The position numbers were made by a program, and so were the translations under genes. From Planctomycetaceae bacterium (lineage in GTDB: Bacteria; Planctomycetota; Planctomycetia; Planctomycetales; Planctomycetaceae), in assembly GCA_021732995.1 (NCBI GenBank), contig JAKFWA010000004.1:67810-131809 (forward strand): 64,000 nt of DNA, given 5' to 3'. Positions 1-64,000 of this stretch are shown one piece after another (position 1 is the first letter of the stretch; the number at the start of each line of letters is the position of its first letter). The notes under the pieces were generated by a model. It did not search any database. It worked only from the letters and a program-made list of their open reading frames with translations, and was not told where the DNA came from.

Positions 1-2441
1 GACGCGATCGTGATCGCAGCACCGGTGGCGTCGCCGATACCGCTCACCGCTCCGGTGAACGTCGTCGTACCAGCCGCTGTGCCAGCCGCGATGGTCAAGT
101 CTTGAGAACCACCCGCCAGCGTGCTGCTCAACAGAATGTTGCCGCCGTTGGAATCCAGGCTCACAGCCCCGCTCGACATTGTCACGGCGCCGGTGAAGGT
201 CAAGCCGTCGAAGCCGCTCCAGTTCAGACCATCGAGTTGGGTCGTACCCGCGAAGCTGCTTGCCGTGTCGCCGTCAGTCAACGTCACGTTGTCATCGAAA
301 CGCGTCGAGCCACCACCAGCGGAAGATGTGATTCCGGAAGCACCGCCAACGGTGCTCATGAAGCGAGCCAAACCAGTGGACGCAATCGAAATCGCCGCAC
401 CCGTGCCATCACCCATGCCGCTCACCGCTCCGGTGAAGGTCGTCGTACCGGCCGCTGTGCCTGCCGCAATCGTCAGGTCTTGAGAACCACCGGCTAGCGT
501 GCTGCTCAGCAGGATATTGCCTCCGTTCGAATCCAGACTCACCGCGCCGCTCGAAATCGTCACCGCGCCGGTGAAGGTCAAGCCGTCGAAGCCGCTCCAG
601 TTCAGACCATCGAGTTGGGTCGTACCCGCGAAGCTGCTACCCGTATTGCCATCGGTCAGTGTCACGTTGTCATCGAAGCGAGTGGAACCGCCGCCAGCGG
701 ACGACACGATTCCGGAAGCACCGCCGACCGTGCTCATGAAGCGAGCCAACCCGGTCGATGCGATCGTGATCGCCGCGCCGGTGCCGTCACCCATGCCACT
801 CACGGCGCCGGTGAACGTCGTCGTACCAGCCGCTGTGCCAGCCGCGATGGTCAAGTCTTGAGAACCACCCGCCAGCGTGCTGCTCAGAAGAATATTGCCG
901 CCGTTCGAATCCAGACTCACAGCCCCGCTCGACATCGTCACGGCGCCGGTAAAGGTCAAGCCGTCGAAGCCGCTCCAGTTCAGACCATCGAGTTGGGTCG
1001 TACCCGCGAAGCTGCTTGCCGTATCGCCGTCGGTCAGCGTCACGTTGTCGTCGAAGCGCGTCGAGCCACCACCAGCAGACGACACGATTCCCGAGGCGCC
1101 ACCGACGGTGCTCATGAACCGAGCCAAGCCCGTGGACGCGATCGTGATCGCAGCACCGGTGGCGTCGCCGATACCGCTCACCGCTCCGGTGAAGGTCGTG
1201 GTTCCGGCACCAGTACCAGCCGCGATCGTCAGGTCTTGAGAACCACCGGCCAGCGTGCTGCTCAACAGAATGTTGCCAGCATTGGAGTTCAGGCTCACAG
1301 CACCGCTGGACATCGTCACGGCACCGGTGAAGGTCAGGCCGTCGAAGCCGCTCCAGTTCAGACCATCGAGTTGGGTCGTACCCGCGAAGCTGCTGGCCGT
1401 GTCGCCGTCAGTCAATGTCACGTTGTCATCGAAACGCGTCGAGCCACCACCAGCGGAAGATGTGATTCCGGAAGCACCGCCAACGGTGCTCATGAAGCGA
1501 GCCAAACCAGTAGACGCAATCGAAATCGCCGCACCCGTGCCATCACCCATGCCGCTCACCGCTCCGGTGAAGGTCGTCGTACCGGCGGCTGTGCCTGCCG
1601 CAATCGTCAGGTCTTGAGAACCACCGGCTAGCGTGCTGCTCAGCAGGATATTGCCGCCGTTCGAATCCAGACTCACCGCGCCGCTCGAAATCGTCACCGC
1701 GCCGGTGAAGGTCAGCCCGTCAAAGCCGCTCCAGCTCAGGCCATCCAGTGTCGTCGTACCCGCGAAACTGCTACCTGTGTCACCATTAGTCAGCGTCACG
1801 TTGCCATCGAACTGAGTCGAACCGCCGCCAGCGGACGACACGATTCCCGAGGCGCCACCGACGGTGCTCATGAACCGAGCCAAGCCCGTGGACGCGATCG
1901 TGATCGCAGCACCGGTGGCGTCGCCGATACCGCTCACCGCTCCGGTGAACGTCGTCGTACCAGCCGCTGTGCCAGCCGCGATGGTCAAGTCTTGAGAACC
2001 ACCCGCCAGCGTGCTGCTCAACAGAATGTTGCCGCCGTTGGAATCCAGGCTCACAGCCCCGCTCGACATTGTCACGGCGCCGGTGAAGGTCAAGCCGTCG
2101 AAGCCGCTCCAGTTCAGACCATCGAGTTGGGTCGTACCCGCGAAGCTGCTTGCCGTGTCGCCGTCAGTCAACGTCACGTTGTCATCGAAACGCGTCGAGC
2201 CACCACCAGCGGAAGATGTGATTCCGGAAGCACCGCCAACGGTGCTCATGAAGCGAGCCAAACCAGTGGACGCAATCGAAATCGCCGCACCCGTGCCATC
2301 ACCCATGCCGCTCACCGCTCCGGTGAAGGTCGTCGTACCGGCCGCTGTGCCTGCCGCAATCGTCAGGTCTTGAGAACCACCGGCTAGCGTGCTGCTCAGC
2401 AGGATATTGCCTCCGTTCGAATCCAGACTCACCGCGCCGCT
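1..2441 (-). repeat. 1890-bp higher-order repeat (five 378-bp units) with an exact 551-bp duplication
   Basis: Reading base by base, 1-551 is identical to 1891-2441, an offset of exactly five repeat units. Identity breaks at position 552, where the equivalent base is c in one copy and g in the other. Shorter near-identities occur at offsets of two units (around 1081 and 1837) and three units (the 121 and 1255 blocks). This suggests recent unequal exchange or gene conversion inside the array, or an assembly artefact. Confidence 0.85.
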
Positions 2442-3930
2442 GGACATCGTCACGGCCCCTGTGAAGGTCAGCCCGTCGAAGCCGCTCCAGTTCAGGCCAT
2501 CGAGCGTCGTCGTTCCCGCGAAGCTGCTGGCAGTATCACCGTTCGTCAGCGTCACATTGTCATCGAACTGAGTCGAACCACCGCCAGCGGAGGACACAAT
2601 CCCGGACGCCCCACCGACCGTGCTCATGAAGCGAGCCAACCCGGTGGAGGCAATCGTGATCGCCGCGCCCGTGGCGTCACCCACGCCGCTCACCGCTCCG
2701 GTGAAGGTCGTCGTACCGGCTGCTGTGCCTGCCGCAATCGTCAGATCTTGAGAACCACCGGCTAGCGTGCTGCTCAGCAGGATGTTGCCGCCATTCGAGT
2801 TCAGACTCACCGCACCGCTGGAGAGCGTCACGGCACCCGTGAAGGTCAGCCCGTCAAAGCCGCTCCAGGTGAGACCATCGAGTTGGGTCGTACCCGCGAA
2901 GCTGCTGCCGGTGTCACCATTGGTCAGCGTCACGTTGTCGTCGAAGCGCGTCGAACCACCACCGGCCGAAGAGGCGATTCCCGAATTGGCTCCCACCGTG
3001 CTCATGAAGCGAGCCAAGCCCGTGGAATCGATCGTGATGGCCGCGCCGGTTGCGTCACCGACATTACTGACGGCACCAGTGAATGTCGTCGTGCCCGCAG
3101 CCGTGTCAGCGTGGATGGTCAGATCCCGGTTACCGGTCAAAGTGCTGCCGAAGAGGATGTTTCCGCCGTTCGAGTTCAGGTTGACGTTGCTGGTGGAAAG
3201 CGTCACCGCGCCGGTGAAGGTCAGGCCGTCGAAGCCACTCCAGTTCAGACCATCGAGCTGGGTCGTTCCCGCGAAGCTGCTGGCCGTGTCTCCGTTGGTC
3301 AGCGTCACGTTGTTGTTGAATCGTGTCGAACCAGCACCGTTTGTTGACACGATCCCCGAATTGGCTTCCACAGTACCAGTGAACTGAGCCAGGCCCGTCG
3401 AATTGATGGTGATGGCAGCACCGGTTCCGTCACCAAGAGCGTTGACGCCTCCAGTATTTCCCGAGACCGTGAATGTGCCTGCGCCCGTGCCGGCCGCGAT
3501 GGTCAGGTCTTGAGCGCCGTTGAGGGCACCGGAAAACAGGATGTTCGAACCGTTGGAGTTCAGGCTCACCGGCCCATCGAACAAATTCACTTGCTCTGTG
3601 ACCGTCAAACCGTCAAAGCCGCTCCAGTTCAGACCTCGGAATTGGACGCTACCGGCGAAACTGCTGCCAGTGTTACCGTTCGCTAGCGTCACATCGTCAA
3701 AGAACACGGTGCTAAAGCCACCGCTCGTCCCCACGATGCCCGAATTCGCGCCAACGGTACTGAGGAACCGAACCTGCCCGGTCGAGTTGATCGTGATCGC
3801 GGCACCGGTGCCGTCGCCCACGTTACTGACCGCACCACCAAACTCCGTCTGGCCATTAGCCGTGCCCGCCGCAATCGTGAGGTCAAAACCACCGCCCGCC
3901 AGAGTGCTGCCGAGAGTCGTATTCTGGCCA
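1..3930 (-). repeat. Tandem array of 378-bp (126-aa) coding repeats
   Basis: The same block recurs every 378 bp, with matching landmarks at 121, 499, 877, 1255, 1633, 2011, 2389 and 2767. More diverged copies follow towards 3145 and 3520. Since 378 is divisible by three the frame of the minus-strand protein is preserved. Copies near the left edge are almost identical, while those nearest the beta-helix are degenerate, so homogenisation or expansion has acted mainly on the distal part. The array continues beyond the window. Confidence 0.95.
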
Positions 3931-6900
3931 TTGGAATTGAAGCTCACCGCACTCGTCAGCGTGACAGCGCCAGTTAAAGTGATCGCGCCAGTGCCACTCG
4001 AAACATCACCGCCGAGTTCACTGGTTCCCGTCACAATCAGATTATTACCCGCTGATAGCGAACCTTCGGCGTCCACGTTTCCGCCAACCAGGAAGTTGAG
4101 CGTGGTGCTGACGTTCTTGTTCGCATCCAGATTTCCGGTGATGTTGATCAAATTCGCCGACAGTGCTCCAGCATTGACGGTCAGATCGACGATGTCCGTG
4201 CCGATCGTGCCCCCGACCGTGGTGCCGCCAGTACCAGCCAGCGTCACATTGAACGCGCCGGTAATGTTGTTCGTCACGCCAACGGTTCCCGCAGCGGTAA
4301 TCACCGAGTTCGCTGACAGAGCGACTGAACCGCCGATTGACACATTCCCGGTCGTCGCAGTCACATCGCCGCTCAAGTTCGCGTTGTTGCCCGTCGAAAC
4401 ACCCGTCTGGCCGACCAGGTTCGCGCCGGCCGTCGTGGTCGCCGACGTTCCGACGCTGAGGCTTCCCACGTCGGTGCTGACGTTCTTGCTCGCATTCAGT
4501 TGGTTGTCGATGTCGATCGTACCCGCCACCAGCGCGCCCGCATTCACGGTCAGATTGTTGATATCTCCACCAATCGTGCCCGACACGTCGCTGCCACCCG
4601 TGGCCGCCAGGGTCAGATTGAAATTGCCGTCCACATTCCCGGTGACGCCCAGCGTCCCACCTGCCGTGAACGTAGCGTCGTTGCCAATCGCGATGTTTCC
4701 GACATAAGTCTGATTGCCACTCGTTGTCACGGTTGCGACGTTAACATTGATGGTCTCAGCGGTGACTGCCAGTGAGGCCAGGCTGGGCGTGGTAGTCGTA
4801 AAGGAAACCGAATCCGTCCCGCCGCCCAGATCGATCGACAAAGCCCCAGTCGTAGCGTGACCGAACGTGTTCCCCAGGTCAGCGATCGTCAGCGATTGAG
4901 CCCCGGCACCGGCATCTCCCACGACGAAGATTCCGTTCGTCGGATTCAATGTGGTTGCCAGATTCGTGATCTTGGCGGTGTAAGCATTCGCGTCGAAGTT
5001 GATCGTCAGCTTGTCTGTCGGGTTGTCGAACGTCGTCGTAGCGAACGAATTCCCCGTGATCTGGGTGGTGTCCGCATCGACTGTTGTAAACTCGATATTG
5101 GCATCGCCCGCCGCGAAGTTAATCGTCAAATCGGTCGTGCCAGTGATGTTGATCGTGTTCTTGTCAACGCCGTCAAAATTGATCGTGAGACCGCCAACCG
5201 TAATGCTGCCTTTGTTAATGTCTGTGCCGTCGTAGCTCAGAGTTGCAACACTCCCGCCAGTTGCACCCTTGAAAACAATCTTGTCGCCGGTCTCTGCGCC
5301 ATCGCCAGCATTGAATGTGATATTCGTGAGTTGGGCCAGTTCGGGGGACGTACTCAAGTCAATGGTTAGCACATCGTTGAACCCGCTTTCACCGGTGAAG
5401 GTCAAGGTAGTCACCGCATCGATTGGCCGCGCATCGACGACGACTCCACCAATCAATGTTTGCAAGGTGTCGTCAACAACACGGATCTCAACCGTATCAT
5501 TCTGGCCATTGTTGGTAACGGGGATCACTGGAGCAGCCTCGTCAACAACGATTGACACGTCGTTGTTATCGCCACCGCTGTAGCTGATGCGTGCAGTCTT
5601 GCCCGTGTTTCCAAAGTTGGTGGAGACGACCGCTCCGTCCGCCAGGCCAGCGAATGTGCCGCTCACTAGGTCGAGCGTCCCGTCGTTGTCGATCAGGATG
5701 ATTTCATCGCCGTCATTGTAAGCAAACGGTGCGACATTGAGCGTGAGTTTCGAATTACCCAGCGAGACCTTGCCATTCACATCGAGCTTATCGGACGTGG
5801 TGAGATTAGTGATGTCCACAACGAGTTCACCGGCCGCTGCAAGCGACAGTTCGTCCTCGGTCGCACCGTCGTTCTTAGTACCATTCCCAATGGTGAAGGT
5901 ACCAACTGCACTCCCCTTGGTATTGAGCGTTGCCGCTCCAACATCAACGACTCCATCAACGGAGCCATCAAGATTGGCAATCACACCTGCCGTTAGCGCG
6001 AGCTTACCGATCGAGCCACTCAGCGTTTCGTCGTAGGTTCCGGCCAGAACATTTACAGTGCCGGTAGACGTGCTGGTGTTAATACCTTCTTGAATCCGCG
6101 TTGCTGGACCCGCTTGGAGGCCAAGGTTATGGACAGTCACGGAAGAAACGTCGGCCTTGAAGCCAACCGGCCCCACATCCGCAGGAGCTTCGTCATTGTC
6201 CAAAAGTGGCGTAAAATCTATGCCAGTGTCGACGTCGGTATCCGTAAAGGATGCGAGGATCGCAGCAGGATCACTCGTCCCCCAGTAGTTCGATGACACA
6301 TCAAGAATCGCCCCCACGTAACCTGTCAGGCGCAGAGGCTTGGCAATGTTCACCAATCCATTCTTGCTAATCGTCAGGTTCGTCGCAGTACCTATCACTT
6401 CAATTCCGAAATCGGAACTATTGGAAATGCGGTTGTTCTGGGCAACGAGTCCGTCACTTCCAGATGCAAACTGAATCCCGTAGCGGTCCTGAGTTGCCAC
6501 TCCCGAGAGCGTAATGTCGTTGCCGGAAATCGTGCTGTTTGTCGTGCCGTTGAAGTAGAAACCACGACCGTGCTTATCGACGGTGTTGTTCGAAATCGTG
6601 ATATTCGTATTGGCACCCGAATCGAACCCAACGCCCCATGAATCTTTCACGTGTGTGGTGTTGGTAAATCGATTCTCCGTGATCAGCACATTCTGAACAC
6701 CACCACCCGAAGAGGAAGCGTCTGCACGAATGTCTGGAAGCGTTCCACCCGCGTTATTATCTTTGAATAAATTCTTCTGAATTACGGTTTGATTGAGACT
6801 GCTGTTATTGGCCAGGAAGATGCCGGCGTTATTGTTTTGGATGATGTTATTCTGAATCGTTGAGCCATTGGACCCAGCCGCCAGATAGACACCACCAACT

Positions 6901-7487
6901 CCTGTAGCCCCAGTACCGTGGGCGTTCTGCAAGGTGAATCCATCAATGACTGCACCACTAATCCCGGATTGGATCGCAAATGTGGTCACCGCAAAGCTAA
7001 CCAATGCATTCGCATCCACGATCGATTCAGGCACTGCGTTACGAGTCCGAGCATCAACTCCAGCCTGCGCCCCTTTGATTGTGACCTGTTTGTTAACCGA
7101 AACAGCCGAACTGAGCGCGTATGTACCCTCAGCCACATTGATCGTGTCGCCCGATGCAGCGGCAGCCCCTATGGCGCCCTGAATCGTATCAAACGCATTC
7201 GTACCGAACGTCAGGCCGGCCACAGGACCGCCATTGGTGGTGCCGTTCCAAGTCACTGTATCACCGGCGTCGAGCCCGACCGCGCCTTGGTCGTTGGTTA
7301 TGGTGTAGTCCGCAGTGTTATCGACGTAGAACGTCGACAACAGCGCTCGCATCTCAAGGCTTTCGCTGGCGAGGCTGAACTGGCGGGACCGGAGGTCCAT
7401 AGAGCGGCGGGCCTTCTTGGCACGCAGGGATCGTCGTGGGTTCTTGTTGATGTTCCGCAATCCGTCGAGCCAGTTTCGCCACTGCAT
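1..7487 (-). CDS. Giant secreted beta-helix / tandem-repeat surface protein (3' end outside window)
   Basis: The minus-strand frame stays open from an ATG at 7487 to the left edge, giving at least 2,495 residues with no stop. GAAGGA lies about 8 nt before the ATG. The N-terminus is basic, then carries ESLEMRALLS, the LE-x-R-x-LLS motif common at the start of large planctomycete exported proteins; it is not a classical signal peptide. Next comes a region of PbH1-like beta-helix rungs rich in N-N-x-I-x-N, ending in NYWGTSDP about 400 residues in, as in right-handed parallel beta-helix proteins. Ala/Gly/Thr/Asp-rich, filamentous-haemagglutinin-like sequence follows. From about position 3930 down to 1 the protein consists of 126-residue repeats with motifs such as LNWSGFDGLTFTGAVT and GGNILLSSTLAG. 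Likely role is a cell-surface or matrix adhesin; that is inference, since the C-terminus is not visible. Confidence 0.85.
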   Translation of the reverse strand, partial: MQWRNWLDGLRNINKNPRRSLRAKKARRSMDLRSRQFSLASESLEMRALLSTFYVDNTADYTITNDQGAVGLDAGDTVTWNGTTNGGPVAGLTFGTNAFDTIQGAIGAAAASGDTINVAEGTYALSSAVSVNKQVTIKGAQAGVDARTRNAVPESIVDANALVSFAVTTFAIQSGISGAVIDGFTLQNAHGTGATGVGGVYLAAGSNGSTIQNNIIQNNNAGIFLANNSSLNQTVIQKNLFKDNNAGGTLPDIRADASSSGGGVQNVLITENRFTNTTHVKDSWGVGFDSGANTNITISNNTVDKHGRGFYFNGTTNSTISGNDITLSGVATQDRYGIQFASGSDGLVAQNNRISNSSDFGIEVIGTATNLTISKNGLVNIAKPLRLTGYVGAILDVSSNYWGTSDPAAILASFTDTDVDTGIDFTPLLDNDEAPADVGPVGFKADVSSVTVHNLGLQAGPATRIQEGINTSTSTGTVNVLAGTYDETLSGSIGKLALTAGVIANLDGSVDGVVDVGAATLNTKGSAVGTFTIGNGTKNDGATEDELSLAAAGELVVDITNLTTSDKLDVNGKVSLGNSKLTLNVAPFAYNDGDEIILIDNDGTLDLVSGTFAGLADGAVVSTNFGNTGKTARISYSGGDNNDVSIVVDEAAPVIPVTNNGQNDTVEIRVVDDTLQTLIGGVVVDARPIDAVTTLTFTGESGFNDVLTIDLSTSPELAQLTNITFNAGDGAETGDKIVFKGATGGSVATLSYDGTDINKGSITVGGLTINFDGVDKNTINITGTTDLTINFAAGDANIEFTTVDADTTQITGNSFATTTFDNPTDKLTINFDANAYTAKITNLATTLNPTNGIFVVGDAGAGAQSLTIADLGNTFGHATTGALSIDLGGGTDSVSFTTTTPSLASLAVTAETINVNVATVTTSGNQTYVGNIAIGNDATFTAGGTLGVTGNVDGNFNLTLAATGGSDVSGTIGGDINNLTVNAGALVAGTIDIDNQLNASKNVSTDVGSLSVGTSATTTAGANLVGQTGVSTGNNANLSGDVTATTGNVSIGGSVALSANSVITAAGTVGVTNNITGAFNVTLAGTGGTTVGGTIGTDIVDLTVNAGALSANLINITGNLDANKNVSTTLNFLVGGNVDAEGSLSAGNNLIVTGTSELGGDVSSGTGAITLTGAVTLTSAVSFNSNGQNTTLGSTLAGGGFDLTIAAGTANGQTEFGGAVSNVGDGTGAAITINSTGQVRFLSTVGANSGIVGTSGGFSTVFFDDVTLANGNTGSSFAGSVQFRGLNWSGFDGLTVTEQVNLFDGPVSLNSNGSNILFSGALNGAQDLTIAAGTGAGTFTVSGNTGGVNALGDGTGAAITINSTGLAQFTGTVEANSGIVSTNGAGSTRFNNNVTLTNGDTASSFAGTTQLDGLNWSGFDGLTFTGAVTLSTSNVNLNSNGGNILFGSTLTGNRDLTIHADTAAGTTTFTGAVSNVGDATGAAITIDSTGLARFMSTVGANSGIASSAGGGSTRFDDNVTLTNGDTGSSFAGTTQLDGLTWSGFDGLTFTGAVTLSSGAVSLNSNGGNILLSSTLAGGSQDLTIAAGTAAGTTTFTGAVSGVGDATGAAITIASTGLARFMSTVGGASGIVSSAGGGSTQFDDNVTLTNGDTASSFAGTTTLDGLNWSGFDGLTFTGAVTMSSGAVSLDSNGGNILLSSTLAGGSQDLTIAAGTAAGTTTFTGAVSGMGDGTGAAISIASTGLARFMSTVGGASGITSSAGGGSTRFDDNVTLTDGDTASSFAGTTQLDGLNWSGFDGLTFTGAVTMSSGAVSLDSNGGNILLSSTLAGGSQDLTIAAGTAAGTTTFTGAVSGIGDATGAAITIASTGLARFMSTVGGASGIVSSAGGGSTQFDGNVTLTNGDTGSSFAGTTTLDGLSWSGFDGLTFTGAVTISSGAVSLDSNGGNILLSSTLAGGSQDLTIAAGTAAGTTTFTGAVSGMGDGTGAAISIASTGLARFMSTVGGASGITSSAGGGSTRFDDNVTLTDGDTASSFAGTTQLDGLNWSGFDGLTFTGAVTMSSGAVSLNSNAGNILLSSTLAGGSQDLTIAAGTGAGTTTFTGAVSGIGDATGAAITIASTGLARFMSTVGGASGIVSSAGGGSTRFDDNVTLTDGDTASSFAGTTQLDGLNWSGFDGLTFTGAVTMSSGAVSLDSNGGNILLSSTLAGGSQDLTIAAGTAAGTTTFTGAVSGMGDGTGAAITIASTGLARFMSTVGGASGIVSSAGGGSTRFDDNVTLTDGNTGSSFAGTTQLDGLNWSGFDGLTFTGAVTISSGAVSLDSNGGNILLSSTLAGGSQDLTIAAGTAAGTTTFTGAVSGMGDGTGAAISIASTGLARFMSTVGGASGITSSAGGGSTRFDDNVTLTDGDTASSFAGTTQLDGLNWSGFDGLTFTGAVTMSSGAVSLDSNGGNILLSSTLAGGSQDLTIAAGTAAGTTTFTGAVSGIGDATGAAITIA

Positions 7488-8360
7488 AAGATGTCCTTCA
7501 CAAACGATGTCTGGTGAGTGACGGCTAAGAACTCATTGCCCGTGAGTGCTGTAGCGCGCAATCTGTTTCCGAATGTCAGTCCAAGTTGAGCTCACTGGGC
7601 TCACCGAATCGCCAGTCGGGGGTGTGCGCCTCCGGTTGCACACAACTCCGACTCGCGGTTCAGGCTCAGTAAGCCGACAATTTCAACTCCCTGCGGAACT
7701 CAACCCGGTTTTCTTCGTCTGAACTGGACCAAGTTCCGCTCGCCATCACGCTTCCGCAGGCCAACTGTTTCCAAAGGTTGGCGCTTCTCTCCAGTTCACC
7801 TCACCAAATCCCGTTCGAGCTATTCGCGCATGCGAATGGAAGCGCTGTTAACGCCTACTCGTTCATTGGTTGACGCGGTGAACTGAACACTCATGGCTTG
7901 GATAAGCCGGAGAACTCGGGAAATCTGAAACTTCCCGTGCAACCCGACTCAGCAGCCAATCACGTATTTGGCAAAGGGTGTGCCGGAGTGCAGGCGTCCG
8001 CCTCCGCGTGCAGAGCGCTAACGAGCCACGCAGAGCCGCCAGAACCACCTTTCTGAGGCCAGGTGATCAATACTCCCCTTCATCCTGACGGAGAACGAAC
8101 TAAGAAACGGGAAGCATCCACTGAAACGAGAGCCCGTTCAGAATTCCCAATCGCAAACAAGAATCTATGGAGGGCTCCGGCTTGGCCGGAGCACTCCAGG
8201 ACAGGCGCATGATTTTCGGAATGGGGATGGCCAGACGCCCGGTTTGTCGGGCTGAGCGGCGTTGCGACTTGCGGTGAGGGCGTGGCAGCAACATCATGAA
8301 GGCTCATCTCATCTTATGAATTGCTCCGGAACGTCCTGAATATTCACCGCGAGACCTCGC
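7488..8360. other. Long intergenic region between divergent genes
   Basis: This 873-bp stretch separates the giant minus-strand gene from the plus-strand dehydrogenase and has no convincing coding sequence. It must hold both promoters, but I cannot point to a reliable -35/-10 pair. It contains several inverted repeats: GCCAAC at 7760-7765 against GTTGGC at 7777-7782, a long hairpin at 8168-8198, and a short one at 8237-8252. The last in-frame stop ahead of the dehydrogenase is at 8337-8339. Confidence 0.6.
8168..8198. repeat. Extended inverted repeat (REP-like hairpin)
   Basis: TGGAG, a mismatched base, GCTCCGGC, a 3-nt loop, GCCGGAGC, a mismatched base, then CTCCA. This is 13 paired bases with one internal mismatch. 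Neither strand has a T-run after the stem, so it is not a standard terminator. A second 5-bp stem (GCCCG/CGGGC, 8237-8252) lies close by, so the pair may be REP-type elements. Confidence 0.55.
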
Positions 8361-11309
8361 TTGGACGAACGTCAGCAGCACATCATCGAAGACCTCTCGG
8401 GAGCCTTCAGCGGCGAAGTCCGCTGTGATGAGGTCGCGGTGTCGATGTATGCCTGCGACGCCAGCCTGTTTCAGGTGAAGCCGATCGGAGTCGCCTACCC
8501 CCGCCACCGCGAGGACGTGCAGGCGCTCGCCCGCTACGCCACAGAGACAAATCTGCCGCTGATTCCGCGCGGCTCGGGCACGAATGTCAGCGGATCGTCG
8601 CTGGGCGCCGGTCTGGTGGTGGACTTCTCGCGGCACATGAACGCGATTCAACACATCAACGACACCACGGTGACCGTGCAATCCGGCGTGGTGCTGGAAC
8701 GCCTCAACCGCGAACTGCGTAAGCGCGGCCGCTACTTTCCGCCCGACCCGTCCACGGCAGCGACAACTACTATTGGCGGGATGCTGGGAGTAGACGCCGC
8801 CGGATCTCGAGCCGTCCGGATCGGTTCAACGCGGGACCATGTGGTCTCGATCGAGGTGGTGCTGGCCAATGGTCACGCGATGCTGTGCGGTAGTGAGACG
8901 CTCAATACCGCTCAATGGATCGCTCCGGACGTCGGCGAGGAAGTCACCGAGGAGACCTCGGACGACCAGATCCGCCAGACGCTGACACATCGGCTGGGCA
9001 AAGTACTGGGCGACAACGAAGCCCTGATCCAAACGCATCAGAAGCCGCTCTTCCGCAACAGCAGCGGCTACTTTCTGCGCGGCATTCGACACGGCAAGCA
9101 TCTCCATCTGGCGCGGATGCTGGTCGGTTCCGAAGGCACACTCGGGCTGTTCTCGTCAGCGACCCTGCACACGTCCCCCCTGCCCGAGTTCCGTGGCGTC
9201 GCTCTGCTGCTCTTCGGTCAGGTCGAGCAGGCGATTGATTCAGTTTCGCTCGTGACACCTCATCAACCCAGCGCCTGCGACCTGCTGGACCGGCGGCTGC
9301 TGAGCCTCGGTCGCGAAAACGACTCGCGGTTCGAGCACCTGATCCCACCGGCTGCCGAGGCCGGGCTGCTGATCGAGCATTCGGGGTTGAGCCAGGCCGA
9401 AACGCAGTCGCGAATCGCGTTGACAGTCGCGGCCGTGCAGGCCCGCTTCAGCGATATGGTCGTCGCTCTCGAAGCCTACGACTTCGACGACGTCGAATTC
9501 CTCTGGGAGCTTCCTCGCAAGGTCGTCCCGCTGCTAACTCGCATGCGTGGCGACATACGCCCGATTCCGTTCATCGAAGACGTCGCCATTCCGCCGGAGT
9601 GTCTCAAGGAGTTCTACACGCAGTCACAACGCGCGTTGCAGAAGCACGAAGTCACCGCGTCGCTGTATTCGCACGCAGCGTCCGGGCAGATCCACATGCG
9701 GCCGTTCATGTCCTTTCCGCGGCAGGTCGATGCCGAACGGATGCAGGCGCTGGCTCAGGATGTGTTTGAGATTGCGATTTCGCTCGGCGGTTCCATCAGC
9801 GGTGAGCACGGCGACGGACTGGCGCGCTCGTACTTCGTCCAGAAGCAATACGGGCCGCTCATGCCCGTCTTCCGCGAGATCAAAAACATCTTTGACCCGC
9901 GCGGCCTGCTCAACCCCGGCAAGGTCGTCACGACGGATCGTGAGCTGCCCGTCTCGTCGCTCCGTCCCGCAACCAAGACGACGACCGATCTGGTCGAACT
10001 GCAACTGAACTGGGACCTGCCGCAGTTGGTGTCCGTGGCCGAGACCTGCAACGGCTGCGGATTGTGCCGCAGCCAGCAGGACGAACTGCGCATGTGCCCG
10101 TTCTTCCGAGTGGACCAGAGTGAAGACGCGAGTCCGCGTGCGAAAGCCAACGTCATCCGCAGTCTGCTCAACGATGAACTGCCGCGCACCGTGATGTCGT
10201 CGCCAGAAATGGAGCGGCTGGCCTCGCTGTGCTTCAACTGCAAACAGTGCGATCTGGAGTGTCCGACCAACACTCGCGTGTCTGAGCTGATGATCGAAGC
10301 GAAGGCACAAGTGGTCGACGCGAACGGCCTCAGCCGCACGCACTGGTTCCTGTCCCGCATGTCGGCGATTGGCGGGCTGTCAGGACACCTCGCGTGGTTC
10401 GTGAACTTGCTTCTGACGAACAAACCCGCGCGCTGGCTGATGGAGAAAACGGTCGGCATCGATCGCCGTCGCAAGCTACCGAAGTTCGCCACGAAGTCGT
10501 TCATCGCCTCGTTCGGTAAGGACGTGCGTTCTGGTAGCGACCGCTGGGAGCAGTCCGTCGTCTACTTTGTGGATCACTTCGCAAACTATCACGATCCCGA
10601 GCTGGCTCGCGCGTTCCTGGCCATCATGCGGCACCACGATATTCATGTCTTCGTACCGCAGGGGCAGAACGGATCGGGCATGGCGATGGTCTCGGCGGGC
10701 GACCTGGCCGGGGCTCGCCGCGTTGCTGAAGCCAACCTCCGCGAACTGGCTGAGTTCGCACGCGACGGCATTCCGATCGTCTGCACGGAACCAGCCGCCG
10801 CCATCTGCCTGCGCGATGAGTACCCGTTGCTGCTGGTTCATCCTGACACTGAGGTAATCTCGCAGCAGACTGTCGAGGCAGGAGCCTTCCTGCTGAAGCT
10901 GTTGAAACAGGATCACCTGCGGAACGACTTCATCGAACTGCCGATTCGAGTGGGCTATCACACCCCGTGTCACACGAAAGCCCTGCGGCAAGGCACTCCG
11001 ATGCGTGAGCTGCTGCAACTGATCCCCGGCCTGGAACTGATTCCGATTGAGGCAGGCTGCTCGGGCATGGCGGGCACCTTTGGCCTCATGCGCGAGAACT
11101 TCGAGACATCGCTGGCGATCGGGCAGCCGCTGATTGAACGAATGCGGCACCCAGACTTCATCGTTGGCACCACCGAATGCAGCAGTTGCCGGCTGCAGAT
11201 GGAACATGACTCGCCAGTCCCTACGATTCACCCGATCAAACTTTTGGCGGCCGCTTACGGGTTGCTGCCGAAGCTGCGAACACAGCTCGTCGAAGCACGT
11301 AAAGTGTAA
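8361..11309 (+). CDS. FAD-linked oxidase / iron-sulfur / CCG-domain fusion (glycolate or D-lactate dehydrogenase type)
   Basis: This 982-residue protein joins a GlcD-like flavoprotein to a GlcF-like iron-sulfur part, as in large D-lactate/2-hydroxyacid dehydrogenases. The FAD-binding_4 signature PRGSGTNVSGSSLGAG is at about 69-84. The FAD-oxidase C domain has GSISGEHGDGLARSY near 475 and a D-P-x-G-L-x-N-P-G-K motif. Two 4Fe-4S clusters follow, CNGCGLC near 563 and CFNCKQCDLEC near 623. The second CCG-type domain keeps its cysteines (HTPCH near 868, AGCSG near 898, CSSC near 940). The first one has lost them (GQNGSGMAMV near 766). It probably oxidises a 2-hydroxy acid and passes electrons to quinone; the substrate is not determined. 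The start is TTG at 8361, because a stop lies at 8337 and no ATG precedes the conserved N-terminal region. Confidence 0.88.
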   Translation: MDERQQHIIEDLSGAFSGEVRCDEVAVSMYACDASLFQVKPIGVAYPRHREDVQALARYATETNLPLIPRGSGTNVSGSSLGAGLVVDFSRHMNAIQHINDTTVTVQSGVVLERLNRELRKRGRYFPPDPSTAATTTIGGMLGVDAAGSRAVRIGSTRDHVVSIEVVLANGHAMLCGSETLNTAQWIAPDVGEEVTEETSDDQIRQTLTHRLGKVLGDNEALIQTHQKPLFRNSSGYFLRGIRHGKHLHLARMLVGSEGTLGLFSSATLHTSPLPEFRGVALLLFGQVEQAIDSVSLVTPHQPSACDLLDRRLLSLGRENDSRFEHLIPPAAEAGLLIEHSGLSQAETQSRIALTVAAVQARFSDMVVALEAYDFDDVEFLWELPRKVVPLLTRMRGDIRPIPFIEDVAIPPECLKEFYTQSQRALQKHEVTASLYSHAASGQIHMRPFMSFPRQVDAERMQALAQDVFEIAISLGGSISGEHGDGLARSYFVQKQYGPLMPVFREIKNIFDPRGLLNPGKVVTTDRELPVSSLRPATKTTTDLVELQLNWDLPQLVSVAETCNGCGLCRSQQDELRMCPFFRVDQSEDASPRAKANVIRSLLNDELPRTVMSSPEMERLASLCFNCKQCDLECPTNTRVSELMIEAKAQVVDANGLSRTHWFLSRMSAIGGLSGHLAWFVNLLLTNKPARWLMEKTVGIDRRRKLPKFATKSFIASFGKDVRSGSDRWEQSVVYFVDHFANYHDPELARAFLAIMRHHDIHVFVPQGQNGSGMAMVSAGDLAGARRVAEANLRELAEFARDGIPIVCTEPAAAICLRDEYPLLLVHPDTEVISQQTVEAGAFLLKLLKQDHLRNDFIELPIRVGYHTPCHTKALRQGTPMRELLQLIPGLELIPIEAGCSGMAGTFGLMRENFETSLAIGQPLIERMRHPDFIVGTTECSSCRLQMEHDSPVPTIHPIKLLAAAYGLLPKLRTQLVEARKV

Positions 11310-11354
11310 GCGGATAAGACACACTGCGCGGAATCACCGAATCGAGGTCGTACG

Positions 11355-12464
11355 ATGACACGAATTCTGCAACCCACCAACGTCCGCTATCCATTGATAT
11401 TCGCAAAGGGCTCTGCGCGCGAGATGGGTCTGCGGCACGGCGACCTCGCCCGTACCAAGATTGCTGCCTTCATCGGATACCTGTGCGAGTCGCTGAAGTT
11501 GGAAGAAGACGAACTGATTCGGCGAGCTCGCAAATTCAAGCCGCTGTTCGAGCAACATTGTCCGCAATACCTCGAAGAAGTGCGCGGCGTCGCGGAAGGC
11601 GCCGATCTGAAACTGGAGCTGGTGCTGGCAACTCAACTGCGCGGCGAACTGGCTCAACTTCCCGACGGAGCATGCACGACGTTCGTCGTCGGCCCGCGCG
11701 GAACAGCAGATGGATCGACGCTGATCGGCCAGACCAGCGACATGGCGGCCGAGATTCGAGAGTTCTCCTACATCTTGCATCTGCAGCCGGATGATCGACC
11801 GGAACTCCTCATGTGGACCTTCGGCGGACAGTTGGGCTATCACGGCTTGAACTCACATGGAGTCGCTCACTTCGCGAACTCGCTGGGCGGCGGACCCGGA
11901 TGGAAATTCGCCCTCTCCCACTACCCGTTGAAACGCATGATCCTGGAACAAACTGATCTTGCCGCCGTGCGGAGGCTGATGACCGATTTCGAAGTCTGCT
12001 CGAATGGAAACTACATACTGTGCGACGGCACAGGTGAGATTCTCGATGTCGAACTTACCTCTGACGGCCCAAACTTCATTGATGATGACGGTGAAGGTTT
12101 CATCGCGCACTCCAATCACTATTTGTGCTCAGCTCATGCCTGTGTGGCGAACTTCGATCAGAGCCTGCCAGACTCGTTCCCTCGACTGAACCGCATGAGG
12201 CAACTCATCGCCGAGCAGTTTGGCCGCATCACAGTGGAAAGCATGCAGAGGATTCTGTCCGACCACGACGGTCACCCCACCAGCATCTGCCGCCATCCTC
12301 ATGATGGCGTCAGTGCCGCAGTGCTTCCCAACACCGGCCATACCGTCGCCGCGATTGTCGCCGAACCGCAACACGGCCGTTTCCATATCGCCTGTGGTAA
12401 CCCTTGCGAAATGCCGTTTCTGAGCTTTCAACTGGAGAACTTCGCCAGCCAGTTGGTGCACTGA
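11355..12464 (+). CDS. C45-family / acyl-CoA:6-APA acyltransferase-like Ntn hydrolase
   Basis: This 369-residue protein resembles the peptidase C45 / acyltransferase family (AAT), N-terminal-nucleophile enzymes that self-cleave to expose a cysteine. The expected nucleophile is Cys107 in DGACTTFVVGPRG, followed by DGSTLIGQTSDM, the usual arrangement after the cleavage point. The residue before the nucleophile is Ala rather than the more common Gly. A family-typical NGNYILCDGTGEILDVE strand and SNHY motif follow. No signal peptide is apparent, so it is probably cytoplasmic. It starts 45 bp after the FAD oxidase on the same strand and is likely co-transcribed. Substrate is unknown; amide hydrolysis or acyl transfer is inferred from the family. 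Confidence 0.8.
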   Translation: MTRILQPTNVRYPLIFAKGSAREMGLRHGDLARTKIAAFIGYLCESLKLEEDELIRRARKFKPLFEQHCPQYLEEVRGVAEGADLKLELVLATQLRGELAQLPDGACTTFVVGPRGTADGSTLIGQTSDMAAEIREFSYILHLQPDDRPELLMWTFGGQLGYHGLNSHGVAHFANSLGGGPGWKFALSHYPLKRMILEQTDLAAVRRLMTDFEVCSNGNYILCDGTGEILDVELTSDGPNFIDDDGEGFIAHSNHYLCSAHACVANFDQSLPDSFPRLNRMRQLIAEQFGRITVESMQRILSDHDGHPTSICRHPHDGVSAAVLPNTGHTVAAIVAEPQHGRFHIACGNPCEMPFLSFQLENFASQLVH

Positions 12465-12595
12465 TCCCACGCAGATAGTCGCGAGACGAGACACTGTTAC
12501 GCTCGCCCTGCTTTAGAACTAGATTGACCCTTCGCACGAACTGAGGACTGGCCTCGATCAGTGCAACAGCCGACTCGCCTGGCAGAGCACATTCT

Positions 12596-14815
<2,220 letters not shown>

Positions 14816-14865
14816 GAGGCCAGGGCAATCGAGCTGTATCCAGCGCGACCTCTCCCTCTAAAGCC

Positions 14866-15225
14866 TCAGGTTGTGCCTTTGACGGCTTCATCCAGATTGG
14901 GGTACAGCGTCCACAAGCGGTCGAGATGCGTCACTTCCAGCACTTCGCGGCAGTACGGAGTCAGACCAGCGATACCGAACTTGCCACCTGGCGTGCCATT
15001 GACGCGGTTCCAGATCCGGAACAGAACTTCAATGAACGACGACCCGAAAAAGACGGTGTGCGAAAGGTCGATCACAATCTTCGGGGGCGCAGCTTTAGAA
15101 GCAGTTTCGAGCAGTTGCGGACGAATGCCATCCAGTACGGTCTCGTCCAGGTTCTCGAACTCGGGACCCAGAATAATGCAGGTCACTTCACCGCGTTTTT
15201 CGACCCGAGGGCTTTTGTCAGACAT
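14866..15225 (-). CDS. STAS-domain protein (anti-sigma-factor antagonist-like)
   Basis: 119 residues if started at ATG 15225 (MSDKSPRVEKRG). The frame stays open upstream to 15342, but those 39 residues do not look like STAS sequence. The STAS pattern is visible: a beta strand EVTCIILG, then KIVIDLSHTVFFGSSFIEVL, where SpoIIAA-like proteins have a D-S-S phosphorylation motif. Here Gly replaces the Asp and the serines are kept, so regulation by phosphorylation is possible but not assured. The C-terminal half (GKFGIAGLTPYCREVLEVTH) fits the last helix and strand. It probably acts in partner switching or stress signalling. It converges with the DUF1549 gene and lies upstream of no obvious sigma or kinase gene. 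Confidence 0.78.
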   Translation of the reverse strand: MSDKSPRVEKRGEVTCIILGPEFENLDETVLDGIRPQLLETASKAAPPKIVIDLSHTVFFGSSFIEVLFRIWNRVNGTPGGKFGIAGLTPYCREVLEVTHLDRLWTLYPNLDEAVKGTT

Positions 15226-15409
15226 CAGAGAACTCGATCCCGATGGGGCTATGTAGAACAAAGCCATTGGCAAACTAGTGTCCCGCCACTCCCTGGCAGA
15301 CACGTCTGCGGCTGATCCTAACCCTGTCGGCAGTATTGTCAACGACCGGAAACGGTGAGCACTAACGCCGCCAGAACTCCAGTTCTGAGTGTCACTTCAG
15401 GCAAGTTAG

Positions 15410-16558
15410 CTACTCTTGCGGACGGGCATCCAACAACACAGGTACTTCGTGCAGGGTGCCGTTACGAATCACCGAAACCTTAACCGTATCTCCGGGCCGT
15501 TTCTGACTCAGAATCTTGAGCAAATCGCGGCGACTTTGAACTTTCTCGCCATCAATCCGCACAATCAAATCGCCCTTAAAGCCTTGCGGGTTCGAAGGAT
15601 CCCGCTCCATCACCTGCAAACCGGCTCGATCCGCAGGTCCATCGGGGGCGACGAAACGGACGGCCACGCCTTGCAGTTGTTGATTACCTCCGCCCATGTT
15701 CTCAACGACAATCACACCCAACCACGGGCGATCAATCGAACCGTCTCGAATAAGATCAGGCACGACGAGATTGACCACATCGACCGGCACGGCGAATCCA
15801 ATTCCGTGGGAGCCTCCTGACTGCGTGAAAATGGCCGTATTCACTCCAATCAGTCGGCCAGCGCTATCGAGTAGTGGACCTCCCGAATTCCCGGGATTGA
15901 CTGCTGCATCGGTCTGAATTGCCCCGTGAATTAGTGATCGCTCGGTTTTGATTGTCCGGTCCAAGCCACTGACGATACCTGTCGTCAGCGACTTATCGAA
16001 TTCGAACGGACTGCCGATTGCGAACGCTTTCTGACCCACTTGCAGATCTTTGGACGTCCCCACATCAATCGGCACAAGCTTGTCTTTGGGGGCATTGATC
16101 TTCAGGACGGCGACATCGTGATCGGTATCAAATCCAACCAGTCGAGCGTTGTAGCTGGAGCTGTCGTTCAGAGTCACCAGAGCGCTCTGAGCGTCCTGGA
16201 TCACATGCAAATTGGTGACAATGTGACCGTCAAGGTCCCAGATGATTCCACTGCCCGCGCCTGCGGGGATCTCAAAAACATCCCGCGTGTAAACGTTCTG
16301 ACGGACGGAAGTTGTCGTAATGTGAACGACGGAGGGCACGGCTTTCTTGAAGAGGTCTGTCGTCGACTTCTCATCGTCAGCCAGATTGCCGCGCGGAGTG
16401 ATTTCACGCGGCGTCGCATCAGGATCGTAGAGACGTGACAACGGCGACAGTTGCTTCCATGCCAGCACAGCTACGAGGCCCAGCAGCACGGCCAACAGCG
16501 TCACGTTGACTCGTGCCGAGCTACCGCTGCCTCGTGAAGGTTCGCACGCGGTGCCCAT
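15410..16558 (-). CDS. HtrA/DegP-like trypsin-family serine protease with one PDZ domain
   Basis: 382 residues from ATG 16558, chosen because GGAGAA lies 5 nt before it and the longer frame would run into the upstream gene. A membrane anchor (about residues 16-33) precedes the S1C protease domain. The triad is His118 (VTNLHVIQ), Asp148 (DHDVAVL) and Ser225 (PGNSGGPLL). One PDZ domain follows (WLGVIVVENMGG to GDTVKVSVIRNG). The protein is therefore a membrane-tethered periplasmic quality-control protease of the HhoA/DegS size class. It lies 13 bp downstream of the unrecognised gene at 16572-17378 and is very probably translated from the same message. Confidence 0.92.
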   Translation of the reverse strand: MGTACEPSRGSGSSARVNVTLLAVLLGLVAVLAWKQLSPLSRLYDPDATPREITPRGNLADDEKSTTDLFKKAVPSVVHITTTSVRQNVYTRDVFEIPAGAGSGIIWDLDGHIVTNLHVIQDAQSALVTLNDSSSYNARLVGFDTDHDVAVLKINAPKDKLVPIDVGTSKDLQVGQKAFAIGSPFEFDKSLTTGIVSGLDRTIKTERSLIHGAIQTDAAVNPGNSGGPLLDSAGRLIGVNTAIFTQSGGSHGIGFAVPVDVVNLVVPDLIRDGSIDRPWLGVIVVENMGGGNQQLQGVAVRFVAPDGPADRAGLQVMERDPSNPQGFKGDLIVRIDGEKVQSRRDLLKILSQKRPGDTVKVSVIRNGTLHEVPVLLDARPQE

Positions 16559-16571
16559 AGTTCTCCCTGCG

Positions 16572-17378
16572 TCAACCAAGTTCAGCAATTCGCTCGTTGA
16601 GGTTTTCGATTGCGGTTTGAAACCGTTCACGAGCCTTTTCTGAAACTTCACCAAAGTTCGCAACGAACTCATTCGTCAATAAACGATTGCAACGCTCGAT
16701 GGCAACAGTCATTCGCTTCACGGTGTCTTCGACACTCAGTTTCACGGGACCGTAATCGTCGCCTTGATCCTTGGGGGGAGCTGTGCCAGCTCCCTTACGG
16801 AACGGAGCGTAACCAGAGGCTGCATCATCAGAGTCTGCTGCACCTGTTACGACATCCACCCGATTTGCGCTGGTCTGGCTTTCCAGAAATGTGTCCGAGG
16901 TTGAGCGTTCGCCGTCAGACTCCCCGAAATTCTCCGGCGTGCGATAGACAATGGCATCCCCGTAACCAGGCCCCCCGGCGTCCAGTTCCACTTCGGCGTC
17001 GACCGTCAGGTCCTCACCGTGCTGCAAACGGCGCCAAGCTTTCATCTCGGCGACCGTAGCCTGATTTTCTTCAGCCCAGGCGAGACATTCTGCCGAGTCC
17101 TGCCAAGTCAGCGCCACGTAGAAGTGGGACCACTTCAGATGCTGGTACTGGTCCTTGACGTCCGCAAACGTCTCCCAGACGCGACGGCGCTGGTAAACCT
17201 GATCTCCGCTCAGCCCGATCGAACTGCCGAAGTCAGCGTCGGTGCGGCCTTTAGCGAAGCGTTGCGTCCACTGGGCGGCGCATTCGCCGACAGTCCAGTT
17301 GCAGCTGCTGATCGCCAGCTGCGCGACTTGAATGAGTTGCTGTTCCGTAGCGGGAGCAGAGACAGTTGCGGTGCTCAT
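16572..17378 (-). CDS. Conserved-looking hypothetical protein in front of htrA
   Basis: 268 residues from ATG 17378, which has an excellent Shine-Dalgarno (CAGGAGGT, 4 nt spacer). The open frame extends upstream but crosses a structured leader, so the shorter start is preferred. I do not recognise the family. The N-terminal 120 residues are probably helical (NWTVGECAAQWTQRFAKG, GLSGDQVYQRRRVWETF, WSHFYVALTWQDSAECLAWA). An acidic, low-complexity linker follows, then a C-terminal helix ending NLNERIAELG. Cysteines and tryptophans are spread through the first half. No signal peptide is seen. The 13-bp gap to htrA suggests a shared function, perhaps envelope stress or substrate sensing, but that is inference only. 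Confidence 0.75.
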   Translation of the reverse strand: MSTATVSAPATEQQLIQVAQLAISSCNWTVGECAAQWTQRFAKGRTDADFGSSIGLSGDQVYQRRRVWETFADVKDQYQHLKWSHFYVALTWQDSAECLAWAEENQATVAEMKAWRRLQHGEDLTVDAEVELDAGGPGYGDAIVYRTPENFGESDGERSTSDTFLESQTSANRVDVVTGAADSDDAASGYAPFRKGAGTAPPKDQGDDYGPVKLSVEDTVKRMTVAIERCNRLLTNEFVANFGEVSEKARERFQTAIENLNERIAELG

Positions 17379-17395
17379 CGGGACCTCCTGAGAGA

Positions 17396-17610
17396 GCAAA
17401 ACCCGGCTTCCTCGTCGAAGCCGGGTTTGCATTATCAACAGAAAGAGGCCTCCGTACCCTCGCCTGACCACCAGGGTCGTCTGCGAGCACGGGTCATCGA
17501 GGACCCGGACCTCCGTGAGAAGCGCTGAGCCATATCCGTGCCCAGCGAGCGGGCGGCAAGATAGAGACCGCCCTTCGCATTTTCCAGCAGGCAGAGCACA
17601 TCCTTTTTTG
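17396..17610 (-). ncRNA. Candidate structured RNA or regulatory leader ending in a terminator-like hairpin
   Basis: On the minus strand, upstream of the gene starting at 17378, several stems nest. CTC-t-GCCTG (17596-17588) pairs with CAGGCGAG (17466-17459), closing a multibranch region. Inside are GGGCGG/CCGCCC (17551-17556 with 17568-17573, extended by GCGA/TCGC), GCTGGGC/GCTCAGC (17524-17530 with 17540-17546) and CGGGTC/GACCCG (17490-17495 with 17502-17507). GACC/GGTC sits at 17466-17478. In the second stem one pair is G-U only in minus-strand RNA, which favours that strand. The structure leads into a 12-bp hairpin plus TTTT. TTGACA occurs at about 17635-17630 as a possible -35 element, with no clear -10. 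I could not match a known class such as 6S, SRP, RNase P or the common riboswitches. Confidence 0.5.
17399..17428 (-). terminator. Intrinsic terminator / attenuator hairpin in the leader
   Basis: GAAGCCGGGTTT and AAACCCGGCTTC form a perfect 12-bp stem with a 6-nt loop, and TTTT closes it on the minus strand. It sits about 10 nt ahead of the AGGAGGT ribosome site of the gene starting at 17378. It could end a separate small RNA, or act as the expression platform that switches the hypothetical-htrA pair. Confidence 0.7.
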
Positions 17611-17897
17611 AGTTTCTCAAGACCGGTGTTTGTCAACGCAAAATGCACTCCACGCAGACTGTGCCGCTCACATCAGCGCCGCGCGATGACCGTCATCTAT
17701 TAGATGATGTCTCTCTGAGAGGACCAGTACCGAGGTGTCGCGTCCCAGCGATTCAACTTGATGACATCGAGCGAGAACGAACCTCGGTAGCGGCTTCGAT
17801 CAACGTGACACTCACAGTCGCGGTGATCGGCCGATGCGATACGATTCGAACGCTGCGTCGGAGATCATCGGCTGCTGTTCCGCTCTGAGGAGTCGTG

Positions 17898-18821
17898 ATG
17901 AAACGCTTCAGGTTAGTACTCGCGTGCTTGTTCCTCTCCACATCAGTTCAAGTCAGCCGCGCTGCTGAGCCTCTGATTCGAGTGCTCGTCTGGGATGAAC
18001 AGCAACCCGCACAAAAGCAGGCCTACGACAACTTCCTTGGCAATGCGATCGCAGATCACCTGAGCAAGCAACCCGGCCTGCGCGTGATCTCAGCCAACAT
18101 CAATCAACCGGACAAAGGTCTGCCTGCAAGTAGCCTCGACACCACCGATGTCCTCATCTGGTGGGGCCACGCTCGCCACAACGAGATCTCAGCCGATCTC
18201 TCTAAAGACATCGTGGCACGGGTCAAACGCGGGCAATTGGCATTCATCGCCTTGCACTCCGCTCACTGGTCGAATCCATTCATGGAAGCGATGAATGAAC
18301 GCACTCGTGAGGATGCCCGACGACGGTATCCCGATCCCAAGAACGGCCCGCCGGTCAAGTTCGAGTTCATCGCTCCCGATGGCCGCTTCGTTCCAACATT
18401 CGATTCACTGAAGACGCCGGCCTACTACGCCATGCGTCGCGGTGCTCAACTGACCGTACGAGTGGATCTGCCCAACTGCGTCTTCCCCTCTTATCGAGCC
18501 GATGGCAAGCCGAGCACCGTCAAAGTTCTGAAGCCCGATCATCCGATCGCCAAAGGTTTGCCCGAATCCTTCGAGATTCCCCAAACCGAAATGTATGCCG
18601 ACCCGTTCCATGTTCCTGACGCTGACGAAGTCCTCTTCGAGGAACGCTGGGCGGCGGGTGAGAGCTTTCGCAGCGGACTCATCTGGAAGCTCGGCGAAGG
18701 CCGAGTCTTCTACTTCCGCCCCGGCCATGAAACCTATCCCGTCTTCAAGCAAGGGCTGCCCCTGAAGATCATCGCCAACGCCACGAGCTGGCTCGGCTCA
18801 CGCCTCAACAAGCAGCAGTAG
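17898..18821 (+). CDS. ThuA-like exported protein (trehalose-utilisation family)
   Basis: 307 residues from ATG 17898; a GTG three bases earlier is possible, but GAGGAG at 17887-17892 is spaced better for the ATG. A signal peptide (KRFRLVLACLFLS to SRAAEP) marks export. The ThuA fold is indicated by RVLVWDEQQP near the start, TTDVLIWWGHARHNE, VKRGQLAFIALHSAHWS and the C-terminal GEGRVFYFRPGHETYP. ThuA-like proteins belong to the class-I glutamine-amidotransferase-like fold and act in carbohydrate metabolism, with no firm reaction assigned to most members. The downstream GyrB-like gene begins 24 bp later, so the two may be co-transcribed. Confidence 0.85.
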   Translation: MKRFRLVLACLFLSTSVQVSRAAEPLIRVLVWDEQQPAQKQAYDNFLGNAIADHLSKQPGLRVISANINQPDKGLPASSLDTTDVLIWWGHARHNEISADLSKDIVARVKRGQLAFIALHSAHWSNPFMEAMNERTREDARRRYPDPKNGPPVKFEFIAPDGRFVPTFDSLKTPAYYAMRRGAQLTVRVDLPNCVFPSYRADGKPSTVKVLKPDHPIAKGLPESFEIPQTEMYADPFHVPDADEVLFEERWAAGESFRSGLIWKLGEGRVFYFRPGHETYPVFKQGLPLKIIANATSWLGSRLNKQQ

Positions 18822-18844
18822 TCGACCGCTGAGGGCACTTCATC

Positions 18845-20002
18845 ATGTCACAAAGCCAGATGAGCCTCATCGACTCGATCCGCAAACGACCCGCGATGTA
18901 TGTCGGCGATGTCTCGGAACGCGGACTACATGAGTTGGCCATTCAAGTAGTCCAGTTGTCTGTGTCCGAGCTGCTATCCGGCTTCGGAACCCACATTGTT
19001 ATCCGCCTGTGTCTTGATGGATCCGCTGAGATCACTGACGACGGCCGAGCAGTTTCTGTAACACCCCTACCTGAGTTTGAAGGCCAATCTCGCTTTGAGA
19101 TCGCCTTCACTCGCATTGAAGCCGCTACGACGTATCGCGGACCCCAGCGATATCGCGTTGGAAGCGGCGGTCTGTGCGGTCTGGGTCTGGCTCCACTGAA
19201 TGCGTTGAGCAAGTGGCTCGTCGCTGAAACAGCCGATGGCGCGGTTTGTTCTCGATTGAGATTCGTACGCGGACGTTGCATGGGTTCGTTGGTTCAAGAG
19301 CCTGCAACATGGACTGGACTACGGCTGCGGTTCCAACCCGATCCAGACATCTTTCAAGTCACAAGCTTCGATCAACTGACCTTGGGAGGTCGCTTAGTTG
19401 AACTCGCTATGTTGAATGCAAGCTTACGCCTGGAATTTCAAGACGAGCGATCTCAGCAGTCCGTTTCCTATTGCATCCCAGAGGGGATGACCGCACTGAT
19501 GTCTGTGATGAAAGGACTATCCCCCACCTATCCTAAAATCCTGACGGTCGCGCATGAGTCTGAACGCTTTCGTCTGCACGTCGCGTTTCAACACTTCGAA
19601 TTCTCCAGTTGCCGAGTTTGGTGTTACACCAATGCGATACTCAACTCGGAAGGAGGAAGTCACTGGACGGGATTCGTTGCAGGCCTGACTCGTGCCATTG
19701 AAGACTCGGTCGATAGCTCTCCCGAGAAAGTTCAATTCGCAATCTCCGACTTACTGAACGGCTTGGCTGCAGTCGTTTCAATTTGGGTCGATGATCCCAT
19801 TTTCGAGGGTCCATCGCGGACCAAATTCGCGTTCGCGGCAATTCACGAGACAGTGGAGTCGCTGGTCTATCAGCAGCTAAAGGATTTGTTCAATCGCGAA
19901 CCAGAAGTCTTGGACGCTATTCGATGCCGAAAGCGACCCGCACTTTCTAAACCACCAAGCTGGACTGTGGCAGACATCGCAGCGTTTCGTGAAGATTCAT
20001 GA
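18845..20002 (+). CDS. GyrB-like GHKL/transducer protein with degenerate ATP site and no TOPRIM domain
   Basis: This 385-residue protein aligns with the first half of gyrase/topo IV subunit B. IRKRPAMYVGD matches the GyrB N-terminal motif, TDDGRAVSV the second ATPase motif, and SGGLCGLGLAPLNALS the SGGLHGVG lid. Transducer signatures follow (SHWTGFVAGLTRAIED; LAAVVSIWVDDPIFEG). Key ATPase residues are changed: the catalytic Glu42 equivalent is Gln34, Asp45 is Gln37 and Mg-binding Asn46 is Leu38 (IQVVQLSVSEL). Gly77 is Ala69. Asp73 is kept as Asp65. The QTK loop is altered to PSR. It ends after the transducer, so the DNA-cleavage metal-binding TOPRIM part is missing. It may be a regulatory or scaffold paralogue that binds gyrase or DNA without hydrolysing ATP. 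Start ATG 18845. Confidence 0.8.
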   Translation: MSQSQMSLIDSIRKRPAMYVGDVSERGLHELAIQVVQLSVSELLSGFGTHIVIRLCLDGSAEITDDGRAVSVTPLPEFEGQSRFEIAFTRIEAATTYRGPQRYRVGSGGLCGLGLAPLNALSKWLVAETADGAVCSRLRFVRGRCMGSLVQEPATWTGLRLRFQPDPDIFQVTSFDQLTLGGRLVELAMLNASLRLEFQDERSQQSVSYCIPEGMTALMSVMKGLSPTYPKILTVAHESERFRLHVAFQHFEFSSCRVWCYTNAILNSEGGSHWTGFVAGLTRAIEDSVDSSPEKVQFAISDLLNGLAAVVSIWVDDPIFEGPSRTKFAFAAIHETVESLVYQQLKDLFNREPEVLDAIRCRKRPALSKPPSWTVADIAAFREDS

Positions 20003-21291
<1,289 letters not shown>

Positions 21292-21496
21292 AGATCGCGG
21301 GTTGAATCGCCAACAAGTCCGGTGACCGTCAATCGAGAATGCACAACTACCAGTCCAAGCGAGACTCATTCGACAGGCGTGCGTGACCATTCACCGTGGT
21401 GGTATGGTTCACCAGTGGCACGCGTGATCGGCGGCACCACTAGCCTCGTTGGACAAGAATCTCCGAGTTCCCCTCACTCCTCAGGGAGCCTCTGAT

Positions 21497-25942
<4,446 letters not shown>

Positions 25943-25958
25943 CCACAAACTCGAACCC

Positions 25959-25989
25959 GCTCGTTCCCAAGCAGAGCATGGGAACGAGC
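25959..25989. repeat. Perfect 11-bp inverted repeat between convergent genes
   Basis: GCTCGTTCCCA, a 9-nt loop, then TGGGAACGAGC. No T-run follows on either side. It lies in the 58-bp gap between two convergent genes and could act as a bidirectional transcription barrier. Its CTCGTTCCCA...TGGGAACGAG form resembles a dispersed palindromic repeat I associate with many planctomycete and cyanobacterial genomes; that association is from memory. Confidence 0.7.
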
Positions 25990-26000
25990 ACAACGCACAA

Positions 26001-27344
26001 CTAACGCTTACCCTCCGGGAGCGCGGACATTCCGGAGCCCAGCCACGACCAGAGGACGATGCCGTTCAAGCCGTACTTCCACCAGTTCATCCAGTGAAAC
26101 AACCGCCTTCTTAGCTCGTCGAAATCGTCAGGGTCAATTTGGGCATTCGGAGCCGCGGGAACGACGTCAGCATAGAACATTTCAAAGTCAACCAGCCGCC
26201 AGATCGCCATGCCGATGATGGCTAATAGCCCCAATGAATACGCGGCTGAGACCAGCCGTTTTCGGCGATCTTCCTGAAAGGAATGGCCGACAGGTAACAT
26301 CAGTCCCAGAAACAACGCTCCTGTCAACCAAGACGACGACGGGTCTCTGGTGGTTAGACTGCCCGCGATTCCAACGGCCAAGCCGGAAACAATGCAAAGC
26401 CCTGCGAATGTCGACGCTCGCTTCTCGCTGTCACTCAAGACCAGTCGGCCGAAACGGTCCAGGCGCAACACCAGATTGAAGAGCGTCGACGAAGTCCAGG
26501 TCATCCAGACGAAAAGGATGTAGGCTGCAATAACGAAACCGCTGAAGGGTTTGAGCGCCGGCACCGCATCGAAGACTCGCACGATGATCTGCTGCCCGAA
26601 CATCAGCCCCAGCATGAGGGCCAGTTGCACCTTGGGCGGGAAGCGATTGAGCTTCAGGAAGAACGCCAGCATCCAGCGATAGATGAAGTTGCGAGCCTTC
26701 ATGGACTCCACAATCCCCAGCCGAGCCCACTCCAGGTTGGGTTCCAGACGCAGGGCTTCGCGGAAGTGCTCCATCGCCTTGCGCGGCTCGCCTTGATGCA
26801 GCAGCGTCCAGCCCTGGTTGGCGTGAGTCACCGCGTCATCAGGATTGCGCTGCAGTGCGGAATCGATGGACTGACCAGCTTCGTCACGACGTCCCAGTTT
26901 CACGAGGGCGATCGCGCGCATGTTGACGCAGGCGGCGTGATCGGGATCCCACCTGAGACCTTCGTCGGCTGCTGCGAGACACTCGTCCCAGCGATACTGC
27001 TGCTGGCAAATGGCGGCCAAGGTACCGAAGTAGTCGGGATCGGTCGGGTCGATGCCAATGGCTTCACGGATTGTCCGCTCGGCTTCCGGCAGCCTCCGCC
27101 GCTCCATGAAGACGCGCGTCAGGGCGTAGAATCCGAACGCCTCATCCGGAGCTTCATGAATCGCCTGCTCGGCTTCCTGTTGAGCCTCATCAAAGGCTTC
27201 GCGTTCCAACAGGCACAAGGCCAGCAGTCCATGCACAGGACCACGTCGCTCCGTTTCGAACATGGCCAGGCGCAGTTGTTCCTCGGCAAGGTCATAGCGG
27301 CGTTGCGACATCAGCAACTGCGCGCGTTCAAGATGCATATTCAT
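26001..27344 (-). CDS. TPR-repeat membrane protein
   Basis: 447 residues from ATG 27344, which overlaps the TGA of the upstream AAA gene (ATGA), a classic translational-coupling junction. Several tetratricopeptide repeats fill the first 230 residues (for example QLLMSQRRYDLAEEQLRLA and NPDDAVTHANQGWTLLHQG). About four to five membrane segments follow (VQLALMLGLMFGQQIIVRVF, FVIAAYILFVWMTW, FAGLCIVSGLAVGIAGSL, LTGALFLGLMLPVG). The TPR part probably faces the cytoplasm and binds a partner, most likely the coupled AAA protein. Exact function is unknown. Confidence 0.83.
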   Translation of the reverse strand: MNMHLERAQLLMSQRRYDLAEEQLRLAMFETERRGPVHGLLALCLLEREAFDEAQQEAEQAIHEAPDEAFGFYALTRVFMERRRLPEAERTIREAIGIDPTDPDYFGTLAAICQQQYRWDECLAAADEGLRWDPDHAACVNMRAIALVKLGRRDEAGQSIDSALQRNPDDAVTHANQGWTLLHQGEPRKAMEHFREALRLEPNLEWARLGIVESMKARNFIYRWMLAFFLKLNRFPPKVQLALMLGLMFGQQIIVRVFDAVPALKPFSGFVIAAYILFVWMTWTSSTLFNLVLRLDRFGRLVLSDSEKRASTFAGLCIVSGLAVGIAGSLTTRDPSSSWLTGALFLGLMLPVGHSFQEDRRKRLVSAAYSLGLLAIIGMAIWRLVDFEMFYADVVPAAPNAQIDPDDFDELRRRLFHWMNWWKYGLNGIVLWSWLGSGMSALPEGKR

Positions 27345-28687
27345 GAGAGTTTCAAGTGCTTCAGAATGTCGTCGTAGACCCCACCCTGATTGGCGTAGAG
27401 GGCGTAGTTCCGAGCGGAAGAAAACCACTCGCGGGTTGAGGGGCGAACTTTCGCGGCTGAAGCCAGCAGGTCCTTCGTCGTCAATGGCTGAGGAATCCCG
27501 GTCTTCATGGCTTCCTGCAGTTTCTGCTCGACAGCCAGATCGACGACAGCCTTCATATCCGCGCCGGAGAACTCCTTGGTCTTCTTGGCAACCTGCTCGT
27601 GATCAATGTCTTTGACCGGCTTGCCCTTGAGCTGTAGCCGCAGAACGTCGGCGCGAGCCGGATCATCTGGAGGCGGCACGAACAGGATACGGTCAAAGCG
27701 TCCTGGTCGGCGAAACGCGGAGTCCAGATGCCACGGCGCATTCGTCGCGGCCAGAATAAGGACGCCATCATTCGAGGCCTTGGCCCCGTCCATCTCCGCC
27801 AGGAACTGATTCACCAGATGCCGGGCCGCGCTGGTCTTCATATCCGTGCGACTTGCTCCCAGCGCATCCACCTCGTCAAAGAACAGCACGCAGGGAGTGT
27901 GGGATCGCGCGTAGTCGAACAGTTCGTGCAGTTTCTTCTCGCTGTTGCCAATCCACATATCGAGCACATCGTTGATGCCGATCGACAGGAAGCCAGCCTG
28001 AATTTCACCAGCGGTCGCGCGAGCAATGTGAGTCTTGCCGCAACCGGGAGGCCCATACATCAGAATGCCGCCGCCGATCTGCTTCCCGTACGCGGCGAAC
28101 ATCTCGCGATGCTGCAACGGGTAGATGATCTTCATGCGGATCTCTTCCTTGAGTGCCTCCATCCCACCGACGTCCGCGAAATTGATCTTCGGACGCTCAT
28201 AGCCCTCGATCGCGGATGGCGATTCGTCTTCGCCTTCCCAGGAAGCTCGCACGCGACCGTTCACAACTTCGGCACGTTCGTCGGCGTCGATGCCCAACTG
28301 CGCGGCCAAGGCGTCGTCACGCAGCGAAGAATCCTCGCGTACCGCCTGCCGATACTCTGACACTGCGAACTCCACATCGCCTCGCTGAAACAACAGCTTC
28401 GAATGCAGCAAGTAGGCAGCGGCAGGAGTATCAGGCTGCTTGACGAGTTCTTCCACAATGACCATCGCGTGTGAGAACTTCGCCTGCTGCTGAAATGCCG
28501 TTGCCAGCAGCAGTTTGATGTCCGCATTCTCGCGGTCGCGAGACAGCGCCTGCCGAAACTCGTCTTCAGCTTCCTCGTAACGACCGGCCGACATCAGCGC
28601 CTGGCCCAGCCCCTTTCGTAGAGCCACGTTGTCAGGGCTGGCCGCCAGCGCGTCTCTCAGCGTGCGAATTGTGTCGTCGACATTCAT
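27341..28687 (-). CDS. AAA+ ATPase with N-terminal TPR domain
   Basis: 448 residues. Three or so TPR-like helix pairs (1-135) precede a classic AAA module resembling Vps4/FtsH/p97: Walker A GPPGCGKT at 212-219, Walker B VLFFDEVDAL with Asp271 and Glu272, sensor LAATN near 313-317 and arginine fingers in FRRPGRFDR (326-333). The pore-loop region reads MWIGNSEKKLHELF. A C-terminal helical lid follows. No membrane segment or protease domain is present, so it probably remodels or disassembles a protein complex at the membrane together with the coupled TPR membrane protein. This two-gene unit has no clear counterpart among well-studied systems that I can name. Confidence 0.88.
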   Translation of the reverse strand: MNVDDTIRTLRDALAASPDNVALRKGLGQALMSAGRYEEAEDEFRQALSRDRENADIKLLLATAFQQQAKFSHAMVIVEELVKQPDTPAAAYLLHSKLLFQRGDVEFAVSEYRQAVREDSSLRDDALAAQLGIDADERAEVVNGRVRASWEGEDESPSAIEGYERPKINFADVGGMEALKEEIRMKIIYPLQHREMFAAYGKQIGGGILMYGPPGCGKTHIARATAGEIQAGFLSIGINDVLDMWIGNSEKKLHELFDYARSHTPCVLFFDEVDALGASRTDMKTSAARHLVNQFLAEMDGAKASNDGVLILAATNAPWHLDSAFRRPGRFDRILFVPPPDDPARADVLRLQLKGKPVKDIDHEQVAKKTKEFSGADMKAVVDLAVEQKLQEAMKTGIPQPLTTKDLLASAAKVRPSTREWFSSARNYALYANQGGVYDDILKHLKLS

Positions 28688-28944
28688 CGTCTCGTCCTTG
28701 TCAGGAAAATCAGAGGGAGCATGCTACCGAAGAGTGAATGAACTGCCAGACACATCACTACCGATGTTGAAGCTTGGCGTGGCATGAATGCGACATCGAC
28801 GACATTCTGTGCTGCGGGCAGCCGCTGAACCTTGAGTTGCCAGGCTGCAATCACTGCACTCCCCATGAAATCGCGTCCGTGTCAGATCACACTGCCGCGG
28901 GAAGTAGCAGCGTTAGACATTGAACTTCATGCGGGAGAAGCGTC

Positions 28945-29829
28945 GTGTCATTGCCGTACTACTTGGGCGGCCCTATTTGGAGTTGGCCGGCCTGGAAGGG
29001 ACAGGTCTATCAGGAGAAGGCGCCGCAAAAGGATTTCCTGAAGCAGTACTCGCAGGCATTCCCCGCCATTGAAGGCAACACGACGTTCTACCAACTACCC
29101 AGCGTTGAGAAGGCTCGCGGCTGGGTCAGAGAAGTTGCCGACGGCTTTCAGTTCGCGCTGAAGATCCCGAAGGTCATCAGCCACGAAAAACGATTACGCG
29201 GGGCTGAAGCCGAAACTCAAGCCTTCATCGATGCGCTCCGGGTTCTGCAAGAGGCCAACCATCTCGGGCCATCGTTGCTCAACATGCGACCCACATTCGC
29301 CGGCCAGGACTTCGACACTTTAGTGCAGTTTCTGCGAGCGTGGCCAACCGACCTGCCGCTAGCCGTTGAACCTCGGCACATGGACTACTTCGACAACGGC
29401 GCCACGGAAAACTCTTTCAATCAACTGCTGTCCGAACTGTACATGGATCGCGCGGTCTATGACACGCGCCCGCTCCACGCAGCCCCAGCCACCACAGAAG
29501 CCGAGCAAAAGACTCAGCAGGAGTCACCGAATCTCCCCCCGCGCATTGTTGCTACGGGACGCCGACCGTTCTTGCGACTGCTCGGCCGTGATGACCTCAC
29601 CAGGATCACCTCGATGATCGACGAGTGGTCCGCAGTCGTCGCCAACTGGATCGACGCAGGCCTGACGCCTTACGTCTTCGTCCACACACCCGATTACGGT
29701 TTCGTCCCCGACTTCGCCAAACTATTCCACGAAGCGGTGCGAAAGCGATGCCCTAAGGTTCCGCCGTTGGCAGCCTCTCCTGCCGAAGTTGAACGACGCG
29801 AGCGGCAGAGCCAACGGTCTTTGTTCTGA
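28945..29829 (+). CDS. DUF72 (YecE-like) protein
   Basis: 294 residues starting at GTG 28945, 4 nt after GGGAGAAG. Family pattern for DUF72: an N-terminal glycine/tryptophan motif (GGPIWSWPAWKGQVY), the EGNTTFYQLPS motif, FQFALKIPKVISHEKRL, LAVEPRHMDYF, and a C-terminal YVFVHTPDYG. The fold is a TIM-like barrel; function in the cell has not been established for the family. The C-terminal 25 residues are charged and may be disordered. The gene stands alone between the divergent AAA unit and the convergent pterin dehydratase gene. Confidence 0.88.
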   Translation: MSLPYYLGGPIWSWPAWKGQVYQEKAPQKDFLKQYSQAFPAIEGNTTFYQLPSVEKARGWVREVADGFQFALKIPKVISHEKRLRGAEAETQAFIDALRVLQEANHLGPSLLNMRPTFAGQDFDTLVQFLRAWPTDLPLAVEPRHMDYFDNGATENSFNQLLSELYMDRAVYDTRPLHAAPATTEAEQKTQQESPNLPPRIVATGRRPFLRLLGRDDLTRITSMIDEWSAVVANWIDAGLTPYVFVHTPDYGFVPDFAKLFHEAVRKRCPKVPPLAASPAEVERRERQSQRSLF

Positions 29830-29876
29830 GATCACCGAGCGCGGAACATCAAAGCTCGTGCATTGCTGGAGTCGAA

Positions 29877-30239
29877 CTACTGCTTCAACTCAATCGGCAG
29901 TTGGTCGATCTTCGCAGCGCAGATGAAGTCGTTCTCGGAGAGGCCGCCGATGGCGTGCGTCCAGAGTTCGATGGTCACGTTGCGATAGCGTTCCAGGTGC
30001 AGGTCGGGGTGATGGCCTTCGGCTTCGGAGACCTCGGCGACTTTCTCAAAGAAGCGCATCGCGGCCATGAAGTTTTTCACAACCCATGTCTTGCGGATGC
30101 GTTGACCGTCTGATGTGAGACTCCACCCAGACAGTTGCTTGAGCTGACTGGTGGCTTCATCCAGTGTGAGCTTCGGAACTCCGCCTTCGCAGGGAACACA
30201 TTTCTTCGAGCAGAGTTGCTCGGCTGTTGATGTCGCCAT
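29877..30239 (-). CDS. phhB: Pterin-4a-carbinolamine dehydratase (PCD/DCoH family)
   Basis: 120 residues from ATG 30239; a TTG 12 nt upstream is possible. The catalytic pattern is present: GHHPDLHLERYRNVTIELWTH in positions 75-95 with His76, His77 and His95, then a downstream Asp. These residues dehydrate 4a-hydroxytetrahydrobiopterin in the pterin recycling linked to aromatic amino-acid hydroxylases. An unusual Cys-rich N-terminal stretch (C10, C14, C17: LCSKKCVPC) precedes the domain and could bind metal. No phenylalanine hydroxylase gene is in the window, so an alternative Moco-related or regulatory role is open. The DUF1501 gene lies 24 bp upstream on the same strand. Confidence 0.88.
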   Translation of the reverse strand: MATSTAEQLCSKKCVPCEGGVPKLTLDEATSQLKQLSGWSLTSDGQRIRKTWVVKNFMAAMRFFEKVAEVSEAEGHHPDLHLERYRNVTIELWTHAIGGLSENDFICAAKIDQLPIELKQ

Positions 30240-30263
30240 GACTTCATCCAATGAGTGAAAGAC

Positions 30264-31556
30264 TCATCCGAAGAGCGGCTTAACAAGCGATCCACCATCA
30301 ACAATCTTCATCGGACGCCCCAGGGGGCTCATGTTTTCCTTCGCCGCATCCACGTTGATGGCTTTGCAGATCGAACAAAAGAGATCATTGGGCGTCACGG
30401 GATCGTTGGCAACATCGCTGCCATCTTTTGATGACGCACCAATCACCTGCCCACCCTTCAACCCGCCACCCGCAATCGCTGCGTTGAAGACGCGCGGATA
30501 ATGGTCTCGACCGCCGCGTGGATTGACCTTCGGCGTGCGACCGAACTCACCGATCCACAACACAACGGTGTCCTGCAGCAATCCTCGATCTTCAAGGTCA
30601 GTCACCAGCGTTCCAAAGCCGGGATCGACGACCTTCGCCAGACCTGCAGTTCGCTCGGCGTTGTCTTGATGAGTGTCCCAATTGCCGCCTGGCCCGCGAG
30701 CCGTCACTTCGACGAAAGTCACTCCGGTTTCAATCAGCCGACGAGCCAGCAGACAGCCGCGACCGAATTCAGAGTCGCCGTAGCGTTCTCTCAAGGCAGC
30801 CGGCTCGTCGTCGATCTGGAAGGCCTTCAGATTCGCGCTCAGCACCATCTTGGAGGTCTTGGCATACAACTGACGATGATTCTCGACAACGACCTGTCCA
30901 CCACGATCCGCGAACTCGGATTCGAGTTGATCCAGAACTCCCAATCGGCGCTGGAAGCGGTTCGTCGAAACAGTGACAGCGGTGTTCTGCGGCAGACGTC
31001 CGGCCTGATCGACCACGAAGGGCTCGTAATTGACGCCCAGAAACGCCGCGCCCGCACCTTGACTGCGTCCGATCTGCACCACGGCGGGTAGATCGAAGTT
31101 CGGCTCGGCAAGTTCCTTGGCGATGCTGGCCCCGATAGCCGGATGTTTCACGCTGCCTGTGGGCACATAACCTGTGTGCAGTTGATAGGTCGCTCGCGGA
31201 TGCGAACCTTCCTTGTTGGTCATCGAACGGATGATCGCGATGTCCTTCATCGCTGCGGCTGTTGCCGACCAGCCCTCGGCAATCTCAATACCGGAGACCG
31301 CCGTCGAAATCGCCTTGGTGCCGCCACCGTTGTCGCCCGTCTTAACGTCGAACGTCTCGAACTGAGATGGCCCTCCGTCCATCCACAGGACGACCAGATG
31401 CTTGCCGCGTTTTTGCAGCTCAGCGGCTTCGAGCGTGACAAGGTCTCTGAGGGATAACATCCCGGCGGCGGCAAAGCCGGTAACCTGATGCAGAAAGCCG
31501 CGTCGAGTCACCCCACGCTTGCCAATCCGAACATGTTCGTGAATCGCCGTAACCAT
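30264..31556 (-). CDS. DUF1501 exported protein
   Basis: 430 residues from ATG 31556 (GGGAG upstream; a GTG at 31568 is the other choice). A twin-arginine-type signal (TRRGFLHQVTGFAAAG) precedes LVVLWMDGGPSQFETFD, the characteristic DUF1501 start. Later motifs are FGRGCLLARRLIETGVTFVEV, NWDTHQDN, LWIGEFGRTPKVN and GGRDHYPRVF, which place the family near sulfatase/alkaline-phosphatase-like folds. The conserved Asp/His residues could bind metal, but the reaction is unknown. In most planctomycete genomes this gene pairs with a DUF1549/DUF1553 gene; here it stands alone next to the pterin dehydratase gene. Confidence 0.87.
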   Translation of the reverse strand: MVTAIHEHVRIGKRGVTRRGFLHQVTGFAAAGMLSLRDLVTLEAAELQKRGKHLVVLWMDGGPSQFETFDVKTGDNGGGTKAISTAVSGIEIAEGWSATAAAMKDIAIIRSMTNKEGSHPRATYQLHTGYVPTGSVKHPAIGASIAKELAEPNFDLPAVVQIGRSQGAGAAFLGVNYEPFVVDQAGRLPQNTAVTVSTNRFQRRLGVLDQLESEFADRGGQVVVENHRQLYAKTSKMVLSANLKAFQIDDEPAALRERYGDSEFGRGCLLARRLIETGVTFVEVTARGPGGNWDTHQDNAERTAGLAKVVDPGFGTLVTDLEDRGLLQDTVVLWIGEFGRTPKVNPRGGRDHYPRVFNAAIAGGGLKGGQVIGASSKDGSDVANDPVTPNDLFCSICKAINVDAAKENMSPLGRPMKIVDGGSLVKPLFG

Positions 31557-31893
31557 GATCGCTCCCACTGTCCGAGGGGTGAGTTTTTGAACGCAATCTG
31601 CTTCCGGGAATGTAACCCGAAAGGCACTTCCAAGTTTCTATTGAACCACAAAAAGTCCGGCCAGACGTCAAAGTCGCGCGACTGACTTGAGTCGTTTTGT
31701 CCAGAAAGTCAGCCCGACTGCAATCTTCGTCGAGCCCCTCACGCTCGCTACTGCTCCGCTAACGCTCGAATCCGGGCAGTCTCCGCCGCTGCGCGGCCTA
31801 GAGCGAGGATAAGTTCAAAGGTTACCAACACTTGAGCCGATATTCCGATCTGATTTCCTCAGATCTGAAGCGTTCGCGCCCGAGTTTCTTGTC
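31557..31893. other. Intergenic region between divergent genes
   Basis: These 337 bp lie between the DUF1501 gene (minus) and the CPBP protease gene (plus). No supported ORF, RNA or strong hairpin was found. It should hold two divergent promoters, which I could not place. Confidence 0.5.
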
Positions 31894-32742
31894 ATGAGCA
31901 GCGTGAAGAAATCCGCTCAAGCCGCCGCTACTCCTGCAATACCCAAGCCGGAGCCCGTAGCAGCGTTGGTGCATGAGGACATCTACTGGTGGCAGGCACG
32001 TGAACCTCTGGCTTGCCTGATCTTTCTGCTGCCGCTGCTGGCGATTTACGAGTTCGGAGTGCTTTGGGCTGGCTCGTCACGAGAATCAGAAGTCCGCAAC
32101 GGCGCCGACTTCTGGATGCGCGGCTGGCTGGAGTCCATCGGCCTGGATGGCTTTCTGGTGTTGCCAATCCTGGTCATCAGCATGTTGCTCGCATGGCATC
32201 GCTGGGGACACTTCCGGTGGCGCATCTCGCGTGAAACACTCGTGGGCATGTTCGCGGAGAGCCTGCTGCTGGCGGTGGCATTACTGGTACTGGCTCAAGT
32301 TCAGGACATGGCGTTCCAGTGCTTCTTCCCGAGTGCGTTGAGCATCCGCGAGCAAACTCCCGGTCAACGCCCACTACTTTCGGTCGCCGCAGCGTTTGGA
32401 CCGAGGATGATCGCGTTTGTTGGGGCAGGCGTTTACGAAGAAGTCATGTTCCGGCTAACCATGCTGCCGGCCTGCTGTGCGTTCTTTCGCGGTTGCCGCA
32501 TGCCCAAAAACTGGGCGGCGGGCTTGGCCATCTTTCTGACGAGCCTGTTGTTCTCGGTGGCCCACTACATCGGCCCGGCTGGTGAACCGTTCTCGGTCTT
32601 CAGCTTCACGTTCCGAGTCACCGCGGGCTGCTTCTTCGCCACCGTCTTCATGTTGCGCGGCTTCGGGATTACGGTCGGATGTCATGCTCTGTATGACATC
32701 CTGGTGGGCATTCTCACGATCGCCGCGATAGGCTCTCTGTGA
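31894..32742 (+). CDS. CPBP-family intramembrane metalloprotease (CAAX protease/Abi)
   Basis: 282 residues with about seven to eight hydrophobic segments. The diagnostic motifs are present: Glu182-Glu183-x3-Arg187 in YEEVMFRLTM, a histidine in LLFSVAHYIGP near 215, and the last H-x3-D in CHALYDILVG near 267. These ligate the catalytic metal. The family includes eukaryotic CAAX proteases, bacteriocin-immunity proteins and regulated membrane proteases; substrate unknown. ATG 31894 starts the frame. The 25-residue N-terminal cytosolic tail is Lys/Ala/Pro-rich. It stands as a probable monocistronic unit. Confidence 0.88.
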   Translation: MSSVKKSAQAAATPAIPKPEPVAALVHEDIYWWQAREPLACLIFLLPLLAIYEFGVLWAGSSRESEVRNGADFWMRGWLESIGLDGFLVLPILVISMLLAWHRWGHFRWRISRETLVGMFAESLLLAVALLVLAQVQDMAFQCFFPSALSIREQTPGQRPLLSVAAAFGPRMIAFVGAGVYEEVMFRLTMLPACCAFFRGCRMPKNWAAGLAIFLTSLLFSVAHYIGPAGEPFSVFSFTFRVTAGCFFATVFMLRGFGITVGCHALYDILVGILTIAAIGSL

Positions 32743-32854
32743 GTTCTGATGGCGGATGGTGCCATCCAGTCGGGCGTTGCGCCGCGGGTTTCTCTGGTAA
32801 TGCCTTCTTAATTCGTCAATCGAGCGTTCCCTTTCCACGACGAAAGACCTGCTC

Positions 32855-33619
32855 ATGCTGCCGCGAACGCTTGAACCCGAAGTCATGGATACGGTCGAAG
32901 AAGCTTCCGACTACGACTCGATGGATCACAGCGGCGTCAATCGCCTGTTCATCAACGACATGCTGGCTGCTGCGGAGAACCTCGGGGCTCGCTGGCCGCA
33001 AACAGAGATTCTCGATGTAGGAACCGGTACCGCGTTGATTCCCATCGAACTGTTTTCTCCGCATGTTTCGCTAAATCGAGCTATCTGCGGAGACATTCCC
33101 CGCGACACCCAACGCTCAAAGACCGCAGCGCCAACAAGCCCCTCGAATCTCCGTGTCCGCGCCATCGATCTCGCAGCGGAGATGCTGAAACTGGCTCAAG
33201 AGAATGTGGATCGGGCAGGCTTGTCCGCAGCCATTTCGCTGCAACTTGTCGACGCGAAACGCCTGCCATTTGAGGACGCCAGTTTCGATTGGGTGATGTC
33301 CAACAGCATCGTGCACCACATTCCCGAACCGTGTCATTGCTTCGCCGAGATGCTGCGCGTCCTGAAACCCGGAGGGCTGCTGTTTGTCCGTGACCTTGTG
33401 CGGTTGGAAACCGCGGAAGACATCGAGGTCATCGTCCGCACCTATGCCGGAGCAGATTCCGCTCGACAGCAGCAACTCTTCCGACAGTCCCTGCACGCCG
33501 CGTTATCGCTCGACGAACTACGTGCCTTGATGAGAAGTTTCGGCGTCGCAGAACGCGCGGTTCAACAAACGAGCGACAGACATTGGACGCTGGCGACACT
33601 GAAGCCTGCGGGCAGATGA
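32855..33619 (+). CDS. Class I SAM-dependent methyltransferase
   Basis: 254 residues. SAM-binding motif I is ILDVGTGTALIPIELF (about 53-68), motif II includes VRAIDLAAEMLKLA, and the Methyltransf_11 core continues with LPFEDASFDWVMSNSIVHHI and VLKPGGLLFVRDLVRLE. The HH in SIVHHIPEP and the PGG turn are typical of small-molecule or ubiquinone-type methyltransferases. The first 40 residues are acidic and precede the core. No substrate is indicated by neighbours: the next genes are a short hypothetical and a glycosyltransferase. Confidence 0.86.
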   Translation: MLPRTLEPEVMDTVEEASDYDSMDHSGVNRLFINDMLAAAENLGARWPQTEILDVGTGTALIPIELFSPHVSLNRAICGDIPRDTQRSKTAAPTSPSNLRVRAIDLAAEMLKLAQENVDRAGLSAAISLQLVDAKRLPFEDASFDWVMSNSIVHHIPEPCHCFAEMLRVLKPGGLLFVRDLVRLETAEDIEVIVRTYAGADSARQQQLFRQSLHAALSLDELRALMRSFGVAERAVQQTSDRHWTLATLKPAGR

Positions 33620-33784
33620 CCGCTCGCGCGGACAGTGGCGGTCGTGCCGAGCGTGCCATCCACGTCAGGCTTGCCGCCGTGAACACGAGGGGACATCGGA
33701 CGTCCACGTTTGATTGCATGAAGACGCTCACAACTCCAGTCGATCTTGTTCTCATTGAACCGACTCGACGAAGTGGACCTCAAC

Positions 33785-34054
33785 ATGTCTCAACTGCGAC
33801 TCAACGATGTGACGGCCGAGGCCACTCCACGTTCTCCGTTGGCTGACTGCCTGCTGAAACTTGAGCAGGCAGGCACACCGTCCTTCATCGAGCCAGAAAC
33901 GGTCGAACCCAGCTTTGACTGGCACACCCAATGGGCTGCCAATCAAGACCAAATCAGTCGCCGGCTGAAGTTGATCGAGGTAGAAATGAATCGCATGCGG
34001 GTACTGGACATCGGCCCGCACCTGTCGCTCTACCCTGAGGACGTTCGGGGCTAG
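33785..34054 (+). CDS. Small hypothetical protein upstream of a glycosyltransferase
   Basis: 89-90 residues from ATG 33785 (AAGTGGA upstream). Mostly helical and acidic with a helix QDQISRRLKLIEVEMNRMR near the C-terminus, then a conserved-looking tail with LDIGPHLSLYPEDVRG. I do not recognise a family. It sits 32 bp ahead of the glycosyltransferase gene on the same strand, so it may be co-transcribed. No homologue was checked, so it could be a non-coding frame. Confidence 0.5.
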   Translation: MSQLRLNDVTAEATPRSPLADCLLKLEQAGTPSFIEPETVEPSFDWHTQWAANQDQISRRLKLIEVEMNRMRVLDIGPHLSLYPEDVRG

Positions 34055-34086
34055 ACCTTGTCCCCGCGAATTCGTTCCGAGCATTC

Positions 34087-35244
34087 ATGCACGTCGCGCA
34101 CATCATCACTCGCCTGATTATCGGAGGAGCACAGGAGAACACGCTCTTCAACTGCGAGGATCAGCACCGCGACTTTGGTGACGAAGTAACGCTTATCACC
34201 GGCCCCGGCCTGGGTCCGGAAGGTAGCTTAATGGAACGGGCTCGCGCCGTCGGATTTCGCATCGTTGAGATCCCGGAAATGCGCCGCAGCATCCATCCGT
34301 GGCGTGACTGGCAAAGTTATCGCGCGATCATCCACACGCTGCGTGAGCTTAAGCCTGACGTTGTGCACACTCACAGCTCGAAGGCCGGCATCATCGGTCG
34401 CGCGGCGGGCTCGAAGCTGGGCATTCCGACCGTGCATACGATTCACGGGGCCTCGTTTCATCGCGGTCAGCACCCCGTCGCCTTTTCCGCCTATCAAACG
34501 CTGGAACGCATCGCCGCGCGCTGGACGTCGGCCTTCATCAGCGTCGCCGATTCGCTGACCGATCAATACGTCGCCGCTGGTGTCGCCCCGCGCGAGCAGT
34601 TCACGACGATCTACAGCGGTATGGATGTTGAACCGTTCCTGCATCCGCCGAGATCCCCCGCCGAAGTGCGACAAGAGCTCGGCTTGTCTCCCACGGACGT
34701 TGTGATTGCCAAAGTCGCGAGGTTGTTTCACCTCAAGGGTCACGAGTACCTGATCCGCGCCGCCAGCGATGTCGTCGCCGCTCATCCGGTGGTGAAGTTC
34801 CTGCTGATCGGTGACGGCATCCTGCGAGCCTCCTTCGAGCAGGAAATCGCGGCCCGCGGCCTGACGTCCAACTTCGTTTTCACAGGACTTGTTCAACCGG
34901 CGCGGATTCCAGAACTCGTCAACGCCGCGGACATCGTGGTTCACACGAGTGTCTGGGAAGGCCTTGCCAGAGTGCTGCCTCAAGCCCTGATCGCCGGTAA
35001 ACCCGTCGTGTCTTATGACGTTGATGGAGCGCGCGAAGTCGTGATTCCCAACGAGACCGGCTACCTGTTGCCCGTCGAAAGCATTCGCGAGTTAGCAGAT
35101 GCGCTGAACTTCCTGATCGCTTCGCCTGACATTCGCCAACAGTATGGTGCCACCGGCCGCGCCCGCTTCACGGATCAATTCCGACACCAAACGATGACGT
35201 CGCACATACGCGAAGTTTATCAGAAGGTGATCCGCGCCCGTTAA
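34087..35244 (+). CDS. Glycosyltransferase family 4 (GT-B)
   Basis: 385 residues beginning MHVAHIITRLIIGGAQ, the typical GT4 start (GGAQ/GGAE). The N-terminal domain includes LKPDVVHTHSSKAGIIGRAAG. The C-terminal nucleotide-sugar domain contains KVARLFHLKGHEYLIRA, a VFTGL strand and, near 290, WEGLARVLPQALIAGKPVV followed by YDVDGAREVV. The second Glu of the usual E-x7-E motif is not evident (Gln at that place), as in one subgroup of these enzymes. It probably adds a sugar during extracellular polysaccharide or lipid-linked glycan assembly. Acceptor and donor are unknown. Confidence 0.9.
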   Translation: MHVAHIITRLIIGGAQENTLFNCEDQHRDFGDEVTLITGPGLGPEGSLMERARAVGFRIVEIPEMRRSIHPWRDWQSYRAIIHTLRELKPDVVHTHSSKAGIIGRAAGSKLGIPTVHTIHGASFHRGQHPVAFSAYQTLERIAARWTSAFISVADSLTDQYVAAGVAPREQFTTIYSGMDVEPFLHPPRSPAEVRQELGLSPTDVVIAKVARLFHLKGHEYLIRAASDVVAAHPVVKFLLIGDGILRASFEQEIAARGLTSNFVFTGLVQPARIPELVNAADIVVHTSVWEGLARVLPQALIAGKPVVSYDVDGAREVVIPNETGYLLPVESIRELADALNFLIASPDIRQQYGATGRARFTDQFRHQTMTSHIREVYQKVIRAR

Positions 35245-35277
35245 ATCGCAGCAACTCTGACAGCGACACTCTCCATC

Positions 35278-35799
35278 TCATTGCTTGCGAGGTGCTGCTC
35301 GTTTGGTTCGTTTTCGAGTCGCGGCTTTCTTGCGCGTGATAGTCGGAGCAAACAGTTCCTTCAAAAACTCCACGGCGCGATCGTGAATACCGGGCTGCTG
35401 ACTCTCTCTTGGTCCGGCGATGTTGATGACGCGAATCGAATGCTCAGCCAGCCAACTACGAACCGCCGTTAGATCTCGCACTGCGTTGAGATCGACGACC
35501 AGCACAGGGCGACCGTAGCGAATCGCCATCGACTTCGTGAGCGCGGTGCCGCCTGTAAGCGGCCCCGGAGCGAGGATCAGCGTGCCGTCCGACTCTTTGA
35601 CATTCAGGGCCGTCCGCTCGGCGTAGTTGGCCGTTGGGGTTTCCAACAGCGGATACTCGTCCGGGATGCGACCGTCCTCAGCGCGACGGCGTTTCGGGCA
35701 CCAGCCACCGCAGGGCAAACCCAGTTCCAGAGCGACGTCGAGGCCAGCTCGATCCACGCCTGTTTGCCCACCAGAAATGATCTTTTCGATATCAGCCAT
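35278..35799 (-). CDS. Putative molybdenum-carrier / cpYpsA-like protein with basic tail
   Basis: 173 residues from ATG 35799 (MADIEKIISGGQTGVDRAG); the frame continues upstream but without family sequence. The pattern (IISGGQTGVDRAGLDVALELG, GGWCPKRRRAEDGRIPDEYPL, DGTLILAPGPLTGGT) fits the circularly permuted YpsA/molybdenum-carrier group of Rossmann-like proteins, thought to bind nucleotides or molybdenum cofactor. The last 22 residues are almost all Lys, Arg, Thr and Ala (RKKAATRKRTKRAAPRKQ), suggesting nucleic-acid or polyanion binding. The fold assignment is firm, the function is not. Confidence 0.82.
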   Translation of the reverse strand: MADIEKIISGGQTGVDRAGLDVALELGLPCGGWCPKRRRAEDGRIPDEYPLLETPTANYAERTALNVKESDGTLILAPGPLTGGTALTKSMAIRYGRPVLVVDLNAVRDLTAVRSWLAEHSIRVINIAGPRESQQPGIHDRAVEFLKELFAPTITRKKAATRKRTKRAAPRKQ

Positions 35800-36093
35800 C
35801 CGTAACAGATCTCCTGCGACCGGGCGAGTTTGTATCAAGACCGGTGCCGTCATCGGAAGGCTGGCAACAGGAAGTCTCAGCGCAGGTTCGAGTCTGTGCA
35901 ATCCGGCGGGTGAGGTGCCTTTGAGTTAACCGGCCGCTCCGACTTTGCCGATTCTGACGTTTGTGTCATCGAGTCGTTGCGATGGCCAGCGGGAGTATGT
36001 GCGCGCAGCTTGAGCCAAAATGGGATCAAGTTTTCAAAGCGTGAAATCCCGCAGGCCAATCGATGACCGTTTCATCGCACCAGGAATCTGCGG

Positions 36094-37365
36094 ATGTCTT
36101 CGCCTCGCCCTGCCTCAATGTTTCGAACCATTGATCCATCGCTCTTGTGGGGAACAATCGGCACAGCGGTGTTCTACGCGGTCGTGCTGCTGGTCCCCGG
36201 CATGCAAGACACGCTGCTGCATCGTTACACGACGGAACACTTCGTCGAGTACGTGATTGTCGCCGTCTTTGCCTGGGGCCTGGCTGACGTCGCCCTCAAG
36301 CTGAAATCATTCCCCGGCGACCGCATGGCGCTGCGCCAGAACTGGTTGCCGCCCAGACAGGGACGCGAACCACTGAGCAACGCCGCTGCGATGCTGGAAC
36401 GCATCCGCAAACAGCCACGTTGGGTGCTGGAAACCAAAATTGGCCGAAGACTCATCTCCGCCCTGAGCTATCTCACTGAACGCGGCAGCAGCGAAGAGTT
36501 TGATAAGCACCTCGAATACCTCGCCGAACAGGAAGAAGACCAGACGCACGGCAACTACTCCGTCATTCGCTTCGTGATGGGCGTCTCACCCGTGCTGGGC
36601 TTCCTGGGAACCGTGTTGCACTTCGGTTCCGCATTGAGCGGCAACTCGCTGGATGAACTCGCCGATCGGCTGCCGCAGGTCGTCAGCGAAATGGGTTCGG
36701 CCTTCAATACCACCACCGTGGCATTGGCGTCAGCGATGGCCATGACCTTCGCCCTGTTCGCCTGCGAACGATTTGAACGCGGAACCATGCGAGCGGTCGA
36801 TCGCTATGTGGGTCGTGAATTGCTGAACCGCTTCGAAGTGAAAGACCCGGCCGTTGTGCCGTTCATCGGTACGCTCGAAGCCGCTCATGGAGAAGCGCTC
36901 TCCGCAATCGAACGCAACATTCAAGCTCAGGTCGGCATCTGGAGCAGCGCACTGGATTCGGTGTTTGAGCGTTTTGAACAACGTCAACTCGAAGAAATTC
37001 ATTCGTGGCAGGAAGCACTCAAGCTTCTTGAACAACGCCACGCCGTTCACGATCAGCAACTGGAATCACGAATCAATCAGTCGCTGGCACTGGTTGACTC
37101 CAAGCACGCACAACACCTCCATCAGATTCAGGGCATGCTGGAACGAGGCCTCGCCCTGCGTGAAGACATTGGAGCTTTGACCAAAGCCATCGAAGGGTTG
37201 GGCCACGGCGAAGGGTTGCTGGTCGAGCAACAGCGGCTGCTGTCGGACAACCTGCGGCTGCTGAATGAAAGCCATCAATTGGAAGATGCGTTGCACAGCG
37301 TCACGGCGGCCATGCACATGATGACCGCTCGACATGGCCTTAATCCCAAGCGGGACGCGGCTTAG
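36094..37365 (+). CDS. TolQ/ExbB/MotA-like proton-channel protein with long coiled-coil C-terminus
   Basis: 423 residues. Four membrane segments can be placed at about 16-36, 51-71, 157-180 and 202-224. The third (VMGVSPVLGFLGTVLHFG) and fourth (EMGSAFNTTTVALASAMAMTFAL) match the paired TM motifs of the MotA/TolQ/ExbB family, in which the P-x-LGFLGT and F-x-TT elements line the ion path. The C-terminal 190 residues are helical and glutamine/leucine-rich with heptad-like spacing, longer than in TolQ or ExbB. The two following genes each encode a protein with one ExbD-like TM segment, so the three likely form a stator-like complex using the ion gradient. Zorya ZorA also has a long tail, but no ZorC/ZorD gene is nearby. 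Confidence 0.82.
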   Translation: MSSPRPASMFRTIDPSLLWGTIGTAVFYAVVLLVPGMQDTLLHRYTTEHFVEYVIVAVFAWGLADVALKLKSFPGDRMALRQNWLPPRQGREPLSNAAAMLERIRKQPRWVLETKIGRRLISALSYLTERGSSEEFDKHLEYLAEQEEDQTHGNYSVIRFVMGVSPVLGFLGTVLHFGSALSGNSLDELADRLPQVVSEMGSAFNTTTVALASAMAMTFALFACERFERGTMRAVDRYVGRELLNRFEVKDPAVVPFIGTLEAAHGEALSAIERNIQAQVGIWSSALDSVFERFEQRQLEEIHSWQEALKLLEQRHAVHDQQLESRINQSLALVDSKHAQHLHQIQGMLERGLALREDIGALTKAIEGLGHGEGLLVEQQRLLSDNLRLLNESHQLEDALHSVTAAMHMMTARHGLNPKRDAA

Positions 37366-37444
37366 CCGGTCCCCTGCCCTGTTTTGCTGACAATTCCGGC
37401 GAGGAACAGCTCGCCCTCACTGTTATCAACTGCCTGTCTTTATC

Positions 37445-39463
37445 ATGTCACGACGACAGAATCCGAGCAGCAATCCGGTGCCGCTCTTTCAGTTCCTCGA
37501 TCTGTTTCTATGCACGATCGGGACACTGATTGTGATGCTGGTCATCATGACAACGAAGATCCGGCAGGACACGATCAATCGCGAGATCGATCGAATCGTC
37601 GCCAAAGAGACCGAGCCGACTCCGGTCGATCCACCAGAACCGGCGCCGCTGGTGACAATTCCCCCTGCGGCTCCGGCAGCACCGGATACTTCCGCAGCGG
37701 ACGCTCACCGCGTCGCGATTTCGAACGCGATCGATCAACTCGGCAAGCTGGAAGGACGCGCACACACCCTGACAGCGGAACTCGCACAGCGGCAGCAAGC
37801 CATCACGTCGTTGCAGCAACAGGCCAACCTGACAGCAGCGGAAACTCAAGAGGCATCTGCGTCGAAGAAAGAACTGGAGCGACGCTTACGAGAAGCACTC
37901 GCGAACCGCAATCAGGAACTCGCCGAGTTGCAGCAACTCAGGTCTGAACAGTCGCGTTTGCGTGAGCAAATTCTGGAGTCTCAGAAGCGACTCGCCGCCG
38001 CCAAACAGCGTGAGGGCAACAGCGAATACGTCATTGTCCCCTACGACGGAGTCACCGGCACCACGCGGCGGCCGATCATCATCGAATGCAAAGGCACGAC
38101 AATTCGCTTTGTGGCTGAAGACGTCACAGTGAACGTCGCTGACATGGAACCATTCCGCTCGGGCACCGATCCGGTCGCGGCGGGAATTGCCGAGCTCGTG
38201 CAGTACTGGATCGGTAAGGCCAGCGTTGGCGGCCCCGCGAACACTGAATCACTGCCGTATGTCCTGCTGGTCGTGCGACCGAGCGGGCTTCCCTCGTATC
38301 TACTGACACGACGCTCCCTCGACGCCACCGGTATCGACTTCGGCTATGAACTGGTCACCGAAGACTTTTCGTATGCCACTCCAGATACAGACGCGCGAGC
38401 GAAGGAACTCTGCCAGGCGGCGGTCGAACAGACAATCAAGGACGGCCCGAAGGCTCAGACCGGGCGTGTCTTCGTCCTGAATGACGCCAATCGAACAGGG
38501 AGCGGTGGCGGCGGAGCGAGTGCAACGCGACGTTCAACGTCAGGCCGTCCACCGTCAGGTTCTGGCGCCTCCGGTGGCCCAAATCGCGGTGGTCCGAGCG
38601 GCTCATCAACTGCTGGACGGTCCGGTTCCATGCGGCAGTATGGCGGCATTGACAGTGGGGCTCTCAGTCGAGGCGGCACAGGCAGCGCGAAGTTCTTCTC
38701 GAGTTCCAGCTTCCTCGACCATCGCGATCAGATTGAGGTGGCCTCGTCGGAACCACCGTCTTCGCCAAGTCGTCGTAAGCCTGGCGAGTTGCAGTTGTCT
38801 GACGACGAGTCCCCATTGATTCCCACACGGGCAGAAGCACCGGCTGCGAGTCCTTCACCGAAGATCGCCGGCAACATCAAGCCACCTGCTCCGGTACCGG
38901 GCACACAGCCCGACGACAGCCCCCAAACCGCACCAGCACGACCAGCGTCCTCTGAGATTGAGGACTTGGCGCCTCCACCGCCGAAGCCGAGCGCTCCAGC
39001 AACAGCGAAAACAAAGTCGCCTTCACGGAGCGCGGTGAACGCCCCTTCGCGAACTCAAGGCTCCGATGAAGAGACGCTTGAGGAGCAAGTCCCCGAGTCG
39101 CCGCTGATGAAAGATCGGGACATCAAGAACCTAACGTCCTTCAAACGACAATGGGGCATTCACAATCCCAAAGGCAGCATCGCTCTCGAGAAGAAGATGC
39201 CGGTTGCTCTCGATGGTCAAAGAATCATCGTGGGAAATCGTTTGAAGATCACTCGACACGAAGATCGCAGTAACAAGCAACTGGCCGACCTGACCATCCT
39301 GGCGATTGATGAAGTTGCCAAGGATTGGGGGCCACCTCCTGATCAGTTCTATTGGGTTCCCACCATTGACCTGTCGGTCTATGCCGGGGGCGAACTGCTG
39401 ATTGAACCTCTGCAGAAATCTCTGAAGCAAACGGGAGTCATCGTCAACGTCCTGTATCAATGA
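37445..39463 (+). CDS. ExbD/TolR-like one-TM protein with coiled coil and low-complexity linker
   Basis: 672 residues. The single TM segment (about 14-38) reads FQFLDLFLCTIGTLIVMLVIM and has Asp19, the position of the conserved proton-carrying Asp in ExbD/TolR. A Pro/Glu-rich stretch (50-80) and coiled coil (about 95-185) follow. A folded region (about 190-340) begins SEYVIVPYDGVTG. Then comes a Ser/Gly/Pro-rich linker (about 350-555) and a C-terminal domain ending TGVIVNVLYQ. It lies 80 bp after the TolQ-like gene and 34 bp ahead of the second ExbD-like gene. The periplasmic part is far larger than normal ExbD (about 140 residues), so it may span the periplasm. No peptidoglycan-binding motif was recognised. 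Confidence 0.75.
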   Translation: MSRRQNPSSNPVPLFQFLDLFLCTIGTLIVMLVIMTTKIRQDTINREIDRIVAKETEPTPVDPPEPAPLVTIPPAAPAAPDTSAADAHRVAISNAIDQLGKLEGRAHTLTAELAQRQQAITSLQQQANLTAAETQEASASKKELERRLREALANRNQELAELQQLRSEQSRLREQILESQKRLAAAKQREGNSEYVIVPYDGVTGTTRRPIIIECKGTTIRFVAEDVTVNVADMEPFRSGTDPVAAGIAELVQYWIGKASVGGPANTESLPYVLLVVRPSGLPSYLLTRRSLDATGIDFGYELVTEDFSYATPDTDARAKELCQAAVEQTIKDGPKAQTGRVFVLNDANRTGSGGGGASATRRSTSGRPPSGSGASGGPNRGGPSGSSTAGRSGSMRQYGGIDSGALSRGGTGSAKFFSSSSFLDHRDQIEVASSEPPSSPSRRKPGELQLSDDESPLIPTRAEAPAASPSPKIAGNIKPPAPVPGTQPDDSPQTAPARPASSEIEDLAPPPPKPSAPATAKTKSPSRSAVNAPSRTQGSDEETLEEQVPESPLMKDRDIKNLTSFKRQWGIHNPKGSIALEKKMPVALDGQRIIVGNRLKITRHEDRSNKQLADLTILAIDEVAKDWGPPPDQFYWVPTIDLSVYAGGELLIEPLQKSLKQTGVIVNVLYQ

Positions 39464-39496
39464 AGGCCACTCACTTCGGGGACTTTCGGTTTCACT

Positions 39497-40639
39497 ATGG
39501 CACGTCGTAGCACAGACACCGAGCTGGAATTCGGCTCGGATTCATTCCTGGACGTCATCAGTAACATGGTCGGCATTCTGCTGATCCTGATTCTGATGGC
39601 GGCTTATCGCGCGCGCTCGAAGCCTGTCGATTCAACTGACATCGCGAAGGCCGTCGACGGCGCTGTGGTCGCTCCAGAACCAACGCAGCCACAAGCAATC
39701 GTGTCTACGCCGCCAATGCTTTCGATTCCCGCAAGCAGCGCGTTGACGCCTGATAACAAAGCGTTCGAAGACGAGCAGCTTGCCGAATTGAACCGCCTGC
39801 TGGCGCAGATCGCGTCCAGTCAGTCTCAGATCAACTACCTCGAACGGGACCTGAAGCGACTGGATACGAACTCAGCCGGCAAGGCTCTGAAGCTCACCCA
39901 GGACCAGCACCTTTTCACGTCACAGGAACTCGAAAAACTCAACGCCGCATTGGCCAAAGCTCTCGCGGATCGCGAGCGACTCAACAATCAGTCTCGAACA
40001 TCGACAACAGACCTGGATCAATTGAGGTCACAGCTCACACGATTAAATGAGGAACTCGCAAAGCTTGAAGCGCAGCGCAGTAAGAAAGAGGCGTTGCACC
40101 ACAAAGTGATGCCGATCGGTCAGCGTGAGCACGGAGCGCGAGTCCTGTTTCGGGTATCGCGAGGTAAAGTCTCTGAGGTGCCTGTTGAAGAAATGCTGGA
40201 TCGACTGAAAGACAAGATTGCCGGCAATCGCGACTGGCTGTTGCGTCACAAGCAGTTGCAGGGTCAGATCGGCCCGATTGAGGGGTACATCGCGCGCTAC
40301 AGCGTGACCTTCGAAGAATTCGGTGACCGCATACACGGTGCCGGTTGGGGACAGGTGAAACTCGACCGCATTGCGTTTGAGCCGACTGCGAAGCTGCTGC
40401 AGATTGAAGAACCAATCGATCAGGCTCTGGGCGAGGATGGTCTTTTCCGCAGCAAACTGGCGGAGATGTCAGCAGACCGCACCATTGAAGTCTGGGTCCC
40501 CAACGACAGCTTTGGTGACTATCGTCAATTGCTGACGTTCGCTCAGCGGCAAGGTTTTCAAGTGGCCGGTTCACCGATGCCCACCGGAATGCCGTATGTC
40601 GTCGTGTCCGAAGGTGGCCTGACCACGGTCGCGCAATAG
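39497..40639 (+). CDS. Second ExbD/TolR-like one-TM protein
   Basis: 380 residues. The TM segment (about 17-37) reads [21 protein letters not shown], again with an Asp at residue 19, matching the upstream paralogue and the ExbD proton-path Asp. A heptad-rich region (about 90-190) is followed by a C-terminal domain (about 195-380) with [19 protein letters not shown] and [19 protein letters not shown]. The first and last thirds differ in sequence from the 37445 protein, so the two are not recent duplicates. Two different B-type subunits in one operon suggest a heteromeric stator. Its gene lies 62 bp before ruvA on the same strand. Confidence 0.75.
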
Positions 40640-40701
40640 GCAATTTGTTATACAGCGTGCTGCGATTCGCACTTCTGCTTGAAGAATTTTGGGAGCTTCT
40701 C

Positions 40702-41321
<620 letters not shown>

Positions 41322-41325
<4 letters not shown>

Positions 41326-42716
41326 GCCAGAATCTTTTCGGCGACGTCTCCGTGCACGTCTGTCAGACGGAAATCGCGACCCGCGTAGCGGTAGGTCAGC
41401 TTGCGGTGATTCATACCCAGGATGTGCAGCATCGTGGCATGCAGATCGTGGATGTGAAGTTTGTCCTCAACCGCGTAGTAGCCGTAGTCGTCGGTGGCGC
41501 CGTACTTGAAGCCGCCCTTCACGCCACCACCAGCCATCCACATCGTGAAGCCTTCGGGGTTGTGATCGCGGCCGTTGTTGCCTTGAGCTACCGGCGTGCG
41601 ACCAAACTCACCGCCCCACAACACCAAGGTGTCATCGAGCAAGCCGCGAGCCTTCAGGTCCGTCAGCAAGCCGGCAATCGGACGATCGACTTCAAGGGCG
41701 TTCTTGGAATGCCCCTGCAGCAGATCGCCATGCTGATCCCACTGCACGAAAGCGTCGCTGTGGGTGACCTGAATGAACCGCACTCCTCGTTCTGCGAATC
41801 GTCGCGCCAACAAACACTGCCGCCCGAAGTTCGCGGTGACGGGATCATCCAGCCCGTAGAGCTTTCGCATGGCATCGGACTCTGAGGAGAGATCTTCCAC
41901 CAGCGGCATCTCGGACTGCATGCGGAAGGCCAGCTCAAACGAATTGATGCGTGCTTCCAGAGCGGCATGAGCACCCGCCTGCTGCATGTGATCACGATTG
42001 AGTTCGTTCAGCAGATCCAGTTGCTGGCGTTGCTGATCGCGAGTCAGCCGCGAGTTCTGAATGTACTTCACCTGCGCCTTATCCGACGAAACGCTCGCAT
42101 TGCCGAGCGGCGTGCCTTCGAAGTCGGCAGGCAAAAACGCGGAGCCCCAATTCTTCATACCGCCATGAGCCAGCGTCGGGCAGATGGTCACGAAGCCGGG
42201 GAGGTTCCGATTCTCCGTCCCCAGGCCATAAGCCACCCAGGCACCCATGCTGGGGCGCGTAAAGTTGTCGCTGCCAGTGTGCAGCTTGAGCAGCGCTCCG
42301 CCATGCGCCGCGTTCGTGCCATGACACGATGACAACATACACAGATCATCAATGTGCCGAGCCACGTTCGGAAACAGCTCGCTGGCCCACAGTCCGCTTT
42401 CGCCATGCTGGCGGAACTTCCAGGGCGACTTCAGCAGGTTGCCGGTGGGAGCAAACTGCACTCGCGGCTTATCAAACGGACAAGGCTTGCCGTCATCCTC
42501 TTGCAGCTTCGGCTTGTAATCGAACGAGTCGACGGCGGACGGCCCGCCTTTCATAAACAGGAACAAGACGCGTTTGGCGCGCGGTTCAAAATGCGGCGTC
42601 TTCGGCAGTAAGGGATCAGCAGGCGCAGCTTGAGCGTCTTCGCCCAGCAACGACGCGAGGGCGAGATAACCAAACCCAACCGAGCTGCGTTGCAGCATTT
42701 GTCGGCGTGAGAACAT
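41322..42716 (-). CDS. DUF1501 exported protein, left cassette
   Basis: 464 residues, starting at ATG 42716. A TAT-like signal ([23 protein letters not shown]) leads into [21 protein letters not shown]. Later motifs are [49 protein letters not shown] and [20 protein letters not shown]. The sequence differs from the DUF1501 gene at 49788 in its insertions and C-terminus. Transcribed 134 bp downstream of the DUF1549/DUF1553 gene, the usual planctomycete pairing. Function of the pair is unknown; the family fold resembles metal-dependent sulfatases/phosphatases. Confidence 0.88.
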
Positions 42717-42850
42717 CGCAGTCCACCTCAGCAGATTGAGCCCGAAGCACGAGCAGTCGCATTCAGGCCGTCAATCCAGACAAACCACCGGCATTGGTAC
42801 GGGCGAGGATAGTCGGTGCGACACAGGTCGCGGAAGTCGGTTCCGAGAAC

Positions 42851-45800
42851 TCAATCGACATACAAAAACTCGTTGCTGATCAGCAGCGAGTGGCAGAGGT
42901 CAATCCAGGCGCGCTGCGTCGTGGTTTCAGAAGTGCCAAGAATAGAAGATTGCTCCGCAATGAAGTCTCGGGCCGCATCGACTTCATCCGCCGTGGGAAG
43001 GCGACTGAAACAAGTTCGGTAGAGATCCTCAATCCGCGCCACGTCGTCGCTTGTGCGACTGGTGATTCGAGCGGCCAGATCCGTCGCTCGATTCGTAAGG
43101 AACTTCGCATTCAGCAGGCTGAGTGATTGCAGAGGCATCGTGGTGCGTGAGCGGCGCGTGCTGTTGAACACAATCGACGGCGCGTCGAACACCTGCAGCA
43201 TCGTCAACACCTGAGTACGCCGCTGCTGCAGGTAGATGGAACGCCGCTTGGAACCGCCGTTCGCCTCATCGACCACAACCTCACCCGCTCCATCGCGCGA
43301 TGTGGGCACGTAAGCACCGCCAACGGATGAATTGAGGGTGCCGCTGACTGCCAGTAACGAATCGCGAATTGCCTCGGCATCCAATCTGCGTACTGGATAG
43401 CGGGACCAGAGACGGTTACCGGAATCGCGGTCGAGTGCCGTCGGACTTGCATCGCTCGTCTGGCGGAAGGTGTGAGACAACACGATCTCCCGCAGCACGG
43501 CTTTGGTGCTCCATCCCGATGCGACGAACCGAGCGGCGAGCGAATCCAGCAAGTCAGGATGGCTCGGCGGGGCGCCGCTCAATCCCAGATTCTCTGGAGT
43601 GCTGACCAGACCCGACCCAAAGCAACCCTGCCACAGTCGGTTCACCTGCACGCGCGCAACAAGTGAGGCTGCGGAGGAATCATCAGCCACCAGCCAGTTC
43701 ACCCAAGCCAGACGACGACCGGTCGTTTGGGATTCCTTCTGCTGAGCAACCTTCAGTTTCGCCCCCATCGACAATGCGGAAAGGCCCGCTGGTTCAACGA
43801 CTTCACCCGGCTGGGCATAGTTACCGCGAGTCAGCAAATGCACTGCCGGCGGCTGAGGCGTCACGTCGCTCGCCCATGCGATTCGACCGGGGCGTTGCTG
43901 CGCGTGCTGTTCTGTCTGGCGGCTGAGACGCTCCAATTCCTTGCGACGGTCTGCCAACTGTTCTTCAAATTTTGCTCGTTCGGGATTCTCTTTCTTCGTT
44001 GCCGCCGTGAGTGCTTCGACAAGAACGTTGTCTACGATGAAGCTGCGACCGCAGCAGTACTCGAACGAGAAGCCGCCGTCGGGCAAGTCCTTCGCTGACA
44101 ACGTGGCAGATTGTCCCTCGGGCACGCCATCGACCAAGTGTTCCAGCTTGAACTTGCCGTTGCCTGTGTTGGTGATGCGAACGCCATAATTACAGCCGGG
44201 CACATAACCTGTGCCGCCGATGGGCACGGTGCGATTGCCGTCAGTACCGGGGTAGTCGAAATACACCGTCGTCGCGCCGCCGGGGTTGCCGTCGATCAGC
44301 AAATTGCCGTTGTCAACAGCGCTGTTATCGTTGAAGTCATGCGTCGCGATCAGGTAGCCAATCCGCTGTGCCTGGGTTCCGTCCGGTCCAATGCGATGAT
44401 CGACCAGATCAAACGTGGCTTGAATTGCCGCACCAGGCGCGTCTGGAGTCCAGTCGAATGATTGCTTGGTGGAGATCCAGCTATCGCCTTGAGTGCTGCC
44501 TTCGATGATCTCCAGTTGCTTGCGATGAATGCGCGCCGCGGGCGCGTTTGTGGAATCGAGGTTCACAGGAACAGCACCGCTCGGAACGTCATCACCCGGT
44601 GCCGTCGTACTCCAGCGGGCAGCCAGCGTTGTTGAATCATCAAATGTGTCTTCGAAGAGGGTATCTCCGCGTACTCGATTCTGTTTGGCCCACGCGGTGA
44701 ACTCGTCGCGTGCTTTGGCTAGTTGCTCTTCCAGTTGCGTCTTACGGGCGTTCCAGATTTCGGTTTCGCCAATGCGCGGAGCCATCACAACACGGTCCTT
44801 GGGCTTGATCCACAAGTCGGCATGAGCAGCGGGAAAGGCCGGATAGAAAACCGCCTGCATGCGGTAGTAGTCGGCCTGCGTGATAGGCTCGAACTTGTGA
44901 TCGTGGCACTTCGCGCATTGCAGCGTTAGACCCAGCATCGAAGCCGCGATGTTCTGCAGGCACGACTCCAGAGCGGTGTAGCGATCCACTCGGACTTCAT
45001 CCGGGTTACCGTCGCTTTCGCCGGTTCCGTCCTGACCGTTGCGCAGAAAGTGCGTCGCCTCGAGTAACTCAATCTGTTCGTCGGTTGCCTCATTGCCCGC
45101 CACAAAACCGGCCAACTCATCGCCAGCCAGTTGCTCGCGCAGGAACTGCTGAAAGGGCATGTCCTGATTAAAAGCGCGAATCACGTAGTCGCGATACCGA
45201 TAAGCCAGCGGACGGTCCGTGTCTGCGTTGAAGTACCCGTTTGAGTCCGCATAGCCCGTCGCATCCAGCCAGTACTTGCCCCAGTGCTCGCCAAATGTGG
45301 GCTGGGCCAGCAAGCGTTCCACAAACCGTTCGTAGGCGTCGACCGAACCGTCCTGCAGGAATTCTTCAAGCTCTTCTGCACTGGGTGGCATGCCAGTGAG
45401 AACCAGACTGACGCGTCGCGCCAGCGTTGTCCGGGACGCAAGTGGCGAAAGGCTTAACCCCGCTGATTCCAGTCGCGATTGAATGAACTGATCGATGCTG
45501 GATGCTATCAGCAATCGATCTTTCACGTCCGGCGGAAACTGCTTTGCCCCAGCATTGAGCCGCCGAAACGACCAGTGCTCGTCAGCGTTGGCCGTCCGAC
45601 GCTCGGCTTTCAGACCGGGAGCACCGGCGATGATCCAATCCTTCAGCTTCTGACGTTCCGCAGGACTTAAAGGATCGTCGGGCGGCATCTCGTTCTGGTC
45701 GACACGCTCCCACAACCGACTGGCTGCTAGGTCATGCGGAGCGACCGCGGCACCGGACTCACCGCCTCGCAGGATCTTCGCCGGAGTGCTCAAGTCGAGC

Positions 45801-45955
45801 TTTCCGGCCTGTTTGCTGGGGCCGTGGCATTTCACGCAACGCACTTTGAGTAGCGGAGCGATTTCCGTTTCGAACACCGGCCCGGCTGCGCGGATGCTGC
45901 TGAAACTGAGCAGGCAGATGCAGATCACAGTCGCGGCGGTTCGCATCCCGTTCAT
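42851..45955 (-). CDS. DUF1549/DUF1553 exported protein with LamG-like insertion, left cassette
   Basis: 1,034 residues. A signal peptide (NGMRTAATVICICLLSFSSIRAAG) precedes a cytochrome-c-like part with CVKCHGPSKQAGKLDL (CX2CH) and NEMPPDD. DUF1549 follows (IDQFIQSRLESAGLSLSPL, ATGYADSNGYFNAD, LQCAKCHDHKFEPIT). Between it and DUF1553 there is an insertion of about 230 residues (GDTLFEDTFDDSTTLAARWS to GGFSFEYCCGRSFIVDNVLVEAL) that looks like a LamG/concanavalin-type beta-sandwich. DUF1553 (ASLVARVQVNRLWQGCFG, RRLDAEAIRDSLLAVSG) ends SLLISNEFLYVD. The inserted lectin-like domain suggests carbohydrate binding. A sibling of the protein at 46217, which lacks the insertion. Confidence 0.88.
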   Translation of the reverse strand: MNGMRTAATVICICLLSFSSIRAAGPVFETEIAPLLKVRCVKCHGPSKQAGKLDLSTPAKILRGGESGAAVAPHDLAASRLWERVDQNEMPPDDPLSPAERQKLKDWIIAGAPGLKAERRTANADEHWSFRRLNAGAKQFPPDVKDRLLIASSIDQFIQSRLESAGLSLSPLASRTTLARRVSLVLTGMPPSAEELEEFLQDGSVDAYERFVERLLAQPTFGEHWGKYWLDATGYADSNGYFNADTDRPLAYRYRDYVIRAFNQDMPFQQFLREQLAGDELAGFVAGNEATDEQIELLEATHFLRNGQDGTGESDGNPDEVRVDRYTALESCLQNIAASMLGLTLQCAKCHDHKFEPITQADYYRMQAVFYPAFPAAHADLWIKPKDRVVMAPRIGETEIWNARKTQLEEQLAKARDEFTAWAKQNRVRGDTLFEDTFDDSTTLAARWSTTAPGDDVPSGAVPVNLDSTNAPAARIHRKQLEIIEGSTQGDSWISTKQSFDWTPDAPGAAIQATFDLVDHRIGPDGTQAQRIGYLIATHDFNDNSAVDNGNLLIDGNPGGATTVYFDYPGTDGNRTVPIGGTGYVPGCNYGVRITNTGNGKFKLEHLVDGVPEGQSATLSAKDLPDGGFSFEYCCGRSFIVDNVLVEALTAATKKENPERAKFEEQLADRRKELERLSRQTEQHAQQRPGRIAWASDVTPQPPAVHLLTRGNYAQPGEVVEPAGLSALSMGAKLKVAQQKESQTTGRRLAWVNWLVADDSSAASLVARVQVNRLWQGCFGSGLVSTPENLGLSGAPPSHPDLLDSLAARFVASGWSTKAVLREIVLSHTFRQTSDASPTALDRDSGNRLWSRYPVRRLDAEAIRDSLLAVSGTLNSSVGGAYVPTSRDGAGEVVVDEANGGSKRRSIYLQQRRTQVLTMLQVFDAPSIVFNSTRRSRTTMPLQSLSLLNAKFLTNRATDLAARITSRTSDDVARIEDLYRTCFSRLPTADEVDAARDFIAEQSSILGTSETTTQRAWIDLCHSLLISNEFLYVD

Positions 45956-46216
45956 CGGCAGTGGTCCTCCGCGTTGGGGCGTTCAATCAGAGCGATAGTG
46001 AAACACATCCCACGCTCCTGAGCGAGCCGCGCGTTGTCTGATCAAAGTCCGCCGCCGCTGCTTCGAAACAGAACGGCACGTCGCAAACCACAGTTCAATC
46101 GGTATGCAGACCGCCCACAACCCATCAACGGCCGCTTTTGTATTGAAGGACTCTTGCACCATACGCCACAGTGGATGTTCTGAATGAATCGGATCTTCTC
46201 CGGTGGGAGTTATGGG
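45956..46216. promoter_or_regulatory. Divergent promoter region between the two DUF1549/DUF1553 cassettes
   Basis: These 261 bp separate two head-to-head genes and so must contain both promoters. I could not identify convincing -35/-10 or -24/-12 elements. GGGAG at 46205-46209 is the ribosome site for the plus-strand gene. Placed by gene orientation only. Confidence 0.45.
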
Positions 46217-48853
46217 ATGAGAAGTTGGCGCGTGTTGATGGCGGTGGTCGGATGGCTGGCGATGTGGACGACATGCATCGCCGCCGAAGTCGCGGAAGTG
46301 CGTTTCGAGAAGCATGTGCGACCCATCCTGAAAGCTCACTGCTTTCATTGTCACGGTGAGGAGCCCAACCCCGAAGGCAAGCTGGACGTGCGGCTGGTTC
46401 GCTGGCTGCTGAAAGGTGGCGAGTCGGGACCTGCGGTTGTGCCGGGAAAGGTCGAAGAGAGCCTGATCTGGAAACGCGTCGCCGCAGGTGAGATGCCGCC
46501 GGGCGGGAAAGGTATTTCGGATAAAGAGAAGGCGGTCCTGCGAACCTGGATTGAGCAAGGTGCGAAGACGACTCGGACGGAGCCCGAGACGATTATTCCG
46601 GGTGCGGACTGGACCGACGAGGAACGTGCTTACTGGGCCTTTCAGCCAGTCAAACGCGCGCCGCTTCCTCAGGTGAAGAATGTCGATCAGGTTGATTCAC
46701 CGATTGATGCGTTCCTGCTGGAAGCCCTTGAGCAGAAGGGACTCGCGTTAGCTCCACCGGCTGACAAATTGACTCTAGTCCGCAGGTTGTCGTTCACGAT
46801 GACTGGCCTGCCACCGACACCGGAACTGATTGCACGCTTTGCAGGTGATAACTCGACCGAAGCCTATTCGCGACTGGTCGATGAAGTCCTCTCATCACCG
46901 GCTTATGGCGAGCGTTGGGCACGCCACTGGCTCGATCCCGTCGGCTATGCTGACAGCGATGGCTATACCGAGAACGACCGCGAACGTCCGTGGGCCTATC
47001 GATATCGCGACTACGTCATTCGTGCGTTGAATGGCGACAAGCCGTTCGACCAGTTTCTGGTGGAGCAACTTGCGGGCGATGAACTGCTGCCACCGCCTTA
47101 TCAGAATCTCGGTTCGGAAGATGCCGACCGATTGACGGCCACGGGGTTTCTGCGAATGGCCCCAGACGGAACCGGCGAAGGCGGCGTGGACCAGAACGTC
47201 GCCAGAAACGATGTGATAGCCGAGACCATCAAGATTGTTTCGACGTCTGTGCTCGGAGTCACGGTTGGTTGTGCCCAGTGCCACGCCCATCGCTACGACC
47301 CGATATCACAGGCGGACTACTACCGCATCCGTTCGATTTTTGAGCCGTCTCTGGATTGGAAGAACTGGCGCAATCCGCCCGCTCGGCTCGTCAACATGTG
47401 GACGCCGGCCGAACACGAGCAAGCCGCGAAGGTGGACGGCGAACTGCGCGACATTGAGGGCAAACGAGTCGCCGAACTGGATGGCATCGTCAAGGAAGTC
47501 TTCGAGAAGGAAGTTGGCAAGCTAACGGACGAGCGGCAGACACTGGCTCGCGCAGCCCGTGAAGCTTCTGCCGACAAGCGCACTCCGGAGCAAGTCCAGA
47601 TTCTGAAGGATCACCCCAGTCTGAATGTGGACCGAGGCAGCGTGTACCTCTACGAGCCCGCGCGGCTCAACGACTTCAACAAGAAGTACGAGAAGATCAA
47701 CGCGGAGACTCGTGCCAAGCGACCTGCGGACAGCTTCGTGGCGTGCCTGACCGAAGTCCCCGGGCAGAAACCGCCAACGCACTTGTTCTACCGCGGTGAC
47801 ATCAATCAACCGCGAGAGGTCATTGTTCCGGGAGATCTCAGCATCCTGCCTGAGCCTGCAACGATTCCCGACGACGATCCGGCAGTTCCTACAACCGGCC
47901 GTCGGCTGGCGTTTGCGAAGCACCTCACGAACGGTCGGCATCCGCTGGTCGCGCGAGTGATTGTGAATCGAGTGTGGATGAACCTGTTCGGTCGCGGACT
48001 CGTCCCTTCAGCCGGCGACTTCGGGATGCTGGGCGATCGCCCAACGCATGCCGCGCTACTCGACTGGCTGGCGGACGAGTTCGTTAAGAGCGGCTGGCAA
48101 CTCAAGACGCTGCAGCGGTTGATTGTGACTTCAACTGCTTTCCGTCAGCAGTCCGCCGTGGACAGCAATCGCCTCGCGGTAGACCCCGAGAATCTCCTGC
48201 TGGGGCGCATGAATGTGCGACGCCTGGAAGCGGAGGCGATTCGCGATTCCATGCTGGAAGTGAGTGGTGCCCGCACGCTGACGATGTTTGGTGCGCCTTC
48301 CAAAGTGAACCCGGACGATGTCGGCCAAGTCGTCATCGGCCAAGCGACAAGAGACGGCAATGGCATCCTCGTGGCGAAGTTTGAAGACACGCCCGAGCAG
48401 TACCGTCGCGGCATCTATGTGCAGGTGCGCCGCTCAATGCCGTTGGCCACACTCGAGCCATTTGACCTCGCTACGCTGGCTCCCAACTGTGAACGTCGCA
48501 CTTCATCCACAGTCGCCCCGCAAGCCCTGCTAATGATGAACAACGACATGATCCTGCGATTCTCAGAACGCTTCGCTCAGCGAGTGCTCGCGGAAGCCGG
48601 AGACGCGCCGGATGCTCAAGTTCGTCGCGCCTGGCTGCTGGCCTACGGCCGCGAAGCCAGCACGGCAGAGGTCGCTTCTGGAACAGCCTTCGTGACCGAC
48701 CAGCAGGCTCACTTTCAGAAGTTGGCTGACGCTCAACCCAAAGACGCCAAGCCCGCTCCGAACGCAGTTCCGCCCTTGCCTCCTCAACAGCAAGCCCTCG
48801 CGTTGCTCTGCCAGGCCCTGCTGTCATCTAACCGATTCTTGTATGTCGACTGA
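46217..48853 (+). CDS. DUF1549/DUF1553 exported protein, right cassette
   Basis: 878 residues from ATG 46217 (GGGAG 7 nt upstream; an ATG at 46184 would add 11 residues without a better ribosome site). The signal peptide is RSWRVLMAVVGWLAMWTTCIAAE. Cytochrome-like HCFHCHGEEPNPEGKLDV (CX2CH) and AGEMPPGGKG come first, then DUF1549 (SPIDAFLLEALEQKGLALA, VGYADSDGYTENDRER, GCAQCHAHRYDPISQ). DUF1553 follows (PLVARVIVNRVWMNLFGRG, RRLEAEAIRDSMLEVSG), ending SSNRFLYVD. A coiled-coil insert of about 100 residues (EHEQAAKVDGELRDIEGKRV) replaces the LamG-like domain of the left sibling. It is followed by a reversed DUF4058 gene and then its DUF1501 partner. Confidence 0.88.
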   Translation: MRSWRVLMAVVGWLAMWTTCIAAEVAEVRFEKHVRPILKAHCFHCHGEEPNPEGKLDVRLVRWLLKGGESGPAVVPGKVEESLIWKRVAAGEMPPGGKGISDKEKAVLRTWIEQGAKTTRTEPETIIPGADWTDEERAYWAFQPVKRAPLPQVKNVDQVDSPIDAFLLEALEQKGLALAPPADKLTLVRRLSFTMTGLPPTPELIARFAGDNSTEAYSRLVDEVLSSPAYGERWARHWLDPVGYADSDGYTENDRERPWAYRYRDYVIRALNGDKPFDQFLVEQLAGDELLPPPYQNLGSEDADRLTATGFLRMAPDGTGEGGVDQNVARNDVIAETIKIVSTSVLGVTVGCAQCHAHRYDPISQADYYRIRSIFEPSLDWKNWRNPPARLVNMWTPAEHEQAAKVDGELRDIEGKRVAELDGIVKEVFEKEVGKLTDERQTLARAAREASADKRTPEQVQILKDHPSLNVDRGSVYLYEPARLNDFNKKYEKINAETRAKRPADSFVACLTEVPGQKPPTHLFYRGDINQPREVIVPGDLSILPEPATIPDDDPAVPTTGRRLAFAKHLTNGRHPLVARVIVNRVWMNLFGRGLVPSAGDFGMLGDRPTHAALLDWLADEFVKSGWQLKTLQRLIVTSTAFRQQSAVDSNRLAVDPENLLLGRMNVRRLEAEAIRDSMLEVSGARTLTMFGAPSKVNPDDVGQVVIGQATRDGNGILVAKFEDTPEQYRRGIYVQVRRSMPLATLEPFDLATLAPNCERRTSSTVAPQALLMMNNDMILRFSERFAQRVLAEAGDAPDAQVRRAWLLAYGREASTAEVASGTAFVTDQQAHFQKLADAQPKDAKPAPNAVPPLPPQQQALALLCQALLSSNRFLYVD

Positions 48854-48899
48854 CTTTGGTCGGCCGGCGCATCGATTCCGATGAGAAAGTCAGGCAATT

Positions 48900-49610
48900 T
48901 CATCGTCGTACCAGCGTCTCCCAGTTGTTGAACTCCGCCGCTTGCTGAAATGACTCAGCCAGATCGACGAGCACTCGGCGTTCTGATTCGACGCTCCAGA
49001 CGAGGCGTGGGAGTCGATCTGCCTCGTTCCATCCCCAACCCGTGAAGTGGCGCCGTCCGTCAGCATGCAGAGTCGCCCACGTCCGGCGCTGATACCTCAG
49101 GAGTTCCGGAAGCAACTTAGGCCAAAGCGCCTCACCCTCGAGCAGACTGTCAATTTCGAGCAGGTTGACACCCGCCTCAAGGTAGAGATCGCGCTTGCGC
49201 AGATACTTATCGAGATCCAGCCGACCGTAGGTTCCTTTATTCGTCGGCGACAGCAGTTCGATAGCTGCCACCAGCCGCTGGTGAGGCGACCGGCGGATAA
49301 CGAGCGTGTATTGAGTCTGTAACTCACAGGACTCTTCGGCTTCAGCAACAGCCGCCGTTACGTTCTCAAAATGTTGGCCTTCGATCGGTTCCGGGAGATC
49401 GCGAGTCACCCCGACATCCGGCTGTAGCGAGGCCCCATCAACAGGGGCGTCCGGGGCGACGATTACCGTCTCCGATTCGACGAACAATGAGTACTCTGCA
49501 GGTAGCTGAGGTCGCAACAGGCTCCGAATCTGGACCAGCCAGTCCTTGTGGAAGTGATGCCACAGGCGCTGCTGCTCGATCGCATTGAGTAGCTGATTCG
49601 CATTCTGCAT
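48900..49610 (-). CDS. DUF4058 protein inserted between cassette genes
   Basis: 236 residues from ATG 49610 (MQNANQLLNAIEQQ); longer starts exist up to 49706. Family features: LWHHFHKDWLVQIRSLLRPQLP at the N-terminus, AAIELLSPTNKG and YLRKRDLYLEAGVNLLEID, typical of the DUF4058 (PD-(D/E)XK-like) group, whose core Glu and spaced Lys resemble a restriction-endonuclease-like fold. Function is not known. The reversed orientation breaks the usual tight DUF1549/DUF1553-DUF1501 pairing, so the gene probably arrived later. Confidence 0.78.
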   Translation of the reverse strand: MQNANQLLNAIEQQRLWHHFHKDWLVQIRSLLRPQLPAEYSLFVESETVIVAPDAPVDGASLQPDVGVTRDLPEPIEGQHFENVTAAVAEAEESCELQTQYTLVIRRSPHQRLVAAIELLSPTNKGTYGRLDLDKYLRKRDLYLEAGVNLLEIDSLLEGEALWPKLLPELLRYQRRTWATLHADGRRHFTGWGWNEADRLPRLVWSVESERRVLVDLAESFQQAAEFNNWETLVRR

Positions 49611-49787
49611 GTTGCGTCCGAAGTTCACGTGCTGGCAAGGCCGCTGAACTACTGTAGTGAAGGTCGCAATACTTTGCAGATGCGACAGGTGGAAGATTTC
49701 AAGCAACGCCCAGCCTCAATGACGATAGACTAAGGCCGGTCGCTCAATTGGACTATTTGCACTGTAGATGATTTCGCAACTCGCTTG

Positions 49788-51272
49788 ATGAGAACGAATT
49801 CGATGCCCTTACCGTTTTCTACCGAATGTTATTCTCGACGTCATTTTCTGGCTGCTCAGGGCATGAGTCTAACCTCGTTGGCGGCGGCCTGGTTGTTGCA
49901 ACAGGACGAACTGCGCGCTGAGCCGGCGAAGCCGAATCTCTCGCGCGTGAGCTACGATCTCACGCCGAAGCAGCCGCATCATGAGCCGCAGGCGAAGGCG
50001 ATGATCTCGCTGTTTATGCAAGGAGGACCGTCGCACTTGGACCTGTGCGACCGGAAGCCTGAACTGGAGAAACGGCACCTCCAAAACTTCCCTGGTGAGA
50101 TCAAGTACGACAACGCGGCCGAGTCGTCGGCGAAGCTCTGGGCGGGACCGTGGAGATGGCGTCATTACGGCGACGTCGGCATGGAACTGAGCGATCTAGT
50201 GCCACATTTGGGCTCGATCGCCGACGAGATCACGCTGGTCCGTTCGATGCATACGGGCGTCAACAATCACGGCCAGTCGATCTATGCCCTGCACAACGGG
50301 CGCATCACAGGTGGCCGCCCTACGGTTGGCTCATGGTTGACCTATGCGCTCGGCAGTGAGAGCCAGAATCTGCCCGCCTATGTCGTGCTGACCGACCCGG
50401 CTGGTCTACCAGTCCTGGGAACCGACTGCTGGCAAAACGGCTGGCTGCCGTCGCTCTATCAGGGAACAGTGGTGCGTCCGCGTGAGCCGCGGATTTTGAA
50501 TCTCGATCCACCGGCGAAACTCGCTGGTGTGCCTCAAGAACGATTCCTGGGGTTCCTCAGAGAGATCAATCAGCAACATCTGGCCGAGCATCCCGCTGAG
50601 TCCGATCTGTCCGCCCGTATGCAGACGTACGAACTCGCCGCGCGCATGCAGACGGCGGCCAAAGAGGCGCTGGATCTGTCTCAAGAAACCGAGGCGACTC
50701 AGGCGGCCTACGGCATGAAAGAGGATGCCACGCGCGAATTCGGATCGAGGTGCCTGATCGCACGTCGTTTGATCGAACGAGGCGTGCGTTTTGTGCAGCT
50801 CTACACCTCGACGCAGCAATGGGACCATCACGGTGCGATTGAGAAGGCTCTGCCGAATGCGTGCAGGAAGATCGATCAACCCTCCGCCGCCCTCGTGAAG
50901 GATCTGAAGGAACGCGGGCTACTGGATACAACGCTCGTTCACTGGGGTGGCGAAATGGGTCGTCTGCCGGTGGTTCAGAACGAAAAGAACATCGGCCGCG
51001 ATCACAACACGTACGGCTTCAGTAGCTGGTTTGCCGGTGGCGGCATGAGAGCCGGCTACATTCACGGAGCGACGGACGAGTTCGGTCACAAAGCGGTGGA
51101 AGACGTTGTCAATCACTACGACTACCACGCCACGCTGCTGCACCTGTTTGGGCTCGATGCTCAAAAGCTGGCGTTCCAACGTCCGAATGGCGCGGCCACT
51201 CTGCTGGATGGTCAGCCGGGTAAGATCATCAGCAAGCTGCTGCAAAAACCGCCTGTCGAGTCCAAGGCTTAG
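49788..51272 (+). CDS. DUF1501 exported protein, right cassette
   Basis: 494 residues from ATG 49788 (an in-frame ATG at 49803 would also keep the twin-arginine signal SRRHFLAAQGMSLTSLAAAW). DUF1501 motifs: MISLFMQGGPSHLDLCDRKP, MHTGVNNHGQSIYALHNGR, SRCLIARRLIERGVRFVQLY, WDHHGAIEKA, LVHWGGEMGRLPVVQ and GRDHNTYGFSSWFAGGG. No good Shine-Dalgarno precedes either start. It lies 178 bp beyond the 5' end of the reversed DUF4058 gene, so it must have its own promoter or depend on readthrough from the upstream DUF1549/DUF1553 gene. Confidence 0.88.
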   Translation: MRTNSMPLPFSTECYSRRHFLAAQGMSLTSLAAAWLLQQDELRAEPAKPNLSRVSYDLTPKQPHHEPQAKAMISLFMQGGPSHLDLCDRKPELEKRHLQNFPGEIKYDNAAESSAKLWAGPWRWRHYGDVGMELSDLVPHLGSIADEITLVRSMHTGVNNHGQSIYALHNGRITGGRPTVGSWLTYALGSESQNLPAYVVLTDPAGLPVLGTDCWQNGWLPSLYQGTVVRPREPRILNLDPPAKLAGVPQERFLGFLREINQQHLAEHPAESDLSARMQTYELAARMQTAAKEALDLSQETEATQAAYGMKEDATREFGSRCLIARRLIERGVRFVQLYTSTQQWDHHGAIEKALPNACRKIDQPSAALVKDLKERGLLDTTLVHWGGEMGRLPVVQNEKNIGRDHNTYGFSSWFAGGGMRAGYIHGATDEFGHKAVEDVVNHYDYHATLLHLFGLDAQKLAFQRPNGAATLLDGQPGKIISKLLQKPPVESKA

Positions 51273-51588
51273 TCGCTCATCGCCGAACCGATCAACGCAT
51301 AGAAGTCCGCTATTTTGTTCCAGAATTCACGTCTTCGCGTTGACGCATTTGGCGTGTCTCGGGCACAACTCCGCGCCGTTCGCCGACGAGGTGGTCGAAT
51401 TCGGTGAGACTGGGCCGCTCATCGCTCGCAGCTCAAACATCGTCGGCAAGAGACGGCGTATTACTAGAGCGTGCATGCACCGATCACATTTGCCATCCGC
51501 ATCTGTCCGGCAGGAAGCCTTGGTTGTCGCTCGAAATGAGCACCCTGGTAGCAGGATGCTACAGCAGCCGCGTTGTGGTGAGATCTCA
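51273..51588. other. Intergenic region upstream of the cyanophycinase-like gene
   Basis: 316 bp with no supported gene. The open frame of the following gene extends back through here from codon 1, but lacks any family sequence or ribosome site, so it is treated as non-coding. No hairpin with a T-run was seen for the DUF1501 gene upstream. Confidence 0.45.
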
Positions 51589-52866
51589 ATGAGAAACGTC
51601 GCGTATTTCCTCCTGGTCTGGTTGGTCTGGGGCTTTGCAAACGCTGCGAATGCATCCGAGGATCCCCGAACGGGATCGCTCGTCATCATGGGAGGCAGTG
51701 AACGTTTCCGAAACGGCGAGATCTGGGAAGAAATCCGCGACCTCGCAGGTGGGCCCGGCGCCAAGATTGCTGTCTTCCCGACAGCCTGCACCGATCCAAT
51801 TCGCGACGCCCGCAAGCTGATGACCACGCTCAAGAAGTTTGATCTGGAGCCGTTTCTCGTGCCGCTGGCCGCGAAAGGTTTCGATATCGAACCGGCAGCC
51901 TGTGTGCAGGATACGGAATGGGTCGAACGCGTCCGCAATGCGGATGGCGTGTTCTTCATCGGCGGTCGGCAGGACCGCATCGTCGATTCACTGACGGCAG
52001 CCGACGGCAGCAAGACTCCGATGCTGGAAGCGGTCTGGAACGTCTATCGCCAGGGTGGCGTGATTGCTGGAACCAGTGCCGGCGCGGCCGTCATGAGCCG
52101 CATGATGTATCGCGACGGACCTAATCCACTGACGGCGTTGCGAAACGGAGTTACGGACGGGAAAGAACTCGGTGCTGGTCTCGGATTCCTCGATCGCGAC
52201 TGGTTCGTCGACCAGCATGCGCTGGTGCGTGGGCGATTTGCTCGCACGATCGTGGCGATGCACTCGCAGGGGATCGAATTCGGTCTTGGCGTTGATGAGA
52301 ACACTGCACTGATCGTTGAAAACGGCAACAAGGCGCGCGTTGTCGGTCATAAGGGCGTACTGCTGATCAAGCTGTCGGAAGCGAAGCGAGATCGGTCGAT
52401 CAAAGGCTTTAACCTGAAAAACGTGCAGCTCAGCTATCTCGATCAGGGCGACGCGATTGACCTGGATACGCACAAGGTCACACCCGCCGATGAAAAAATG
52501 GACGATCAGATTCTGGACCCGAACTCGGAGGATTTCGATCCGTACTACAACCATCCGATGTTCTACGCCGACGTGCTCGGCAACTGCGTCGTGCCGGACT
52601 TACTGGGACGGCTGATTGATAACAAGAACAGCGAAGCCATCGGACTCGCATTCAACGCCGGTGATGCACTTTCGGAACCTTCAGACGGCTTCGAGTTCAA
52701 GTTCTATCGTGGCAAAGACAGCATCGGCTGGTTCACCGCTGATTACGGTGGAGAAGACTACACGGTGTTGAACATCCACCTTGATATTCGGCCTATCCGC
52801 ATTCCGGGACCGCTCTACGTCCACTACCAGCAGATGGAAGCCGAGATGGAAGAGCAGGAGCCTTAA
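51589..52866 (+). CDS. Exported cyanophycinase-like serine peptidase (S51 family)
   Basis: 425 residues from ATG 51589, chosen for the signal peptide (RNVAYFLLVWLVWGFANAANAS) after GGTGAG. The S51 pattern is present: LVIMGGSERF, FFIGGRQDRIVD, the nucleophile elbow GTSAGAAVMS with Ser163, and LGAGLGFLDRDWFVDQH. Cyanophycinases degrade cyanophycin (Asp-Arg polymer) outside or inside cells. A signal peptide here suggests extracellular action. A C-terminal region of about 150 residues (from DQILDPNSEDFDP) is not part of the usual core and ends in an acidic tail. Substrate is inferred from the family only. Confidence 0.87.
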   Translation: MRNVAYFLLVWLVWGFANAANASEDPRTGSLVIMGGSERFRNGEIWEEIRDLAGGPGAKIAVFPTACTDPIRDARKLMTTLKKFDLEPFLVPLAAKGFDIEPAACVQDTEWVERVRNADGVFFIGGRQDRIVDSLTAADGSKTPMLEAVWNVYRQGGVIAGTSAGAAVMSRMMYRDGPNPLTALRNGVTDGKELGAGLGFLDRDWFVDQHALVRGRFARTIVAMHSQGIEFGLGVDENTALIVENGNKARVVGHKGVLLIKLSEAKRDRSIKGFNLKNVQLSYLDQGDAIDLDTHKVTPADEKMDDQILDPNSEDFDPYYNHPMFYADVLGNCVVPDLLGRLIDNKNSEAIGLAFNAGDALSEPSDGFEFKFYRGKDSIGWFTADYGGEDYTVLNIHLDIRPIRIPGPLYVHYQQMEAEMEEQEP

Positions 52867-52899
52867 CGGCTCGTTGCGATTCGGTTGGCCGATGCCTGC

Positions 52900-53928
52900 C
52901 TATCGCTGATAGATCGGCAGGTATTGGTATTCGACTGCCAGCGCGAGCACGGCCATGCTGGTGCAGTAAGTCTCGCCAAAGTTGCTCTCGTTGGTCTGCT
53001 CGCCCTTCCAACTGCCCGTGTCTGATTGCCGCTCCAGCAGTATGGTCGCCAGATGGTTACGGGTTTCGGTCCATGCATCGCCGCCGACCTGAAACATGCC
53101 CACCATGCAGTAGTAGACGCCGTAGAAGAAGAAGCTGTCGTGATAACGCAGCGGGGCTCGCTTGAGATAAGCCGCCGCCGCGAGCGTCTCAGGAGCGTGA
53201 TGGGCTCCGCAGATTTCCAGGCAGAGAATTCCGGTCCCCGTTCGCGTCGCTGTGACACCGTCGCCCGGCTGATAGGTGAAGCCGCCGCCGCGGTTCGATG
53301 AGCACTTCTTCACGTAGCTCACCGCGAAGTCGATCGATTCCGCCGGGACATCGCAGCCAACGTCTTTTGCGGCGCGGAGAGCGAGTAACTGCCATCCCGT
53401 CGCGCTGAGGTCGCTGTCGCTACTGTCCGGCCCATACCTCCAACCACCGGCGTGGTTGTTAGCTTTCGGAACTAGTTGAGCCTTCAAGATCACCGCCACG
53501 GCGCGTTCCAAACCCTCTCGAACTTGCTTCGACAGCGGCCCGCTGACCATGCCAGAAACTTCGGCCAGCATCAGCGTGCAGATGCCGTGCTCGTACATAG
53601 GGTGCCCGTGATTCGACACGAAGACACCCTTCTGCTGCTGGCGATTCAAAACCCAGCGCACACCACGCTCCAGTTGCTGGCCGTACGGGCCCTCGCCGGG
53701 TACGTGACCAGCGGCCATGAAGGCCATGAGCGCCAGTGACGTCATGGCGCAGGATTCGCCATTCGAGCTGCGCCACGCGCCTGAGTCTTGCTGGCTGTCG
53801 GCCAGAAACTTGATCGCGCGGCCGATCGACTGATCGATCTCGCGCGGCGTCGGTCCGGCAGCTTGAGCGACCTGCGTCGCTGCGGCGAATAGAACCGTTA
53901 GCGATAAAAGGAGGATGTTGCGGATCAT
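52900..53928 (-). CDS. Exported prenyltransferase/squalene-oxidase-repeat protein
   Basis: 342 residues with a signal peptide ending near AQAAG. Repeated alpha/alpha-barrel units carry the QW-like and GxW motifs: AIKFLADSQQDSGAWR, GVRWVLNRQQQKGVF, DLSATGWQLLALRAAK and VSYVKKCSSNRGGGFTYQ. A Ser/Asp cluster (SDSDLSATG) is in the middle. The fold matches the terpenoid-cyclase/complement-thioester family, but catalytic DXDD-type acids are not seen, so the protein is more likely a binding or structural barrel, as in many planctomycete paralogues. It converges with the cyanophycinase-like gene, 33 bp apart. Confidence 0.82.
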   Translation of the reverse strand: MIRNILLLSLTVLFAAATQVAQAAGPTPREIDQSIGRAIKFLADSQQDSGAWRSSNGESCAMTSLALMAFMAAGHVPGEGPYGQQLERGVRWVLNRQQQKGVFVSNHGHPMYEHGICTLMLAEVSGMVSGPLSKQVREGLERAVAVILKAQLVPKANNHAGGWRYGPDSSDSDLSATGWQLLALRAAKDVGCDVPAESIDFAVSYVKKCSSNRGGGFTYQPGDGVTATRTGTGILCLEICGAHHAPETLAAAAYLKRAPLRYHDSFFFYGVYYCMVGMFQVGGDAWTETRNHLATILLERQSDTGSWKGEQTNESNFGETYCTSMAVLALAVEYQYLPIYQR

Positions 53929-54063
53929 GCCTGACTCCGTAAGCCGAACGTCACCGTCGAAGCGCTACGACGAAGCTCAATACTAGTCGCGTTACGACAC
54001 GGCTCAGCCACAACACGATGACAGACCTGAAACGAATTGTCGAAGACTCACTCGCCAAAAGAA

Positions 54064-54098
54064 AAAGTCCGCCGGGCGTAAATCGCACGGCGGACTTT
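54064..54098 (-). terminator. Rho-independent terminator of the pilus operon
   Basis: Minus strand: AAAGTCCGCCG, a 13-nt loop, CGGCGGACTTT, extended by further T residues (TTTTTCTTTT). An 11-bp GC-rich stem with a long T-run, located 22 nt downstream of the cpaB-like stop codon. The best terminator in the window. Confidence 0.88.
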
Positions 54099-54120
54099 GA
54101 ATCAGCTTGGTTAGCAAGCA

Positions 54121-55311
54121 TTAGAAGCGTCGAGACACCCAGGGGCCGGCCGGATACTGTGGGCCATAACCTGGTACCGGGCCGTAGCCAGGGTTCGCGA
54201 AGTTTGGATTGGCGTAGGTCGGTGCACCATAGGGGGCCGGCCAAGTGTTCGGGAGAGCGCTGCTGGGAACTCCGGGTGGAACGGCAGCCGGGGCTGTGCT
54301 CGGAGCTGCAGTACCGTTATTGGGAGCACCATTACCGCCATTGGTGTTGTTATCGCCGAACGGCCATGGATTGCCGTTGCCTGCGCCGTAGCCAGTATAA
54401 CCGGTCCCATTCCACAGTGGTTGGTTGGTCTTCGGGTCGAACGAGTTGAGAACCTGATTCGACCTTCGATAGACGCGAGTCATCACTGGTGGTGGTGGAG
54501 GTGGTTGGGGAGTTGGCGGTACAGGCTTTTCTTCTGGGGGAAGATTCAGAATTTCTTCCAAAGTCGCCCGATCAGAATCGCTTAAGGCAACGGTTGCAAC
54601 GCCCTCTGTGCCGCGTGTGAACGACAGAGACAGCTCACCTTTGCCAGAAGCCAGCAGCAGGATGTTGGCGTCTTTCTCGGGAATCTCGAGGGTCACCGAG
54701 TTCTGAGCGGCATGCAATTTTGACTGCACAAAGTCGTTATTTACGACGAGCACTCGCACACCTCGGAACAGCGTCATTGACATGCCGCCGAGCTTCAACA
54801 CTCGAGGATCGGTCGTTTGAGCGTTCAGGGTGAAGTGCACATCCACGTGATCGCCCGACTTGATCAGGCCATCCAGGATCGCGGTGTTATTCGCGGCGCG
54901 GATCGTCATGGCCTGGTAGCCATCGGTAACCACGAGCGGCGGCAACTGGCCGAACGCGTACAGGTCACGTCCCTTGAATGGATTCGCTCGCGAGATCGCT
55001 CCCTTGACGGTGCGTCCGATGAGCCCTTCCTTCGACAGGATCATGTCGTCCTTCACGAGATCGGCGGGCCAAGGGCCCATACCGATGTGTTCGGACTGAA
55101 TCTTCGTGCCAGGCTGGAGATCACCAAGCGCCAACGGAATGGTTCGCGTTAGAGCCCTCTTCGGTGGCGGCTCAACTGCCATCAGCCGTTTGACAACAAA
55201 CAGGCCGATCATGCCCGCGATGGCGAGCCCGACGACCAGAATCATCTTGGCTGGGGTGAAGTTCTTCACGTTCTCCTCTCCTTCAACAACGGCCTCTGCA
55301 AGTCGGGACAT
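54121..55311 (-). CDS. cpaB: Flp pilus assembly protein CpaB-like (RcpC/SAF)
   Basis: 396 residues. A TM segment (KMILVVGLAIAGMIGLFVV) near residues 20-40 anchors an SAF-like region (TIPLALGDLQPGTKIQSEHI, IGRTVKGAISRANPFKGRDL). It continues with a RcpC/CpaB core (SGDHVDVHFTLNAQTTDPRV, SVTLEIPEKDANILLLA). The last 130 residues are Pro/Gly/Asn/Tyr-rich low complexity with runs of PPPPPP. CpaB/RcpC helps position the secretin and links to the peptidoglycan in Tad/Flp pilus assembly. It is the last gene of a three-gene minus-strand set and ends at a clear terminator. CpaC, CpaE, CpaF, TadB/C and pilin genes are not in the window. Confidence 0.87.
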   Translation of the reverse strand: MSRLAEAVVEGEENVKNFTPAKMILVVGLAIAGMIGLFVVKRLMAVEPPPKRALTRTIPLALGDLQPGTKIQSEHIGMGPWPADLVKDDMILSKEGLIGRTVKGAISRANPFKGRDLYAFGQLPPLVVTDGYQAMTIRAANNTAILDGLIKSGDHVDVHFTLNAQTTDPRVLKLGGMSMTLFRGVRVLVVNNDFVQSKLHAAQNSVTLEIPEKDANILLLASGKGELSLSFTRGTEGVATVALSDSDRATLEEILNLPPEEKPVPPTPQPPPPPPVMTRVYRRSNQVLNSFDPKTNQPLWNGTGYTGYGAGNGNPWPFGDNNTNGGNGAPNNGTAAPSTAPAAVPPGVPSSALPNTWPAPYGAPTYANPNFANPGYGPVPGYGPQYPAGPWVSRRF

Positions 55312-55439
55312 CCCGGAACTTCAGTGCTCTGGAGTCAAGATAGGTCGTGCTTTTCCGTTGGTCGGGGAATTCAGCAGGATCCGTCCTGATTTCGTTGTCC
55401 ATGTGCGAAGGTGAGGGTTCGCGGACGGTAGGAATCCGC

Positions 55440-55877
55440 CTATTCGCGGATCATGTGAGCGGCGGCGTAGAGCTGGTTGTCTCCCAGCGACAGCCCGATC
55501 GGCCAAAGCAGGTCAGGAGCTGCGGAAGACATGTCCGCCCAGACCTGAACCGTGACAACCTCGCCTGTGTGAAGCGCAGGTGTCACGGAGATTTGCATTG
55601 TCTTCTCAAGGTGCCGGGGCAACATGCTGCGGACCTCGGCTTCGACATCCGCATCGGTCACGCCGGGCAGAGTTGCCTTACGGGCTCCGACGCGGGCAGC
55701 TTCGACGAGGTCGCCTCGCGCGAAGAATAGCATTGAGAACTCGAACAGCCCCATGAGAACCAGCCCGAAGACAGGCAGGGTCATGACGAGTTCGAAGCTC
55801 ATGAAGCCGCGACGTCGAGCGCGTTTTCGCTCGCAGCCGCGGCTGTTGTGGGAGATATGAAGCATGCGTCGTTGCAT
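55440..55877 (-). CDS. TadE/TadG-like pseudopilin
   Basis: 145-146 residues from ATG 55877 (MQRRMLHIS); a second ATG at 55865 would also work. The key feature is the class III-type N-terminal leader before the hydrophobic segment: RKRARRRGFMSFELVMTLPVFGLVLMGLFEFSMLFFARG, where a basic leader, Glu five residues after the cleaved Gly and the long hydrophobic stem fit TadE proteins. A small C-terminal domain (DADVEAEVRSML, SVTPALHTGEVVTVQVW) follows. It is probably processed by the prepilin peptidase encoded next to it and forms part of a Tad/Flp pilus or secretion structure. Confidence 0.8.
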   Translation of the reverse strand: MQRRMLHISHNSRGCERKRARRRGFMSFELVMTLPVFGLVLMGLFEFSMLFFARGDLVEAARVGARKATLPGVTDADVEAEVRSMLPRHLEKTMQISVTPALHTGEVVTVQVWADMSSAAPDLLWPIGLSLGDNQLYAAAHMIRE

Positions 55878-55933
55878 GTCAGCGTTCCGGAGAAGTTTGG
55901 TTCTAGCAGGCGGAAACGACGCGCCGGCTCCAG

Positions 55934-56494
55934 TTAGCCTTGCACCCACGGAAATCGGGGCAAGTTCCACAGCACGATTGCCCAGGTTGCCAGTGCAACG
56001 GGCACTGCGTAGCCCATCGGACGGCGTGAGATTTTCTTGTCACGCGTCTCTGCCTGACGCGGCTGCCCCGGTTCAATGTTCGCCGTGGCGAAATATTGCT
56101 CTTTGGTCTTGCTGTTTCCTTTTGTCATAAAGCTGTAGCAAATGACAAAGAATGTTCCGACTGCAGCCAAAACGGCGCTGGTGATCATTACATAAAGCGT
56201 CAGCCAATAGCCCAGCCAGACGCTCAGTGCACCCATTAACTTGACGTCGCCACCGCCGCCGCTGCCGATCATCCAGAGCAAGAACAGCAGTCCGAAGCCG
56301 ACAAAGAATCCCCAGCCTCCATCCTTCAAGCCGGGCAGACCGTTGAAGGCGAGTTGATAAACGATCCCCAGTCCGAAGACTGGCAGAGTCAGCTTGTTAG
56401 GGATGCGTTTTACGCGGATGTCCCAGATTGCCGCGGTGAGTGTGTACAGACCGATGCAGATCAGGAACACAATCATTTGCGGAGTAACGGCCAT
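55934..56494 (-). CDS. A24-family prepilin peptidase (CpaA/TadV-like)
   Basis: 186-187 residues from ATG 56494. The two catalytic aspartates are at the canonical sites: Asp25 in AAIWDIRVKRIPN and Asp83 in GGGGDVKLMGAL (GxGD). About five to six membrane helices surround them. The N-terminal methylation domain of type IV prepilin peptidases is absent, as in CpaA/TadV. It cleaves prepilin and pseudopilin leaders, presumably including the TadE-like product 57 bp downstream. First gene of the minus-strand pilus set. Confidence 0.88.
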   Translation of the reverse strand: MAVTPQMIVFLICIGLYTLTAAIWDIRVKRIPNKLTLPVFGLGIVYQLAFNGLPGLKDGGWGFFVGFGLLFLLWMIGSGGGGDVKLMGALSVWLGYWLTLYVMITSAVLAAVGTFFVICYSFMTKGNSKTKEQYFATANIEPGQPRQAETRDKKISRRPMGYAVPVALATWAIVLWNLPRFPWVQG

Positions 56495-56867
56495 AGATAG
56501 ACTCACTCTCACTGAGATTTCGGAACGGTCGGGCAGGCTCCACTGCGCACCCGTCGAATGCACGTTGCAGAGCGTCCAGCTCCGCGAGGGCATGAGCCCC
56601 CGCGCAACCAGCCAATCTGACTCTAGGTCACGACTGGCATTAGTCGCGGAACGACCCGCTTAAGTTGCATAAATTTCCTGCCCAAGTATTGGCTCTGTCG
56701 ATCGGTATTCGGGCGCCGACCTGCGAAAACTGCCTGTTTGGCGTGCAGCGTTCATTCGACGAGCCCGCAACGACGCTACAATCCGCACACGTGGCAGAGA
56801 TGCACTAACTTTCACACCCGCGCCCTGCCGGGTTGTTTCCCTCGCCCCAACTCAAGGAGATCCCGCC
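56495..56867. other. Intergenic region between divergent transcripts
   Basis: 373 bp with no supported ORF or RNA. It should contain the promoter of the pilus operon (minus) and of the small gene at 56868 (plus). An AT-rich patch near 56664-56680 (GCATAAATTT) could be part of a promoter, but I cannot assign a hexamer pair. Confidence 0.45.
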
Positions 56868-57137
56868 GTGAAGAAAGAAGAGATCCTGGCCAAGCTCCAG
56901 TCTGGCGAACTAACGCTGGAACAGGCCACGAAGGCACTGGAAGAGGCCGATGCCAAGAAAGGTGGCCTGTACTGCAAAGTCAGCGAGAAAGGTGCCATCA
57001 GCGTCTATGGACTGCAACGGATGCCGGTCACGTTGTATGTGGAACAGTGGCTGCGGTTGCTCGATTTCGGCGAGGAGATCCGTACCTTCGCGGCGAGCAA
57101 TGAGGCGAGCTTGAAGCGTAAAGAAACCAAGATGTGA
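56868..57137 (+). CDS. Small conserved hypothetical protein
   Basis: 89 residues from GTG 56868, with AAGGAG 8 nt upstream supporting translation. The N-terminal half is a helix pair of the kind seen in SHOCT-like short motifs (KEEILAKLQSGELTLEQATKALEEA). A compact C-terminal part follows, rich in aromatics (YCKVSEKGAISVYGLQRMP, VEQWLRLLDFGEEI), ending in a Lys-rich tail. I cannot assign a function. Similar short proteins occur in bacteria and phages (recollection only). The next gene is 118 bp downstream. Confidence 0.68.
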   Translation: MKKEEILAKLQSGELTLEQATKALEEADAKKGGLYCKVSEKGAISVYGLQRMPVTLYVEQWLRLLDFGEEIRTFAASNEASLKRKETKM

Positions 57138-57255
57138 GCCGGCTGTTTCTCAAGACAGCGAATTTTGTGCGGGCCATTTTCAAACTACGTTAACTGAGTC
57201 GGGCCTCTACGGTTGGTGAGCCAGGGAACGCTTCACGCTCTGAGGGAGGTTGACG

Positions 57256-58068
57256 ATGAATCTCGATGCACTTCAGGCGGAATATGCCAACCTGCAGCGC
57301 GAGGCCGCGCTGCTCGCTGGCGGACTCTCTGACATTCCACGCCGCGCGATGGTGCTGCATCACCTGTATCTGGACTCCGGGCGCAATCACATCTTTTCAT
57401 TGATTGCGACTCACGGTGCCTTGTGGGCTTACCGCTACTTTGAAGTCGGCGGAAGACTCGGCCGTTTGATTGCGAACCGGTACTTCTACAGCCGCTCCGA
57501 GAAGACATTTCGGCTGGGCATTCTGAACGACTTCGCCGAGGGCTTCCGCAAGGTCAATCGCCAAGTCTGCATCGACACCTACACGAATTACCATTTCACG
57601 AAACGCTTCGGTCACGAACCCGGTGCCGATCAGATCATTCCGGCCAGTTTGCTGGACGCGCTCAATCGAGTTCACACATCAAGCCGTAGTGGCCAGAGCT
57701 TGACACTCGCGGAGAAGCGTCAGGTCTTCGAGCAATCCTTTCGATGCGAGCAAGAAGTCACCGTCGCTCCTGGAGTGAAGGCTGCCGTTGACGGTTTCGA
57801 ATGCCCGATCATGAAATGGCTGTGCCTGCGGCCGGTTGTGAGATTCGCGTACTTCCCGACTTGGAAGTATTTCTGGTTCCGGGACTTCTCCAGCCAGATG
57901 GAACGCATCGAAAAAGGACTGCTGGCCTACGATCTGGGAGAGAGAACCGGATGGTCGAACGCGGAAGCCAGTTTGAGCAGCTATGACCTGCTGGAACGTC
58001 CGTTCTTCGACGCGCCGCTGGACACATTCAACCAGTTACGAGGTCAGGTTCTGACCGCTTCATCCTGA
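57256..58068 (+). CDS. Hypothetical cytoplasmic protein
   Basis: 270 residues from ATG 57256, six bases after GGGAGG, a strong site; a TTG 6 nt upstream is less likely. Family not recognised. It is mostly helical and rich in Arg, Phe, Tyr and Leu (HHLYLDSGRNHIFSLIATH, RYFYSRSEKTFRLGILNDFA, RVHTSSRSGQSLTLAEKRQV). A hydrophobic/aromatic run (CPIMKWLCLRPVVRFAYF) lies in the last third. No signal peptide or classical motif was found. It may be co-transcribed with the gene at 58159. Translation is well supported; function is not. Confidence 0.7.
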   Translation: MNLDALQAEYANLQREAALLAGGLSDIPRRAMVLHHLYLDSGRNHIFSLIATHGALWAYRYFEVGGRLGRLIANRYFYSRSEKTFRLGILNDFAEGFRKVNRQVCIDTYTNYHFTKRFGHEPGADQIIPASLLDALNRVHTSSRSGQSLTLAEKRQVFEQSFRCEQEVTVAPGVKAAVDGFECPIMKWLCLRPVVRFAYFPTWKYFWFRDFSSQMERIEKGLLAYDLGERTGWSNAEASLSSYDLLERPFFDAPLDTFNQLRGQVLTASS

Positions 58069-58158
58069 ACTGACCTTGAGCCAATCGCCCTGAAGCTGGT
58101 ATCCGCCTGCCGCAAGTTGGAGACAGCCTCGGTTTCGATATCGGTCAGGGCAAGATCC

Positions 58159-59364
58159 ATGATTGGAGCGGCGATTTTTCCACTTAAAAGATGGCTTGCG
58201 GCACTCGTAGCCGCCGGCTTCGTTGCGAATTCGCTTGCCGCGGATTGGCAGCCTTCGCCAGGACGCGGCCCCGCTTCAGCACGTTCCGTAAAGCAATCCG
58301 CTCGCATTCCCCCCGGAAAGGCCGTGGTGTCGTCCACTCCGGCTTCCAAGGATGAAGTCAAAGCTCCGCCCGAAGTCGAAGAAACTGAGGAACTCAGTCC
58401 CATCGAACTCACCGCTGGAGAAGAGCCGGAAATCTTCGAGGCAGCGCTGCCTGCTGTTCCTGGCGCGGACGATGAAACGTCCGCTGAGACCTCTGTATCC
58501 GAAGACAAGGGGCCTGCGGCGTTAGACCCCAAGGGGAATTCGGTTCCTCTCGAGGACGCCTCACCGGTTCCGCTCTTTCAGCACCTGTGGGGCGAAAGCT
58601 CCCTGGACTGGGTTTTCCGAGACGGCGCCGATGGACTGGGCTCATTCTCGATGAAGAATGCCTCGTCTCGCGAGCTGGACTTCTTCGATGACCCCAGCAA
58701 GTTCACCGGGGACTTCCGCTATGGACTGCACTTCCTGTCCGGCCCCGATCAGCCCGACATGCCGCCGCGACTCTATGATCTCTATTGGAACGTACGCTGG
58801 CTCCAGCATCTGGGCGATGGCTGGGGCTTTGATGCCAACTTTGATCTGGGCCTCTTCACGGACTTTGAAGACAGCGTCCGTGAAGGCTGGCGTTTTCCCG
58901 GCCGCGCGCTCGGCTTCTGGAAACTCAACGGTGAGGAAGGCCCCAGTCCGATCACGTTGACCGCCGGCATTGAATACTTCGACATGGATAACATCGGAGT
59001 CTTGCCCGCCGGTGGCGTGATCCTGCAGCCGGATGAAGACACTCGACTGGAACTGTACTTCCCGCGTCCACAGGCCAAGTTCCGCATTCAGGACGATGAA
59101 AAAGACGAGGTCTGGTGGTACGTGCGCGGCGACCTGATTGGTTCCGCCTGGGCCATGGAACGAACCACGGGCAACGCGGACGTCGCCAATCTGCTTGAGC
59201 GGCGTGTGTCGATCGGCCTGGAGACCAAATCGAAAGAGGCGGAAGGCCACACGTCCTTCATCGAACTGGGCTACCTCTTCCATCGCGAACTGGAATATCG
59301 CTCCGGAGTCGGCAGTCGCGACCTCGGCGACACGCTGACCTTCCGTTTCGGCAGCCGTTATTGA
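58159..59364 (+). CDS. Outer-membrane beta-barrel-like protein
   Basis: 401 residues from ATG 58159 (AGGG upstream; a TTG at 58117 extends it without a better signal). A signal peptide (FPLKRWLAALVAAGFVANSLAAD) is followed by an acidic, Ala/Pro/Glu-rich linker of about 110 residues. A domain with alternating amphipathic strands occupies 140-401: FTGDFRYGLHFLSG, YWNVRWLQHLGDGWGFDANF, VSIGLETKS and HTSFIELGYLFHRELEYRS. The C-terminus LTFRFGSRY ends in an aromatic residue, as barrel-insertion signals do. Likely role is a porin or autotransporter-like outer-membrane protein. The fold is inferred from pattern, not from a known family. Confidence 0.68.
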   Translation: MIGAAIFPLKRWLAALVAAGFVANSLAADWQPSPGRGPASARSVKQSARIPPGKAVVSSTPASKDEVKAPPEVEETEELSPIELTAGEEPEIFEAALPAVPGADDETSAETSVSEDKGPAALDPKGNSVPLEDASPVPLFQHLWGESSLDWVFRDGADGLGSFSMKNASSRELDFFDDPSKFTGDFRYGLHFLSGPDQPDMPPRLYDLYWNVRWLQHLGDGWGFDANFDLGLFTDFEDSVREGWRFPGRALGFWKLNGEEGPSPITLTAGIEYFDMDNIGVLPAGGVILQPDEDTRLELYFPRPQAKFRIQDDEKDEVWWYVRGDLIGSAWAMERTTGNADVANLLERRVSIGLETKSKEAEGHTSFIELGYLFHRELEYRSGVGSRDLGDTLTFRFGSRY

Positions 59365-59394
59365 TCTGCGCGACTGACGCACGCCTTCGGCTGA

Positions 59395-59529
59395 AGAAAC
59401 CGCGGCCGCGCGAACCTTCACACCGAACAGGATGCCGCGCTGTCCAGCTCCACCAACATTACATCACGAGCGTGGATCGACCTCTGCCACTCGCTGCTCA
59501 TCAGCAACGAGTTCTTGTACCTAGAGTGA
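59395..59529 (+). pseudogene. Fossil 3' end of a DUF1549/DUF1553 gene
   Basis: After an in-frame stop at 59392-59394, the plus strand reads to SRAWIDLCHSLLISNEFLYLE and a TGA at 59527-59529. This is the C-terminal signature of DUF1553 proteins; the intact paralogue at 42851-45955 ends QRAWIDLCHSLLISNEFLYVD, and the last 20 codons differ at only a handful of mostly third-base positions. No start, signal or DUF1549 portion exists in the 175-bp gap, so this is a truncated relic of another copy. Confidence 0.82.
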
Positions 59530-59542
59530 GGCCTTTACGCTT

Positions 59543-60034
59543 TCATTCACGCGGCATCGGCGCACAGTCTTGACCTCTTCGTTCTTCAAAAAGAGCGGAC
59601 CAATGCGCATTTCGGGCTGCCCAGAAATGCTGTTGTTCCGCTGGGCTCAATTGATTGAAGAAGACTCGAGTCCATGTGCAGCTCCCTGCTTCCGCCCAAA
59701 CCAACACCCCATCCTTCGCTGTTGCAGAAACTCCAGTAAATGGGATCCCTTCGCGATCTCCAAAATACGAAAGAACAGTGAACCCACCGAAGCGTTGAAC
59801 GACGGTTGGGTGCGTCTTGGCAATGACATCCTCGACGTCCTGCCCCGCCCGAATGCGTCCCCAGTAGAAGTCGCGCCAAACCGGGTCGCACTCCTTCGCC
59901 ATCGCTTGATAGACCTGAAAGTCCCTGCGACTCCAGATTCCCGTGTACGAGGCGAAACCAGTCGCACTCGCCGCCAGTAGCAAGGCGAATACTATGGACA
60001 GCTTCACCCATCGCGTTGAGAAGAGTTGTTTCAT
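59543..60034 (-). CDS. Small exported or membrane-anchored hypothetical protein
   Basis: 163 residues from ATG 60034. The N-terminal 30 residues form a signal or anchor (RWVKLSIVFALLLAASATGFASY). The rest has aromatic and Cys residues (QAMAKECDPVWRDFYWGR, FTVLSYFGDREGIPFTGV, EAGSCTWTRVFFN), with no family recognised. Its 5' end is 21 bp downstream of the PBP2 stop codon on the same strand, so it is probably translated from the same message. A role in wall synthesis is suggested by position only. Confidence 0.68.
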   Translation of the reverse strand: MKQLFSTRWVKLSIVFALLLAASATGFASYTGIWSRRDFQVYQAMAKECDPVWRDFYWGRIRAGQDVEDVIAKTHPTVVQRFGGFTVLSYFGDREGIPFTGVSATAKDGVLVWAEAGSCTWTRVFFNQLSPAEQQHFWAARNAHWSALFEERRGQDCAPMPRE

Positions 60035-60055
60035 GGGACTCGTGGCCCTGATGGT

Positions 60056-62470
60056 CTACTTGTTCACAGCAGACGGCATCGTAGCTGGGGCAATCAGACC
60101 CTGCTCTAGTAATTCCGTAATCAATTCGTGAGCCAGCGGTGCGGCAGCCTTAGCGCCGGAGCCGCCGTTTTCGAGAGCCACAACGAAGGCCACTTGAGGA
60201 CGATCAGCGGGAACGTAGCCAGCAAACCAAGCGTGGTCAGGACGATTGAAGCCCGTTTCGGCCGTTCCCGTCTTACCGGCAACCGTCACCTGCTTATGAC
60301 GAGCAGTCAGCGATGCCGTGCCGCGTAGAACAACAGCTTCCAGCCCCTCACGCACGAAGTGCAAAGTTCGCTCGGAGACCCCGGTCTGCAGAGGCTTTGA
60401 CTCTGGTAATTCAACAGACGATTTACGTCCGTTGCGCAGCACTGAGACATCATGCACCACTCGCGGCTGCACGAGCTCGCCACCATTGGCGATTGCCGCC
60501 ATCAGTCGGACGATCTGCAACGGCGTCACGGCCAGGTCCGCTTGCCCAATGCCGTACTCAATCGTCGAGGCTTGTGACCAGCGCCGTGCGCGGGATGCGG
60601 TTCCTGATGTCCTGACGATGCCATTGCCTGATGAACCAGCACGCTCGCTGTGCTCGTCGAAGTCCGCTAGCCGCAAGAACTCATCCACACCTGCGGGCGG
60701 TACGATGCCACGCACCTCGCCGGGCACGTCGATGCCGGTGAGTTCGCCGAAGCCCAATCGATGACTCCAGCTCACAAGACGTTGTGGGCCCAGATTCTTC
60801 GCCTGATTAAAGAAGTAGACGTTGCACGACTTCGTCAGCGCATCAACGACCGACATGGGGCCATGTCCATGGCCGAGCTTCCGATAGGCGTAGCAACGGT
60901 GCTTGTTCGGTTGCCGGGGATCGAAGTAGCCATCGCACTGAATTGTGCCCGACGGCTCGATGACGTGCTCTTCCAGCGCGGCAATGCTGGTCATTGCCTT
61001 GAAGACCGAGCCCGGAGGCAGGGCCATCGAGGTAACGCGCGGGAAGAGCGGGTTGCCGGGGTCTTTCTGTAACTGCTGCCAGATCTCCTCGCGGAAATCG
61101 ACCATGATGCGAATGTCGAATCGCGGGGCACAGGCCGCTGCCAGAAGTTCGCCGCTGGCAATGTTCATCGCCAGAATGCAGCCACCCGTCGCCACCTGGG
61201 CCGGAGGTTCGCCGTTCTCGTCGCGAGTGCCGTCCTTCTTGGCCAACGACGAATTCTTCACGAACAGAATGTCTTCGTCCAAACGCAACGGGCGGGTTTG
61301 AGTCGCTCGATCGAGCAGTGCTTCAGCCCGCCGCTGCACCGGTTCGACCAATGCCAGTTCGATGTCCGCACCCGGCTGAGCTTCACGCACGACTTCTCTC
61401 AGGACGATTTCACCTTCTGCATCGCGGACGATTCGCAGTTCACCGGGGCGTCCGCTCAAGAAGCGGTCATAGGAACGCTCAATTCCCGCCTGGCCAGCAC
61501 GCTCATCCGGTCGAGTCTCGGCACCCGAAGATGCAATCAGGTCTGTCTCAGCCGCTGGCGTGCCGTCGACTGTAGCCGTCGGCTCAATGACCTTGCGAAA
61601 ACCAATCAAATGTCCGGCCAGCGGCCCTTGTGGGTAGTCGCGGCGAGTGGTGATCTCGTATTCGATCCCCGGGAACAAAGTTGGCTGAGTAACAATCTCG
61701 GTCACTCGCTCGAACGGAATGTTCTCGGCGATGATGTGATAGTCGAGTTCTTCCTGAACCACGACCGGCTCTACCTGCTTGCGGCGTGGTGGAGTCGTCA
61801 GCTCATGTTTGACCTGCGTCGCCATGCGGTCGACCCAGTCCTGCCGATCGCTGAGCTTCTGCAGTTCGGCGTCGCGTTGTTGTTGCTCTTCATCCAGACG
61901 TTTCTGACGTTTGGTATCCACCAACGTGACGACGTGCTCGACACGTTTCTGGATCTCCGCCCGGCGAGCTGCGAACTCCTCGGCAGTGATGTTCATCGCC
62001 ACCGTCAGGCGTTCCCAGAGGCGATGACGCTCTTCAAGAATCTGTTCCTGCGCGGCGTTCACTCGATCGCGTTTCTTGCGGTCGGCTTTACTCAAACGAG
62101 CTTGAGCCTTGCGTTTGAGCCAGCCGGGATCGGCAGGTTCTTCGAGCCAGCGGTAATGCAACTTCAACCGATAGGTCGCGACGTCGCGGGCCATGACGGT
62201 GCCTCCCATCAGGATGCGCCCGTCATTCGTGGGAATGGCCTGAAAGCTTTCGGTCAGCTTCTGCTCCAGCCCGTCGGCGAAATCGTCCTGTTCGACCCCT
62301 TGCAACTGCGCCAACTTAGCCGTGATTGCAGTAAACGGAGCCACCAGCACCACAAACAGCACTACCAGACGAATCAGGGGGTTGCGGTCGAGGCTGAGGT
62401 CGCGCGCCAGCGAACGGTCCTCGGTTTCCTCTCGCAAAGTGCTTGTTGGTCGGTTCAGCATGTTCACCAT
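60056..62470 (-). CDS. mrdA: Penicillin-binding protein 2 (MrdA-like transpeptidase)
   Basis: 804 residues from ATG 62470 (a second ATG at 62461); the frame continues upstream to 63178 but overlaps the MoxR gene and is not used. A TM segment (RLVVLFVVLVAPFTAITAKL) is near residue 30. The transpeptidase motifs are intact: Ser488-V-F-Lys491, S-C-N in LTKSCNVYFFNQ, and K733-T-G in AGKTGTAE. Between the anchor and the dimerisation region there is an unusual charged, helical insert (LKRKAQARLSKADRKKRDRV to DAELQKLSDRQDWV) of about 110 residues. It cross-links lateral-wall peptidoglycan, evidence that this planctomycete makes peptidoglycan. No rodA or mreBCD gene is next to it. Confidence 0.9.
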   Translation of the reverse strand: MVNMLNRPTSTLREETEDRSLARDLSLDRNPLIRLVVLFVVLVAPFTAITAKLAQLQGVEQDDFADGLEQKLTESFQAIPTNDGRILMGGTVMARDVATYRLKLHYRWLEEPADPGWLKRKAQARLSKADRKKRDRVNAAQEQILEERHRLWERLTVAMNITAEEFAARRAEIQKRVEHVVTLVDTKRQKRLDEEQQQRDAELQKLSDRQDWVDRMATQVKHELTTPPRRKQVEPVVVQEELDYHIIAENIPFERVTEIVTQPTLFPGIEYEITTRRDYPQGPLAGHLIGFRKVIEPTATVDGTPAAETDLIASSGAETRPDERAGQAGIERSYDRFLSGRPGELRIVRDAEGEIVLREVVREAQPGADIELALVEPVQRRAEALLDRATQTRPLRLDEDILFVKNSSLAKKDGTRDENGEPPAQVATGGCILAMNIASGELLAAACAPRFDIRIMVDFREEIWQQLQKDPGNPLFPRVTSMALPPGSVFKAMTSIAALEEHVIEPSGTIQCDGYFDPRQPNKHRCYAYRKLGHGHGPMSVVDALTKSCNVYFFNQAKNLGPQRLVSWSHRLGFGELTGIDVPGEVRGIVPPAGVDEFLRLADFDEHSERAGSSGNGIVRTSGTASRARRWSQASTIEYGIGQADLAVTPLQIVRLMAAIANGGELVQPRVVHDVSVLRNGRKSSVELPESKPLQTGVSERTLHFVREGLEAVVLRGTASLTARHKQVTVAGKTGTAETGFNRPDHAWFAGYVPADRPQVAFVVALENGGSGAKAAAPLAHELITELLEQGLIAPATMPSAVNK

Positions 62471-62641
62471 CCTGGTGCGGAATTTGTCCCGGCATAGCTT
62501 CCCGAATCCTGCGATTTTCAGGAAGACGAACCCCCGGAACCGAGCAGTTCTGGGCAGAACGTGGTGCGAAGGGCTAGTTCCGCTGATAGGCTCTGCGCCC
62601 CGCTGAGTGCTGCCGACATTGCCCTCATTTTGATTCACACC

Positions 62642-63724
62642 ATGCCCAACAACTTTGACGAAGACGAAATCATCAGCGAGATGGTCGAACAGGACGCCGA
62701 AGCGCGCGAGCGTGAGGCGCAGGCCATTCGAGGTTTGCAGTCCGCCTACAAGCGAATGCGCGAAGAGATCTCGAAGGTCGTGATCGGCCAGCAGGATGTG
62801 GTCGATCAGTTGCTGGTAGCCCTCTTCAGTCGCGGCCACTGCCTGATGGTGGGCGTGCCCGGACTGGCGAAAACGCTGCTGGTCAGCACCATCGGACGCA
62901 TCCTGCAACTGGCGTTTCGCCGCATTCAGTTCACCCCCGACCTGATGCCTTCCGACATCACCGGCACGGACGTCCTGCAAGACGATCCAGAGACTGGACG
63001 CCGCACGTTCCAGTTCATGCAGGGGCCGCTGTTCACGAATGTCCTGTTGGCCGACGAAGTGAACCGCACGCCTCCGAAGACGCAAGCCGCGTTGCTGGAA
63101 GCCATGCAGGAGCGGAACGTCACCGTCGGATCCAACACGTACCGCTTGCCCCTGCCCTTCTTCGTGTTGGCCACTCAAAACCCCATCGAACAGGAAGGCA
63201 CGTATCCGCTGCCGGAAGCTCAGTTGGACCGCTTCATGTTCAACATCGTAGTGAACTACCCCACGGCGGCTGATGAGCTACGCATCCTGAAGCAAACCAC
63301 TGGCAGCGAAGAGCCTGAGCTCACCCCCGCGCTGACAGGCAAGCAGATCTTGGCGCTACAGGAGGTCGTGCGACGCGTGCCCGTCGCCGAGCATGTTTAT
63401 GTCTACGCACGCGACATCGTCCGAGCCACACGTCCCAATGAACCTGAAGCTCACAACTTCGTGAAGGAGTATCTCTCCTGGGGAGCTGGCCCGCGCGCTG
63501 GTCAATATTTGATCCTCGGCGCGAAGGCACGCGCGATTCTGGAAGGGCGCTTCCACGTGAGCACGGACGATGTGAAGGCGGTAGCACATCCCGTGCTGCG
63601 ACATCGCATTGTCACCACTTTTCATGCCGATAGTGAGCGCATCACGACGGACGATGTCGTGGACATGCTGTTGAAGAAAATCCCCGTGGAACTTGAAGAA
63701 AAAGCGAAACGGCTGGCGCGATGA
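62642..63724 (+). CDS. MoxR-family AAA+ ATPase
   Basis: 360 residues from ATG 62642. Walker A GVPGLAKT is at 71-78, Walker [23 protein letters not shown] follows, and the sensor/arginine region [21 protein letters not shown] and RFMFNIVV are characteristic of the MoxR group. The acidic N-terminal 25 residues are unusual. MoxR ATPases act as chaperones that activate metalloenzymes or von Willebrand-domain partners; neighbouring DUF58/VWA/transglutaminase genes that normally follow would lie outside the right edge. The next gene starts 141 bp downstream, so an operon is possible. Confidence 0.92.
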
Positions 63725-63865
63725 CATCAGCGCCGACGCATGGCTTGCGGTAGTTCGCCTTCTAATGATCCGCGATTTCTTGGTATGTAGGCGTACCAAG
63801 CCCTGAGACCGAACTTGTCGGTCCTGGGAACCCTTTTGCACAAGCTCTCAGGATGGGAGTCGCCA

Positions 63866-64000
63866 ATGGGACGGAAGTCGTGGTTAGCAATCTCTGCGGG
63901 CGTGCTGGTTTTCGCGGCCGGTGGAATCGGTTGGCTGTGGTGGGCAACACAACAGCCGCCTGAGTTCTATCAGGTTGCTGAGAAGCAGGTGCGCGATCCG
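63866..64000 (+). CDS. Start of a membrane-anchored protein (partial)
   Basis: 45 residues visible from ATG 63866, with GGGAG six bases upstream. The sequence MGRKSWLAISAGVLVFAAGG then IGWLWWATQ marks an N-terminal TM anchor, and the rest (PPEFYQVAEKQVRDP) is soluble. The coding sequence runs past the right edge, so the product cannot be named. A short inverted repeat (CTTGGTA/TACCAAG) lies between it and the MoxR gene. Confidence 0.7.
   Translation, partial: MGRKSWLAISAGVLVFAAGGIGWLWWATQQPPEFYQVAEKQVRDP

What the first reader, a model, noticed from the sequence alone, without database searches (positions are those of the whole stretch)
17396..17638. Candidate structured RNA / riboswitch-like leader before the hypothetical-htrA pair
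About 215 nt upstream of a strong Shine-Dalgarno contain at least five non-trivial stems, one of which pairs as G-U only on the minus strand. The last is a 12-bp GC hairpin with a T-run placed just ahead of the ribosome site, as in attenuators. TTGACA is at the expected distance upstream. No known RNA class was recognised. The downstream genes (unknown protein, HtrA) suggest control of envelope stress.
Basis: partly seen in the sequence, partly recalled or inferred. Interest (0 to 1): 0.62.

Follow-up and report, generated by a model that had tools for sequence, protein, structure and literature searches.

The report
Conserved GGA-loop leader RNA, planctomycetes
The stretch is a real, evolutionarily conserved RNA leader in front of a protease-type operon of planctomycete bacteria, and its conserved positions match the sequence that the global RNA-binding regulator CsrA recognises, so it is probably a CsrA-controlled leader rather than a riboswitch.

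Summary
The stretch holds a real structured RNA on the minus strand, but no known riboswitch: Rfam has no match at its cut-offs (permissive scan). Homologues stand upstream of the same gene in 10 genomes of 4 genera (clade A). A simpler leader with the same motifs precedes it in genus g72 (clade B, 12 of 12 genomes), though neither clade's model finds the other's leader. On the clade-A alignment 97.7% of 215 cells pair and 10 of 25 pairs change on both sides; slid controls give 0-2. What is conserved is A-N-GGA-X, in hairpin loops and a bulge: at two sites per clade A and GGA are invariant while N varies, and X in three of four. That is the published CsrA/RsmE site (PMC4005645 passages). CsrA is encoded in 170 of 170 family genomes, 3-17 matches each. 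The gene product has a ParB/KorB-like fold; htrA lies nearby in 33 of 64 loci. Best reading: a CsrA-bound 5' leader; binding and direction are untested. The 12-bp hairpin is real but separate, with a counterpart at that place in 1 of the 9 other clade-A leaders.

The parts
17581..17586 (-). candidate -35 hexamer TGGAAA
   Evidence: 17 nt from the -10. Same place: TGGAAA, TTGAGA, TAGAAA or TGGAAT in the other 9 clade-A leaders, TGGCAT or TGGCGT in 12 clade-B leaders; -10s chosen by eye or by a pattern made from them, spacing of 17 imposed
17558..17563 (-). candidate -10 hexamer TATCTT (transcript start about 17551, inferred)
17523..17547 (-). hairpin H1, 8 bp, loop ACGGATATG (site 1, GGA at 17535-17537)
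   Evidence: stem covaries in clade A, 4 of 8 pairs with double changes, 92.2% of cells paired; GGA mean unpaired probability 0.77
17509..17518 (-). site 2, UCACGGAGGU (GGA at 17512-17514)
   Evidence: C, A, GGA and the following G and U invariant in 10 of 10 clade-A rows; N is C or U, X is G or U. Predicted paired in this sequence (unpaired 0.03)
17488..17517 (-). helix P2: CAC/GUG and GGG/CCC around the bulge GGAGGUCC
   Evidence: 6 modelled pairs, 100% of cells paired in 10 homologues, changes on one side only
17459..17487 (-). hairpin P3
   Evidence: 8 modelled pairs in two helices, 5 with double changes, 100% of cells paired
17447..17458 (-). hairpin P4, GGU[ACGGAG]GCC: A-N-GGA-X hexaloop (site 3, GGA at 17451-17453), followed by a U-rich tract
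   Evidence: A and GGA in 10 of 10 rows, one row with an extra C before them; closing pair covaries, 9 of 10 paired
17399..17428 (-). 12-bp hairpin, terminator-like
   Evidence: stretch 17379-17440 folds with z -3.83; a hairpin of different sequence at the same place in genome G001, z -4.47; none comparable in the last 75 nt of the other 8 clade-A leaders
17383..17389 (-). Shine-Dalgarno AGGAGGT
16572..17378 (-). first gene of the operon, 268 aa, predicted ParB/KorB-like DNA-binding fold at the N-terminus
   Evidence: no Pfam family; Foldseek best hits ParB DNA-binding domains, E 0.019, prob 1.00
15410..16672 (-). htrA-type protease with PDZ domain (ORF overlaps the first gene by 101 nt; true start probably inside)
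   Evidence: gene order
14866..15342 (-). STAS-domain protein
   Evidence: gene order

Best explanation
The stretch encodes a structured 5' leader of the ParB-like/htrA (and STAS) operon, transcribed on the minus strand from about 17551. Shown by comparison: the leader's stems are conserved by compensatory change in clade A, and it presents A-N-GGA-X motifs, in hairpin loops and a bulge, upstream of the same gene in two sister clades. Inferred: CsrA (RsmA/RsmE family) dimers bind these sites, bridging H1 to site 2 and site 2 to the P4 loop, and so set how much of the operon is made. In clade B the leader runs to the start codon, so translation or mRNA stability is the likely target; in clade A the P4 hairpin with its U-rich tail, and in this genus the extra 12-bp hairpin, suggest that read-through may be controlled as well. 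The direction (repression or activation) is not known; repression in the manner of glgC and pgaA is my guess.
For: Structure: 97.7% of 215 cells paired, 10 of 25 pairs with double changes (shuffles mean 5.7, 0 of 500 reach 10), against 0 to 2 when partners are slid by 1-3 columns. Recognition signature: site 2 and P4 of clade A (10 rows), H1 and site 2 of clade B (12 rows) all keep A and GGA invariant while N varies; X varies in 3 of the 4. PMC4005645 (passages) gives the high-affinity CsrA/RsmE site as an ANGGAX hexaloop directly on a stem; P4 has that form in 9 of 10 rows, clade-B H1 has it with one extra base in the loop. AYGGA in the conserved RNA exceeds shuffles with p below 0.02 in 9 of 10 clade-A rows (L001: 3 seen, 0.20 expected, p 0.002). 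In the 130 nt before the ATG clade B has 21 against 3.0 expected; 141 other genes have 49 against 38.3. CsrA in 170 of 170 family genomes; at least 3 of the 14 candidates of this genome keep the VHR end whose arginine is called R44 in E. coli. GGA gaps of 20 and 58 nt in the window fall in the 10-63 nt bridging range (PMC7652899 passages). Position: genome-wide model searches found true matches only upstream of this gene: 6 with R1, 7 with R2, 12 of 12 with R3. The clades are sisters in the protein tree, with modest support (84/62), so one gain is possible.
Against: No binding or expression data exist. The predicted folds pair site 2 in much of clade A (GGA unpaired 0.03 and 0.05 in L001 and L005, 0.22-0.72 in the other eight), and P4 is 0.38-0.95 open. 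L006 (genus g7) has only one ANGGA, no GGA in H1 and CCGGA in P4; its AYGGA count is not significant (p 0.084). In clade B 7 of 12 leaders have p from 0.055 to 0.383, the stems show no covariation, and 9 of 12 have GGA gaps of 65-66 nt, just over the bridging range. R1 does not match clade B and R3 does not match clade A, so common descent of the two leaders rests on motifs, position and the tree. Four of the ten clade-A members (L072, L073, L075, L077) were found through the gene, so their position is not independent. CsrA is in every genome of the family, so its presence does not discriminate. Conservation of GGUCC beyond the CsrA consensus is not explained. The alignment was fitted to a model of most of the same structure.
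Confidence: 0.55

Rival explanations
1. The RNA is a separate small RNA, ended at P4 or at the 12-bp hairpin, that titrates CsrA in trans (RsmX/Y/Z- or CsrB-like sponge), and lies before the operon by history only.
For: In 8 of 10 clade-A genomes 100-228 nt lie between the end of the conserved RNA and the ATG; P4 is followed by a U-rich tract, clearest in L006; from predicted start to P4 end it is 107-156 nt in g1, g7 and g66 (225-283 in g31); several GGA loops.
Against: 1 to 6 ANGGA per RNA by motif count, where RsmZ has eight GGA motifs (PMC4005645); true matches only before the same gene; in clade B the leader runs into the start codon; 8 of 10 clade-A leaders keep a conserved sequence at the ribosome site downstream of the RNA.
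Confidence: 0.2
2. A riboswitch or a leader bound by some other protein, in which GGAGGUCC and the P4 strand form a pocket or a pseudoknot (in L001 and L005 GGAGGUC can pair with GGCCUCU).
For: Conservation of GGUCC beyond the CsrA consensus; the MFE of L001 and L005 closes a three-way junction by that pairing.
Against: The pairing is not kept by compensatory change: L072 has GGAUG against an unchanged CCUUC; variation follows N and X of ANGGAX; no Rfam class.
Confidence: 0.15
3. An RNA thermometer or plain transcription attenuator for the htrA operon, sequence elements incidental.
For: htrA nearby; weak 4-bp pairing over the SD in the window; CAGCAnnGAGGCUG, able to form a 4-bp hairpin, at the ribosome site in 8 of 10 clade-A leaders; a terminator-like hairpin in both genomes of this genus.
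Against: Does not explain the invariant A and GGA, nor the stems H1 to P4; the ribosome-site hairpin is in the MFE of only 2 of those 8 (L006, L073).
Confidence: 0.07
4. No functional RNA; chance hairpins in a G+C-rich spacer.
For: Core folding energy equals shuffles (z -0.06); hairpins with other loop motifs are about as frequent in the window as those with ANGGA.
Against: Conservation across 4 genera with double changes.
Confidence: 0.03

Closest known systems
E. coli pgaA and glgC leaders (CsrA-bound 5' UTRs)
   Same: Two or more GGA sites in a leader, in glgC one in a hairpin loop, bridged by one dimer (PMC7652899 passages)
   Different: Here the conserved sites are not at the SD; different phylum and operon; no known sequence relation; binding untested
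RsmZ/RsmX sponge RNAs of Pseudomonas
   Same: A(N)GGAX in loops of consecutive stem-loops; RsmZ is 127 nt with a terminator at its end (PMC4005645 passages)
   Different: Fewer sites here, placed before one operon, part of its leader in clade B; no Rfam match
TwoAYGGAY and Rhodopirellula-1 candidate RNAs (Weinberg 2010)
   Same: By name, AYGGAY elements; Rhodopirellula-1 is listed for Proteobacteria and Planctomycetes (PMC2864571, table passages)
   Different: No consensus of either was seen and neither has an Rfam number in that table, so identity could not be tested; TwoAYGGAY is listed there for human gut, gamma-Proteobacteria and Clostridiales

Membership tests
CsrA-bound leader RNA | conserved A(N)GGA motifs | tested here: met
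   invariant A and GGA at 4 aligned sites, two per clade; L006 is an exception in H1 and has an extra C in P4
CsrA-bound leader RNA | motif in a hairpin loop or single strand | tested here: inconclusive
   mean unpaired probability of GGA: H1 0.77 in L001 and L005; P4 0.53 and 0.95 there, 0.38-0.64 in the other eight clade-A rows; site 2 0.03 and 0.05 there, 0.22-0.72 in the other eight; clade-B site 2 0.58-1.00 in 11 of 12 and 0.42 in L116
CsrA-bound leader RNA | two or more sites 10-63 nt apart | tested here: inconclusive
   20 and 58 nt in the window; at least one gap in range in 9 of 10 clade-A RNAs; 33 nt in 3 and 65-66 nt in 9 of 12 clade-B leaders
CsrA-bound leader RNA | genome encodes CsrA with RNA-binding residues | tested here: met
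   170 of 170 genomes; 12 of 14 own-genome candidates aligned to a recalled E. coli sequence, one of them (L096) in a wrong frame, at least 3 with the canonical end
CsrA-bound leader RNA | binding by CsrA and effect on expression | not testable with these tools
   needs bench work
CsrB/RsmZ-type sponge RNA | match to an Rfam sponge family | tested here: not met
   0 matches at gathering score in the window; only rnk_pseudo, E 2.9 and 3.5, in a permissive scan of 17300-17900
CsrB/RsmZ-type sponge RNA | independent transcript with its own terminator | tested here: inconclusive
   U-rich tail after P4 varies; 0 terminators by scan in the window
known riboswitch classes | Rfam match | tested here: not met
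Pseudomonas rnk leader (RF01772) | score over the gathering cut-off | tested here: not met
   17.1 bits against 55, E 2.9
RNA thermometer | SD masked by an imperfect helix that melts | tested here: inconclusive
   only a 4-bp helix over the SD in the window

The most novel reading that the evidence does not exclude
An undescribed family of planctomycete Csr RNAs: a leader whose terminator-like P4 hairpin carries the CsrA site in its loop, so that CsrA binding decides read-through into a ParB-like/htrA/STAS operon while the short terminated product sequesters CsrA in trans, in a family of bacteria with up to 17 CsrA-type matches per genome.
Probability: 0.15. Interest if true: 0.75.

Novelty: new variant of a known kind. 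Interest (0 to 1): 0.5.

Why it matters
Searches aimed at planctomycete CsrA with small RNA (6 of 6 listed), planctomycete CsrA (20 of 444 listed) and planctomycete structured RNAs (1 of 1 listed) showed no title on a Csr RNA in planctomycetes, although this family has 3 to 17 CsrA-type matches per genome. The leader gives a concrete, testable candidate target for CsrA control in the phylum, with mutable sites and a partly conserved operon behind it.

Tried and rejected
Riboswitch of a known class: no Rfam match. DNA-level search: besides the own genome only the same-genus genome matched among 59 genomes searched, so protein orthologues, a pattern and covariance models were used instead. Pattern search gave matches in 6 of 170 family genomes, 3 true (G000, G001, G007) and 3 taken as chance (G008, G023, G165). 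Model R1 gave 30 of 170 genomes at E up to 1; of the 30 loci fetched, 6 had the gene and are true, 24 lacked it and were dropped; two further weak matches in those genomes had no locus. Under its strict filters R1 missed G096, G097, G098 and G117, which do carry the RNA. Model R2 gave 9 of 397 class genomes at E up to 0.1; 7 true, 2 weak hits (G013, G163) without the gene nearby. A GGAGGUC:GGCCUCU pairing in L001 and L005 is not supported by compensatory change. A conserved small ORF was considered by eye and dropped because the frame is not kept between L001 and L005. MAFFT misaligned L007 in A1, so R1 was built without it. Protein family scans of the first gene gave nothing significant. Folding energy of the core is uninformative. 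A first motif test cut eight clade-A leaders at 190 nt and so lost P4 in g31, and a first control set still held the orthologue in some loci; both were redone, which I quote.

Full report
What was checked. The finding lies on the minus strand ahead of an ORF that starts at 17378. The 12-bp hairpin (17399-17428) and the AGGAGGT SD (17383-17389) are as described. The whole stretch folds with z -2.52 on the minus and -2.46 on the plus strand, but the conserved core alone has z -0.06, so energy says nothing for the core. The promoter scan of 15300-18300 found one site, elsewhere. No Rfam family reaches its cut-off in the window, and a permissive scan gave only rnk_pseudo at E 2.9 and 3.5.

Homologues. 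The ORF (268 aa) matches in 39 of 59 genomes, the own one included, a few of them weakly. DNA similarity of the leader reaches only the own and the same-genus genome. Reading upstream of the closest orthologues showed a shared element in L005, L006 and L007. Model R1, built from three sequences, found three sites outside its seed among 170 family genomes, L045, L046 and L047, at 35.8-38.3 bits, all upstream of the orthologue; L046 is the L007 site. Fetching orthologues of genera g31 and g66 gave ten homologues in four genera: L001, L005; L006; L007, L072, L075, L076, L077; L073, L074. One of the eight genomes searched there, G095 (59% complete), had no orthologue. In the named collection 9 of 64 orthologue loci matched R1 below E 0.01 (a tenth, L121, at 0.92 is taken as chance); their bit scores equal those of nine of the ten, so these are the same genomes under names, not new support.

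Structure. On the ten-row alignment the stems H1, P2, P3 and P4 pair in 97.7% of 215 cells, and 10 of 25 pairs have changes on both sides; shuffles gave a mean of 5.7, none of 500 reached 10, and sliding partners by 1-3 columns gave 0-2. The alignment was fitted to a model of most of this structure, which favours it; P4 was not in that model. P2 shows changes on one side only.

Signature. In clade A, site 2 reads U-C-A-N-GGA-X-G-U with N = C or U and X = G or U; besides these only the first U varies (one G). The P4 loop reads A-N-GGA-X with N = C or U and X = G or U, one row with an extra C, and the pair below it is A-U, C-G, U-G or, in L005, A against G. H1 has GGA in its loop in g1 and g66; in g31 a separate upstream hairpin has CAGGAG in its loop; L006 has none. 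PMC4005645 (passages) states that the high-affinity CsrA/RsmE site is an ANGGAX hexaloop directly on a stem.

Clade B. Twelve loci (L105, L106, L109, L111-L118, L158) carry, between a promoter-like pair and the ATG, a hairpin CCGCU-G[ANGGAX]-AGCGG, then GCA-N-GGAGG, and a hairpin that ends a few bases before the start codon. Variation again falls on N and, in H1, on X. Model R3 matched in 12 of 12 genomes of genus g72 and in no other of 170 family genomes at E up to 0.01, once each and always upstream of the gene; these are probably the same genomes as the twelve loci. Its stems do not covary; the sequences are alike. R1 does not match clade B, nor R3 clade A. In a protein tree of 61 rows clades A and B are each one side of a branch (100/100) and sisters with support 84/62, which is modest. 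Four loci (L139, L156, L159, L160: partial hits or paralogues) were left out of the tree.

Counts. AYGGA in the conserved RNA (start to P4 end) exceeds dinucleotide shuffles in clade A with p 0.001-0.019 in 9 of 10 rows and 0.084 in L006; in clade B p is 0.038-0.049 in 5 of 12 and 0.055-0.383 in 7. Rows are related, so these are not independent. In the 130 nt before the ATG, clade B has 21 against 3.0 expected and 39 other orthologues 26 against 12.4, 16 of 39 with at least one; 141 other genes have 49 against 38.3, 34 of 141 with at least one; 16 of 39 against 34 of 141 gives Fisher p 0.044. Hairpins with ANGGA in a loop of 6-12 and at least 7 bp occur at 0.016 per 115 nt in the window, both strands, those with two control motifs at 0.008-0.012.

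CsrA. PF02599 matches over its cut-off in 170 of 170 family genomes, 3 to 17 per genome, 14 in this one. Twelve of the 14 entered an alignment with a recalled E. coli CsrA, L096 in a wrong frame; L083, L084 and L085 keep the canonical ends.

Operon. htrA matched in 33 and STAS in 16 of 64 loci (2.5-kb flanks, some cut; in L124 htrA is on the other strand). Among the nine clade-A loci both were found in 8 (not L097); among twelve clade-B loci htrA in 12, two of them partial, and STAS in 2. The window's two upstream neighbours (ThuA-like and gyrase-like) matched in none of the 64. The first gene has no Pfam hit at E 0.001, no significant NCBIfam or PHROGs hit and no PDB sequence match below E 0.86. 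Its model (mean pLDDT 64.5, N-terminal part about 85) resembles ParB/KorB/Noc DNA-binding domains (best E 0.019, prob 1.00, 18% identity; none below 0.001).

How it likely works. Transcription starts near 17551 from TGGAAA-N17-TATCTT (inferred by eye, with counterparts in 21 other leaders). H1, site 2 and P4 present GGA 20 and 58 nt apart, within the 10-63 nt over which one CsrA dimer can bridge (PMC7652899 passages). Binding would set folding of the leader and so translation, stability or read-through of the operon. In this genus a terminator-like hairpin stands just before the SD in both genomes, with different sequence, so attenuation is possible here. In 8 of 10 clade-A leaders CAGCAnnGAGGCUG sits at the ribosome site; the MFE of the last 75 nt forms that hairpin in 2 of the 8. 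Steps shown: conserved RNA, conserved motif, CsrA present, position before the operon. Steps inferred: promoter, binding, direction.

Literature. The results (6 of 6 listed; 20 of 113; 20 of 444; 20 of 727; 8 of 20; 1 of 1; 5 of 19; 5 of 40) were read as listings. Passages were read of PMC2864571, PMC4005645, PMC7366521, PMC9029176 and PMC7652899. None of what I saw describes such an RNA. The library lacks most papers of subscription journals.

Noticed in passing
170 genomes of the window's family: CsrA-type genes are amplified: 3 to 17 PF02599 matches per genome, 14 in this genome. [quoted passage not shown]
   Followed up: partly
L091:901-1698 (minus), G000:C46: A CsrA domain and a response-regulator receiver domain in one 265-aa ORF (Pfam CsrA 3.1e-13, Response_reg 7.5e-18). 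A phosphorylation-controlled CsrA is conceivable.
   Followed up: partly
L095, G000:C44: A CsrA-like ORF with an insert of some 50 residues inside the domain.
   Followed up: no
L006, L007, L072, L073, L074, L075, L076, L077, just upstream of the ATG: Conserved CAGCAnnGAGGCUG with the SD-like GAGG, 4 nt before the start codon, in 8 of 10 clade-A leaders; a 4-bp hairpin is possible, in the MFE of L006 and L073 only.
   Followed up: partly
L002 and L003 (G000:C58, C68): Paralogues of the first operon gene in the same genome, 55% and 45% identical over part of the length; model R1 found no leader there at E up to 5.
   Followed up: no
39 orthologues outside clades A and B: Mild excess of AYGGA in the 130 nt before the start codon (26 against 12.4 expected, 16 of 39 with at least one), and UCACGGAUAU just before the start of the separate partial homologue L159; CsrA control may be wider than the structured leader.
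   Followed up: partly
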